A stretch of DNA of 58,222 nt from Zygnema cylindricum (taxonomy: Eukaryota; Streptophyta; Zygnematophyceae; Zygnematales; Zygnemataceae). The notes under the pieces were generated by a model. The model was not told the origin of the DNA. It did not search any database and saw only the letters and a program-made list of their open reading frames with translations. Each line of letters starts with the position of its first letter. Position 1 is the first letter of the stretch. The translations under genes and the position numbers were made by a program. The DNA lies in NCBI GenBank assembly GCA_037447655.1, contig JBBHKE010000395.1:1-58222 (forward strand). Direction: 5' to 3'. This document shows, in pieces, positions 1 through 58,222 of the stretch.

Positions 1-2335
1 ACGACCGGACGAAAGAATTCACATCCCCTTGAGGCTGTCCACACCTCTTTCGCCTACACCCAAACTGTCCCCTTATCTGCCTCCTTCTCCTCCTCATCCT
101 CTTACCTCTCACTCCCAAGATCCTGCAGAAGAGCCCTAGGAGGTTCCCAGCTCCTATCCCTCACCTTCCGTTTCCCTTACTGAGCAAATTGTGGGTCACC
201 AGGTTCGCTGAATTTACCCTACAAGTCCGTCGTCTACTCTCCTCCTCACTGGCGTTCCCCCTCCAGTTCAGAAACTCCTCCTCCTGAAACATCCCGAAGA
301 CGGCCGCAGAAACAACCTCTTCCTGGAGACAAACTCCTTCTCCTCAGGACTGGCCTTCTTTGTCTTCTTCTCCATCCCTTCCGAGAGATCCAATTGTGAA
401 CAGACCTCGGATCCACATCCCTTCAGAGGAAACAATTCTTAAGGACGAAAGGTATACTCGTGGATATCGAGGAGTGGACAAAGTGGAGTGGGACTTTCCT
501 TCTCCTACACCGAGCCAGACAGGTCTTCAGAGAGGTCTCCGCGTGAGGAATACCCTTCCTCCCACCATCCTTTCAGGCGCTGGTACTTCCTCTGCGGGAG
601 GAGTATCCACACCTTGCAGAGCACCACCTCCCACCGGAGGAGAAGGCGGTTCCGGTCCCGAGGAAGAGGACAAAGAAGTCACTTCACCGGCATAGTTCGT
701 CAGTCCCACCGGCATTGCCTTTTCTCAGTTCACCGAATCCGCGGAAGAAGAGAAAGAAATGGGGAACATTCGCATATTTACTGGGGACAACTCGGGGATC
801 GCTTTCTCAGATTTCGAGTTGTTGTGGAAATCGTTCACCCAATCAGAAATCAATAAGTACAGGGGAGGAGCGATGCCGGATGACTTCGAGACGACCCTCT
901 TTCCCATGATGGTTAACTACCTCTCTGGAGGGGCGTTGGCAGACTATAAGGAGCGTCAACCTCTTTTGATGGCTCCTAGCATCAAGATATCTAATCCAGC
1001 TCTTGATGCGGCCGTTTTACAAGCGGAGGCTGACTTGGCTGCAGCGGCGGCCACCCCTGTGACAACCACATTCACCGATGATATGAAGCTGGAGGCCCAA
1101 GGAAGGGCCTATGTTAACTAGGTGCAAGCTATTTAGGCAGCTCAGGCAGCAACACGCATGGTGGCCAATCGTACCCCTTGCACCACCCTTTTTAATATCT
1201 GGCGACTCCTCTACACCGAGAGGAACGAATCGGCCATTAAGGAATTCACGGAATTCTGATGCTTTGAAGAACGAGACTCCTCAGACTCTCTTCAACCGTC
1301 TAGCGAGCCTGTGCCAGAAAACTAAGCTGTTGACCATTAATCTACCTGCAATGGCCACAAAGTATTTCATTGCTGTCCGTAATTCCTCGGACTAACAGGG
1401 CAGACTGCCTTGGATAAGTGGATTGCAGGACAAGCAATCCAGGATATAAATCCCTCTGCTAAGGACATCTCACTGGTGGCCATGAAGTTATACGACCACT
1501 TCGTTCACAGTGAGGCGAGGGAAAAGGCCGTGACCAGCAAGGCAAGAGCAAATTTTTGCAGGATTTGCCAGGGAAACTTCCTTAAGTGGGGAAGAACAAG
1601 CGGAACTTCAAGCTTTGCGAAAGCTTAAAAGGAAGCAAGTTGCGAACAGCATACCCGAACCCGCAATGGGGGCAGACAAACGGGTAATATTGTACAATTG
1701 ACTAAATTGCCAACAACCGGGACATGGATGGAAATGCTGCAACAGGAAACTCAAACCGGAGCTAGCCCTCCGGCTGAAAGAATGGGAAGTAAAACGTTCT
1801 CAAAGGAACCACAAGCAGCAGCAAGAAAGGCTCAAAGGAGCAGGGGGGGGGGAAGAACACCGGTCACAAAGGACAATTACCGCCCCACTCCCCGGAACAA
1901 AACTTCAAAAATGTCCCAGTCTCAACTGCGGCAGATCAAACTGCCAAAGTTTGATAATGCTCAAATCTCCAACGAGATTAGGGGCAAGTATACCACCGAG
2001 GGTCACAAGTGGGAGGCCTGTGGTTTTATGGGGCACAAGTAGGGGCACGTTTAGGAAGCCGATCGGGGAAATGACCACTGCCGTTCACCGAAAGGAGGAG
2101 AGACTCGTTGCCCTCTTCCCCACAACCTCTTTATCCTCAGCGCCCGGTCGCCTACGAAGGTAAACAACGGCCGCTTCCAAGACTAATACCGGAGATAATA
2201 ATCCAACAGCAGAGTCAGCAGATGGCTGCCATTGCTACAGAATTGGCTGCACTTCGTTTGGGATCAATTTCCCGGCCTGCTCCTCTTACCGCAGCGCAAC
2301 GACTCCAAAGACGGACGCAGGAGTTACTATAAAAG
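1..2335 (+). pseudogene. Ty3/gypsy gag, broken
   Basis: The first 360 bases are pyrimidine-rich and would encode a Pro/Ser-rich leader. Open stretches then follow at 360-695, 759-1121, 1111-1395, 1410-1628, 1698-2042 and 2108-2332, separated by stops and frame changes. The segment at about 1240-1380 contains NETPQTLFNRLASLCQKT, which resembles the capsid of Ty3/gypsy gag proteins. A degenerate Cys/His-rich stretch at about 1980-2100 (ACGFMGHK followed by stops) looks like a ruined zinc knuckle. Gag would form the particle that packages the element RNA. The order gag then aspartic protease (3050-3406) supports the call. The family assignment is moderate, because no single domain is intact. Confidence 0.6.
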
Positions 2336-3049
2336 CTAGCGGAGCTTGAGCTTCAAAGCACAACGGGTGCTAACAAAGATGATTTGATAGGCTGGGATTT
2401 GGAGCCCCTAAATGACCACCATTCAAGCAATCTTCTTCACGGAGCGTGGAATGTGGGAGTGGGAGATGGTCGTAGACAACTCCGCTCCTCAACTTCTGAT
2501 CAGAGGAGAGACAGGCAAAAAATGAGCCAAAAGGACCACAACCGGAAGGCCTCCTGGCCTTTATCCTTCACGCCCGGGCAGTAGTGCTGAACAGTGACAC
2601 ATGTCTTGGGATCTAGCCCACTCAACCTCCTCCTCTTCCCTGTAAGCCTAAATTCCCTCCTGGTTTTGAAAACTACAAGAGCGAGAAACTATCGCAGGAG
2701 AAGAAATCATGGGGAGAGAAGAAACAGAGTACTCAGGATTGGTTTGAGCTGTTCATGGCCGAATGTTCGGAAGAGGAGACACCCAAAACTCCAACACTGC
2801 CCGATTAAGACTCTAAAAGAGATGACAAAGAGGGGAACGAAGAGGATCGGGAACCAGATTCGCCGGCTTCATCCCCGAGAGCCATACTCTCTTCCTTGAA
2901 GCCTGCTGTCATGCTAGTAAGGCACCTTATGCTATATGCCTTGACTCATGTCAAAACCAGCCTCCCAATCTCTTAAGATATCCTCATTCGTGCTCGAAAA
3001 GAAATTATTCGAAAAGCACACGTCGATCGAGTGACACCCCCTACCGTAT
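2336..3049 (+). pseudogene. Gag-protease linker, charged and frame-shifted
   Basis: Short open stretches (2384-2584, 2594-2899) change frame. Around 2690-2900 one frame encodes an acidic, Pro/Ser-rich linker (for example SEEETPKTPTLPD) with a stop inside it. This composition is usual between the nucleocapsid and the protease of gypsy elements. Nothing else is recognisable here. Confidence 0.4.
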
Positions 3050-3406
3050 TTGTCTACAGAGCCTAAAACCCCTATGGTGGATAGGGACTACAAAACCTTG
3101 TCCGTAGCGCTCATTCTGAACCGGACGCGCAACTTCAAGCTTAATTGGTACGGCGGGTACCAAGACATTGTGATCGACACTGGAGCACTTCCAAACCTTA
3201 TCACCACTTCAGCATTGCAAAAAATGCCAGAGGAACTTAGAACTCTAATCTGCCCGAGTAACATCTGCTTAAGCACGGTAAGCAGCGGCAGCCAGCCAGT
3301 CCATGGAATCATCAAAGCTATGGACATTGAATTCTCCGATGATGCTGGGCAGAAGGTAAAAGTTGCAGTTCCTTTCTTTTTTATTCTTTTTGATTTTCAA
3401 AAGTAG
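3050..3406 (+). pseudogene. Retropepsin-like aspartic protease (gypsy)
   Basis: An open frame of about 118 codons carries the retroviral-type aspartic protease active site DTGA within IVIDTGALPNLIT; the catalytic Asp codon is 3176-3178. The downstream TVSSGSQPVHGIIKAMDIEF matches the usual flap and strand region. There is no true ATG, since the frame opens at a TTG, as expected for a domain inside a polyprotein. It is the most intact part of the left gypsy fragment. The frame ends in a hydrophobic run and then a stop at 3404-3406. The next pol domain of this copy is not adjacent. Confidence 0.7.
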
Positions 3407-3477
3407 CCAGACGTTTGTGATAGTTACCTAGAGAAAAAGTATGGTCCTCAACTTTCATTTTTCAATTTTCAATGCAG
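3356..3477 (+). other. Possible GT-AG intron in the protease reading frame
   Basis: The protease frame reaches AAG|GTAAAA at 3355/3356. A pyrimidine-rich stretch ends in AATGCAG at 3477, directly before ATGGACGACG. The cut is phase 0, since exactly 102 codons precede it. The following 72 bases stay open and end at GTATGT, another donor-like motif. It may be chance, because reading straight through also gives a normal hydrophobic protease strand. Confidence 0.2.
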
Positions 3478-4016
3478 ATGGACGACGTTTCCCCTCCACC
3501 AGAAGGAGGATCTAGTCGAGAAGAAATGTTCCATTCATGGCTAAACATTGTATGTTTAGAAAAAAGGACCGAAGTATTGGAGTTCACCATTCCATCATAC
3601 TATTAAATCACTATTTTTAGGTATTTCATAATGATTGAGTCTTAGAACACTAAGTCTTAAGTACTCCACTTAAATTAGTGTTCATGTCTGGCAGGACTCG
3701 AACCCCCGACCGGCAGAGCGCGGCGTAGCCGTTAGCTCTAACCAGTCTGTCGTAGAAGTGCGTTAGGAGATATAGGGTTTCATTACTATTTAAACTATTC
3801 TAATGTAATAGATTCCTTTAGCTGAAACCCTTAATGCCACACATAGATACAGTTCTACAAAATACGAAGTACTGTACTTGTTTGAAATGGATATCGCGCA
3901 TTTTGTTTCGACAGCGAAACAAATATCGCGCAAGTATTTATTACGGTCGAGATTGAATTTCGCATGAAATCTAACTGCGCGCATCATCGCCGAAATCCGG
4001 AATGGTCATTTTGGCA
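3407..4016. other. Non-coding stretch with one tRNA-derived segment
   Basis: Beyond the possible 72-bp exon and the tRNA-derived stretch at 3684-3752, I see no coding signal in this AT-rich interval. Its right end, TTTAG, is the target duplicated by the solo LTR that follows. Confidence 0.5.
3684..3752 (-). repeat. tRNA-derived segment (SINE head or tRNA fossil)
   Basis: On the minus strand this stretch contains GGTTCGAGTCC, an exact RNA polymerase III box B, preceded by TGGTTAGAGC, which resembles the D-arm region of a tRNA. The last bases, GCCAGAC, could be a 3' acceptor strand, but I could not fold a full cloverleaf. It is therefore more likely a SINE head or a decayed tRNA than a functional tRNA gene. 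Confidence 0.35.
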
Positions 4017-4021
4017 TTTAG

Positions 4022-5182
4022 TGTTGTCCATAGCCATTTCTAGCCATGGATTCACCCTAGGAAGCACCACAGACTACCCTAAAAACAGCCTACTTTGGAT
4101 AAACACAGAATTCAACAGAATTAACAAAACAAGCTGAAATTACATTTACAGATATTATATAGGATATAAAATGACCTCACAAAGTTTTAGACAAAAATAA
4201 TAAATAGATTGATCACATCATCTAGTCAAAGTTGCAGAAAAACAGTCTGCCAAAACTTTGATCAGACAGAGTAACTTCACAATGAAGTAAAACACAGACC
4301 AGGCACACAATAGACCTGAAATTCTGTGACAATATTAAAATTATAATTAGGAACTCACATGCAGAATTTCAGACAATTCCCCTTGCATATCTGAGAGTAA
4401 TCCTCAGATAAAATTACCAAAAATAACCATAAACAGTTTTTGGTCCAAAAAGTTCCTATGTCCTAAAATGACGAAGTCCTACAAATATATACAAGAGCTT
4501 ACTGCTGAATGTACGGAGGCATATCAGACGTACGCTATCTACCAGCTAACTCTATTAATGTCGGTATACCCGAATACTTCAAGGTATGTCAAAGTGAGTA
4601 AATCTACACTAATAATTAATTCACAAAAAGACACATCAATATTCAACCAAATATTTACATCGACGCTTTCGTAAAATCCGCGTACTGAGTATCAACTTGA
4701 TTAGTCACTTGAGGACGAAACCACGTCATGAACCGACATCACATACGTACGGTCCACTTGATACCACATTATCAAAATACAATCCTTTAGAAATATCGGC
4801 GGACGCCGTCCGCCCTCCAAATGTACCACGGACCACTTGCCAAAATTAAATTGTACCGAACTTGCGTCCTTTGCAATAAATATGCCTCTCGCAAATAAAG
4901 TACACTTGGCCAAATAAGACGCTTCGTACCGACGGCGTACATATTCATCATTTAATAAATTTCACATCGGATCACTTCGCGATCCGCCGTCCATTTGTAA
5001 ACGTATTCCGAGCCACTCAATTAATCCCTTTAATTTCAATCGTACAATTACTCCCCCAATCCACAAATCCATTTGAACCTCCATTTGTACCACCACAATA
5101 TTTACGGTAATAATCTACGCACGAAACGTCGCGTGCACACAAAATGTGGCGTAAGTACGAAACTAACATTTCAAAAACAACA
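4022..5182 (-). mobile_element. Solo LTR (L1 family) with TTTAG target duplication
   Basis: The unit has TGTTG...CAACA termini and is flanked on both sides by the perfect 5-bp duplication TTTAG (4017-4021 and 5183-5187). Its reverse complement aligns with 21036-22089: both share the block GGCGGATCGCGAAG and the terminal TCCATGGCT...GGACAACA. No internal coding region lies between the duplications. This is the product expected when the two LTRs of a full retroelement recombine and delete its body. It sits in the short spacer beside an inverted copia fragment. Confidence 0.85.
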
Positions 5183-5202
5183 TTTAGTGACGTGGCATGA
5201 CC

Positions 5203-5380
5203 TGTGGCGGCTTTGGGAAAGGGAAGTCTGTGAGCCTTACCTTGAGCACAACCACTACAATCATCCATCACTTCATTATCCCCAAACTGAATGCCATCTA
5301 CTACCCCAAGCTTTTTCATTTCCCTTAACCTATCAAAATGCACATGCCCCAACCGCTTATGCCAAATCATCACCCGAAGA
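5203..5380 (-). pseudogene. Copia GAG-pre-integrase fragment, inverted copy
   Basis: The minus strand encodes VMIWHKRLGHVHFDRLREMK...DCSGCAQGKAHRLPFPKAAT, the GAG-pre-integrase zinc-binding region of Ty1/copia. It is a near-identical reverse complement of 6086-6262, so it forms the left arm of an inverted repeat of about 175 bp around the gag-protease segment of the plus-strand copia. It stops abruptly at both ends: at 5203 next to the solo LTR target, and near 5380 at a head-to-head junction with a zinc-knuckle-coding segment. Confidence 0.8.
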
Positions 5381-6262
5381 AACCTTATAGAGGGGAAAGA
5401 GATCTGTCTGGGGGACAGAGGCCCCCAAAGGGTCTTTGTCATTATTGCAAAAAGTCGGGACACTTAATTGCAGATTGTGTGAAGCTATCAGAGTTGAGGC
5501 TCCAAGAGAACCGTGGAGGGGGTTCTTCCGGAGGGAAGAAAAAGGCACTTGTGGTTACAAAAGTGTCAAGAGAAACCGAGGACGAGTCCTTTGAGGAGGA
5601 TAGGGAACTTCTTCTAGACGAGAGTCTGGAGGAGAGGGATTTTCCTCAGAGGCAAAAGTGTGCCCTTGGAGCAATCCGGGAAGCTCCACAGGAAGGATGG
5701 ATCATCGACTCAGGTGCATCCATGCATATGTGTCGTGATAAAGAACTCTTCACTAAGTTAAGAAATATTCCTACTGTAGATATATAATATGGGGATGGGA
5801 GAGTGGTTACTACAGATCTAGTGGGATCAGTAGATTTAAAATTCTAAGTGGAGGGTAAGACTTATATACTTACATTCTCAGATGTACTTTACATTCCTTA
5901 GCTGAGTAAAAATCTTGTCTCTACGTCTTTGTTAGATGAGAAAGAAATTGATACTTTCACTAGAAAGAGAGTCTTCACAGCTAAGTATGGGGATGAAGTT
6001 TACTTCACAGCATATAAGGGTAGCCAAGGAATGATTAGGCTTAACTTGAGTAATGAAAAGAAGAATGCTTACTATGTTGGTGTTCTTAAGGTGATGATTT
6101 GGCATAAGCGGTTTGGGCATGTGCATTTTGATAGGTTAAGGGAAAATGAAAAAGCTTGGGGTAGTAGATGACATTCAGTTTGGGGATAATGAAATGATGG
6201 ATGATTATAGTGGTTGTGCTCAAGGTAAGGCTCACTGACTTCCCTTTCCCAAAGCCGCCACA
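5381..6262 (+). pseudogene. Copia C1: nucleocapsid, protease, GAG-pre-integrase
   Basis: A CCHC zinc knuckle (CHYCKKSGHLIADC, first Cys codon 5437-5439) is followed by an acidic linker and the copia protease motif GWIIDSGASMHMC (catalytic Asp codon 5707-5709). After a TAA at 5788, a broken region continues to the GAG-pre-integrase motif MIWHKRFGHVHFDRL (about 6094-6140) and CAQGKAH. Several in-frame stops and a frameshift near 6150 inactivate it. The 5' end is lost at the inverted-repeat junction near 5380. Confidence 0.85.
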
Positions 6263-6901
6263 TATAGAGGTGAGAAAGTGTTAGATTTAGTCCACACAGA
6301 TATTTGGGGACTAGCAAAAGTACCTTCGGTTGGAGGAAAGAGGTTTATGATGAAAATAACTGATGATTCGTCTAGATACTCTAGAGTCTACTATCTGAAA
6401 AATAAGTCTGAAGCATCAACTTACTTCAAAGAATATAAAGCATGGAGTGAGAAGTTGCATGAAACCCCTATTAAGAGGATAAGGAGTGATAATGGGGGGG
6501 AATATACCTCTAACCATTTTGAGGAATATCTGAGAGATGAGGGAGTGCAACACCAGAAAACTATACCATATAACCCGGAACAAAATAGGGTAGTTGAGAG
6601 GTTGAATAGAACAGTAGGAGATAGTGCATGCAGTATGTTGGCAGACAACAAAATAGGAAAAAGATTTTGGGCAGAGGCAATGAACTGTGCCAACTATATT
6701 AAGAATAGAGTCCTTACCTCAGCTGTAAAGGGAGTGACACCTTATGAGAGATGGGTTGGAAGGAAACCAGATACCTCACACCTTAAAGTATTTGGTAGCC
6801 AAGTTTACAGTCTTGACACGGATAAGAAAAACTGGAAACTAGATGCTAAGGGAAAACCTGGATACTTTGTGGGATATGATGAGGATGTTAAGGGATATTG
6901 A
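6263..6901 (+). pseudogene. Copia C1 integrase core
   Basis: An open frame encodes the integrase catalytic core of a Ty1/copia element. The three acidic residues are visible: the Asp in LVHTDIWG, the Asp in IRSDNGGEYTS and the Glu in VVERLNRT. The insertion-linked motif TPYERWVGRKPDTSHLKVFGS follows, then PGYFVGYDEDVKGY. This is one of the better preserved domains in the window. It ends at a TGA where a Tyr/Arg-rich connector would continue. Integrase inserts the element cDNA into chromosomes. Confidence 0.85.
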
Positions 6902-7568
6902 GTCAATGACTTAGCAAAGAAAGATATCATCCTGGTCAACACTTAGTTGTCATGGATGAAGGGAAGTCATTTGACCCCTTGAAATATACAAAGAAGATAA
7001 AGATCAGATTTGAGTCCGAAAGTGAGGAGAACTCAGTCGTTCCCGAAAAAGACATGAGTGAAACTGTGATTACAGATTCAGGGGAGATCGAAGATACAGG
7101 AGACTCACCGGAAACCTCACATACTCCTATGGACTTCGAGGAGGTGGAAGAAGCGGGACAAGGTACGGTTTTTATGGACAGGGGAGCCGATGAGACAGTG
7201 AGAAGAAATCCAAGACTTCCATCCATTCCAGCTTCGGAGTTTGAGGGAGGAAGGAGGAGCAGCAAAAGGATACAGGAAAAACAAGCTGCCCATAAGGTAA
7301 CTAAGCTATCTCACCCAGATGAGCCTCAGTCTTACTTAGAGGCAGTGAATAGTCCAGAGAAAGAAAGATGGATTAGAGCCATAAATGATGAGATGGCTTC
7401 TATCATGGAAGCAAATACTTGGGAACTAGCGGATTGCCCTCCAGACAGAAAACCTACTGGATGTAAATGGGTATTTAAACTAAAACTGAACCCAGATAAT
7501 ACAATTGAGAGGTATAAGGCTCGATTGGTAGCGAAGGGGTTCACCCAAAAAGAGGGGATTGACTATGA
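6902..7568 (+). pseudogene. Copia C1 connector and reverse transcriptase N-terminus
   Basis: An acidic connector (MDEGKSFDPLKYTKK..., about 6952-7240) leads into the start of the copia reverse transcriptase: [40 protein letters not shown] and [14 protein letters not shown]. The frame is open but is cut precisely at 7568, where the miniature LTR element begins, so the palm domain with YVDD is missing. The lost part does not resume on the other side of that element. Confidence 0.85.
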
Positions 7569-7796
7569 TGTTAGATTTCTTAGAAATCCGGGATTCGGCA
7601 TGTCCCACACTTGGGAAAATTGAGCCGGCGAGGGTTCGAACCTGGGACCTTTCACTTCAGCTGCGAACGCACTACCACTGTGCCACCAGCTCGATGTTGA
7701 GACTGGCGGGTCCGTACCCATTTATTACGGGCGGCTCGAGTATGGATATTTCCATATTCTACCCGTATTGGACCGGCTTCACGTGCCAATCCAACA
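7569..7796 (-). repeat. TRIM 3' LTR
   Basis: This 228-bp LTR is downstream in the minus-strand sense. It is nearly identical to 7854-8081 and contains a second, slightly mutated tRNA-like sequence at 7622-7692. Differences from its partner include one broken T-stem pair and a changed anticodon loop. Confidence 0.9.
7622..7692 (-). tRNA. tRNA-like sequence in TRIM 3' LTR
   Basis: This is the partner of the cloverleaf at 7907-7977. The acceptor stem, the D-arm (GCAC/GTGC) and the exact box A TGGCACAGTGG and box B GGTTCGAACC are kept. The T-stem has one mismatch (CCTCG instead of CCTGG on the 3' side). The anticodon loop reads AGCTGAA (CTG in the anticodon place). A TTTT run lies just downstream. 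It is probably not a translating tRNA, but its polymerase III promoter signals are intact. Confidence 0.7.
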
Positions 7797-7805
7797 CCCC
7801 CCCTC
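7797..7805 (-). other. Polypurine tract of the TRIM
   Basis: On the minus strand GTGAGGGGGGG lies directly against the TGTTG start of the 3' LTR. That is the position and composition of the primer for plus-strand DNA synthesis. Confidence 0.75.
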
Positions 7806-7838
7806 ACGGGAAAGCCGGTCAAACCATCCGCAATCCCG

Positions 7839-7853
7839 CTGGCTCTGATACCA
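7839..7853 (-). other. Primer-binding site, initiator-Met tRNA 3' end
   Basis: The minus strand reads TGGTATCAGAGCCAG directly after the AACA end of the 5' LTR. It is complementary over 15 bases to the 3' end of plant initiator methionine tRNA (...CTGGCTCTGATACCA, from memory). It fixes the orientation of the element. Confidence 0.9.
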
Positions 7854-8081
7854 TGTTAGATTTCCTAGAAATCCGGGATTCGGCATGTCCCACACTTGGG
7901 AAAATTGAGCCGGCCAGGGTTCGAACCTGGGACCTTTCACTTCACTTGCGAACGCACTACCACTGTGCCACCAGCTCGATGTTGAGACTGGCGAGTCCGT
8001 ACCCATTTATTACGGGCGGCTCGAGTATGGATATTTCCATATTCTACCCGTATTGGACCGGCTTCACGTGCCAATCCAACA
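7854..8081 (-). repeat. TRIM 5' LTR
   Basis: This 228-bp LTR is upstream in the minus-strand sense. It starts TGTTGGATTGG at 8081 and ends CTAACA at 7854, directly before the primer-binding site. It contains the better preserved tRNA cloverleaf (7907-7977). Confidence 0.9.
7907..7977 (-). tRNA. Complete tRNA-like cloverleaf in TRIM 5' LTR
   Basis: The 71-nt minus-strand sequence folds fully. The 7-bp acceptor stem is GAGCTGG/CCGGCTC with one G-U pair. The D-arm is GCAC/GTGC with loop AGTGGTA. The anticodon stem is TTCGC/GTGAA with loop AAGTGAA. The variable loop has 5 nt, and the T-arm is CCAGG/CCTGG with loop TTCGAAC. Box A is TGGCACAGTGG and box B is GGTTCGAACCC, both exact consensus. A TTTT terminator-like run follows three bases later. 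The anticodon place reads GTG (His), but the base before it is A rather than the universal T33, so aminoacylation or decoding is doubtful. Its likely role is as an internal polymerase III promoter. Confidence 0.85.
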
Positions 8082-9445
8082 AAATGGACCCGAATGAATA
8101 TGAGTTTAAGTGTCTGGAAGGAAGAATGCACCGTTCGGGATCGTGGAAATCCCGAAGGAACCAAAGTGGTGGTTCCTTTGGATTTATGGAACCGGGGAAA
8201 AACAAATGTTCATTTTTCTGGCTGTTACCCAGTGTATTCTACATCCTCTCCAGCGGAACTGTTTGATAGTTCTAAAGATATCGCAGAGGATATCTAGCAA
8301 TTCTCGGTTTCCAAGCGGTGGGAAAGGGAATACACAAATAGATTATTGCAGGTAACAAAACTTTGGCAGAGAGTAGATCAAGCATTCTCAGCCTTGTTAT
8401 TATTACCGAAAACAGATTCGATAACCCGGTCAGATGTTTTCCCAACCAAGACTGGTAACGAGGACTTCAATCGACAAGTGGTGTCATTGATTGTCCCCGA
8501 CACCGGACTTCGGATTTTATCTTTATTTTCCGGAATCATTTCCGATCTGGAAGCAGTTTTGAAAGCAGGATATCGCGTAGAGTCATATACACCAGTGGAG
8601 ATTTCACCGGAAGCACGAGCTGTCACCGAACATCGCCTTCATCAGCTGCACCGCCTATATCCTCAGCTGCTTCTAGTGTCTTCCATTTCCAAAGTTCACT
8701 GGAGTCTTCCCCTGAACGTGGATAACATTATGGCACCCCATTTAGCAAGTCTGGGCAGAATAGATCTGGTTGAGGCAGGATGGCCTTGTCAAGGATACTC
8801 CCTCGCAGGACAAGGAAAAGGGCATCAAGATCGCAGGAGTGGTACCTTTTACCGAATGATTACATTAATATCATGGATTCAACTGCTCCAGTACATACCA
8901 GTGGGGTACATCCTGGAGAACGTCCACCCGGGGGATGATAAACGAAAACAGGTTGCAGACAACTGGAAACAAGTAACCCGGACTTTGGGAGCTCTTTTGG
9001 TTTTTGACGATGCTCAGATGGGATCTCGAGCAACCAGACTCCGAGCATATAAGACCAATATGATCCTGCTTCTAGTCCTCCAGCAACTGTTAGAGAAACA
9101 GACCCCGAACTTCAGACTTTAGTACAACAAATACTTGGGGAAGGGAGAATACCACACCTGTAACCAAACAGGATCGTCCTCCTTTCTTCCGATGCAACAC
9201 ACCCGGATCTCCTCGCCGAGCCATCCCCACGCTGGTCTCTTTTCCTCACAGTCACGCCTACAGAAAAGGAGCAGCTGGGATGATTTTTGACACTAAGGCA
9301 TGAATTTGGACGACACCAACAATTTCGGAACCAGAACAAGCCATGGGATTCCATTCGGGAACCACGGCCGCACAATGTATTTTAAACCAGCAAAGGTGTA
9401 GCTTAATCGGCAGAGCATGGATTTGAATGCCATTACATGGGTTAC
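8082..9445 (+). pseudogene. Cytosine-5 DNA methyltransferase domain of a gypsy element
   Basis: A frame open from 8094 runs to a stop at 9120-9122 with only one internal TAG (8295-8297). From 8346 it shows C5-methyltransferase motifs in canonical order. Motif I is ILSLFSGI (residues 57-64). The acidic cofactor residue is in PVEIS (E85). Motif IV is GWPCQGYS, with the catalytic Cys codon at 8787-8789. Motif VI is ILENV (189-193), and a motif VIII-like stretch is QMGSRATRLRAY (224-235). After a frameshift, EPEQAMGFHSGTTAA (about 9328-9372) and QQRCSLIGRA (about 9385-9415) fit motifs IX and X. The unrearranged order recalls DNMT3-type enzymes rather than plant DRM. No chromo, PWWP or ADD domain is seen. 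The gypsy reverse transcriptase follows directly. The domain would methylate DNA cytosines, but this copy is inactivated by its stops and frameshifts. Confidence 0.82.
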
Positions 9446-9892
9446 CAAACACGCTCTTGCATATTCCTGTCTCCATTCTCGAGATTCCCGCAAAAGTTAC
9501 CTTCAAGCTCCGAAATTGTTATCCATGCGAGCCACTTTGCAGTTTGAGGGTGGGAGACAAAGGAGAAAAATTCTAAACCGAAGAGTTCCTCCAATGGGGG
9601 GGAACAACAGTTTAGAAAGGGACAGCTTAGCGGAAGTTGTCAGCAGTAAAGTATTATCCAGAGGAGTAGAGGTGGATCCACAGATTGGGCTAGAATTCGA
9701 CATCAATCTCTGGGGGAGACCAGCGGAAGCCTGGGTTTCAATTGAGCCGGGAGAGATGGACTGGACTCTCGGGGAGCAGCTAACCCTCAGCAGAAAGAAG
9801 AGCTAACGGAACTCTTAGCCAAAAACAATCAGGTTTTCTCCTGGTGAGAAACAGATGTTGGAATATACAAAGGAACCCCCTTTCGTATTGAC
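9446..9892 (+). pseudogene. Linker between methyltransferase and reverse transcriptase
   Basis: An open frame at 9417-9806 starts inside motif X and continues through an unrecognised segment (...NSLERDSLAEVVSSKVLSRG...). It ends in the WTLGEQLTLSRKK stretch that in gypsy elements precedes reverse transcriptase. A frameshift and stops near 9805-9892 break the join, although the usual pre-RT motif (AKNNQVFSW) is readable at about 9820. Confidence 0.6.
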
Positions 9893-10812
9893 TTGATCGA
9901 CGAAACCACAACCGTTTGGCAGAAACAGTATCCTCTCAATTTCAAAGAGAAGGAGTTTATCAATGCAAAGGTCCAATCTTTCGTAGATGCCAGGTTGGCT
10001 CACGATAGCACCAGACTCCATGAATTTGCTTCCCCCATAGTTCTCCCTCCTAAGAAGGATTCATCTGGGAAAACTGTAGATTTCCGAATGTGTGGGGATA
10101 ACCGCATGCTGAACACGACCACCATTCTTGACCGTTATCCAATGCCAACCCCGGAAGAGATTTTCGAATCTCTTGCCGGAGCCAAAATCTTCTCCACAAT
10201 GGATATGAAGAATGGATTCCACCAGATTGCCATGGAACAAAAACATCGGGAGAGAACGACATTCTGGGCCGGATCCAGACTTTGTGAGTGAATTTATATG
10301 CCCTTCAGACGGAAGAATGCACCAGCCAAGTTCCAACGGGCCATGGACGAAGCGCTCCGAGGAATCGATTGTGCCCGGTGCTACATCGACGATGTGATAA
10401 TATTCTCGAAGACCTTTGAAGAACACCTGGAGCATATCCAGATCGTTCTCCGGGCCCTTCAAGCAGCGGGCTTGAAATGTCACCCGGGTAAGGGTATTTT
10501 TGGGGTGCAGAAAATTATTTACCTCGGACATGAGGTGACTCCCGGGACAGTGGGTCCCCATATGGTTAAGGTTGCAGCCCTTGACGCTCTTCCTCCCCCG
10601 CATGACATTTCTGCCTTGCGCACCTTTCTCGGCCTGGCCAATTACTATCGCATGTTTATTCCTGAGTTCAGTAGTCACGCCCAGCCCCTAAATAAGCTGT
10701 TGTGGAAAGATCAAGAATGGCTGTGGGCCGAGGAACAGCAGATCGCTTTCCAGTTCTTGAAAGATGCCTCGAAGCAACACCTAGTGCTCCGGACGCCTAA
10801 TCACGTGAGACC
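9893..10812 (+). pseudogene. Gypsy reverse transcriptase
   Basis: The frame carries the standard Ty3/gypsy RT motifs: FASPIVLPPKKD, DFRMCGDNRMLN, DRYPMPTPEEIFESLAGAKI, FSTMDMKNGFHQIAM, the catalytic YIDD (codons 10382-10393), IYLGHEVTPGTVGPHM, and LRTFLGLANYYRMFIPEFS. One TGA (10289-10291) interrupts it in place of a Trp codon. Otherwise the 9893 and 10298 frames are the same. It copies the element RNA into DNA. The YPMPTPEEIF/GAKIFST wording is of the type I associate with algal and early-plant gypsy elements rather than with the chromoviruses of flowering plants. Confidence 0.88.
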
Positions 10813-11343
10813 TTTCCTTCTTTACACTGATTGGAGCAGGTTTGGATTGGGAGCGGTTTTCGCCCAACTTGAGACGCCGGAGCCGAGTATGTGGTGGCTT
10901 ATGCCATCCGGAGCAACAACCGAGCTTAGGGGAATTATAGTAGTTACCATAGGGAGCTTTTGGCAGCTGTGTGGACCATCCTCCATTTCAGGCCTTATTT
11001 GTACAGGGTCCCTTTCACACTGATAACCGACCACCAACCCCTGAAATGGATCATGGAGAATAGTAAGTTGACCGGCAAACTCGCCAGATGGGTGCTTATC
11101 TTGCAGGAATATGATTTCAGCATCGTTCACCGGGCTGGGGAAATCCATGGGAATGCCGACAAACTTAGCCAAAACCCTGATCCTTCTACGTTGGATTCCA
11201 CCGGCGCTCGGCATGACGAAGACCCGAAAATCAGTTTGGGACTCATTCGAGCATCCTCCGCTTTAATTTGGCTTCCTCCATCAGGGGGGACACTGACCAC
11301 CTTTGCAGCCGATGTTGAGGGGCAGGCATCCATTGGAGCCTGA
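10813..11343 (+). pseudogene. Gypsy RNase H
   Basis: After RT the frame reads LLYTDWSRFGLGAVFAQ and then shifts near 10900. The second frame (10960-11343) carries LLAAVWTILHFRPYL, TDHQPLKWIM and HGNADKLSQ. The acidic residues in TDWS, in the REL preceding LAAVW, in TDH and in NAD match the RNase H active site. It would degrade the RNA strand of the RNA-DNA hybrid. A frameshift and the stop after 11343 inactivate it. Confidence 0.82.
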
Positions 11344-12060
11344 CGGAAATGCATCTGGAACGACTCTGAGGCTCTCCAATCCATCCAGCAGGGGTCGCCT
11401 CTTCCCCATTTGGCTAGAGGTCAATTGTCCCGAGTGCAGACCCGGATGGCGGCGTATGAATGGGACCGAGGTGTTCTCCTCTCAAAAATGGTTAGACGGT
11501 ACGAGTAAAGTGGTTCCTCCCCCCTATGACCGAGAAACACTGATTTCTAATCTCCATCGGCAATGTCGCCACTTCGGGCAAATGTGGACCACTTCCATGG
11601 TTACGGGCTCTTATTGGTGGCATGAGTTGCGGACTCAATTCAACCGAATTGTGCAAACTTGCTCCTCATGCGATCGCGTTAACGCAGCTTTTGACAAGAA
11701 AGGCTGGACTTAGCTTCATTCGCTGCCTACCTGAGGGATGTTTTATCGCTGGTCGTTGGATCTTTTGGGACCTCTTCCGACCAGCAGGCGGGGGAACCGT
11801 TTTGTGCTGTTCATGATAAAACATTTTTCCAAGTGGATCGAGTTGGTGGTTTTGCCTCGGAAGGAGTCCAAGGCAATTGCCGATGCCTTTTTGCAAAGGT
11901 TGCTGGCCCAATTCAGAGCGCTTGCGGAAGTACAGACCGACCAAGGTTCGAATTTGCCGAAGAATTTTCCAACCTCTTGGAAAAATGCTTGGTCGACCAT
12001 TGGCTGACCAGCCATGACCACCCTTAAGCCGAAGGTTTAGCCGAAAGGTGCGTACAGATA
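11344..12060 (+). pseudogene. Gypsy integrase: HHCC and first part of the DDE core
   Basis: The zinc-binding region is at about 11530-11690 (ISNLHRQCRHFGQ...TCSSCDRV, H-x4-H and C-x2-C). The catalytic core starts WSLDLLGPLP (Asp codon 11759-11761) and continues to VQTDQGSN (Asp 11939-11941). After stops at about 12025 and 12038, the Glu of AERCVQIVKRSL is at 12043-12045. Frameshifts near 11710 and 12000 break it, but all three catalytic residues survive. Confidence 0.83.
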
Positions 12061-12661
12061 GTGAAGCGGTCACTACGAAAATATGTCGTGGAAGAAGATT
12101 TGGGGGAGTGGAACAGAAAAGTGCCTTGGATAGCTATGGGTTACAGATTTAGCAAGCAGGCTTCTCTCCACTCCTATAGCCCTTATTTCATCCTATTTGG
12201 ACGACATCCCATCTTGCCCGGAGCGGCATCGGCCCAAGAGGTGGTCGTACCGAAGATGGATGACAAGGGGACAGTCGAAAAACTGATCGCCAAAAGGGCC
12301 AAGGTATTCCACCGAGATATGCCTCTCGCCATGGGCAATTTGCAGGCGGCTCAACACCGAGATCAATTGTGGTATTCTCAACGCCGGAGTGGGAATTATG
12401 TGCCCCAACAGCGACGATTTATGCCGGAAGACTTTGTATATCGAATGCAATAGAAGAAGGACACGTTCGATATTTTTGTCGGAAGAGTAATATTAAAAGT
12501 GGTCGAGGTGTCCAACAAAGGGGTTCTTACATTGGAGGGGAAAGATGGTCGACGAATTAAAGAGAATCAGATCAATGTGGCCCCTTGCAATCTTCGGGGA
12601 TTAGAAGACGAACCAGTTTTCCACCTAACTTTCTGTGCCGATCCTCCCTCTTGTTCATGAG
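12061..12661 (+). pseudogene. Gypsy integrase C-terminal half
   Basis: An open frame (12061-12453) continues with VPWIAMGYRFSKQASLHSYS, PYFILFGRHPILP and a His/Gln-rich helix. After a TAG at 12451-12453 the same region encodes VILKVVEVSNKGVLTLEGKD and INVAPCNLRGLEDE, then a stop near 12660. The small barrel ending in a VAPC motif is typical of gypsy integrases in green algae, from memory. No chromodomain follows. Confidence 0.75.
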
Positions 12662-12855
12662 CTTACAAACAGTCTTCCCAGCTGCACCATGTATTGATCT
12701 GCAATTAGTGTGGTCACTGTTGGCATTCAGCGTGTCTCCCCTCCTCTTGGGAGCCACACCCTATACCCTCCAACATCTGGTTTTGTGGGAACTGCGAATG
12801 GAGCGGGTAATTGTTTCCATATCTTAGTCACGGTTGACTAAGAGGGGGGGGGAAT
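12662..12855 (+). other. Gypsy 3' untranslated tail with polypurine tract
   Basis: No coding signal is visible. The segment ends in AGAGGGGGGGGG (12841-12852) followed by AAT and then TGGGATATC. That is the composition and position of a polypurine tract at the edge of a 3' LTR. Confidence 0.6.
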
Positions 12856-13140
12856 TGGGATATCAGCCCTATTACCGAGATCCTAATCCCTTCCCCCGGC
12901 CAGAGGGGGGGAGGAAGGAGGAGGGGATAACTTTTGCCTTCCCCTTTGCCCTCATCCCTATTCCCTGCTCATGCCTCTCTCCTATTTTTGCATGCATATC
13001 CATGGGAGGGATGCGGGCAGCAGTGGGCATGATCATTATTTTGGGAAGCCCTCACATTCGGAGTTTATTTGCAAGACTCCAATGCCGACAACTCTGGGCT
13101 GTGGGCCCTTCCCTCACGTTAATCAGGCACGCTCGACAAG
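12856..13140 (+). repeat. Probable truncated 3' LTR of the methyltransferase gypsy
   Basis: The stretch starts TGGGATATCAGCCC right after the polypurine tract and runs until a different LTR (TGTCAAGC...) begins at 13141. No second copy lies in the window, so the LTR identity rests on position only. Confidence 0.45.
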
Positions 13141-14032
13141 TGTCAAGCTCGTGTGTTTTTCAGGCATGCCTTTATATCACCAAGGGTTTCCGGGCCCTTT
13201 TTTCCCTGTACGGTCCTCAGAGTACGGAAGAGTGAGTACACCAAGCCGTACGAGATCCTTCTATTTCCTAAACTGAGCTGAATGCACTTTATTTCGCGCC
13301 AAACGGAGGTCGGATGAAAAAGTTCTACCGTCACAAAAATTGCAATTTCGTTATAGGGAGCCATTTGCCACCAGCCCCTATGGGGGGTACATTGTGGATT
13401 GCCACGTAACTTTTCGGATTTGCATTTATATTATGCTGGTAGTGGTCTGTAGAAATTTAGTTCAGTCTCAGCTGACTTTTCGTCCATTTATTACGTTAGG
13501 TCAAAATCTCGCAAGTTAGTATCATTTTTAAGATTTTGTTTTATAATTGTGGACCGAATAAATACTTCCGGCCGCGGATCTAGCCGCAGTCCAGAGCAAA
13601 ACTTTTTGCCCCGAGTGTAGTACTGATTAATTTGTCTTGTGTCCGTTCAATTACACTTGGTTTCCGCTCATTGGTTAATAGCGTAGCTTTGACTTTTGGA
13701 CTCGCAATTTGACAAACTTTGATGTATAACGCACTTGGGGTCGAAGGACACAGGTTGTTTTTCAGTACTGTCTCCTGTGAAAACCCTCTCAAATTCCAAC
13801 AAACCTTCTTTTGGAGAATCTTTGTGTTGTTTCGACTCTATAGCCATCTTGGTTTTCGATCTGTCTTTTGTGGAAGTCACAGTCCGGGCTGGTAGTTAGC
13901 ACTATCTTCCTTTTTGAGTGATTTTGGAATTTTTGTTTTTTGGAACCGAGAAGAGTCTGGTTGGTTCTGAGCTGCGGAAACCGAAGGTTGCGGGAGTACC
14001 ATACCTTTTTGACGATACTATTTGGAGAGGGG
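13141..14032 (+). repeat. Gypsy LTR copy A, 3' truncated
   Basis: This copy is homologous over its whole length to 14033-14935 and 56817-57720. The shared blocks TGTCAAGC (start), GGGGGGTACATTGTGGATTG, GGCCGCGGATCTAGC and ACCATACCTTTTTGACGA are in the same order. It lacks about 250 bp present at the end of the other two copies and stops exactly where copy B begins. Confidence 0.75.
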
Positions 14033-15181
14033 TGTCAAGCTCGAGTGCTTTTCAGGCAACCCTTTTATTTACCAAGGATTTCCGTACCTTTCCTACCCGT
14101 AGTGTTCTCAGACTTCGGAGAAGCAAGCACAACCAGCCACAAGGATTATAGAATGTCCTCTACGAAACAAGACGCACTTTATTTCGTGCCTAACGGAGGC
14201 CAGACGACAAAGTTCTATCTTCTGAAAGATCGTATTTCCGTTACCTAGCACTAGCTTCCACCAGCCCTAGTGGGGGGTACATTGTGGATTGCCACGTAGA
14301 CTTCCAGACTGTAATCTAGATTATGCTGTTAGCTATCTGTAGCAATTCAGTTCAGGTTCAGTTGACCAGTGAGTCATTTATTACATTAAGTCAAAGCTTG
14401 GCACTTCTGTGTCCTTTTAGTACTTTGTCTTAAAAGCTATGGAACAAATAATAACATCCGGCCGCGGATCTAGCCGTAGTCAAAGGTCCAACTTTTTGCC
14501 CCAAGTGTAGTACACATTATTTTGTCTTATGTTAGTTCCGTTGCCGTTGCTGGCCGCTCATTGGCTAATAGCGTAGGTTTGACTTTTGGACCAAAAACTG
14601 GACAAGCTTTTGCTGTATAAGGCACTTGGGTCCGAAGGAGACAGGTTGCTTTTCAGTAATGTCTCTTGTGAAACCCTCAAAAAATCCAACAAACTTACTT
14701 TTGGAAGAATCTTTGTTTTGTTTGACTCTATTGCCATCTTTGTTTTGGATCTGTCCATTGTGGGAATCATAGTTCGGGCTGGTAGTTGGCACTATCGTCC
14801 CTTTGGGTGATTTTTGGATCTTTCCGCTGCTTGAAACAGAGAAGAGTCCGGTCGGTTCCGAACTGCGGACACCGAGGGTTGAAGGAGTACCATACCTATT
14901 TACGCTACCATCGGAGAGAGTTCGCCCTTGTCTCTTTGTCCTCGTAAATTGTCAGGGTATGTTAAGCTTGCTTCGCCATCTTTTATATCTTCCATCTTAT
15001 ATTTTATTTCTGTGGTCAAGGTGATATTGTTAAATCTGAAACAGCCATTCCTATTTATTTTGTATGTGTCCACGTGGTAGTGCATTTGTGTATTCGCTTG
15101 TAGTTTCTTTTGCTTTGGCGTGAACTCCCCGGAGTAAAACTACCTATTCCTTGTATCGAAACAGTGGGTTTTGAGGGAACA
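14033..15181 (+). repeat. Gypsy LTR copy B (about 1.15 kb)
   Basis: The unit runs from TGTCAAGC to GGGTTTTGAGGGAACA (TGT...ACA termini) and matches copy C at 56817-57960 along its full length. The three copies share nothing to the left of TGTCAAGC, so the 5' boundary is firm. The 3' boundary is less certain because no primer-binding site is recognisable after it. A gag ORF begins about 150 bp downstream in both B and C, so B is the 5' LTR of that element. Confidence 0.7.
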
Positions 15182-15334
15182 AATGTTGTAGACTTCTCAT
15201 GAATAAGTACAGTACTGAAAAGCAACTGTCTCCCCCGGATTAGAGGGGATAGGAGTTTTTGACTTTATAAGCTCGCCTGGCGTAAGCGAGTTTTGTTTAC
15301 TTTCGTTTCTTATTCTTTCGAGACCTTTGTCATC

Positions 15335-16803
15335 ATGGGGGGAGGCAAAGCCTAAGATAAGAATCTCTCCGGTGCCTGGCCGCAAGAACGCGCGAATCAA
15401 GAAGCGGTGGCACCAGAAGAAGAGTCACAGGTTCCCAAAGAATCCGTCCCTTTCACCTCGTCGGCAAACATAGAGCGGTTTCTCCAAAGGATGATGCGTG
15501 AGCCTGTTAGAGTTGAGACTTCTCCAAAACCGCCCGAACCGCAAACTTCGCCCCCTTTTCCTCCTAGCCTCACTCCGGAACATTTTCCCTCCTTGGCGGA
15601 GGCCTTCATAACCTTTGCCGAGGAAAGAAAGGAGTCCAGAGCACAGGCTCAAGAAAGAAACCGAGTGTCACCCCAGGTCAGGCCAAAGAGGCAAGCTCAG
15701 CGAGAGCCCTTTTTCGGTCCTCTTCCAGAGGTCGGGCTTCACACCAGATCAAAGATTCCCAGGGCCGAAATTCAGATTGACCCTGCGGTTTTGACGAATC
15801 CCAGCCGCCCTGGTCGAAAGGAACTCCTTGCTCTTCATGATCTTCATGAACTGAAGGTGAAGCAGGAGCTGGTGGTGAGAGTGGCTCGGTCGGATCGACC
15901 CCGGGTGGTTAAACCATTGGGAGGGGTGCTGGAGATTCTAAGCAGCTCTTCAGAGAGTGGTTTCTCACAGTCCTTGCAGGAAAGGCCCAAGAGGGCTCCT
16001 CCTTCTCGCCCTCCTCCATCTTCTTCCCAAGACACTGCAGCTAGCCGACCGTCCCGGGTGCGCCCTGCTTCGAAGTCTCATAGGGGAGCAGGTGGCAGCG
16101 AGAGAGGGGCTCTAAAGCTGGTGAGGGGGAAGAAGTTTGACCACAGGGATAGTAAGGGTAGATTTGCACCTCTTCCCAAGGAAGAACCTTCCCGAACCCC
16201 GGCGCCAGTCTCCGTCGAGGGATCTTCCCCTATGGCACACCGTGTTCGCCCTGACGGAGGGTTTTGGCTACATGAATACAGTGACCCAGAGGTTTTGGAA
16301 ACAGAACCGGAAGAGTTTTTCGAGGGATGGTGGAGAGCCAAGCCTACAAATCCAGAAATTCTAGGAGCAGGGATAGCTGATCTGACCGGAGTAGTGGAAA
16401 GGGCTAAAGAACTAGTGGGAATTTTGAAATCTCAGGGCCAAGCTACGGTGGGGGCATGACCCGTCACCGTAGATTGGGAGGCTTTGGAGGAAGAACGGAG
16501 AAAGTTGTGGGAGCAAGAATTGAACCTCATCCGGGAAGCTCGGCGGAGGACAAGTGGGATCCTCAGTGGGCGGATTCCTCCAACATCGGTAGCGGAACCC
16601 CCGTCCGGAGCTCAACCCCAGGCTCCTTCCTCGGAGACTGGTCAGGAACCTCCTCTTGAGCAGAAAGTGGGGGCAAACACAAGATCTAATATTGGGGGTT
16701 TGGGTGCAGATTCACCGTCTGAATTCGCAGGAGCTCCACGGGGAGAGCCTATTTTTGTTTCGGTGGAGGTTTCTGAAGTTGTTGAGGCCTTAGTGGAGTT
16801 GCA
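15335..16803 (+). pseudogene. Gag-like first ORF of the LTR-B element
   Basis: An ATG at 15335 opens a frame that continues for about 490 codons with only two stops, TAA at 15353-15355 and TGA at 16457-16459. The protein is Pro/Ser/Arg/Glu-rich and disordered in its first 250 residues. It then has a more ordered part (GFWLHEYSDPEVLETEPEEF) and a charged helix (EEERRKLWEQELNLIREA). I recognise no named domain; gag is inferred from its place after the LTR. The same start is repeated at 58115 behind LTR copy C. The frame is cut at about 16804 by a copia protease sequence. Confidence 0.6.
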
Positions 16804-18061
16804 GATTCAGGTGCCACCATGCACATGTGTAAGGATATGCACCTGTTCACTAAGATAAGAAAGATTCCTACTGCAGAGATAGAGTACGAGGATTAGAGGA
16901 TAGTCACAACTACTCTTGTAGGATCGGTAGATCTGAAATTGTTAGTAGAAGAAATGACTTCCATATTAACATTCTCCAATGTATTCTTTATTCGGGAGCT
17001 GAACAAAAACCTTATCTCTACATCAGTATTAGATGATAAGGGTTTTTTCACTAGCACTAGGGAAGGAGTCTTTACTACTAGTTTTGAGGAGGATGTCTAT
17101 TTCATTGTTGAGAAAGGTAGCCATGGGATGTTTAGGCTGAATTTAAGTAATGAAACGAAGAAACTTTATTATGCTGGTGTTCATGATATTATGATGTGGC
17201 ATAAGAGGCTTGGGCATGTAAATCTAGATAAGTTAAGAGAGATAAAAAAGATGGGAGTGGTGGAAGGGATTCAGTTCAGTGAGAGTGATGATATAAGTGA
17301 TTGTAGTGGATGTGCACAAGGTAAAGCACACAGGTTACCCTTTCCTAAAACAGCCACCTATAAGGGAGAAAAAATTCTAGATCTAGTACACACAGATATT
17401 TGGGTACCGGCTTAAGTGCCCTCACTAGGGGGGAAGAGATTTATGATGACTATCAATGATGATTGGTCTCGGTATTCCCGAGTGTATTTTTTGAAAAACA
17501 AGTCTGAAGCTTAGGATTGTTTTAAACAATATAAAGCATGGAGCGAAAAACTCCATGAAACTCTAATCAAGAGAATAAGGAGTGACAATGGTGGAGAGTA
17601 TACTTCTAACCAGTTTAAGGATTTTCTGAGGGAAGATGGGGTCCAACACCAAAGGACAGTTCCAAAAAACCCGGAATAGAATGGGGACGCTGAAAGGTTA
17701 AATAGAACACTAAGTGATAGTGCTAGAAGTATGTTGTTAGATAAAAAGATAGGAAAAAGGTTTTGGGTAGAAGCAATGAACTGTGCTAATTACCTCAAAA
17801 TAGAGTTCTTACTTCAGCTATAAAAGATTAAACACCTTATGAGAGATGGACAGGCGGGAAACCGGACATATCTCACTTAAAGGTTTTCGGCAGTCAAGTA
17901 TTCAGTCTAGATACAGATCGGTCTAATTGGAAGCTAGATCCTAAAGGAAAACCGGGATACTTATTAGGATATGGTGAGGATGTCAAAGGATATAGAGTTT
18001 ATGATCTAAAAAGGAAGATATAATCTTAGTAAAGCATCTAGTAGTTATAGATGAAGGAAAG
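16804..18061 (+). pseudogene. Copia C2: protease edge, GAG-pre-integrase, integrase
   Basis: The junction falls inside the protease active-site codons (ATTCAGGTGCCACCATGCAC). Next come the GAG-pre-integrase MMWHKRLGHVNLDKLREIK and SGCAQGKAHRLPFPKTAT. The integrase shows LVHTDIW, RSDNGGEYTSNQF and AERLNRTLSDSARSM. Stops (for example at about 16893, 17413 and 17511) and a frameshift near 17800 inactivate it. The protein is close to copia C1 at 5381-7568, so both derive from one family. Confidence 0.82.
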
Positions 18062-18893
18062 TCTGTGGATCCCTTCAAATATACAAAGTCAGTAAAAATC
18101 AGATTTGAGTCAGAAAATTTTGATAACTTTGAGCTTCCTAACTATCCAAGTTTTAGAGAAGATGACATTCTTGCAAGTACAAATCAGACCGAAAAGGACT
18201 CGGCTGTGGAAACTCTAGTGACAACTCTACCGGAAGCGGAAGACGTGGTGGAAATTGATTCGGAATCAAGGGATAGGGAAGAAGCCGAGTTTGTTCGAAA
18301 AAATCCACGAGAACCATCTATTCCGGCCTCGTAGTTCGAAGGGGGAAGGAGAAGTAGCAAAATACTGTAAGAAAAACAGGTTAATAAGAAGGTAACAAAA
18401 CTATCTCATCAAGATGAACCTCAAACTTATGGAGAGGTGATGACTTGTCCAGAAAGAAATCGTTGGAAGACAGCCATCAATGAGGAGATGGCCTCAATTA
18501 TGGCAGCCGATACTTGGGAGCTGGTGGATTGTCCACCTAACCGAAAACTAATCGGTTGTGAGTGGGTTTTCAAGTTAAAACTGAACCCAGATAACACAAT
18601 CAAGCGCTACAAGGCCAGACTAGTGGCAAAGGGATTTACACAAAAGGAGGGAATTGACTACGAGGAAACCTTTGCCCCGGTGGTCAGATTTCCCTCCGTC
18701 CGCATACTTCTTAGCCTGGCAGCAGCTGAAGACATGGAAGTGCACCAGATGGACATCAAAACAGCCTTTTTGCAAGGAGTATTGGAAGAGGAGATCTTTA
18801 TGCGACAACCCGAAGGGTTTATGGAGGAAGGAGAGGAGAGTAAGGTATGCCGGCTGATTAAATCTCTTTATGGTTTGAAACAGGCGCCTCGAC
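18062..18893 (+). pseudogene. Copia C2 connector and reverse transcriptase N-half
   Basis: The connector is MDPFKYTKSVKIRFESEN with an acidic tail. RT begins at CPERNRWKTAINEEMASIM and runs through [52 protein letters not shown] and SLYGLKQAPRQ. It is cut near 18893, just before the segment leading to the YVDD active site, where the frame passes into an unrelated gag sequence across the short similarity TGGAAAAAGAAG. Confidence 0.82.
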
Positions 18894-20310
18894 AGGATGG
18901 AAAAAGAAGAACCATGAGTGTCTAAGGGTTATCAAGAACTCCTTAAGTGAGGAACTAGTAATGTCATACCTAAGTTTTAAAAATGCAGCTGAATTATAGA
19001 AGCACTTAGAATGTATGTATGTAAAGACTTCTGTATATCATTGGCTTAGCTGTGTTATAAAAATTGTAGAATACAAGTATGTAGGAAGTAGTATGGAGAA
19101 ACACTGTATTGACCTACAAGATTATTTGTAGAAAATGATTTGGCAGGAGGAAAATTCACAGATCCTCAACAAGCTCTCTTGTTAATGAGAAGCGTACCTA
19201 AAGAAGATAATAGTGCATTAGAATGATTGACTTTAATTGATAAAAAAGATTGGAGCTTAACTTTAGCAAGAAAATTTGTTCTACATGAAGAGGCTAGTAG
19301 AAAGGTCTTATCAAGTGAGAGAAATATGAAGGAATCTAAGTCTTCAAGTGCTTTAGTGAATGAGAGACAAGACTCAACCGATGACAAAAGGCATACACCG
19401 TGTGTTGACGAATTTATTTAGTTACCGACCTTCTATGTTGTTCGGAATGATGTGAAAGAGGTGACAGAAAAAGGATTCGGTTGTTGTTAATATTTCTTAT
19501 GACAAATTGGTGAGTGACACAAACTTACTAAAGGAAGAGGGAACTAAAATAAGAGAAGTTGATGGAAGTGAAGGGCACATGGAAGTGGAAGAGACTAGAA
19601 ATAATATTGTCACCGAAGATAGTGTGGAGGCAGAAGAGAGCGAAAAAGACTCGGTTTTTGTGACCCTTTTTTGTGATAGATTGGTGTATGAGAATGACTT
19701 AAAAAGGAGAGGAGATTCTTGAAGAAAGGGGAGTTAGAGAAGTAAAATTGGTTGAAGAATATTCTTTAGATATAGAGAACATTGAACTGAAAACATAACT
19801 TAGAGAAAGGATAAGAGAAGATGATGAGATAGAAAATAGTGAATTCACACAAAATGGGGAATTAACATCAGAAGTGGAAAATAGTGTTGATTTAAAAATT
19901 ATTGAACTCAGCGAAAATCCGGTAGAAACTGTTAAGAAAATGAGGCTAAGGAAGGAGGTTTATGAGAGCGGGAAAGGTCATAAATTTGGAGGAATAAGGA
20001 AAATAAAAAAGAATAGTAGGAAGAGGAAAGAGCAGCTAAATGAAAAGGGGATCAAAATGAATATATTGAGAATGCATACACTTAAGGGAAGTGGCAGATC
20101 TATTTAAAAAGACCAAAAATTAGTGAGAAAACCACACTTTATAGAGGTAATGGGAAGGCAAACCATGGAAAAACTACAAAGTCTATGAACAGATCAGGGA
20201 GTCATAAGAAAACAAGAAAAAGATACAGCTTTCGGAAAAATAGTTGGAGAAGAAACATGTTACAAAATCGATCACACCAGAGAATGCAACCAGCAACGTT
20301 GAGAGGATGT
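18894..20310 (+). pseudogene. Second-type copia gag, heavily decayed
   Basis: Across frames the segment reads NHECLRVIKNSLSEELVMSY, then LTLIDKKDWSLTLARKFVLH and a long Glu/Lys-rich tail. A contracted Cys/His cluster at about 20245-20285 (CYKIDHTRECNQQ) looks like a ruined zinc knuckle. The pattern fits the UBN2-type gag of Ty1/copia. It is 5' truncated at the chimeric junction with copia C2. Many stops are present, so it is not translatable as one protein. Confidence 0.55.
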
Positions 20311-20867
20311 GTGACGGGAAAATAAAGGGACGTGAGCGACTTTTCAGGAACCTTTAAGAGAATTTGGTGCAGTAACTTAGGTACATATATCGAAAGAAGC
20401 GGAAGGCGTGGAAATATTTAATAGAGGAGAAGGTGCAGCGATTGTTTGATGAAAGTGTGTAGGAGATAGCTTTTCAACAAATTTAATAACATCGCTAAGT
20501 GACGAATACAGGTGGAACTTCAGAGTTACTGGAGAGGTGTTATAGCATTAGTATGGACAGTTTGGCGTTTATGGCATAGGGGGAGCTGTTACAAGAATGC
20601 TCACTGTAACAAATATTCCAAGGGGGCAGTTTTCAAGAAAGCGGAGGTTTGGGAAATGGTAGGAGGCAGCAGGAGCAGTGGCGACGCCAACAAATACAAT
20701 GGTTATGTGTTGTTTTTTCTAAGTTTTTAAATGTTGAGTAGTGGAGGTTGTGAAAGAAAATCTTCGATCTCTAAATATTTTTTACGTCCTTGCGTTTGTA
20801 TGAACCTCCATTAGAGTAGAAAGATCTGCAAACATAGTGGAGTACCGAGTCTAAAGCTTTAGGGGAG
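20311..20867 (+). other. Non-coding tail ending in a polypurine tract
   Basis: No domain is recognisable. The end, TCTAAAGCTTTAGGGGAG, matches the same position at 54693-54713 and is followed by TGTTGAA, so it is the 3' end of a copia internal region. Confidence 0.5.
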
Positions 20868-21035
20868 TGTTGAATTTCAAAGCTTTAGTTCTCAATAGAT
20901 GAGGCTGTGAGGGGAAGTTGAGGGTAGAATGGAGCAGGTGCTAGGGTTGCGATTTCAAACTAGCAAAGCATAGCAACATAGCAGTACACGGTGCATATTG
21001 CATTCCGGGTGCACGAAACTAAATTTTTGAGGGAG
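20868..21035 (+). repeat. LTR fragment, L2 family
   Basis: The fragment begins TGTTGAATTTCAAAGCTTTA after the polypurine tract. It resembles the LTR starts at 54714 and 56691 (AAGCTTTAGTCCTC). It is replaced at 21036 by an L1-family LTR. Confidence 0.5.
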
Positions 21036-22089
21036 TGTTGTTTTGAAAATTTTGTTTCTTGCGTACGCAACATTTCGTGTGCTTGCCACAGTTCGTGCAT
21101 AATGGAATTTACTGTGGAGCTTCGAATGGATACACGGATTAGAGGAACAACGTACGGATAAAACTAAAGTGAGTTAAGGGACTCGGTAAGTGGCGTGAAT
21201 AAGCATTGAGAAATAGGCGGCGGATCGCGAAGCGATCTGATGTGAAATAAACAAAAAGTTGAAATAAAAGCCGCCGGTACGGCGTTGCTGCGATGCAGAA
21301 AAAAGAAAACGAAGTTGCGGCTATTTTAAATATGATCGGTACGGACAACGCAACTGCGATTGGGATGAATCAAGTCGGCGGACGAAGATTCATAAGAAGA
21401 TCTAAAGTAACTAAGCAAGTTGACGCCTAGTATGCGGATTTTGCATAGGTGTCGGTCTAAATATTATGTACAATAAAGGTTTGTCTTTTTGCTAATTAGT
21501 TTATTAGCGTAGACTTGTACATTTTGAAATACCTCAAATTATTCGGGTATACTCTCAATAGTTTAGGTAAATGGTAAATACCGTACGGCTGGTATGCCTC
21601 CGTACATTCTGTAGTGAACTCTCTAAGTATAAGTTGTATGACTTAGATTATTTTGAGTATCACAGCTAAGTTAATCAAAGACATGGCAAACTATTTTTCT
21701 GCAAATTTGATCTGTTAGTGTGATCACTCTGATTGATGTTTTGATGTGAAACTTTGTGGATGTATTCAATGATCTAGAAACTATATGTGTGTGAAGTTGT
21801 AGTCTGGTCTGTTGTTTTTGCAGAATTCTGTGAGAAGTCTATCTGGTTTGTTTGAGAAGCTGTCAGCTATTTTTGGGAAACTCTGGAACTTATATCTTCT
21901 AAATTCCTAACTGGATTTAGTTGTAACATTGGGATTTTTTAGTGTCTATGTTATACTGCACATTGGTGTAGTTTGAGGTGATTTTGTTTATTGTGGAGTA
22001 ATTTGTGCTGTCTAAAACACAGCCAGTTTTGGGGGAAGTTTGTGGTGCTTCTCACTATAATCCATGGCTGAAATAGGCTATGGACAACA
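21036..22089 (+). repeat. LTR of the L1 family
   Basis: This is the plus-strand counterpart of the solo LTR at 4022-5182. It starts TGTTGTTTTGAAAATTTTG after TTTTTGAGGGAG, contains GGCGGATCGCGAAG, and ends GGCTATGGACAACA. Neighbouring bases (GGGAG and AACCC) do not form a target duplication, so it is not a clean solo LTR here. Confidence 0.75.
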
Positions 22090-22230
22090 AACCCTAAAGG
22101 GATTCCAAGACCAAATGGACACCTCACTCGTCCACTCACTATTCCCCAAAACCATTTCTCACAAAGAGCTCTTGTCATCATATTTTCCCAATAGATGAAA
22201 CCAGTTCCATTTAAGATGGACAACCTAGAG
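22090..22230 (-). pseudogene. Copia gag N-terminal fragment
   Basis: The minus strand encodes FIYWENMMTRALCEKWFWGIVSG, equivalent to the segments at 42005-42130 and 53520-53650. It lies directly after a primer-binding site, as expected for the start of gag. It is cut at 22090 by the end of the L1 LTR. Confidence 0.6.
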
Positions 22231-22245
22231 GGTGGGCCCATAACC
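22231..22245 (-). other. Primer-binding site for a half-tRNA (initiator Met)
   Basis: The minus strand reads GGTTATGGGCCCACC directly after an LTR ending in TTTCA. This is complementary over 15 bases to the anticodon-arm region of plant initiator-Met tRNA (GGTGGGCCCATAACC, from memory), not to its 3' end. The same site, mutated, lies at 42138-42152 and 53657-53671. Confidence 0.75.
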
Positions 22246-22960
22246 TGAAACTCTCAGACCTCCATAGATCCTTAAAATAGGCAGCTCACACGAAGCCCCT
22301 AGGATAACCCTGACCCTTTTATGTTTCAGCGAGAATAACTATCACCTTGGCACACAAAAACTTTGACCACATTCACCCATATGAAGGCAAGACTTCCGTG
22401 AGTCGATAACAAAAGGAATCTCTAAATTTTCTCCCATTTTCAGTAATTTATGAAGGGTCAAAGTTGACCATTTGTATAGAAGCTGCTCCCCACAGCAATA
22501 AGTTAGGAAGGGTCAAAGTTGACCTACTACTCCTTGAGCAATAAGTTATGAAGGGTCAAAGTTGACCTTTTGTACAAGAGCTCTCTAAGAGAGAGCGGGC
22601 TACCTACTTAATTTTTCTAAGTCTTATCTCACTTTAAAACTCTATCTAATCACGTGCGGCACCAATCGCAATAGTGTGTGGTATAACAAGGTACAGGTGT
22701 CGGTGTACTTTTTGTACGGCCATTGTACAACATGGCCATTTTGCGAACATGTGTCACATCCGGATTTGTTTTTATATTCTCCAGAGAAGTCGACATCCAA
22801 TATTATCGTGCCACATGGCATCCGATGTGTTTTCGACCATTAACCGCCAAAACACGCATTCCTCAATCTCGCCGTTTACCTCGACCGTCCGATTTCAGCC
22901 GGTTTTAAATCTTAACGGTCATAAATAATTTCGTGGTATTTGTTTCACACTTGAAACAAA
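22246..22960 (-). repeat. LTR of the L3 copia family
   Basis: This sequence is shared with 42153-42905 and 53672-54200 (minus) and with 25733-26715 (plus), for example around the GCCGTACAAGAAGTACA block. It contains three copies of the palindrome GGTCAAAGTTGACC (22456-22469, 22511-22524, 22554-22567). The far (5') end is not well defined. Confidence 0.65.
22456..22567. promoter_or_regulatory. Three W-box palindromes in an LTR
   Basis: GGTCAAAGTTGACC occurs exactly three times, starting at 22456, 22511 and 22554. Each copy holds two TTGACC cores in inverted orientation. TTGAC is the core bound by WRKY transcription factors in plants. The corresponding sites in the related LTR at 42660-42700 are degenerate (GCCAAAGTTGGCC). 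Confidence 0.5.
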
Positions 22961-23186
22961 TGCGCGATATCCTTTTCGGGATATCTTGTATCCCGCATAA
23001 CAATCTTATCTACGCCTTTGGGTTTCAAATCACTAGTCTAAATGCCCGAGAGTAATGAGAGATATATAGAGAGAAGGTATATATATATATATATATAGGA
23101 GAGTATGTAGTGGGAAATATATTTATATATATATATCCACAAAACCTATAAGATATAGAACTTGCCTTGGGACTGATAGATAAAGT
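22961..23186. other. Spacer with TA microsatellites
   Basis: Alternating TA runs occur at about 23078-23098 and 23118-23136. No gene signal is seen. Confidence 0.6.
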
Positions 23187-23577
23187 TTGGCTACCGAACT
23201 TTTCAGACGCGAAAACCAAGATTAAAACCTGGCCTGCCAAGCCCTTTTTAGTGTCTATCAACCACCGATTGCCCTCTTGATAGCATAGGCAGCCATGGCT
23301 CTAGCTCCATCTCTAATTTCAATGACTGCGACAAGTGTGGAAGTTGAAGAAAGGAGTTAGGGGCAGATTGCCTCTGCTTCCTTAACTTTGACAGACGCAA
23401 GGAACCAAGATTAAATCCTGGGCCTGTCAAGTTCTTTTTTAGTATGTCTACCAAACTACTGCATGTCTTCCTCTTGATAGCATAGGCAGCCATGGCTCTA
23501 GCTCCATCTCTAATTTCAATGATTGCGACAAGTGTGGAAGTTGAAGAAAGGAGTTAGGGGCAGATTGCCTCTGCTTC
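23187..23577. repeat. Tandem duplication, about 196 bp, two units
   Basis: The stretch from CTCTTGATAGCATAGGCAGC to GGGGCAGATTGCCTCTGCTT occurs at about 23274-23381 and again at 23470-23577, with one mismatch in about 107 bp. The sequences before each copy (CAAGATTAAA...CCTGCCAAG / CCTGTCAAG) are also related but more diverged. Confidence 0.8.
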
Positions 23578-23639
23578 TTTTTTGCGTTTTACTTTTTACA
23601 ACTTTAAACCTAGAAAATACTAAAAGAACCTTTAATTTC

Positions 23640-24549
23640 TACAAAAGTCACATACCTACTTAAGTATGATGAAAATATAAAGGGATATAGAGTTTATGAT
23701 CTTGGAAGATAACACATCATTCTAATAAAACACTGGGTAGTCATGGATAAAGGGAAGTCCATAAATCCCTTTAAATACACTAAACCAGTTAAGATTAGAA
23801 TGGAATCCGAAAATGAGTTAGATTCATATTCTTCTAACCGAACTCCGGTTCAGCCTGACCTTGCAAAGGAAGAGGAAAATCTGACCAAGAATAACCCTCT
23901 CTTGGAGTCACAGCTTGCGGTTGAAACCGAGGAAGAAAATGAGGAAAGACCGGAAATGGTCCATGAACGTTCGGAGATGGACTCCACGGATAGGGGAGAA
24001 GATGAAGCTATTTAGAGAAATCCGAGATAACCCTCCATTCCAGCATCAGAGGTTGAAGGAGGAAGGAGAAGCAACAAGATACTTCAAGAGAGACAAGTGA
24101 ACAACAAGGTAATTAAGCTCTCACATTTGAGCGAACCCCAGACATACTCAGAGGCAATTAATAGTCCAAAAAGTAGTAGTGGGGTGACAGCCAATAATGA
24201 TGAGGTGGCTTCCATTATGGAAGCAAACACATGGGAGTTGGTGGATTGTCCTCCTGACAAAATGCCGATAAGATGCAAGTGGGTATTTAAGGTTAAACTC
24301 AATCCGGATAACACTATCAAGAGATACAAGGCAAGATTAGTGGCAAAGGGGTTCACACAAAAGGAGGGAATTGATTATGAGGAGACTTTCGCTCCGGTTG
24401 TTAGATTTAATTCCGTCCAGATTCTACTTAGGCTAGCGGCAGCGAAAGACATGGAAGTGCACCAGATGGACATCAAAACCGCTTTCTTACACGGAGAATT
24501 ACACGAAAAGATTTTCATGCGACAACAAGAAGGATTTGTGGAGAAATGA
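23640..24549 (+). pseudogene. Copia C3: integrase tail, connector, RT N-half
   Basis: The fragment starts in the integrase tail ([13 protein letters not shown]), then the connector MDKGKSINPFKYTKPVKIRM and an acidic spacer with stops at 24013-24015 and about 24028. RT begins with [20 protein letters not shown] and runs through [20 protein letters not shown] and HQMDIKTAFLHGELHEKIFM to a TGA at 24547-24549. It is joined in frame with the next segment. Confidence 0.85.
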
Positions 24550-25719
24550 GAAGAAAGTAAGGTATGCAAATTGATAAAATCCCTTTACATACTAAAACAA
24601 GCTCCATGCCAGGGGAACAAGACCTTGGACAAGTTTCTAACAATTTTGGGATTTATCCGAATCGGTTCGGATCATTCGATCTATATATTTGAGGATGAGG
24701 AAGGTATAATTTTCATTGCTATCTATGTGGATGATTTGCTTGTTTTCAGTAAATCAATGGAGAAAATTAATGGATTGAAAAAGGATCTTAAGAGTAGATT
24801 TGAAATGAAAGACTTGGAAGAGGCAAAGTACATTTTGGGAATTCAAATGGAAATGGATAGAGAGAAGAAAACAATTAGACTAATTCAAAAGGAAGCAATA
24901 GAGAATATGCTTGAAAATTTTCAAATGGATAAAGCAAAGAGTTGTACGCCTCCAATGGACTTAAAAAAGGGAAATGAACGGAGCTCACAAGAGGGGGTTT
25001 TGATCTTAGATAATGAGTTAGGACTTGAGGAAAGCAAGTTCATGCAAACTATTATGTACAGACAAGTTGTTGGTAGTTTGATCTATTTTATGAATTGTAT
25101 TCGTCCTGATATAGCAGCAACAGTGGGGGTACTAAATAGGAGTCTGAATGATCCAAGTAAGAAAGATTGGGAAGCGGCCAAAATGGTCATGCGGTACTTG
25201 ATAGGAACGAGAGATTTATAGTTGTACTTGGGAGGGGAAAACACTGACATCACCACTTGGAGTGATGCTAGTTATAGGGGTGCTCCGATGAGGAGGTGTA
25301 CTTCTGGGTATGTGTTGTACGTTGAGAATAGGGCTTGCTGTTGGAGCAACAAGCAACAAAAGGTGATTGCTCTGTCCACCATGGAGGCTGACTATATGGC
25401 CTTTTGTTCGGCTGTGAAACAATTAATGTGGGTGAAATCTTTGCTTGATGAATTCAGATATATGAACAATGGAGAGCATAAGATATTTTGTGAGAATCAA
25501 GCTGCAATTGGAATTGCAACAAATCCTAAGCATCACTTTAAAGCAAAGCCCATAGATATTTGTTTGAGCTTTAATAGAGAGAAGGTTGAGAATAAAATAA
25601 TTTGTTTGGAATATAGACCAGATCGAGAAATGGTAGCTGATATGATGACTAAGCCGGTTCTTTCTCCCAAATTGATTTTTTGTAGGGAGAAGTGTGGACT
25701 GAAGCAAAAGATAGACTAG
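24550..25719 (+). pseudogene. Copia C3: RT C-half and RNase H
   Basis: The reading frame continues after the TGA with SLYILKQAPC, the catalytic AIYVDDLLVFS (YVDD codons 24724-24735), KYILGIQME and YRQVVGSLIYFMNCIRPDIA. After a TAG at 25219-25221 comes RNase H: ITTWSDASYRGAP, YVENRACCWSNKQQKVIALS, TMEADYMAF and MVADMMTKPV. It ends at a natural TAG (25717-25719) just before the polypurine tract. With only about four stops from 23740 onward, it is the best preserved retroelement pol in the window. Confidence 0.9.
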
Positions 25720-25732
25720 AAAACAAGGGGAG
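25720..25732 (+). other. Polypurine tract of copia C3
   Basis: AAAACAAGGGGAG lies directly before TGTTGAAAAAGG, right after the pol stop. This is the usual copia arrangement at the 3' LTR border. Confidence 0.75.
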
Positions 25733-26715
25733 TGTTGAAAAAGGTATGTTATATCCTTGATTTTTTGCTCATAGTCTTACTGCAGCTCTCATACTTGTTG
25801 TAGTCACAGAGGACTAGCAGGCACCCACGGCTGCCTTATCTAGAGAAGGAGACAGAAAGATAGGGGCAAAAGACCTAGCTCTTGCAAAAGAAAGATGGCT
25901 AAGACTCAAGTTTGATCTTGTGACCTCCCGGATAGTTACCGTACGGTATAGCCCTAGGTCTTCTCCGTTAGGTCTTGAAGATCGTTAACGTATGTTGGGT
26001 ACGATTAATACTTAAACATTAAAGGGTGGCATATTCCATTTAACTAAACTACGAGACAAATTGAACATGGAAACGTACCGGTCCCGGACCTCACGGAATA
26101 TACAAAACAACATTTAATTTCGACGGACAAAATCAAATGCCTGGATTAGATCAAACGGTTGAAAAATGAGCCAGTGATGCGGAATGGACTTTTGGCGGTT
26201 TCCAAAGCAGATGTCGGTAGGTGACACGTGGCAAGGTATGATTAGACAGCGGATAACACAGAGGGAGAAACAACGGCTCAAGAATTGACACACGTCAAAC
26301 GAGCGGCCTTATCGTACTATAGCCGTACAAGAAGTACAGTGGTACATATACCTTCTTGTATTTTACTATCTTTTGATTGGCTAGGTACATTAGAAGTAGG
26401 CTTACAGAGGGAGTTTAAGACTTAGATAATTTTGGGTTTTCCTCCTCTATCCCAAAGTGCATCTATATATATTTGGCCATCTTTGGTCCTCCATAATTAA
26501 TGTTGGGGTGAGCAATTTCAGTGATTCTTTTTGTTGCAGACTCAAGGGAGTCCAGGCTACATAGGGGTGTAGTCGATCAGAGCTTTTTGCGTGCGAGGGT
26601 GGCACTTATTCATTGCCAAAGTCAAAAGTGCAAATATTATTGTAGAGGCTTTATATAAGCTTGACATTCTGTGGACCAATGGAGGTCACATAATTACAGT
26701 GTGAACATTTCGTAT
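25733..26715 (+). repeat. 3' LTR of copia C3 (L3 family)
   Basis: The unit starts TGTTGAAAAAGGTATG after the polypurine tract. Its distal part (26310-26715) aligns with the minus-strand LTRs at 22246-22960 and 42153-42905, including GCCGTACAAGAAGTACA and TCTGTGGACCAATGGAGGTC. That links C3 with the minus-strand gag fragments as one family. The end at about 26715 (ATTACA) is approximate. Confidence 0.65.
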
Positions 26716-26734
26716 GTGAAGTTCTCTATGTACT

Positions 26735-27035
26735 AAATAAGTAATTATATTAATTACAAAATAAGTATTTTTTTGTCGCTTACATTTTGCGGCGTCTACC
26801 TTTAAGTGACGGAACGAAAATCACGTCGTAAGTGGCGTATCAGCCAATTTGTCTTTTTCCCTAAAATAACATATTATATAAAATATTAAATTTTAAAAAA
26901 TACTATATATTGCGATATATATCGCGATGATTTATGTTAGTCTAGGTAGGATATATCGAGGAGTCTGCTCGATCGATATTCGTTTTATCAAATATCGAAA
27001 TTATCACGGTATGAATTTACCCGATACCCAACACT
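26735..27035 (+). mobile_element. M2 element, left-truncated
   Basis: The fragment shares GTCGTA..TGGCGTATCAG, a run of TATCG/CGATA motifs and the terminal TTTACCCGATACCCAACAC with 27535-27766 and 30625-30849. It has no coding capacity. The left terminus is missing. Confidence 0.65.
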
Positions 27036-27102
27036 ATCTAAAAGCAGGTAAAAATATGTATTTTAATTTTAAGGATTTTGTAAATAATGTTTTAAATGGT
27101 AT

Positions 27103-27766
27103 TTGGTATCGAGGACCTTTTGCCGATATTCGATATATATCGTATTTCAAATACCCAATAATCGATATATCGCTTCAATATATCGAAAATCAAAATATCG
27201 GAATATATCGATGATATATCGCCAATATATCGTATCGCCAATATATCAAGGCATTAAAAAAAAATAAATCACAAGTCTCCAAGTCACGTGCCTTCAAACA
27301 GGGTGACCGTAAAATCTTTGTAGAAAAGACATACAGTTTTTTCTTGAAAGTCACCAGAGTGAAGGAGATCTCTGAGGTACATTGGTGCGGTACACTTGAG
27401 AAGTACACGTACGTAATACGCAAGTACAGATTTCCATACGAAAATGGTCGATTTTTAAATCTTTGGAGATTTTAGAGATTTGATCGTCAACTTACAAAGA
27501 ACCACTCAAATCAAAACACGTATGTAAACAAAAATCACGTCGTACGTGGCGTATCAGACAATTTGTCTTTTTCGCTAAAATAACATATTATATAAAAATA
27601 TAAAATATTAAATTTAATAAAATACTATATATCGCGATATATATCGCGATGATTTATGTTGGTCCCGGTACGATATATCGAGGATTCTGCTCGATCGATG
27701 TTCGATATATCGAATATCAAAATTATCGCGATATTAGTTTACCCGATACCCAATACTAGTATTAAA
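27103..27766 (+). mobile_element. M2 element with inverted ends
   Basis: The left end ATTTGGTATCGAGGACC and right end TTTACCCGATACCCAATAC form imperfect inverted termini. The interior matches 30200-30849 (GTACACTTG.GAAGTACACGTAC, GTCGTACGTGGCGTATCAGA). The terminal 150 bp on each side are dense in ATATATCG/CGATATAT. Confidence 0.65.
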
Positions 27767-29325
27767 CACCATCAGTATCGGACTTCAAAGGGCTTCTAAA
27801 GGTAGAGGCTTTTGGTAAGTTTTAGTCTTTTAGACCTAATTTGGAGGGTTAAGAACAGGAAAGATAAAAAAACAGGAAAATCAGGGGCGTTCGTTTCTTT
27901 CAATCCAACGGACAACATTCACCGCACTGAAATATAGTGCTGCCTGTTAGGTACACTGGGAATCGGCGCTTCAGTTTGCTGAGCTTCATACATATCGGTT
28001 CGCTGTTGAGAATTGTTTGCATCAGTTCACGTCTGGCTTAAGTTTGTCTACGGCAGTTAAGCTGTTCGGTGTACCTTCAGTACTTTGATGTGCTTTCAGT
28101 ACTTTGGTGTACTTTCGTAGTCGCTTGTTTATTGGCACACATTTGTTCTTCCGTAGTACTTTGTTCAATAGTCCTGTTCGATTCTGTTATTATCCGATGT
28201 GTATTGTTTGGCAGTTAGTGAGCAATGGCTATTGGTCAATGTGGAATGCTCGGCATCGGATGTTTAGCGTCCAGTTTCCAGTTTCACAAGTTCAATGCTT
28301 GAGTGCTTAACGTTACAGAATTAATGACGCGCTGCCACGAGTGAGCATGACGTCACAATGTTACAAAAACCTAAACATCTAGGCTGTCGCAAAAAACTCC
28401 AGTGGACGTCTACAAATTCGATATCTAAAGTACAGTATTGAATCTTCAAAAAATTATGTACCGTACTGTAGCGTCTACAGCCGTCATGGTCTTTAGGAAC
28501 GATTTTGTTTTCGCACTTTCGACCACCTTAAATATTAGTACGGAAAATCTTCACAAAGAAAATGAAATGACGTCGCTAAGGGTGCGGTTCCATCAGTCGT
28601 TTCTGTAATCGTACGGCCAACTTTACGGGCCGGCTTGATTGATCAGTCGATGTTCCATCACGTAGAGCATGTAAACCACGTGTTATACGTTGAGTGGCAC
28701 CACGTAAGCTACGATCCGATATTGTATATCCTAAAAAAAAATTACACCGACAAATTTCACTTCAAATCTTCACTTGCGTACCATGTACAGGCGTAACCAA
28801 GTAACATTACGACAAAACTTTTGTAATTTTTGCAAACGCCAGTCTTGTACCCCAGCTCATTTTTTAGGGTTCTTGTTTTCGAACATGACGAAAATATTTT
28901 ACCGGAAATAGTGTGATGAAAGAGCGTTGCCAAAAATAGCGCGACCAAGGACCGTTTCGAGATTACCTTTTTTATTTTCGGTTGCATTTTGAAAGGTACA
29001 TACCATGTGCAAATCTTGTGAATTTTCGTTGGATGTCCATCGTGACACGTAGCTTGATCGTCTTACGTGTCGCGATTCATTTTTTTCTGTAGCTATCAAC
29101 CCACCTACTGCAACAACGTTGCAGCAACGTTGTCAGCTATAGAGAAAAATGTAGCGAACGCCTGGCGGATGAATATCCGACGGTTAGTGATACCTCCCAG
29201 ACCTTCGGAGAGTATTGACAAGATTCTTCGGAGAGTATTGACAAGATTCTCTGTAATGTTGTTTCGCGTATAAAAACAAAATAAGTGATACGGTTTGATA
29301 CGGATAAGCACGGATTTTTGTAAAC
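27767..29325. other. Non-coding stretch with small repeats only
   Basis: No gene-like signal is visible; short ORFs here lack recognisable domains. Small repeats include TTCAGTACTTTG units at about 28076-28110 and a 23-bp tandem duplication at 29203-29248. Confidence 0.5.
29203..29248. repeat. Exact 23-bp tandem duplication
   Basis: CTTCGGAGAGTATTGACAAG plus ATT is repeated twice head to tail with no mismatch. It looks like a recent slippage or repair product. Confidence 0.85.
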
Positions 29326-29327
29326 TA

Positions 29328-29829
29328 CACCGCCAATCGCTATTAGAGTAAAGGAATATATAGCGTGAAAAAAAAATGAGTGTTATTAACGCTAATTGGG
29401 AAAAACAAAATCCAACAAAAACAGATATACTAATTAATAACCAACTCTAATTTGGGGTTATTCGAATAATATATGCCCGCCGTATTGATGTCTACACCAA
29501 TATATGTATCCATACAGAATCTGACAATTCGTATGCCAAAATCTGAATATTCGAGTTTGCGTCTCTTTCTCCGGTGCACATTCACATGCGTGCGAAATTA
29601 CATTATATGACTTTTTGTACATTTGTACTTCAAAAAGTACATTTTGGTAAAAAACTGTCCGTACATAACATTTTTAACATTGCGGTGTACTTCCGTTATT
29701 AACACTAATTAAAAAAAAAACCCTAAAAGGCGTAAAGGAAAAAATAATATTATGGATTGTATTTCAAGTTTCTTTTTTTAAAAAAGGGCACCAAATAAGA
29801 GTTATTTACTCTAATAGCGATGGGAGGTG
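29328..29829. mobile_element. M1 element a (502 bp)
   Basis: The inverted ends CACCGCCAATCGCTATTAGA and TCTAATAGCGATGGGAGGTG are flanked by TA on both sides. The interior is AT-rich and non-coding, and related in inverted sense to 38525-39073. The TA flanks fit a Stowaway/mariner-type MITE. Confidence 0.75.
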
Positions 29830-29938
29830 TACCCCACTTTTCGACCGACGGAACTTGACCCTAAGGTATCGTTAAATGGGTACACACCCTAAGCCGAACA
29901 TGTTTATTTGAAATTTATGCTCCTCGATAAAAAAAGTA

Positions 29939-30849
29939 GTGTTGTGTATCGGTAAGGATTTGCCGATAACCGATATGGGCCTTTTTTCGGGTATCCGATA
30001 ATCGATATATTGGTACGATATATCGACATCAATCTTATCGCCGATAAGTAGCCGATAATATCGGGTACTTATTGGCGATAAAGCCGATAACGATAATTAT
30101 CGGCGATAACTGTACGGACCGTACAGATAAATGTACGGTCTGTACACTCAACTGTACGTCATATTCTCCGGACATGTTAAGCATAGAAAGTACTGTACCG
30201 TAGCCAAATCGGTTTTTTCCTGAAAGTCAGCCGAGTGAAGGAGATAAGTCAGCAGAGTGGAAGGAGATATTTGAGGTACATTGACGCGGTACACTTGCGA
30301 AGTACACGTACATAATACGCAAGTACGGATTTAAATACGAAAATGGTCGATTTTCAATTTTTTGACGACTTTAGAGATTTGATCGTCAACTTACAAGGAA
30401 CCACTCAAACAAAACACGTATGTAAAAACTTGTTTACATCCGATACGCGATGTAACCGAGGCCTCTGTAATACAATTACATAAATATTGCTGATTTTGTT
30501 GTCCGTACTACTACAAATACCTTCTGATGTAACCATGCCCCAAATAAGTAATTATATGAATTACATAATTAGTACTTTTTTGTCGGTTATATTTTGTGGC
30601 GTCTCCCTTTAAGTCACGGAACAAAAAACACGTCGTACGTGGCGTATCAGACAATTTGTCTTTTTCGCTAAAATAACATATTATATAAAAATATAAAATA
30701 TTAAATTTAATAAAATACTATATATCGCGATGTATATCGCAATAATTTATGTTGGTCCCGACACGATATATTGAGGATTCTGATCGATCATTATTCGATA
30801 TATCGAATATCGAAATTATCGCGATATGAATTTACCCGATACCCAACAC
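29939..30849. mobile_element. M2 element (911 bp)
   Basis: The termini GTGTTGTGTATCGG and CCGATACCCAACAC are inverted repeats, with TA on each side (29937-29938 and 30850-30851). The body contains many TATCG/CGATA motifs and a GTAC-rich centre. No ORF with a recognisable domain is present. Confidence 0.75.
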
Positions 30850-30851
30850 TA

Positions 30852-31416
30852 GCAATTGGAATATAGAACAATCATTTAGTGCGAGGAAACTGTCATATTA
30901 TAATCAATTTCCTTAAATAGTGTGGTTTACACTATTTTATGATTTTAGGTCAGAGGAAGAAGAGACTGATTTAGTGTTGCTAACTCTAATAAGTTATAAC
31001 GATTCGCGGTGTAATATAGCAAAATTTTATCCGGGACCAACATTCCTAAAAATGTAAAAAACTGAACACACTAAAAGAAGAAAGTGACCACCACAAGACG
31101 ACGCGTGGCATGACATAATATGGTAAACAGACACGTGACGTGACGTAGTCAGACTGTAGTAAGGTACAGTATTGTACTGTACTTCATAAAAGAAAGGACA
31201 CAATTCAACGTCACATGGAAGCTGCCGACGTCATAGTGTCCATGACAAACTTAAAGCCCATAGGTTCAGTAAAACGGCCTGGTTTGAAATGGAACCTGAT
31301 ATTTAGTTCCGTTTGGCCTCAAAAACTAACGGCCGTCAAAATAGCTTTGTTTGCAATTGGTAAATTTGGCATATCTCCTATCCAGTATCCCCCCCCCCAG
31401 TCGGACCCATACTCTC
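30852..31416. other. Non-coding spacer
   Basis: No coding or repeat structure was recognised apart from scattered GTAC motifs. The stretch 30930-31020 resembles the interior of M1-e (AAATAGTGTGGTTTAC). Confidence 0.4.
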
Positions 31417-31560
31417 ACCGACAAATTCTCGCACCGACAAATACTTTCACCGACAAATACGCTCACCGACAAATGCTCCCACCGGCCAATTTTTCAACCG
31501 AGAAAACATCCGTACCGAAAAGCTTTGACCGACAAGTATACTGGCCGACAAATATTTTTA
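31417..31560. repeat. 16-bp minisatellite, about nine units
   Basis: ACCGACAAAT followed by six variable bases repeats with an exact 16-bp period for the first five units, then degrades (14-17 bp). Because 16 is not a multiple of 3, the repeat shifts reading frame each unit. The overlapping 179-codon ORF at 31215-31754 is therefore unlikely to be selected as protein. Confidence 0.85.
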
Positions 31561-31722
31561 CAGCAAAACAAGTGGCGCCGAGCTGTCGGATGAACCGGAA
31601 GAAAAATAAAAAATTGTGTAAAGAATTGTCGGTCTTTCTGAAGGAAAGTAGTGAGGGCACACCCTTTCATTCGGTACGGACACACAAAATTCTAACTGCT
31701 GTGGCAAGTACAGAGTGCAGTA

Positions 31723-31939
31723 CACCGCCAATCGCTATTAGCGTGTACGTTTGATTAGCGTATACTATTATTTAGCGTGGTGTACGCTAATTGGGAATTT
31801 GGAAATTTTGGAAGAAATCGATTACTCTAATTAGGAATTAGGGCTTTTTTTAAATAGTGTGGATAATTCTATTTGAGAATAAAAACAAAAAAAAGCGGGA
31901 CGGGATTAGCGTACACAACGCTAATAGCGATTGGCGGTG
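31723..31939. mobile_element. M1 element c (217 bp)
   Basis: The ends CACCGCCAATCGCTATTAGC and GCTAATAGCGATTGGCGGTG are perfect inverted repeats, flanked by TA. The interior has CGCTAATTGGGAATTTGGAA and AATTCTATTTGAGAATAA blocks shared with copies d, f and i. Confidence 0.88.
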
Positions 31940-31946
31940 TACACTA

Positions 31947-32161
31947 CACCGCCATTCGCTATTAGCGTAGAAGTTTCTTTAGCGTATATGAACAAATAGC
32001 GTGGTTTACGCTAATTGGGAATTTGGAAATTTTCGAATAAATCGTTTACTCTAATTAGGAATTAGGATTTTTTTAAATAGTATGGGTAATTCTATTTGAG
32101 AATAAAAAAAAAAAAAACGGGGCGGGATTAGCATACACAACGCTAATAGCGATTGGCGGTG
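31947..32161. mobile_element. M1 element d (215 bp)
   Basis: This element has the same ends and interior as copy c, from which it is separated by only a few bases (TACACTA). TA flanks both ends. One mismatch in the left end (CCATTC). Confidence 0.88.
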
Positions 32162-32168
32162 TACAGTA

Positions 32169-32367
32169 CACCTTGAATCGTTATTAGCGTATAGAAATTA
32201 TTAGTGTAAAGAAAAAATTAGCGTCATTCATTCTAATTTAGTGCTAGGAGACGTGGCAGATTATGGTCCACTTCCTTAAATAGTGTAGTTTATTATATTT
32301 AAGGTATCAATGTCAGAATTTTCGGGTGCCGATATAGCGTACATAAGGCTAATAACGATTCATGGTG
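32169..32367. mobile_element. M1 element e (about 199 bp), variant ends
   Basis: CACCTTGAATCGTTATTAGC and GCTAATAACGATTCATGGTG are inverted termini of a variant subfamily, placed five bases after copy d. The three elements c, d and e therefore form a head-to-tail cluster. Confidence 0.75.
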
Positions 32368-32369
32368 CA

Positions 32370-33145
32370 CTGTACTGTAGCTGACATCCTAGACGACCGT
32401 TTCATGCCGGTCTTAAAATCTGAACGGCCGTTAATATCACCGTTTTTTTTGAATTTTCAGAGTGTGCGTTTCGGGCTGTTTTTGAGTGAACTTCTGGTTT
32501 GTTCTTTGCTATTGTTTCGAATAAAGACAAATATGAAATATCCATTACAACAGAGATCTCTTTGTTTCTCTTGTCGTATGCGATAATGGTAATGAAGAAT
32601 GAAATTTAACGGTTGAGTTTTTTGTTTGGGAGAAAAATGCAAGAGGGTTCATTTACTTGGACTCTCCAGATCAATGGATTATTTGCGGTAAATAAAGTAT
32701 TCGAGCGAGTAATGTTGTGAGCTTGACAATGGGAGGGTTTTTCTGTGTTTTTTTTGGTTTTTTTTTTATTTGTTGGTTGTATGTTTATGGGTTCAGTTAA
32801 AAGATATTTTTTACACAATCCCCAAAAGTTGGTCGAGTAATTATTCAAAGTATCCAATTCATTGTGTCGTCACGAAATTCAGGGTGTGCACCCAACTGCT
32901 CCACTTTCTGTAAGGTCGTTGTGGAGTCCTTACAAAATTTTGACTTTTTTTACTTCTGGCGTTCATGACCAATCCCACATTGTCAATTTCATGAATTGTT
33001 GATTTCATGAACTATTTAAAATAATAAATCTGCGAAAAATCTTAAACATAACATTCAGCTCCACTCCTAAATGAATGCACTGGCACTTTAGTTTTCCATA
33101 TTTAAATCAACGTTACTTCTCGCACCTATTTTCAAGATAAATTTC
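32370..33145. other. Non-coding AT-rich spacer
   Basis: No gene, element boundary or structured repeat was recognised. Confidence 0.4.
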
Positions 33146-33147
33146 TA

Positions 33148-33632
33148 GTGTTGTGTATCGGCAAAAAAATTATCGCGATTTAACCGATACCAATAGTTAT
33201 CTGTTATCGAACGGTGAGGGATACCGATATACCGCTCCGAGACCAACAATTTCCTTATCGGCGATAAGTAGAAAATAATATAGTACGCTATATAATAGTA
33301 CTTTATAGTGATTGTATTATATTTTTGACTGTATATAGCGTGGCATGCCACGTATGACATTCTGTTCCGTACTTCTGTATAACGGAAGTTTAGCACGGAC
33401 AGTCATCCGTATAGCTGCAAAAAAAAAACCGTACAATTATCGCCGATAGTTATCGGTACCGGTGTTATCGCGATAAAAACCGATATTCAGTGTTATCGGG
33501 ATAAAAAACCGATAATGTCGGTTTTTTACCGCGATAACACCGGTGCCGATATATCGTGCCAATATGTCAATTATCACTAAACCAAAAAAAGGGACACTGG
33601 TTATCAGCAAAAACCCTACCGATACAAAACAC
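33148..33632. mobile_element. M2 element (485 bp)
   Basis: GTGTTGTGTATCGG and CCGATACAAAACAC termini are flanked by TA. Positions 33430-33560 hold an inverted run of TATCG/CGATA motifs (TTATCGCGATAA, GGTACCGGTG, CACCGGTGCC) that can fold on itself. Confidence 0.8.
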
Positions 33633-33634
33633 TA

Positions 33635-35300
33635 CATACTTCTCATAGAAGCAATTAAGCTGAATACATTCCTAAACAAAGATTGAGAACATAACCAAAA
33701 TGAAAATACATACTTTATCACAACAATCATTGGAACTACATGAAAACTCATAACCATTCACAATTGCTTTAAGCCTCAGGTCTAACAACATTGAAATGGC
33801 TCATCAAAATGCTACATGTTTACGAGGGTTTTTATTCGCCATTTTTACACTGTGATTCTTTTTAAGGAAAGTACACCTCCTATCGTTGTTGGAGTTAGTA
33901 AACTATTAGCTTTAGGACATTGTAGTAGCTACACTGAATGATGGTTTGTTATACGGCAATTACGAGCCACTTAACTAAATATTGCTATTAACACTGATTT
34001 AAGATTTTCGATTCAAGAAACATGGCGCTCAAATCAGAACGATCAACTCTAACAGCAATGAGCAGTATAATATTCCACGTGTGCTTATATTATAAGACGA
34101 GTAAAGAACAAAGCCTCCAAAAATAAAGTGCAAAATAGTCAATTCAAAATTGTACATGGAAAAATTATATTCGTTTCTACATGTCCTGCATTACCCTTGT
34201 AGATGCAAAAATTATTCGAGAAGATTAACTTCCTAATTTATACGTCCACAAGAAATTCTGCGTGGAAGCCTAGTCAACATTTCTCCTAAATTGACTGACA
34301 TGTAATTAATCGCAAAAATTTACCATTTACTTTATCCTAAAAAGCTGAAATTTATTGCTCTATACTATCCAAAAAATAGCTTTCTAAACCTCACCTTAAC
34401 AGTGGATGTCAAACTCACTCTTATTAACTAATCTTACTCCTAAAAAATATTAAAAAAAAAAGCGCCAGAACTAATGTACATGTTATTAAATTCCACTAAA
34501 CAAATTTAAAACAAACCCAAATGGTTAACAAGATTTCTTTCACGACAATGTGACCAAAATGCACCGAAAAGAAAATCTACAAAACCACCTCGACTCCGAT
34601 AAACGAGGGTTAATAATACGACTAAATTTTAAAGACATAATTGAAGTTAAATTTTGAGGTTTTTTGTCAAGTTTCAAGCCACTCTGTCACAACCTTTAAC
34701 CCACACTCCACTAATAGCTATACATTTGCTTACACAAATTCTACTATTGAGAGCCCAAGCGGAACCGGTACCGAAACAAAATCCGGCTTTCGTACCGAGA
34801 CAAGATTGCCAATTTGTACTTCTTCGCATTCCACAAAACTTTGCCATCACTGATTGACACGTGTCACCACGTTGCCATCTGTAGACGTACGAACAAGCGT
34901 CGAATAATTGACGAGCGCCTCGCAAGAATCCTGGGGAAATTTAAAAAAAATAATAGAAAATAGAATCAGAAAAGGGAAACAAAAAAGGGGAAACGGAAAA
35001 GGAAAAGGGATAAGAAAAAAGGGAAAGGATGGAAATTGTGGTAAGTTACATATGGAGTTTGGGAACAAATTGTAGTTAGTTTTTGATGGAAAATCCAAGT
35101 AATTCGGAAAATTTTATTGAAAATGAACAAAATAATACACAAACTTTACTAAAAAGTACGAAGTGAACAGAGAAAATTTTAGGCACTAAAGCTTAAGATA
35201 AAATAAAGGAACTTTGATTGATGCAAATTTGGTAGAATGTGGAGAAAAAAAGTTCAGAAAAGTAAAAAAAAAACATTGCATAAAAGTCAAACATTTTCTT
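33635..35300. other. Non-coding stretch with a purine-rich tract
   Basis: No recognisable gene is present. Positions 34970-35035 are almost purely A and G on the plus strand, a low-complexity tract. The remainder is AT-rich unique-looking sequence. Confidence 0.4.
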
Positions 35301-35317
35301 AAATCCTTGAAATCCTT

Positions 35318-35370
35318 CCTCTCTCTCTCTCTCCTCTCTCTCCTTCTCCACCCCTCTCTCCTCTCCCTAA
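35318..35370. repeat. CT-rich microsatellite
   Basis: Long runs of CT and CTC alternate here, adjacent to the end of the small ORF and the G-box array. Confidence 0.75.
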
Positions 35371-35654
35371 CAGCGTATCTTACTCTTTGTCGCCTCTGTC
35401 ACAGAGCTACTCCGATAATGTTGCGCTGCCACGTGGCCTTCAACTGCCTCCTGGACCACCTCTTCACCTGCCACGTGGCCTTCATTTTTCCCTTCTGACA
35501 CGTGGACTTCATTTTTCCCTTCTGACACGTGGACTTCATTCCCACGTCGAACTGGCTCTCCTTCCTTTCCTGACGCTGCCACGTGGACGGTAGCAGAAAA
35601 AGCGGCTATAGCGATAACAATCGTCAGTGACAGCTGTCGGATTCCCATTTTCAT
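35367..35654 (-). CDS. Candidate small secreted repeat protein (95 aa)
   Basis: From ATG at 35654 the minus strand encodes 95 residues. The N-terminus is a convincing signal peptide: MKMGIRQ, a hydrophobic core LSLTIVIAIAAFSATVHV, then AASG. The mature part has nine-residue repeats (EVHVSEGKN twice, then a related EGHVAGEE) and no Cys until the last residue. A TATAAA-like box lies on the minus strand at about 35685-35690, very close to the ATG. All repeat spacings are multiples of three. Against it: it lies among transposons, the repeats coincide with CACGTG boxes, and no family is recognised. Confidence 0.35.
   Translation of the reverse strand: MKMGIRQLSLTIVIAIAAFSATVHVAASGKEGEPVRRGNEVHVSEGKNEVHVSEGKNEGHVAGEEVVQEAVEGHVAAQHYRSSSVTEATKSKIRC
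35430..35585. promoter_or_regulatory. Array of five CACGTG G-boxes
   Basis: CACGTG occurs at 35430, 35472, 35499, 35526 and 35580; a sixth, mutated site (CACGTC) is at about 35543. Spacings are 42, 27, 27 and 54 bp. G-boxes are bound by plant bZIP and bHLH factors. The same bases encode the His-Val pairs of the overlapping minus-strand ORF, so either function could be the selected one. Confidence 0.5.
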
Positions 35655-35675
35655 TCCAATCGCTATCTCCTCCAA

Positions 35676-36575
35676 TGGGGAGAGTTTATATTTTTAAAGT
35701 ATGTAGCCGCGGACAGCCAATCATATGCCGCCCGTAAATCGCGCGGCTCGATTTTTTTGTTTCGGCGGTTCCTTACGCTGAAATATTTCATATTTTTTCC
35801 GCGCATGTCCCGGATTTGTCCTATTTGTACATATTTAGTCGGGATTTCGTACGTTTTTGTACTGTTAGCTATCGCTTTGTCCTTTGTCGTACGATTTTGT
35901 ACAAGCTTGTACTGCACGCCAGGTGGCGGATCAGTCAAGAAATCTCTCTCGCGAAGAAATCGGAAACCGGCGTTCCGTATTTGCTGACAACAACGCGAAA
36001 AAGACAGAGACAGCTGTCTGCAATATGACGGTTGTCAGAAAATGTCGGTTCGCCGTTCGCCGAAGTTACCGGCCGGCGAAGAAGTAAATTAGGGACAAAG
36101 CTCTGATGCCAGCTGGCGTGGCTGTGATGATTTTAGGTTTTTAGTGCGGCTATTTTTGCAATTATTTGGAAAATACTCAAAATAAGGAGTGGGGTTTTAC
36201 TTAACTTTGGAAGATCTATGTCTTGCATACGTCATAGTCGGTTTGTGACGTCGGGTTTTGAGTTAGTGCGTTATGGTCTTACGGAGCACAAAGGTTCGTA
36301 CTATTTAGAGAAGCAGCTCGACAAACGCACGTTTGAAAATGACAGAATTCCGCTTATGAGAAAGAACTCAAAGAAGTGAAGAAATATTGTTTTGTACGGA
36401 ACGAGTAAAAATCTGGAGTGTCGTATCTGAACAGATAAGGTCGATCGAGTGACGTCGCGTAAATTCATACAGGACTAGATTTGTCGCTTTGGGACCACAA
36501 AAGCGACAAATACCGTACTGTAATGTACTGAGGTGCTCCACTGACAGAAGGTTGAATAAACTCTAATTTCAGTAC
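35676..36575. other. Non-coding, GTAC-rich spacer
   Basis: Repeated GTAC and TTTGTAC motifs are visible at 35820-35920. No gene or element ends were recognised. Confidence 0.4.
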
Positions 36576-36577
36576 TA

Positions 36578-36793
36578 CACCGCCAATCGCTATTAGCGTT
36601 GTGTACGCTAATCCCGTCCCGCTTTATTTATTTTTTATTCTCAAATAGAATTATCCACACTATTTAAATAAAACCCTAATTCCTTATTAGAGTAATCGAT
36701 TTCTTCCAAAATTTCCAAATTCCTAATTAGCGTAAACCACGCTAATTATTCATATACGATAAAGAAACTCTACGCTAATAGCGATTGGCGGTG
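36578..36793. mobile_element. M1 element f (216 bp)
   Basis: Perfect inverted ends CACCGCCAATCGCTATTAGC / GCTAATAGCGATTGGCGGTG are flanked by TA. The interior is the reverse complement of copies c, d and i. Confidence 0.88.
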
Positions 36794-36997
36794 TACTGGA
36801 ACGAGACGTGAATAACCACAAAGCAGCATATAAGTCGTACTGTACTTTTTAGTAATGGTTACAATCGTACGATATTCGAACCTCAGAAAATTTGTTTACC
36901 TTTTTCGTAAAGCCTGACAGCTGGTAGACTAAGCGCATTATTCTATTCTTTTGTACTTTTCGAGAAATGAACTGACAGTACAATGTAATGTGCAGTA

Positions 36998-38318
36998 CAC
37001 CGTGAATCGTTATTCGCGTAAAGGTTTCTTTAGCGTGTAGGAACAATTACCGTTTTTTATGCTAATTGAGAATTTGGATTTTTTCAAAAAAAACATACAT
37101 ACTGGATATTTACTTATACTAAGGGTGTGTCCCCATGTACTTGTAACTTAGCGAAATTATTTTGTATTTTAGCGCGGATCCGCCGGACCCGGTGTTCAAG
37201 TGTCCCTATGTCTGTAAGGACGAAATCGTAACTTACGCTTGTGACGATTGTATACGTCGACAGTACCTGTGACGGTTGTCAACGTCTACAATCTGTGGTC
37301 GCACGTTGTTTTTTGTACCTGCGTGTGACGTCGCATGTCTTACCGTGACATTGTAGACGTAGCGCCTTCCAGCCTGTGCAATTTCACGGTCGAAGAAGAT
37401 GCGCTTTGTCTTCGCGTCGCCTGTCTGCTCGACGTGAAATGGCATCGGAATTTGAAGACCCCTGCAAAAAAAGAAATCCGTACTAGACGAAAACGGACAA
37501 ATCCAAACAAATTGTGTACTTGTCTTTGTCGTATTAGAACGCAAACGGACAAAACATAGCGAACTATGTACCTTTCTTTGTCCTTGGAAATCGAAGGATT
37601 TTTGTCGAAATTTACGGCACGTGCGAAAATATGTTACTATTTGTCAATAGAAAAAACCTAATTTTAAATCACATCGCGCATGTGTTTTAAAGATAAGGTT
37701 GAAGATGACGTTTTTTGTCGTCGAAGTGGGTCGAAAAGCACAAGACGACAAATTTTCGAACATCCTAAGTTCAAGGATGACGCAAATTGTACTCTACAAA
37801 TTTGCGATTCCTTCGTACGGTTGCAACTTAGGCAGTACGGCGCTAAGTTTTACGGCAAAACGACAGGAAAAAACCCTTACTTATGCACATGGGGACACAC
37901 CCTAATTTGGATTTAAAAATAAATAAACACCCGCCCCAAACCTGTTTACACTAATACAGGTTCGGTTAAAAATCTGACAAATCGTACACAAATCGTACGT
38001 TCACACTGTCGAAACGCGGTTGCTGGACGAATATGTGAGAACGTGATTTTTGACAACCCGAATGCATCCCCTTTTTAGAGCACATATTCTCATGCGTCCG
38101 TGGTTACTAAAACCCATTAATTATACTTTCTCACTTAAAAGGTACATTTTTGTACGGTCTGACACCAACCGTACAACACTCTATTTAGATGATAAAAATT
38201 GGAAAGGAACCCTAAATGGCGTAAAAGAAAAAACAGAATAATTTATGTTGTTTAAGAATTTGGGGAAAAAAAAAGGTACCTTAAATAGCGTCAATTACGC
38301 CAATAACGATTCACGGTG
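36998..38318. mobile_element. M1-like large element g (1321 bp) with nested insertion
   Basis: CACCGTGAATCGTTATTCGC and CCAATAACGATTCACGGTG are inverted termini of the e-type subfamily, flanked by TA. Most of its length is accounted for by the M3 element nested inside at 37123-37902. The rest is non-coding, so no transposase is seen. Confidence 0.7.
37123..37902. mobile_element. M3 element (780 bp), Tourist/Harbinger-like, nested
   Basis: GGGTGTGTCCCCATGTAC and GCACATGGGGACACACCC are inverted ends (17 of 18 match), flanked by a perfect TAA duplication (37120-37122 and 37903-37905). A three-base TWA duplication and GGG-starting ends fit the PIF/Harbinger superfamily. No transposase domain is recognisable in its small ORFs. 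It sits inside M1-g, so it is the younger of the two. Confidence 0.8.
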
Positions 38319-38370
38319 TACTGTACTTTAATGTACCTACTGATTCGGCAACTGCCCGTATAGTACAGTA

Positions 38371-38515
38371 GAGTTGGGTATCGAGGACCTTTTGACGATT
38401 TTCAATATATATCGAATTTCAGGACCCGATATCGAAAATCAAAATATCGCCAATATATTGCCAATATATCGTATCGCCAATATATCGAGGCATTAATAAA
38501 AAAAAAAATCACTGC
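38371..38515. mobile_element. M2 left-end fragment
   Basis: TTGGGTATCGAGGACCTTTT followed by AATATATCG repeats matches 27103-27250. Confidence 0.6.
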
Positions 38516-38524
38516 CCAACATTA

Positions 38525-39073
38525 CACTGCCAATCGCTATTAGAGTAAACAACGCTAATTCGGTGCCCTTTTTTCAATAAAAAAAACCTGAAATACAATC
38601 CATAATTCTATTTTTTCCATTTTTCTAATTAGGGTTTTTTTTCACTTAGCGTTAATAATGGAAGTACAATGCAATGGAAATAGTGTGGCGTACGGACAAG
38701 ATATTTCCGTACTAAATGGTACTTTTTGAATTACAAAGGCATAAAAAGACACTTAACATTATTGCGCACACATGTGAATTTGCACTGGAAGAAAGAGATG
38801 TAAACTCGTCGAAAAAAATCACGTTCTCATATGTTCGTCCGTCGACCATATGAACACCTCGACGGCGTACAGATTGTCAGATATTGTACGAATACATATA
38901 TTACTGTAGACATCGAAAGTGCGGGTATTTATTATTCAGGACAACCCAAATTACAGTTAAGGATTAATTAGTATATATATTTTTTTCAAAAAAAAAAATT
39001 CCCGATTAGTGTTAATAACACTAATTTTTTTTTTACGCTATTTACTCCTTTACTCTAATAGCGATTGACGACG
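38525..39073. mobile_element. M1 element b (549 bp)
   Basis: CACTGCCAATCGCTATTAGA and TCTAATAGCGATTGACGACG are inverted ends flanked by TA. The interior is related in reverse to element a (29328-29829). It is non-coding. Confidence 0.7.
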
Positions 39074-39090
39074 TACCGTATAGGATAAAA

Positions 39091-39771
39091 GGGTGGACTT
39101 CCAATATGCGTCTCAGTAACTGTACGGAATTTATTACTGCAGGGCGTGCCCTCCATTAGGTCGCGTATGTAAATCACTTTTAATTTGCGTGGCTTATTCT
39201 GGTTGGTAACACGTAGGCTAATATTTGATGCTTAAAATATTGAAAGAATCTTCGAACTCAATGTCAGAATGCAATATCTGTACGAGCGGAGGTAATATCT
39301 GTACCAGCGGAGGTAATTAATGATTCGTACAGATCGCATTAAATGTACTACCAAGATTTCAAAACGCAACGACAGAAAGGCGGCGGCAAACTTTGATGGT
39401 GGGAGCGTGACGAGATAATTTCGGCGGATTCGCAGCCACCCTGGCAGAAGGCACATGGCCCTTGTGACGTGTACGCACATATGCTCGCGCCAATCGTGGA
39501 TGTTATTTTCCTTTTCCACGCGGCCCATTTTTACACGTTCTGTATTCGAGAACTGTCCTCCCTTGCACGTCCTTAACAAACTGTCGGGTTGGTGACGTGA
39601 CGTCATGGATAAAAGTCTATTTAAATCCGACGGTCCTAATTTAAGCCTACAACCTTGGACAATTTTCTGTAATGTTGTTTTCGTTGAAAAATAAAAAAAT
39701 ATGTACGAGCATGTACGAAACGGTACGGCATTCAATAAAAAAACCCACTTTTCGCTAATGGAAGCCCACCC
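39091..39771. mobile_element. M7 element (681 bp), Tourist-like
   Basis: GGGTGGACTTCCAATATGCG and CGCTAATGGAAGCCCACCC are inverted termini with about 15 of 19 matches. TAA follows the right end, and the left flank is TAAAA. It contains a 167-codon minus-strand ORF (39232-39735) with no recognisable domain. Part of another end of this family may lie at 46163. Confidence 0.6.
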
Positions 39772-40440
39772 TAAGACAAAAATCCTAAAGAGCTCCTATA
39801 AGGCTATGCAGACGTGTCACTCAAACGACAAAAAAAAATACTCTTGAGGAAGTTAAAAGTTCAAACGGACGATGGCGATTGAGAATGCAGAAAATCAGCG
39901 GCCCAGATTCATGTGTTACGGAGGGCGTTGTTTCATGACAGGATACTACGATTTCAAGGAGGTACGCTAATTGTACCATATTGTACGGTACTGTACGGTA
40001 CTGTACCTCCATGGGCAAGTGACCATTGTAACGGAAAGCCCTTCGTTTGCCGAAAAAGTTAGCCCGCGAACAGTTTTTCTCTCAAAGGAAACTTGGACCA
40101 ATAGGATATTTTTTATTTTAACCGTCACATTTAGACGATTGGTCGGTCGCTGATCAAAGTAGGGATCTAAGAAGATCACATGAAAATCCCATAACACAAC
40201 TCATCCTACTCAGTTCGCTGAAATTTTTTGACTGGCGGCGTGCGCTGTATTATGATCATACGTCAAATTCGTACGTTCATACAAGAGTGTGCACAAACGC
40301 ACACACATACTGTATGCCTACTCTACGCGATTATAGTGCCAAGTTTTGTGCGCCTACCAAAGGCCTACCCATAGTTGTTCACGGCGTTTCGTGCGAACGA
40401 TTTAATCGCGACGAATTATACGTAACAAACGCATTGAACC
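39772..40440. other. Non-coding spacer
   Basis: No gene or element boundary was recognised. A short direct iteration of CTGTACGGTA is visible at 39985-40008. Confidence 0.4.
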
Positions 40441-40477
40441 TTTTGAAAAAATCGTTAAAATCGTTAATGAATTTTCT

Positions 40478-40770
40478 TCCGTACAATTCCGTACATGTAA
40501 AAGAAATTGAGTTTAACATATAACGCAGTTTGTACATTGTCCGTACAGTTCCCGTCTCCTTTCGTCATATTCCGTACAATTTTGTTACAATTCCGTACGT
40601 TTCCCGTTAAATTTCTGTTCAGTTTACCGGACAGAAAGTACTACGAAGTGCAACGTATCTTTTAGTCAAATTTCGTACTTTTTTGGTACAAAACCGTACA
40701 ATTACTGTGAATACCGTACAGTTTCTGTAAATTATCCGTTCAGTTTACCGGACAGAAAGTACATCGCGTT
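40478..40770. repeat. GTAC iteron block with a repeated hairpin
   Basis: About twelve GTAC sites, mostly as CCGTACA or TCCGTAC, fall between 40480 and 40763, against roughly one expected by chance. GTTCAGTTTACCGGACAGAA, which can pair as TTCTGT.../...ACAGAA, occurs at about 40617 and again at about 40738. Confidence 0.6.
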
Positions 40771-40854
40771 TTTTTCCGATTTATTCAAAAGTCACGAATT
40801 ATACGTTTTAATCGTAAAAAAGGAAAAAATCGCGCGATTTGAACAACTATGCTT

Positions 40855-40864
40855 NNNNNNNNNN
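40855..40864. other. Assembly gap (10 N)
   Basis: Ten undetermined bases. The sequences on either side (GTAC-rich on the left, copia gag region on the right) need not be truly adjacent. Confidence 0.99.
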
Positions 40865-40889
40865 GAAACCGTCGGCCTCGACTAACCTC

Positions 40890-42137
40890 TTTCACACCAC
40901 TAGCAAGGAGGCTTTTACTAATGTTTTTAAAACCACCCTTTCCTTCTCTCCCTCCCCCAAGGCTACCTTTCCCCTCCCCTGGAGGCTTTCCTTATACGGG
41001 CGCATCTCTGTTTTCTCGGAATCTCCACCTGTTTGCCATCCAACTTCTCATTCATAAGAAGTTCCTCCGATTCTTCGTTCTCCTCGTCTAGCTCCTCATC
41101 CTCATCTCCATGAACCTGTGTGAGAACAGCCTACTTCTTCTCCCCTTGGCTCACATTAGCTTGCCCATCCTTGGTCCTTAGAGCTGCAAGCCGGTTGCAA
41201 TCAGCAATGTAGTGTCTCGGATTCTTGTAAAAATGGCATATTCCTTTCGGAGGTCCCCTCCCCTTTCCATCGGAACCCCCTCCCTCTCTTCCTTTCCCAC
41301 CAAAATTTTTGTAATCATTTCCGGAGGAACGATCACCACGCTTTCTCCAATCAGCTCCGGCTGCCAAAGCTTGTACACTCAGAATGTCTTTCCTTAGTTC
41401 CAAAGTGTTCTCCCTTACCAAGATCATCCCCAATGTTTTATCCCATTTCTAGGTAGCATCTTCTAGTTCTTATAACCGGTTAAGGATGTTTTCATATTCC
41501 ATGGGAAGTTTCATGATTGATGCATTAACTCTTTTCTTTTCTGTTTGAGGACTTCCTACACTTGTTAATTCAACAAACAATACTGCTAGATCATTACAGT
41601 ATTCTCTTATACTCCCCCCTTTATACCGGTACGCAGTGATTTTTTGATCAATCAACTGCTGCTCCTGAATTGAGCCACTCTTGTAGGTGCTCTCCAAGGC
41701 ACTCCAAATGTCGGCGGCGAAGTCTTCCGCAAGGTACGGAAGAGAGATCGCCTTGATCATACTCCGAAGAATGAAGTGCTTGGCCACCTCATTTTTTGTA
41801 CCTTCACAACTAAGGATCGTTTGCCTCAGTTTTCATCTCCACAAAAGCTCCAAATGCTTCAGTCATCACCGAAGCCGCCTTTGCCGTCCCTTTTCCTTTG
41901 GTAGCCTCCTCCAACCCCAAAGCGGTTGTCCCCTCCTCCTCCTCCGTTGGATCCACTATTCTCACTGAGGATTGTGGTACCCTAGAGAACCAAACTCCAC
42001 CAAATCATGGTGGTAGTCGACGAGGACATGGAATATCACCGGACACTACACCCCAAAAATGTTTATGAAATAGTGCCCCCTCTTCCAATGCTCTCCAATA
42101 AACATACCCTATACCGCCAAATATGGATACCCCAAAA
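40890..42137 (-). pseudogene. Copia L3-family gag (minus strand)
   Basis: On the minus strand, directly after the primer-binding site, gag reads YVYWRALEEGALFHKHFWGVVSG, then IKAISLPYLAEDFAADIWSA, IREYCNDLAVLFVELTSVGS and LPMEYENILNRL. A degenerate zinc knuckle follows (CHFYKNPRHYIADC, second Cys changed to Tyr; the copy at 52560-53656 keeps Cys). Stops and a frameshift occur near 41790-42000. Everything downstream of the protease start is missing at about 41000. Confidence 0.8.
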
Positions 42138-42152
42138 GGCGAGCCTATAACC
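42138..42152 (-). other. Mutated half-tRNA primer-binding site
   Basis: The minus strand reads GGTTATAGGCTCGCC directly after ...GTCTCA. It differs at three positions from the intact site at 22231-22245. Confidence 0.6.
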
Positions 42153-42905
42153 TGAGACTTTGTGGACTCCATAGTCCCACACATTGAGCAGCTTACAGAA
42201 AGCCTCTGGGATAACCTTGACCCATTACACTTCATCAAGGTATATCTGCCACCCAGGGGGGGAAAAACTCTGACCACCCTCACCTATGTGAGGACATAAC
42301 TCATGTGAGTAAAACGCAAAAGAGATCTCCAAATTTGCTCCCTTGGGCAGTAAGTTATGGTTGCTCAAAGACAACAAATTTATACAGATTGCCTTTAGGA
42401 GAGAGGACTTAAAAAAAGCATCAAAAATACTAAGTTCTAGACTACCTACTCACAGAGCCTATCAACTAAACCTTAGGCCAGTGAGACGACTGTGTAACTT
42501 TGTGACCTCCATTGGTCCACAGAGTATTCAACTTATATGAAGCCTCTATTCAGCTTACATGAAGCCTCTAGGATAGAATTTGTTCCTGGTCAGACAACTG
42601 TTTTGGCCAACCTCACCATTGTGAGGGCGCGACTCCCCTAAGTCAGACACAAAAACAATTTTTGAGTTTTCTCCCCTAAGCAATCAGTTACGGCAAGCCA
42701 AAGTTGGCCAATAAATACAAAAGGGCTCTCAAAGAGAGGCGCCTCCAAAAACGTCTAAGTCATAACTCGTAGTCCCTCTGTGAACCCCCTACTACTGCTA
42801 TACCAAACCATGCACATGACTATGTAGTACAAAAAGGTACAGATGCCGCTGTACTTCTTGTATGTCCAGGGTATGGCATGGCCGTCCCGGTGACAATTGT
42901 AGCAT
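42153..42905 (-). repeat. LTR of the L3 family
   Basis: The sequence matches 22246-22960 and the distal part of 25733-26715. It contains a short tandem duplication near 42525-42575 (GAAGCCTCTA...CAGCTTACAT) and related segments at 42150-42260 and 42460-42600, suggesting internal duplication of the R/U5 part. Confidence 0.6.
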
Positions 42906-42909
42906 AGTA

Positions 42910-43041
42910 TATTTTTTCTACTTATCGCCGATAAGGAATTTGTTGGTATCGGAGCGATATATCGGGACTCCTGATTGTTCAATAATCGATAACTATCGGT
43001 ATCGGTGCTATAACGATAAATTTATTGCCGATACATAACAC
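42910..43041. mobile_element. M2 end fragment
   Basis: The TATCG-rich sequence ends GCCGATACATAACAC followed by TA, the M2 terminus. The other end is missing. Confidence 0.6.
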
Positions 43042-43429
43042 TAATTATTAGTTTAGTTTTTTTTTAAATAAAAACAGTGTTCCTTACCTTTTGGTGTGAG
43101 TCTAAATTAGTGTGGATTACATGCTTTAACCGTAATGATATGTGTTTTACTTGTCCTACTTCGAATTTTAGATAGCAATAATTTTAAGGTTAGCTCTAGG
43201 TTTCACCATACTATTGACAATTTTTATGCTTTTCCGTTCATATTCGTCAGTGTACGGTCAAAGTTTTTGTGGCCCAAGATTTTAATCTTAACTGTACTAC
43301 ACTATTCTTTGCTGTTAAAGTTAGTAAATTATTAGCGTTGGCACTTTACTAATTAAATGTTGTTTCGTGTATTTCGTGCATTCCCTTTCCCAACATACAA
43401 CACATACTTAAATGTACACCTCCTTATTT
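43042..43429. other. Non-coding spacer
   Basis: AT-rich, with no recognisable feature. Confidence 0.4.
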
Positions 43430-45230
43430 GAGCATCCCATAAGTGGCATCACTCCAAGTGGTGACATCAATATTACCCTTCCCAAAATGCAACCACAAAT
43501 CTCTCGTTCTTATCAAGTACCGCATTACCCAGTTGGGTGCTTCTCAATCTTTTTTAATAACATCATTCAAACACCCACTTAATATTCCTACAAGAGCCGC
43601 TATATTGGGCCAAGTACGGTTCATAAAATAGATCAAGCTACCGACAACTTGTTTGTACGCAATATTTCACATAAACTTTCTTTCTTCAGGTCCTAACTGA
43701 TCATCTAAGACAAAAACTCCCACTTTAAAATTCCCCTCATTTCCCTTATTTAAATACATTCGAGTCATACAACTATTTGCTTTATCCATTTGAATTTTTT
43801 CAAGCATGTTTTGGATTGCCTTCTTTTAAGTTAGTCTTATTATTTTCTTCTCTCTATCCCTCTCCATTTGAATTCCCAAAATATATTTTGCTTCCCTTAA
43901 ATTCTTGATTTCAAATCTAATCTTTAGATCCCTTTTCAATCTATTAAATTTCTCAATTGATTTACTTAAAAAAAGCAAACCATCAACATAGATTGCAATG
44001 AAAATTATACCTTCTTCAACCTCAAATAGATAGATGTAATGATCCGAGCTGATTTGGACATATCCGAAATTTTTCAAAAACTCGTCCAGGTTTTTATTCC
44101 ATTGGCGCGAAGCTTGCTTCAATCCATAAAGGGACTTTATCCATCTGCACATCTTGCTTTCTTCTCCTTTTTCCACAAACCCTTCCGGATGTAGCATGAA
44201 GATCTCTTCTTCGAATTCTCCGTGCAAAAAAGTTATTTTGATGTCCATCTAGGGCACTTCCATGTCTTCCGCTGCCGCCAAGCTAAGTAGAATTCGGATT
44301 GAGGGAAATCTAACAATCGGAGCGAAGGTCTCCTCATAATCGATTCCTTCCTTTTGCGTGAACCATTTGGCCACTAATCTTGCTTTGTACCGCTCGATAG
44401 TGTTTTCTGGATTGGGTTTTAGCTTGAATACCCACTTGCATCCAATCGGTTTTTTGTTTGGTGGGCAGTCCACCAGCTCCCATGTATTTCCTTCCATAAT
44501 GGAAGCCATTTCATCATTAATAGTTGTTATCCATCTACTCTTTTCCGGACTATTAATCGCTTTCGAATAAATTTGAGGTTCAGACTTCCACTTAGTTACC
44601 TTATTATTGACTTCTCTCTCTTGAAGTCTCTTGCTACTTTTTCCTCGTTCAAAATCTGATGTTGAAATAGAAGGTAGTCTTGGAATTCTCCGAATAGTGT
44701 CATCTCCTCCCCTATCCATGGAGTCCATCTCGGGTCTTTCATTTTCCTCTTCCTTTGGATAGACTAGTGATTGTGACTCCAAAAGTGAGTCACTCTCGGT
44801 TAGAGCTTTCCATGCATCTGCAACGTCTGGTTGAACCGAAGTTGTGTTAAAAGAATCCGAATCTAACTCATTTTCGGAGTCAATTCTAATTCTGACCAGT
44901 TTAGTGTACTTAAAGGGATCTACTGACTTTCCTTCATCCATAAATACCAAGTGTTTAACTAGGATGATATCTTCTTTCCCAAGATCATAAACTCTATATC
45001 CCTTTACATTTTCATCATATCAAAGTAAGTACCCCGACTTTCCTCTCGCATCTAACTTCTAATCAGATTTTTCTGCACTTAGACTAAAAACTTGACTTCT
45101 GAACACTTTTTAAGTGTTTCTCCCGGTCCATCTTTCATAGGGTGTTTGATCTTTCACCGCCGAGGTGAGGACTTTATTCTTAAGATAATTAGCTCAGCTC
45201 ATTGCTTGTAATAAAGTGCAACCTTGTCTG
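43430..45230 (-). pseudogene. Copia C4: integrase tail to RNase H start (minus strand)
   Basis: Read on the minus strand from about 45230, a frame-shifted integrase tail ([22 protein letters not shown]) is followed by the connector [20 protein letters not shown] and RT. The RT shows [57 protein letters not shown] and SLYGLKQASRQWNKNLDEFL. The active site reads AIYVDGLLFLS, so the second catalytic Asp of YVDD is changed to Gly. A decayed RNase H start (VTTWSDATYG) ends at about 43430. One TAG at 44246-44248 splits the frame. Confidence 0.85.
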
Positions 45231-45295
45231 TTAACACTGTGTGCTCCTACTGTTGCTACGGGAAGATCCTTGGTGTTTTTTGCTGTGTATTGTGA

Positions 45296-45985
45296 CGTGT
45301 TGGGGTGTATTGTCGCTTCTTTTACACTAAGTCAACAATGCCCGTGACGGCTGTCAACGTTTACAATCTGTCTTGCCGCACCATATTTCTCTTAACTTTT
45401 TGAAGCGTTGCAAGACACATCGTAATTTTTGAAACGATTCGTTATGTCGCATGTCATTACATGACATTCTAGACGTACAGTTTTGCAGCCGTGGCTGTAA
45501 AACATGCCTTTGCGTAAACCTCTCCCGTTTGGCCGCCATGACTTTGCAAATTTTTCACCTTCGCAAATTTTTCACCTTTCCATGAAATGGCACTGTAGCC
45601 CTGAGACCCCTGCAAAAAAAAAATCGCACAAGGTGCATGCGGACATAAACAAACAGCCTTATACTTTTTCCGTCGTCAAAAAATTATGAAAACTTTTCAC
45701 ATGTACGAATATATTTTCCTATTTGTGAAATTGTTTCTACTTCATTTAAAACACATTGCTGATGTGTTTTATGATAAGTTTGAAGATGACATCACAGTGG
45801 GTCAAAAATACACAAGGCGACAACTTTTGGTACATCCTAAGTTTGAGGATGACGTAAATTTTACTCTACAAATTTGTGATTTCTTCGTACGGTTGCAACT
45901 TTAGCGGTACGGCGCTTTTTTTAAAAGGAAAACGACAGGAAAAAACTCGTACTTAGCCACATAAAACTTTACCCCTAATATTAAT
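45296..45985. mobile_element. Decayed M3 element
   Basis: The body matches the M3 element at 37240-37900 (GTGACGGCTGTCAACGT.TACAATCTGT, GATGACGTAAATTTTACTCT, TTCGTACGGTTGCAACTT). The terminal GGGTGTG repeats are not recognisable, so its limits are approximate. Confidence 0.55.
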
Positions 45986-45989
45986 GTTT

Positions 45990-47139
45990 TTTTTACTTCT
46001 CTTAAACCATATTTTTTTCTGTACACGCGAGTGGGATTGTGGATCTGACGGTTGCGATTGAAAGGTAAGATTCTCAGCTTCCGATTGGCAGTCTCAAATT
46101 GAAATTCGACAAGCATTTACGAATAAAAGATGTTTTGAGTAGCAAAAAAAATATTAACACTGAGGGTGGGGCTCCATTAGGCAAAAATTGGAGTTATTTA
46201 CTGGAAAACATACCTTTTCATACTAAGTCTTATTGATTTTTTCTTTTTTTTATATAAAACATGTTTACCATAGATTCGGCAAGATTTAAAAAAAAAATTG
46301 GCAAAAATTTAGACCGTCTGATTTTGATTTTGGAACAAACGCTCCTTCAATATAGTGTCAAGAGAATCTCCTCTAACTATTCCCAATAGGACACTTGCGA
46401 AACATCGGAGGTGTCTATTGGTACACCTGGAAGCAAATGGTTTTACCCACGACAGATGAGCGATGACAGCATAACACTTGGTAAAAGCCATGTGTCTTCG
46501 TACGCGGTGGATTTGAAAGCGACAAAAAAATCTTCCCCGGGGCGTTTATCTTTAACGCTTCTTTTCCATCCATGAAAGGAATTTGCGTTTAAGACATATG
46601 GCACAATTCGAATAGTGATGAAGTACAAATTTTCATTTTGAAAATGATTTCATTATCGTTGGTACAACGACAAGACAAAAACGTACAAATTGTAAGTTCG
46701 TGTAGTGTTGCTAGATATTTTAATCTACGTCTGTCTGTATAGATAGTTCGTTTAGATTTTGTGCTTTTCAAATATTTTAATATTCGTGGCCGGCTGAGCT
46801 ATGACGTACGTGGTCGAAATCGCAATGCAACACGTAAGGAATATGTTCCTTGTTGGCACGACCTGATGAATAAGTGATACAAATATTACTACCAAAAAAA
46901 GTGTCCGTACGATGAATAGAAACGCTTGATGGACGACGACCTTAATAGCGATACACGGTGTACCGAAGTTTAACGCACAAACAAGTGAAGATTCTACGTG
47001 CGCGTTTCTCGGGTGTTCCTACGACGAATGTTAATCCGTTTGTCATGATGATTTTAGACATCTACAAATGTATATTGCTGCAACGCATTTTCTCAAACTT
47101 TTTGTGACATCACCAATTTGGCCGTGACATTGTAGACAT
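45990..47139. other. Non-coding stretch with MITE remnants
   Basis: The interval 46010-46150 matches the interior of M1-h (51300-51460) in inverted sense. AATAGCGATACACGGTG at about 46944-46960, followed by TA, is an M1-type right end without a partner. GGGTGGGGCTCCATTAG at 46163 resembles an M7 end. No gene is seen. Confidence 0.45.
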
Positions 47140-48480
47140 GAAGCCTTCGAAATCCAAATCTATAAGAAGATTTCCAGTGGATTCCTAACGGGTTTAAGAT
47201 CCTCGTGGAAATCAACTTTTCGTGACGACTCTACTACTCTTGTCCTCGAATCATACACAAGTTATAGTGCTCTCTTGGTGTTATACCCTAGAAGAACACC
47301 AGTCCAAATTCTCGCATCAAACTTCCTTGTCCTTTGCATTCTTTTAATTTTCTTTTCACCTAAACGATTACCTTACATTTCTAAATGATTCCCCTCAATG
47401 TCTAATTCCCCCCTCCTTACAAAAATTAAAAAACTCAACAATTCCTCCTCTTTTATTAGACCTCACCGCTCTCAATTATTGATTTGGTTTTCACTTGACC
47501 ATCGTCACCCACTCTTGAACCTTCTCAAGTGTATCCAACTTATGTTCTAACAAGTGCATCTTGACACAACCGTCACATACAGTCACCTTCCCACCGGTTG
47601 TGAGTTGTATTCCCCTAACCGTAGATTTTGAAATCATGTGTTTGAGGGTCCCTCGGAAGTAGGGCACCTTCCGTGGTGCATAAAACCAGGGTCCCATTTT
47701 CTAAGTGCAACCTCATTTGTTGAAGTCACGACTTGAGCAATAACCGTTGGTCTCTTCCAAATTAACATACATGCATGCTCTCCTTCACAAATTAGCAACC
47801 ACTTGTTTCCCCTTTGAAATCTCCAATACCATATTTGTATCCAACTTCGCCCTGATTTGACCACCGACCTTCTAAATTTGAGGAATACTCACAAGATTCA
47901 CGACCCTAGGGGAATTTACGAAGTATTCTAAAACTTCGTTGAAGGCACTAACTCATTCATGAATCCATCTTTGACCTTGAAATCTAACCATACTCTTTTA
48001 ACGACGTCAACCGAAACCACGTGATCGGTTGACATTTTGACACACTTCAACCATGAAAGTTGTTATCTTTTTCAAATATCATCCTCTTCGCAGACACATG
48101 GTGAGTCACACTCGTCTCCATTACAATCTACATTCATGTCAATCAAAATTGATAAATTATGGGATCCGTCACCGAAATTGTCCTTAAAATCGTTCAAGTT
48201 TTCTTAACTTCCTCTATAACTGTTTCCATGGCCTCGACCCCTTCTGCAACCACGGCCTCAATCACCACAACTACCTCTTCTATCCAAACCTCCATCAACT
48301 TTGTCAAAACATTCAGCACTGATATGCCAGCATCGGAAAAGAGTAACACTACTTTTCATGATCCGGAGAATCCGAGACATAATGTCCATATTTTTACATT
48401 TTATCAAGTAGCGCTAAGAGCATTGGGATTAACCTGACCCTTACTTTCACCTTTCCACCAGTATGTTCACATGTCAACGA
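47140..48480 (-). pseudogene. Copia fragment of a second lineage (minus strand)
   Basis: On the minus strand, in order: a ruined zinc knuckle near 48400, a protease-like segment ending in VNLVSIP and AGGQIRAKLDTNMVLEISKG (frame-shifted), the GAG-pre-integrase LKHMISKSTVRGIQLTTGGK with VTVCDGCVK (about 47540-47650), then directly an integrase-tail stretch, VWTGVLLGYNTKRALQLVYD (about 47200-47330). The integrase core is deleted. The protein is clearly different from C1-C5. Confidence 0.6.
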
Positions 48481-48729
48481 CACTCATTTTCTCATCTCGA
48501 CAGCGTTATCTAACACCTTTTCTATACTTTAGTTTTATACTTTGCAAATTACGAACATCGATCAAACGAACTCACACATTTCGTACATTTTAACTGCCTC
48601 GTGAAATAGTGTTATTTTTCCTAATTAAACCTTTACTATATTAATGTATAGGAAAAAGTAGAAGCATTGATTATATTTTAGGTTCAAGGGTCAAAAATTA
48701 GGAGCTCGGATATAGTGTTGTAAACACTT

Positions 48730-49837
48730 GTGTTGTGTATCGGTAAAAAACTTATCGCGATAACACCGATACTGATAATTATTGGTTATCGAACGGTCAG
48801 AGGTCCCGATATATCGGTTAGAGACCAACAAATTCCATATCGGCGATAACTTACAAAATATATAGTATGCATACTATAGTACTCTATAATATACTGTTTT
48901 ACATTATTTACATTATATAGCGTGGAATGCTTCGTATAATAATCTGTTCCGTATCTATTTAACTGATAATTATTACGGACAGCGCAGCACGTAAACGTAG
49001 ACAAATTTAAAATAATACTTTATAGTTCTAAAACTATACTACTGAAACAAAAAAATTAAATACATTGTAAAATTCGAGAATCAAACTTTTTAAGAATGAA
49101 AACGAACAGACAAACAAAGCAGACTGAACCGTCGATGTCCAATTCGTATGGATTTTAATTTTTTTACGAAAACTACGTAGTATTTGTCTTTTTTATACTT
49201 TTTCGTAAAATTTGTGTAAATTTCGCTGTACGGCCATGTACAAAAACGTACGAAAAGCGTAATCTTAGAAAATCCTTAAAAATCTTAAAAAGTACGGAAA
49301 TTTATCAGAAATGTACGAAATTGTATGAAAGTGTACCTTAAAAAACCTTATAGTACAGAATATCTACGGCAGCCGTACTGAAATATAAATGAACGTACGG
49401 CAATGTACCTTGGAAACCCTAAAATATCTCGTAAATAGCCCTAAAATGCACGAACATCGACGGACATTGTACGTAATTGTAAAAATATTGTATGGGTACA
49501 AAGTAAGGTACGCATTTTATTTACTTTTCATCATCGTTTGATGCGTACATAGTATTCGTTAGTTTATACCCTGTGTAATATGCGCACGGGACATTTATGG
49601 ACTGAACACATTTGTGAGACTGTCGCCATTTACAGCCACCATATTTATCTGTACGGTCCGAACAATTATCGCCGATAGTTATCGATATCGGTATTATCGC
49701 CGATAATAACTGATAAATATCGGTTATTTATCGGCGACAACACCGATGGCGATATTTTCGTACCAATATATCGATTATCGGGTACCCGAAAAAAGGTCCA
49801 TATCGGTTATCGGCAAATCCTTACCGATACACAACAC
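48730..49837. mobile_element. M2 element (1108 bp)
   Basis: GTGTTGTGTATCGG and CCGATACACAACAC are perfect inverted termini. TATCG motifs dominate the outer 130-200 bp on both sides. The centre (49150-49500) is GTAC-rich and non-coding. The right terminus abuts M1-i, with one TA between them. Confidence 0.8.
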
Positions 49838-49839
49838 TA

Positions 49840-50059
49840 CACCGCCAATCGCTATTAGCGTAGAAGTTTCTTTAGCGTATACGAATAATTAGCGTGGTTT
49901 ACGCTAATTGGGAATTTGGAAATTTTCGAAGAAATCGATTACTCTAATTAGGAATTAGGATTTTTTTTTTAAATAGTGTGGATAATTCTATTTGAGAATA
50001 TATAAAAATATAAAGCGGGACGGGATTAGCGTACACAACGCTAATAGCGATTGGCGGTG
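49840..50059. mobile_element. M1 element i (220 bp)
   Basis: CACCGCCAATCGCTATTAGC and GCTAATAGCGATTGGCGGTG are perfect inverted ends flanked by TA. The interior is close to copies c and d. It lies exactly at the M2 border, so it inserted into the TA next to, or duplicated by, M2. Confidence 0.88.
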
Positions 50060-50061
50060 TA

Positions 50062-51262
50062 GTAAACACTATACGCGGCTCGCTATGCAGACCATTTGCA
50101 TGAGCCGGAGGAAGTCGTCCACGTCGACGCGATCTATGCTCAAAATCATTGCTTTTGATTCGGCAGTGACGCTAATAAATTGTTCACTGTAAACAACAGC
50201 GGTGTACCTCCATCCGTACGGTAGCAGCCTGATGTCGTGTAAGGAAACGAGGCGCAACTGTTGTCTTCAATTCTCTAACAAGTGGCGCACGCGTGACGCC
50301 TTCACGCCTTCGAAAAGTACGCGTGGCTTTTGGCTGCAAAAAGTACGAACGCGCGGCAGCCATGCAAACTTGCAAAGTTTCGTGAATAGTTGCAGAACAG
50401 TACGGACCGTTAGTCGTCACGTGGAGTAATTTTTGGAATGTTTCCTTTCAAAGCTTTTGGCATAAAGTCAGCCCACGTGTATCGGCTAGGGACAGGTCTG
50501 TATTAGAAAAATTCAAAAAATTATGAAGCTGCTAGAATAATCTTAAAACCCAATCAAAACTGTAGGAAATCTTCACGTATCCGTGACAATCTGTGGATTC
50601 ACAAAGTTTTAGCATGTCATTTGTCGTTTCCTGGATGCCCAATTGTTGTCCTCTGATGGGCCCGTCGCACTGTCCACTGTCTGGAATGTCTGTATTTTTC
50701 GTTTATGAGACATCACGAGACTTGCTACAGTCCGTGGGGAGACGCCTCCAAGTACCATGTAATAAAGTACACATAAGAATTACATGACAAAAGCATGTCT
50801 TGGATTTTATGAAAGTGGCCAAGCAATACACTTGGATCATCTGTACGTGGCAACAAGTATTTATTAGCCGACAAGGCGTACTTTTCTATCCGGCAAAAAA
50901 GCCTGGCCAGGAATTTTTTAGGAGTTTGCTTCGTTAATAAAAAATTTGTGAGCTCTCAAGGGATGTCAGATAAGACAAAATTCTCTCGACCAATTAAAGA
51001 GTGACATCAGATCACTCTGAACGCATTGAATTCTGTGAGATCCGTCGATAATTAGTTAAAATAAATCCATTTTATAATTTGCATAAGAATTTCTAATCCA
51101 CGGCTGCCGCGTCCCCTAACCCGGAAAATTAAAGACGCTTAGCCCGATAAAGCGTGACACTACAGACAAACCCCGATTTTACGGACGAGAAACAAAAAAA
51201 TCAAAAAAAAAAATTGTCTGACGTGGCTAGATCTGGATATTTTCCTGGAAAAAAACAAAAAC
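50062..51262. other. Non-coding spacer
   Basis: Short ORFs on both strands lack recognisable domains. No repeat family of this window is present apart from scattered GTAC motifs. Confidence 0.4.
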
Positions 51263-51264
51263 TA

Positions 51265-51480
51265 CACCGTGTATCGCTATTCGTGTTAATATTTTTTTCG
51301 CCACTTAAAACAACTTTTATCTGTACACAATTGTCGGATTTTCAATCTGAAACCGACAATCGAAGCTGAGAATGTTACCTTTCAATCGAAACCGTCAGAT
51401 TTGAAATCCGATAAGTGTTTACGGAGAAAAAATGCTTTTAGTGGCAAAAAAAACATCAGCGCTAATAACGATTCACACTG
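51265..51480. mobile_element. M1 element h (216 bp), variant
   Basis: CACCGTGTATCGCTATTCGTG and CGCTAATAACGATTCACACTG are inverted ends, with TA on each side. The interior holds an inverted pair (ATCTGAAACCGACAATCG...CGAAACCGTCAGATTTGA). Confidence 0.7.
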
Positions 51481-51482
51481 TA

Positions 51483-52525
51483 CCTTGTAACTCTGGCATT
51501 TCCTATCCGTACACTAATAATGGTCAAGCAAAAGTCTCGAAATCGATCTTGAAAATATTATAGCCGTGAATAGTGAAGTGTTTGTCCGTACGAAAGATCT
51601 CCCTACAATAAGACAAGAACCTCGTTAAGATCATATATAGTTCTGTTGTGTACATTGGCTATTCACCGACATTTTGTCGCGTGATTGAGATCGATTCTTG
51701 CGTGGTCAGCATCGCAAGCAGCGGACTTCCGGGATTTACGGAGGTGCCAAAATGTCGGTGGCAGGCGATTGGTACGGAAATAACGGTGGCCTGTCTTTCA
51801 AAAAGACAAAAACACAGTTTTTTTTTTGTCCCTTTCACTCCGCCGTTCCGACATGTTACTTCATTATGACCTGGAATATGGACAAATCAGCGCTAAAAAA
51901 ACGGAATAAAAAAAATAAATAAATGATCCCAAGGGATTTTCTGGCACGTAATACATACCGTACATGAGCCATTCTAAATTCCATTTTTTGACTTTATTTT
52001 CACACCTGCCCAGTCTGTTTTTCAAATATGAGACAAAAATATTCTCCTTGCCCGAAAATCGAACGAAGTTTCAATCATCAACGGTCACAACCCTGCAATG
52101 ATTACATAAATTACGTGACAGTTATTTTTTCAGAGCTTCGACCCTTCTGTCGTACTTGTCCGTGACTCGGATTGACTAGCATGACGTATGTCCGTACGAT
52201 TTGTAATTTGGAGAACCAGCCACAACGTTTGTCGAATTCACTCGACAATCTCCTGCAAAATGACGTCATCGCGACTTAGACCTGATCCACAAAACAGCAA
52301 ACAATCATTTTAACTTTAAATGTTGTCTCCTTGTCCTTGTTTTGTCGCGACTGGAATCGCCTCCTTAATTCAACCAGTCAAGAAATGGTATCAAGCGTGT
52401 CTTAAGATAGAAAAGAAAGATTCAATGCGCACTGAAAAATGAATACTGAAGCGCTTATAAAATTCAAAAGGTTATACAAAAGCCATTTACTGAAATACAC
52501 AGAAAAGCATTCAAATAACTCAGCA
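51483..52525. other. Non-coding spacer
   Basis: No gene, element terminus or tandem repeat was recognised. Confidence 0.4.
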
Positions 52526-53656
52526 AATTTTCCCATACAATACACTTCAGATGCTCCAGAGTCGATGATCCATCCTTACTCCGGTTTCTCTCGGATTCCT
52601 CCAAAGGCGCATCTCTGTTTTCTCGGAATCTCCACCTGTTTGCCATCCAACTTCTCATTCATAAGAAGTTCCTCCGATTCTTCGTTCTCCTCATCTAGCT
52701 CCTCATCCTCATCTCCATGAACCTGTGTGAGAATAGCCTACTTCTTCTCCCCTTGGCTCACATTAGCTTGCCCATCCTTGGTCCTTAGAGCTGCAAGCCG
52801 GTTGCAATCAGCAATGTAGTGTCCCGGCTTCTTGCAAAAATGGCATACTCCTTTCGGAGGTCCCCTCCCCTTTCCATCGGAACCCCCTCCCTCTCTTCCT
52901 TCCCCACCAAAATTTTTGTAATCATTTCCGGAGAGGCAATCACCATGCTTCCTCCAATCAGTTCCAGCTACTAATGCTTATACATTGAGACTATCTTTCC
53001 TTAGCTCCAAAGTGTTCTCTCTCACTAAAATCATCCCCACTGTATTTTCTCACTTTCAAGTGGCATCTCCTAGTTAAATTAACCTATAGAGAATGATTTT
53101 ATGCTCCATGGGAAGCTTCATGATTAATGTATTGCTTCTTTTCTTTTCAATTTGAGGACAACCTGCACTTGCTAATTCAGCAAACACCATTGCCAAATCA
53201 TGGCAATACTCTCTCATACTTCCCCCTTTTATATCAATAGGCAATGATTTTATGATCAATCAGTTGTTGCTCCTAAATTCAGCCAATCTTCTATGTGCTC
53301 TTTAAGGAAATCTTTGTCGTCGGTGAATACCACCTCAAGAAGTGGAAAGGCAGTCACCTTGTCCAAACTCCAAAATAGAAGGTGCTTGGCCACCTCATTT
53401 TTATACCTCCACAACTGAGGAACGTTTGCCTCATTTTTTTTCTCCACGGAAGCTCCAAATGTTTCAATTACCACATTTCTCACTGAGGATTCTGGTGCTT
53501 TAGAGAACACAACTCCACCAAAACTTGATGGCAGTCGAGCATGACATGGAATTACCTCCGACACTACATCCCAAAAGTTTTTCTGAAAAAGTGCCCCTAC
53601 CATCATTGCTTTTCAGTAAACATAGCTTATTCCGTCAAACATGGGTACATTTAGAG
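52526..53656 (-). pseudogene. Copia L3-family gag to protease start (minus strand)
   Basis: This is a second copy of the gag at 40890-42137, nearly identical over 52606-52960. It keeps an intact CCHC knuckle (CHFCKKPGHYIADC) and continues a little further into the protease; GGATGGATCATCGACTCTGG at about 52555-52575 encodes the WIIDSG active site. Gag N-terminal motifs ALFQKNFWDVVSE and IREYCHDLAMVFAELASAG-like segments are readable. Several stops are present. It ends near 52526 where similarity to copia is lost. Confidence 0.8.
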
Positions 53657-53671
53657 GGTGGGCCTATAACT
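53657..53671 (-). other. Mutated half-tRNA primer-binding site
   Basis: The minus strand reads AGTTATAGGCCCACC directly after ...AGAGTTTCA. It differs at two positions from the intact site at 22231-22245. Confidence 0.6.
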
Positions 53672-54200
53672 TGAAACTCTGTGGACTCCATAGTCCTAAA
53701 AAATTAGCATCTCCAAAAAATCCTCGAGGATAACCTTTACCCACTACAGTTCATCAAGGAATATCTTCCACCCAGGCATGCAAAATCTCTGACCAACCTC
53801 ACTCCTATTAGGGCACGACTCCTTTCAGTCAAACGCAAAAAGAATCTTTGAATTTTCTCCCCTAAGCAGTATGTTATAGTTGTTCAAAGATAGTAGATTT
53901 ATAAAGATGATATCTAGGAGAGAGGGCTTCAAAACATCCTAAAAAGACTAAATCCTAGGCTAACCTACTCATCAATAATTTCTACTAAACCCACCACCAA
54001 TCAAAGGACTGAAAAAGTAATGTACATAATACATTAGCCGCCACGAATTTTGTACGGCGGATGTACGATAGTTGAACGGCACCACTAAGGAGGTGGTACC
54101 ATCCATGTCCAACGCCATGGTTTTGTTTCCTCCTTCTCCGCCAACCATCGAGATGTTGCCACGTGTTATTTGTGGCTCTTTGGGCGTAAGCCGCCAAAAA
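53672..54200 (-). repeat. LTR of the L3 family, partial
   Basis: It aligns with 42153-42905 (ATCTTCCACCCAGG, TTTTCTCCCCTAAGCAGT). Its distal part (GTACGGCGGATGTACG) resembles the GCCGTACAAGAAGTACA region of other copies. The outer end is not defined. Confidence 0.55.
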
Positions 54201-54510
54201 GACTATTTTGGTCTTTCGGCGCTCACGCGAGCTGTTTGATCAAATTGCATCTTCTTTTGGTGCCTGTATGATTATGCAGCGTGCCGTAGTTCTGTTTCAT
54301 GTGCGCCAATTTCGTTACATTCAGTTAAGTGGTATAATCACCGTTGTAAATTTTTATTACTGTATCGAACCCTATATCTCTAATGACTCTTTCACAACTT
54401 ATCAGAGAAGGAGGACAACTAGTTTGACTTTGTAGGACCTAGGATCGAATCTAAGTTGGGTCAACATTTTTGGTGTGATCCATTCTATCTCTCTCTCCTA
54501 GTTCTAGCTA
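54201..54510. other. Non-coding, probable LTR or leader
   Basis: No coding signal is visible. The segment leads into an ATG at 54512 that looks like a gag start. Confidence 0.35.
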
Positions 54511-54511
54511 C

Positions 54512-54713
54512 CATGGACAGCCATAGCTTCCCTTCCTCTGCACCTTCTATCTTCTCTCAGCCCGAAGAACTTACAAGTAAGATAAGAAATATATTTTTCC
54601 TATTTTCAACAAGCGGATGGTTAGCGACATGATGACTAAACCCTGCATTTAAATTACGTTTGCGAGAGGCATCTCAGTTTAAATGGCTAGCAGAGTCTAA
54701 AGCTTTTAGGGAG
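54512..54713 (+). pseudogene. Internally deleted copia: gag start fused to RNase H end
   Basis: A gag-like start (MDSHSFPSSAPSIFSQPEEL) runs within about 90 bases into MVSDMMTKPC, the conserved end of copia RNase H, followed by CTAAAGCTTTTAGGGAG, a polypurine tract. Almost the whole coding region is missing. The 3' part matches the tail at 20840-20867. Confidence 0.55.
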
Positions 54714-55636
54714 TGTTTTGAGAATGCTTTAAGTCCTCTATATGCCTCGAGTGTTAGGAAAAGAGCTCTCATCTTAAATGTTTTCAGTAAGTCCTCGCTC
54801 GACCACACATAGTTATGCTCAGTGACTTTGTAAAGAGTACAGATGAATACATTCTCTGACACGCTACAAGGAAAAAATTATTACGAATATTTGATGCACC
54901 GATACACCCGAGGATTGAAATGACACGTGGCTATGGATATGAATCATATATGCGAGGTGGAAAGAGATCCTCAACAAAATGTCGGGTCGAGTAGTATGTA
55001 CACGATGATCCGACGGGGAATAATGCATACCAATCTCGTATAGATGTAAATATTTGGTTAAACATGTCTTTCTCTTTATTTGATTAGTTGATTAGTCTAT
55101 AATTCCTTTGTTTGATGTACCTTGTTCATTTCAAGTATACACACAGTATTAGGTGTGTTAGATGTACGGCAAGTATGCCTGTGTGCGTTGAGTAGTGAAG
55201 CTTTAGTGTATATGAGAAGGACTAGGAACTTTTTGCTTCAAAATGTTCCCATGTTATTTTTGATAAATTTGACTAAAAATAACTCTCACATTTGTAAGCA
55301 AAACTTTGTGTAATTTTGCATGTGTGTGTCTTTGGTTGTTATCTACATTGTAGTCAAATTTCAAAGCTATTGTCTCTAATTTGTGAATTATCAACAGTTG
55401 AAGTTGTTATTTTTAAAACCGGTATTATTGAAAGCTTCTTGCTTGTTTTCATTCTAAGATGACTATACCAGCATTGTCATCATATTCATTTCTATCAGTT
55501 GTCTCAGAACAACATCTCTCTTCTTAGGTTCATTTAGAATCTTACTTAGAACTCTTATAATTGTCGCTTTGTCTAGACGGGTACAATTCATAAAGCATAT
55601 TAAACTCCATACGATCTGTCTATACAGAATGTGCCG
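54714..55636 (+). repeat. LTR of the L2 family and unassigned sequence
   Basis: TGTTTTGAGAATGCTTTAAG after the polypurine tract matches the LTR fragment at 56691 (shared AGTCCTC.....ATGCCTCGA, CAGTAAGTCC). The right border is not visible, and the last part may be unrelated sequence. Confidence 0.5.
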
Positions 55637-56690
55637 GATTATTTGCTAAAGTATATACTCAAAAATAGGGGATTGACTATGAAGAGACCTTTGCTCCAGC
55701 TGTAAAATTTCCATATTTCAGGATTATTCTCAGTTTGGCAACAGCGGAAGACATGGAGATCCACCAAATGGATATAAAAACATCTTTCCTTCATAGAGAG
55801 CTGGAAGAAAAAAATTTCTTGAGGTAGGCGGAGGGGTTTGTGGAGGAAAGAGAGGAGAGTAAAGTGTGCAGGCTCATAAAGTCCTTGTACAGATTAAAAC
55901 AGGCCCTAAGATAATAGATTAAGAAGTTGGACGAATTTCTGATCAATCTCGCGTATGTCAGAATTAGCTTTGACCACTCTATATATGTTTATAAGATGAG
56001 AATAGAGTTATTTTCATTGCTATTTACGTTGATAATTTGTTGGTATTCAATAAATCATTAGAGAAAATCAATTAGTTGAAAAGGACCTGAGAAGTTAGTT
56101 TGATATGCAAGACCTTAGAGAGGCTAAGTATATTTTAGGAATTCAGATAGAGAGAGATAGAGAAAAGAGGATTGTAAAACTAACACAAAAAGAAGCCATA
56201 GGGAACATGTAAGAAAAATTTCATATCGAGAAAGCCAACAGTTGCTCTAATCTAATGGATCTGAAAAAATTACACGAGAGGAGTCTAGAAGAGGGAATTA
56301 TATTTGATTATGACCACATAGGTCCAGAAGAGAAAGAGTTTATGAAAAATATCCCTATAGACAAATTGTTGGTTATTTGATTTATTTTATAAACTCTACC
56401 AGACTTGACATAGTTACAGCTGTTGGAGTCCTAGTAGAAGTCTTAATAAGCCTAGAAGGAAGGAATGGGAGGCAGCCAAGAGGGTTATGAGGTATATGGT
56501 GGGAACTCGCGAGTTATGGCTACATTTTGGTGGGGATAATACAGACATCACCACTTGGAGTGATGCCAATTATGGGGATGTGCTAACTAGAAGATGTAAC
56601 TCTGGTTATGTATTGCAACTGGGATCTGTGGCATGGTGCTAGAGCAGCAAACAACAAAAGGTTGTTGCTCAATCCACAATGGAGGCTAAG
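55637..56690 (+). pseudogene. Copia C5: RT and RNase H, strongly decayed
   Basis: The RT reads AKVYTQK, a stop, [50 protein letters not shown] and AIYVDNLLVFN (YVDD changed to YVDN). Then KYILGIQIERDREKRIVKL is readable, followed by frameshifts. RNase H is present as ITTWSDANYGDVL and SSKQQKVVAQSTMEAK. It is cut at 56690 by an L2 LTR start. Many stops show it is older than C3. Confidence 0.8.
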
Positions 56691-56816
56691 TGTTGTTTTG
56701 GGAAAGCTTTAGTCCTCATTATGCCTCGAAATATGAGGAAGATTGAGATTTGGGACTTAGAATGTTTTTATCAGTAAGTCCGGTTCAATACGAACCAGAA
56801 TTGGAGTTACGATTAG
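56691..56816 (+). repeat. L2 LTR fragment
   Basis: TGTTGTTTTGGGAAAGCTTTAGTCCTC matches the LTR starting at 54714. It is interrupted at 56817 by gypsy LTR copy C. Confidence 0.6.
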
Positions 56817-57960
56817 TGTCAAGCCCATGTGCTTTACTGGCCCACCTTTATATTACCAAGGATTTCTGAGACCTTTTAACCTGTACGGTCATCCCTGTAC
56901 GGAAGAAAGAGTGTACCCAGTCAAACCAGGTTCTTGGATTTTCTCAAGTGAGCGGAACGCATTTTGTTTCGCGCCTAACGGAGGCCGAACGACCAAGTTA
57001 TACCGTCTCAAAGATTACTATCAGGTTACATGGAAACATTTGCCACTGGGGGGTACATTGTGGATTGCCACGTAACTTTTCCGATGTTCTTTTAGATTAT
57101 GCTGTCAGCCGTCAGTAGGAATTTAGTTCAGGCTCGGCCGAATTGTGTTCAATTAATTACCTTAGGTCTAAGTCTGGCAAGTTAGTGTCGTTTTCAAGAC
57201 TTTGTCTTATAACAGTGGAACAAATAATTACTTCCGGCCGCGGATCTAGCTGCAGTCCGGAGCAGAACTTTTTTCCCCGAGTGTAGTACGGATTATTTTG
57301 TCTTGTGTCAGCTCAATTACACTTGCTTGCCGCTCATAGATTATTAGCGTAGCTTTGACTTTTGGACTTTCAATTTGACAAACTTTGATGTATAAGGCAC
57401 TTGGGATTGAGGGAGACAGGTTGCTTTTCAGTACTGTCTTTTGTGAAAACCCTCAGAAATTCCAACAACCCTTCTTTTGGAGAATCTTTTTGTTGATGTA
57501 TCGACTCTATTGCCATCTTGGTTTTGGATCCGTCTTTTGTGAAAATCACAATCCGGGCGGGTTGTTGGCACTATCTTCCTTTTAAGGTGATTTTGGACTT
57601 TTTGCTGTTTGGAAACGAGAAAGTTCTGGTCAGTTTTGAGCTGCGGACACCAACGATTGCAGGAGTACCATACCTTTTTGACGATGTTATCGGGAGAGGG
57701 GTCATCTTTTTCTAATTTTCATCGTTGATTTCTTGGGAAAGTTGAGCTCGCTTTGCTACATTTCACATTTTCTATCTTTTATTCTCTTTTTCTGGGGCAA
57801 GGTGATATTGTTAAATCTGGAAAGCCAATCCTATTTATTTATATATATATCTACGTGGTAGTGCATTTGTGTCTTCATCTGGAGTTCTCTTTGCTTTGGA
57901 GTTCCTTTTCCTGAGTAAGTTGAAACCTCTTGGATCAGGACAGTGGGTTTTGAGGGAACA
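56817..57960 (+). repeat. Gypsy LTR copy C (1144 bp)
   Basis: This is a full-length match to LTR copy B (14033-15181), from TGTCAAGC to TTTTGAGGGAACA, with the same internal blocks (GGGGGGTACATTGTGGATTG, GGCCGCGGATCTAGC). It is the 5' LTR of an element whose gag starts at 58115. Confidence 0.75.
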
Positions 57961-58114
57961 AATGCAATAGACTTCCCGTAGACAAAGCACACTACTGAAA
58001 AGCACCCTTGTCTTCTCAGATTAGAGGGGATAGGAGCTTTAACTTTGGAAGCTCTCTTTTTGGAAGTGAGTTTTAGTGATATTCCACATTATTTCTCTAT
58101 TTCCCTTTGTCATC

Positions 58115-58222
58115 ATGGTGGGAGGAGAGACTCCGGATAATGGATCTGGAGAGCAGGGTTGACAAAAGAGGGCGGTACCGGAGAGACAGTCTCAAAGGTC
58201 CGAGGAGTCTGAACCCATGGAG
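58115..58222 (+). pseudogene. Start of gag-like ORF, window edge
   Basis: ATGGTGGGAGGAGAGACTCC aligns with the gag start at 15335 (same distance from the LTR, same CATCATGG context). A stop after about 15 codons suggests it is also broken. The rest lies beyond the window. Confidence 0.6.

Follow-up and report, generated by a model that had tools for sequence, protein, structure and literature searches.

Why does a retroelement of only 513 bp carry a tRNA-like sequence in each of its LTRs, and does this sequence behave as a tRNA, as a promoter or as a mere passenger? The question arises from a locus in a 58,222-nt stretch of DNA, the whole of which was analyzed and is referred to below as the window. 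A first-pass annotation had described this locus as a miniature LTR element with 228-bp LTRs, a 57-bp core, a primer-binding site (PBS) and a polypurine tract (PPT), and this architecture is confirmed by the direct repeats and by the reading of the core on the minus strand (Table 1). The LTR repeats start with TG and finish with CA, differ at 5 of 228 positions in the direct-repeat alignment, and enclose a core that, on the minus strand, begins with the PBS and ends with the G-rich PPT, both in a single consistent orientation. A correction concerns the orientation: as judged by the order of the PBS and the PPT, the minus strand is the sense strand of the element, which places the intact cloverleaf (7906-7977) in its 5' LTR.

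Table 1. Features of the element and of its LTRs, in coordinates of the window; 5' and 3' refer to the sense (minus) strand.
Feature	Position	Strand	Evidence or remark
Whole element	7569-8081	-	513 bp; sense strand from the LTR pair and the orientation of PBS and PPT
5' LTR	7854-8081	-	228 bp, TGTTGG...CTAACA; direct repeat, 97.8% identical to 3' LTR
3' LTR	7569-7796	-	228 bp; direct repeat of 5' LTR
Internal region between LTRs	7797-7853	-	57 bp
Primer-binding site TGGTATCAGAGCC	7841-7853	-	Directly after 5' LTR
Polypurine tract GAGGGGGGG	7797-7805	-	Directly before 3' LTR
tRNA-like sequence, 5' LTR	7906-7977	-	Rfam RF00005, 55.1 bits, E 3.5e-9; ARAGORN tRNA-His(gtg)
tRNA-like sequence, 3' LTR	7621-7692	-	Rfam RF00005, 45.6 bits, E 1.5e-6; ARAGORN tRNA-Gln(ctg)
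Box A TGGCACAGTGG	7960-7970 (5' LTR), 7675-7685 (3' LTR)	-	Motif scan, exact
Box B core GTTCGAACC	7918-7926 (5' LTR), 7633-7641 (3' LTR)	-	Motif scan
TTTT, 5' LTR	7901-7904	-	One base downstream of tRNA-like part
TTTT, 3' LTR	7616-7619	-	One base downstream of tRNA-like part
CAA, candidate Pol III start	7982-7984 (5' LTR), 7697-7699 (3' LTR)	-	-7 to -5 from tRNA-like part
TATA-like TAATAAAT, contains AATAAA	8005-8012 (5' LTR), 7720-7727 (3' LTR)	-	At -35
Hypothetical full-length Pol III RNA	7616-7983	-	368 nt, tRNA-like sequence as R at both ends; predicted from CAA and TTTT

The PBS is of the initiator tRNA-Met type. Its 12-mer TGGTATCAGAGC occurs exactly once in the window, where neither a second exact PBS nor an autonomous partner was identified, and the element itself, at 513 bp, has no room for genes. 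A repeat comparison found no further copies of the element within the window besides the two LTRs. Exact-pattern scans with strings from the LTR and the tRNA-like sequence gave 0 matches in prokaryotic contigs (two strings) and in viral contigs (three strings), collections that are not expected to contain the element, and blastn found no match in plasmid and phage collections, which, as prokaryotic and viral sets, are uninformative on the host genome.

Flanking the element, there is no 5-bp target-site duplication (TATGA on the left vs AAATG on the right). To the left lies a Copia reverse transcriptase (RT) gene (PF07727), and the homology to its relatives within the window stops exactly at 7568, the LTR edge, in all four relatives chosen for comparison. 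To the right, the sequence passes into a Gypsy-like region, not Copia, and in 8082-16000, tblastx detected no match to the continuation of the Copia sequence at E 1e-3, and blastn only matches of 11-23 bases (best E 0.009). Because the Copia homology ends exactly at the LTR and its continuation was not found in 8082-16000, the mismatched flanks rather likely stem from later recombination with another copy of the element's family. The rearranged flank would also account for the absence of the target-site duplication, and such an exchange, if it took place, would imply a family of two copies or more. A competing account, confined to the flanks, is that a normal insertion was followed by replacement of the original right flank through a deletion or rearrangement, or that the assembly joined two copies at this point. 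The presence of Copia on the left and of non-Copia sequence on the right is compatible with such events, and an assembly error across a repeat is conceivable in a repeat-rich window, but for a boundary that coincides with the LTR edge, an exchange within the repeat is more probable than a deletion, so that we regard this account as possible although doubtful. The age calculated from the LTR divergence (K2P 0.022, ~0.9-5.6 My at three assumed rates) was set aside because the LTRs may stem from different insertions.

As to the tRNA-like sequence, the covariance model that had been proposed as a check places both LTR copies above the gathering score of the Rfam tRNA model (29), and these matches are not due to chance; a relaxed Rfam scan (E up to 5) revealed no other tRNA match anywhere in the window. 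Under the bacterial code, ARAGORN found two tRNAs, both on the minus strand. The tRNA-like part measures 72 nt (LTR positions 105-176), rather than 71 nt as initially reported, and the claim of a complete cloverleaf in each LTR holds for the 5' LTR copy only: this copy forms 21 of the 21 cloverleaf pairs, with the loop AAGTGAA and GTG in the anticodon position, whereas the 3' LTR copy forms 20 of the 21, with a C-C mismatch in the T stem, the loop AGCTGAA and CTG in the anticodon position. The minimum-energy fold of the 3' LTR 72-mer is not a cloverleaf, and the folding energy of the 72-mers is ordinary (z -1.38, with 19 of 200 shuffles folding as well, and z -1.53, with 18 of 200). Thus, the tRNA-like identity is supported by the tRNA-specific sequence-and-structure score and not by the stability of the fold.

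U33 is nearly invariant in tRNAs. In both LTR copies, however, position 33 is occupied by A or G, and the anticodons are discordant, whereas a functional tRNA gene should have U33 and a consistent anticodon. The lack of U33, the different anticodons in the two LTRs and the broken T-stem pair in the 3' copy show that this is not a normal, functionally complete tRNA: the LTR sequence is tRNA-derived, yet it is not a usable translational tRNA. Being located in both LTRs, the tRNA-like part was, from what is known of LTR biology, most likely present already in the copy that transposed last. Compensatory changes in the arms were sought between the two LTR copies, and none was found, the only arm change being one uncompensated pair break. 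Self-priming, with the 3' end of the tRNA-like sequence pairing with the PBS, was considered and rejected: 7 of the 13 bases match, three of these contributed by the added CCA.

Among the signals expected of a Pol III promoter, box A is exact in both LTRs, as initially described. Box B, GGTTCGAACCC, which had been called exact as well, fits the consensus form GWTCRANNC but is one base off the stricter form GGTTCGANTCC. The TTTT after the tRNA-like sequence is found in both LTRs, and boxes A and B and the T4 run are all identical between the LTRs. The two T4 runs listed in Table 1 are the only ones in the 513 bp, and when the 5' LTR was shuffled 500 times, 18% of the resulting sequences contained a T4 run at any position. 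In Arabidopsis, CAA located up to 10 bases upstream acts as a start site of tRNA genes, and it is present in this position in 36-45% of the tRNA genes of angiosperms, a TATA motif in 22-32% and a downstream poly(T) in 67-72% (PMC11700998); a CAA within 10 bases upstream is, in any case, frequent by chance. Plant tRNA genes have A/T-rich upstream regions (PMC11700998), whereas the 50 bases upstream of the tRNA-like part contain only 46% A+T. The hypothetical 368-nt RNA is strongly structured (z -4.86, with none of 100 shuffles folding as well), with the caveat that the palindromic T arm is present twice in this RNA, and the 83-nt stretch from CAA to the first TTTT has an ordinary folding energy (z -0.96). 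Judging by the boxes, the TTTT and the other promoter-like motifs, Pol III transcription of the element appears likely, and its proposal in the first-pass annotation was a reasonable one.

Taken together, these features suggest that the element is probably a TRIM of the Helenus type (see below), with Pol III promoter activity supplied by the tRNA-like part. Under this scenario, Pol III, recruited via TFIIIC on boxes A and B, would start in the 5' LTR close to the CAA that precedes the tRNA-like part, pass the first TTTT in a fraction of the rounds, and end at the TTTT of the 3' LTR. In the resulting 368-nt RNA, the tRNA-like sequence would itself form the terminal repeat (R) at both ends. Reverse transcriptase and integrase would come from an autonomous LTR retrotransposon, possibly a Copia element, the RNA would be primed by the initiator tRNA-Met, and the cDNA would then be inserted. 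The tRNA-like part would thus have no role in translation but would act as a promoter and as the repeat for strand transfer. The LTR pair, the PBS and the PPT support the nature of the element as a TRIM, and several observations favor the promoter role. The lack of U33 and the different anticodons are to be expected of a promoter rather than of a tRNA; the tRNA-like part is present in both LTRs, in the sense orientation of the element and well above the Rfam threshold; and there are only two T4 runs, each located one base after the tRNA-like part. Furthermore, the CAA at -7 corresponds to a start site used in Arabidopsis (PMC11700998), and Helenus families display the same architecture, with conserved boxes A and B (PMC10886601). 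The TTTT directly after the tRNA-like part of the 5' LTR, the TATA-like sequence with AATAAA, the frequency of CAA by chance, the modest A+T content upstream, the absence of a target-site duplication and that of a second copy in the window count against this explanation.

The tRNA-like part could, alternatively, be a passenger that came from a tRNA-derived SINE or a tRNA gene in an ancestral LTR and retains little or no ability to recruit Pol III, with the genomic RNA produced by Pol II from the TATA-like box in U3. Pol II could indeed make this RNA given that U3 contains TAATAAAT with AATAAA, and a genomic RNA made by Pol III would be hampered by the T4 stop in the 5' LTR: a full-length transcript must read through it, and many transcripts should terminate there, at ~83 nt. 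The tRNA-like 72 bp also hold 3 of the 5 differences between the LTRs, one of these being the pair break, but this is no excess for 72 of 228 bp (P = 0.18). The identity of boxes A and B and of T4 in the two LTRs, and the retention of boxes A and B across wide distances in Helenus families (PMC10886601), argue against a passenger, and overall, we consider this origin of the pattern unlikely. A tandem duplication of a genuine tRNA gene or pseudogene that only resembles an LTR element, as might be suggested by the ARAGORN calls of both tRNAs, is extremely improbable in view of the TG...CA ends, the PBS and G-rich PPT that adjoin the repeats in one orientation, the lack of U33 and the discordant anticodons.

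The preferred interpretation, a TRIM with a Pol III promoter derived from a tRNA, has precedents. Kojima (2024; PMC10886601) gave the name Helenus to TRIMs that carry tRNA-derived sequence in the LTRs, and grouped them with Cassandra and Ajax as TRIMp3, a term proposed for TRIMs that carry a Pol III promoter, while stating that the Pol III function of Helenus is not validated. Helenus elements possess a PBS and a PPT, range from 311 to 1263 bp in size, and are reported from fungi, animals and one plant, Selaginella moellendorffii; in most families, the tRNA is described as unlikely to be functional, and the fungal and plant families show 5-bp target duplications (PMC10886601). The present element matches this description in being a TRIM shorter than 1 kb, with tRNA-derived sequence that includes boxes A and B in both LTRs and a PBS and PPT between them, and its 513 bp fall within the Helenus size range, but unlike the fungal and plant Helenus families, it lacks the 5-bp target duplication (PMC10886601). 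Helenus-1_SMo of Selaginella moellendorffii combines a 120-bp LTR with an 85-bp core, compared to 228 and 57 bp here (PMC10886601). The element is assigned to the Helenus type solely by the definition that Kojima states.

It follows that the parallel with Cassandra drawn in the first-pass annotation was a correct comparison but not a new one, tRNA-bearing TRIMs having been published as Helenus in 2024 (PMC10886601). Similar to Cassandra, the element is a non-autonomous TRIM with an LTR Pol III promoter (here a putative one) from a small-RNA gene and the same PBS, TGGTATCAGAGC (PMC7215508). The difference is that Cassandra carries 5S rRNA sequence, whereas the LTRs of the element carry the tRNA-like sequence; Rfam scans of the window found no 5S rRNA match, whether the gathering score or an E-value of 5 was taken as the limit. 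A conserved "super-hairpin" is described for whole Cassandra elements (PMC7215508). A review of December 2025 singles out Cassandra as exceptional among the LTR retrotransposons of plants for its use of Pol III, and does not mention Helenus (PMC12786077). In its tiny size and lack of genes, the element resembles SMART and other plant TRIMs (PMC10886601), and with tRNA-derived SINEs (SINE2), it shares the tRNA-like head and the internal Pol III promoter (PMC10886601). Unlike SINE2, it has LTRs, a PBS and a PPT, so that it would move by the LTR route and not by target-primed reverse transcription.

The term "tRNA" is absent from the main text of a survey of TRIMs in 48 plant genomes, so that no tRNA in LTRs is reported in that text (PMC4717578). 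The tRNA expansion in oomycetes is described as occurring in tandem arrays, not in LTRs (PMC9584435), and the text of a paper on Ectocarpus transposons contains no tRNA term (PMC12477816). Among the matches listed in a search of titles and abstracts, with preprints and most subscription papers outside its scope, none of the other titles or abstract starts named a plant TRIM with a tRNA in its LTRs and, within the same scope, PMC10886601 was the only one among transposon papers to deal with Helenus or TRIMp3. It is highly improbable that a tRNA mimic has here been put to a use that is new for LTR retrotransposons. We view the element as a further example of the kind described in 2024 and not as a new kind. 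Should the host be another plant, this clear example with a full cloverleaf in one LTR would widen the distribution of Helenus beyond Selaginella moellendorffii. The element also allows a test of how Pol III would pass the 5' LTR terminator to make genomic RNA. On the practical side, counts of tRNA genes are inflated by elements of this kind, as both LTR copies are annotated as tRNA genes by ARAGORN.

The window is rich in repeats and contains other mobile elements. The type of PBS and the appearance of the transposon content may point to a plant host, whereas protein searches with three neighboring ORFs indicated no particular taxon. The Copia integrase ORF yielded 57 matches, the best of which covered 65% of the query at 71% identity; Phytophthora fragariaefolia was among them at 47%. 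The plus-strand end of the LTR, TGTTAGATTTC (7569-7579), recurs in related Copia RT genes at 24399-24408 (+) and 44305-44315 (-), with 10 and 11 bases shared, respectively. These recurrences are located 18 bases past the end of the homology of those genes to the left flank, and may reflect either coincidence or the trace of a microhomology event.

The Gypsy-like region (8298-11023, plus strand) encompasses a C5 cytosine methyltransferase domain at 8298-9122 (PF00145, E 2.5e-8), upstream of the RT and RNase H domains. A protein search with the methyltransferase ORF found no relatives, and among solved structures, the ORF weakly matches C5 methyltransferases (best E 0.0096). Methyltransferase-bearing Gypsy elements are described in the charophyte Klebsormidium nitens (PMC5890265). 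For the Gypsy RT ORF, there were 32 matches, the best at 55%, including Zophobas morio (40%) and Rotaria (37%). Long related repeats with 73-82% identity, two of them arranged in tandem (13139-14033 and 14032-15345) and a third at 56815-58125, are perhaps the LTRs of the Gypsy-like element. A repeat of ~225 bp, with no Rfam match listed, is present in several copies (31715-32238, 36576-36798 and 49835-50061) that are 91-93% identical between these places. Finally, a self-complementary stretch of ~110 bp at 33444-33556, with sub-threshold matches to miRNA families (39 bits vs a gathering score of 116.6), is perhaps a palindromic MITE-like repeat.
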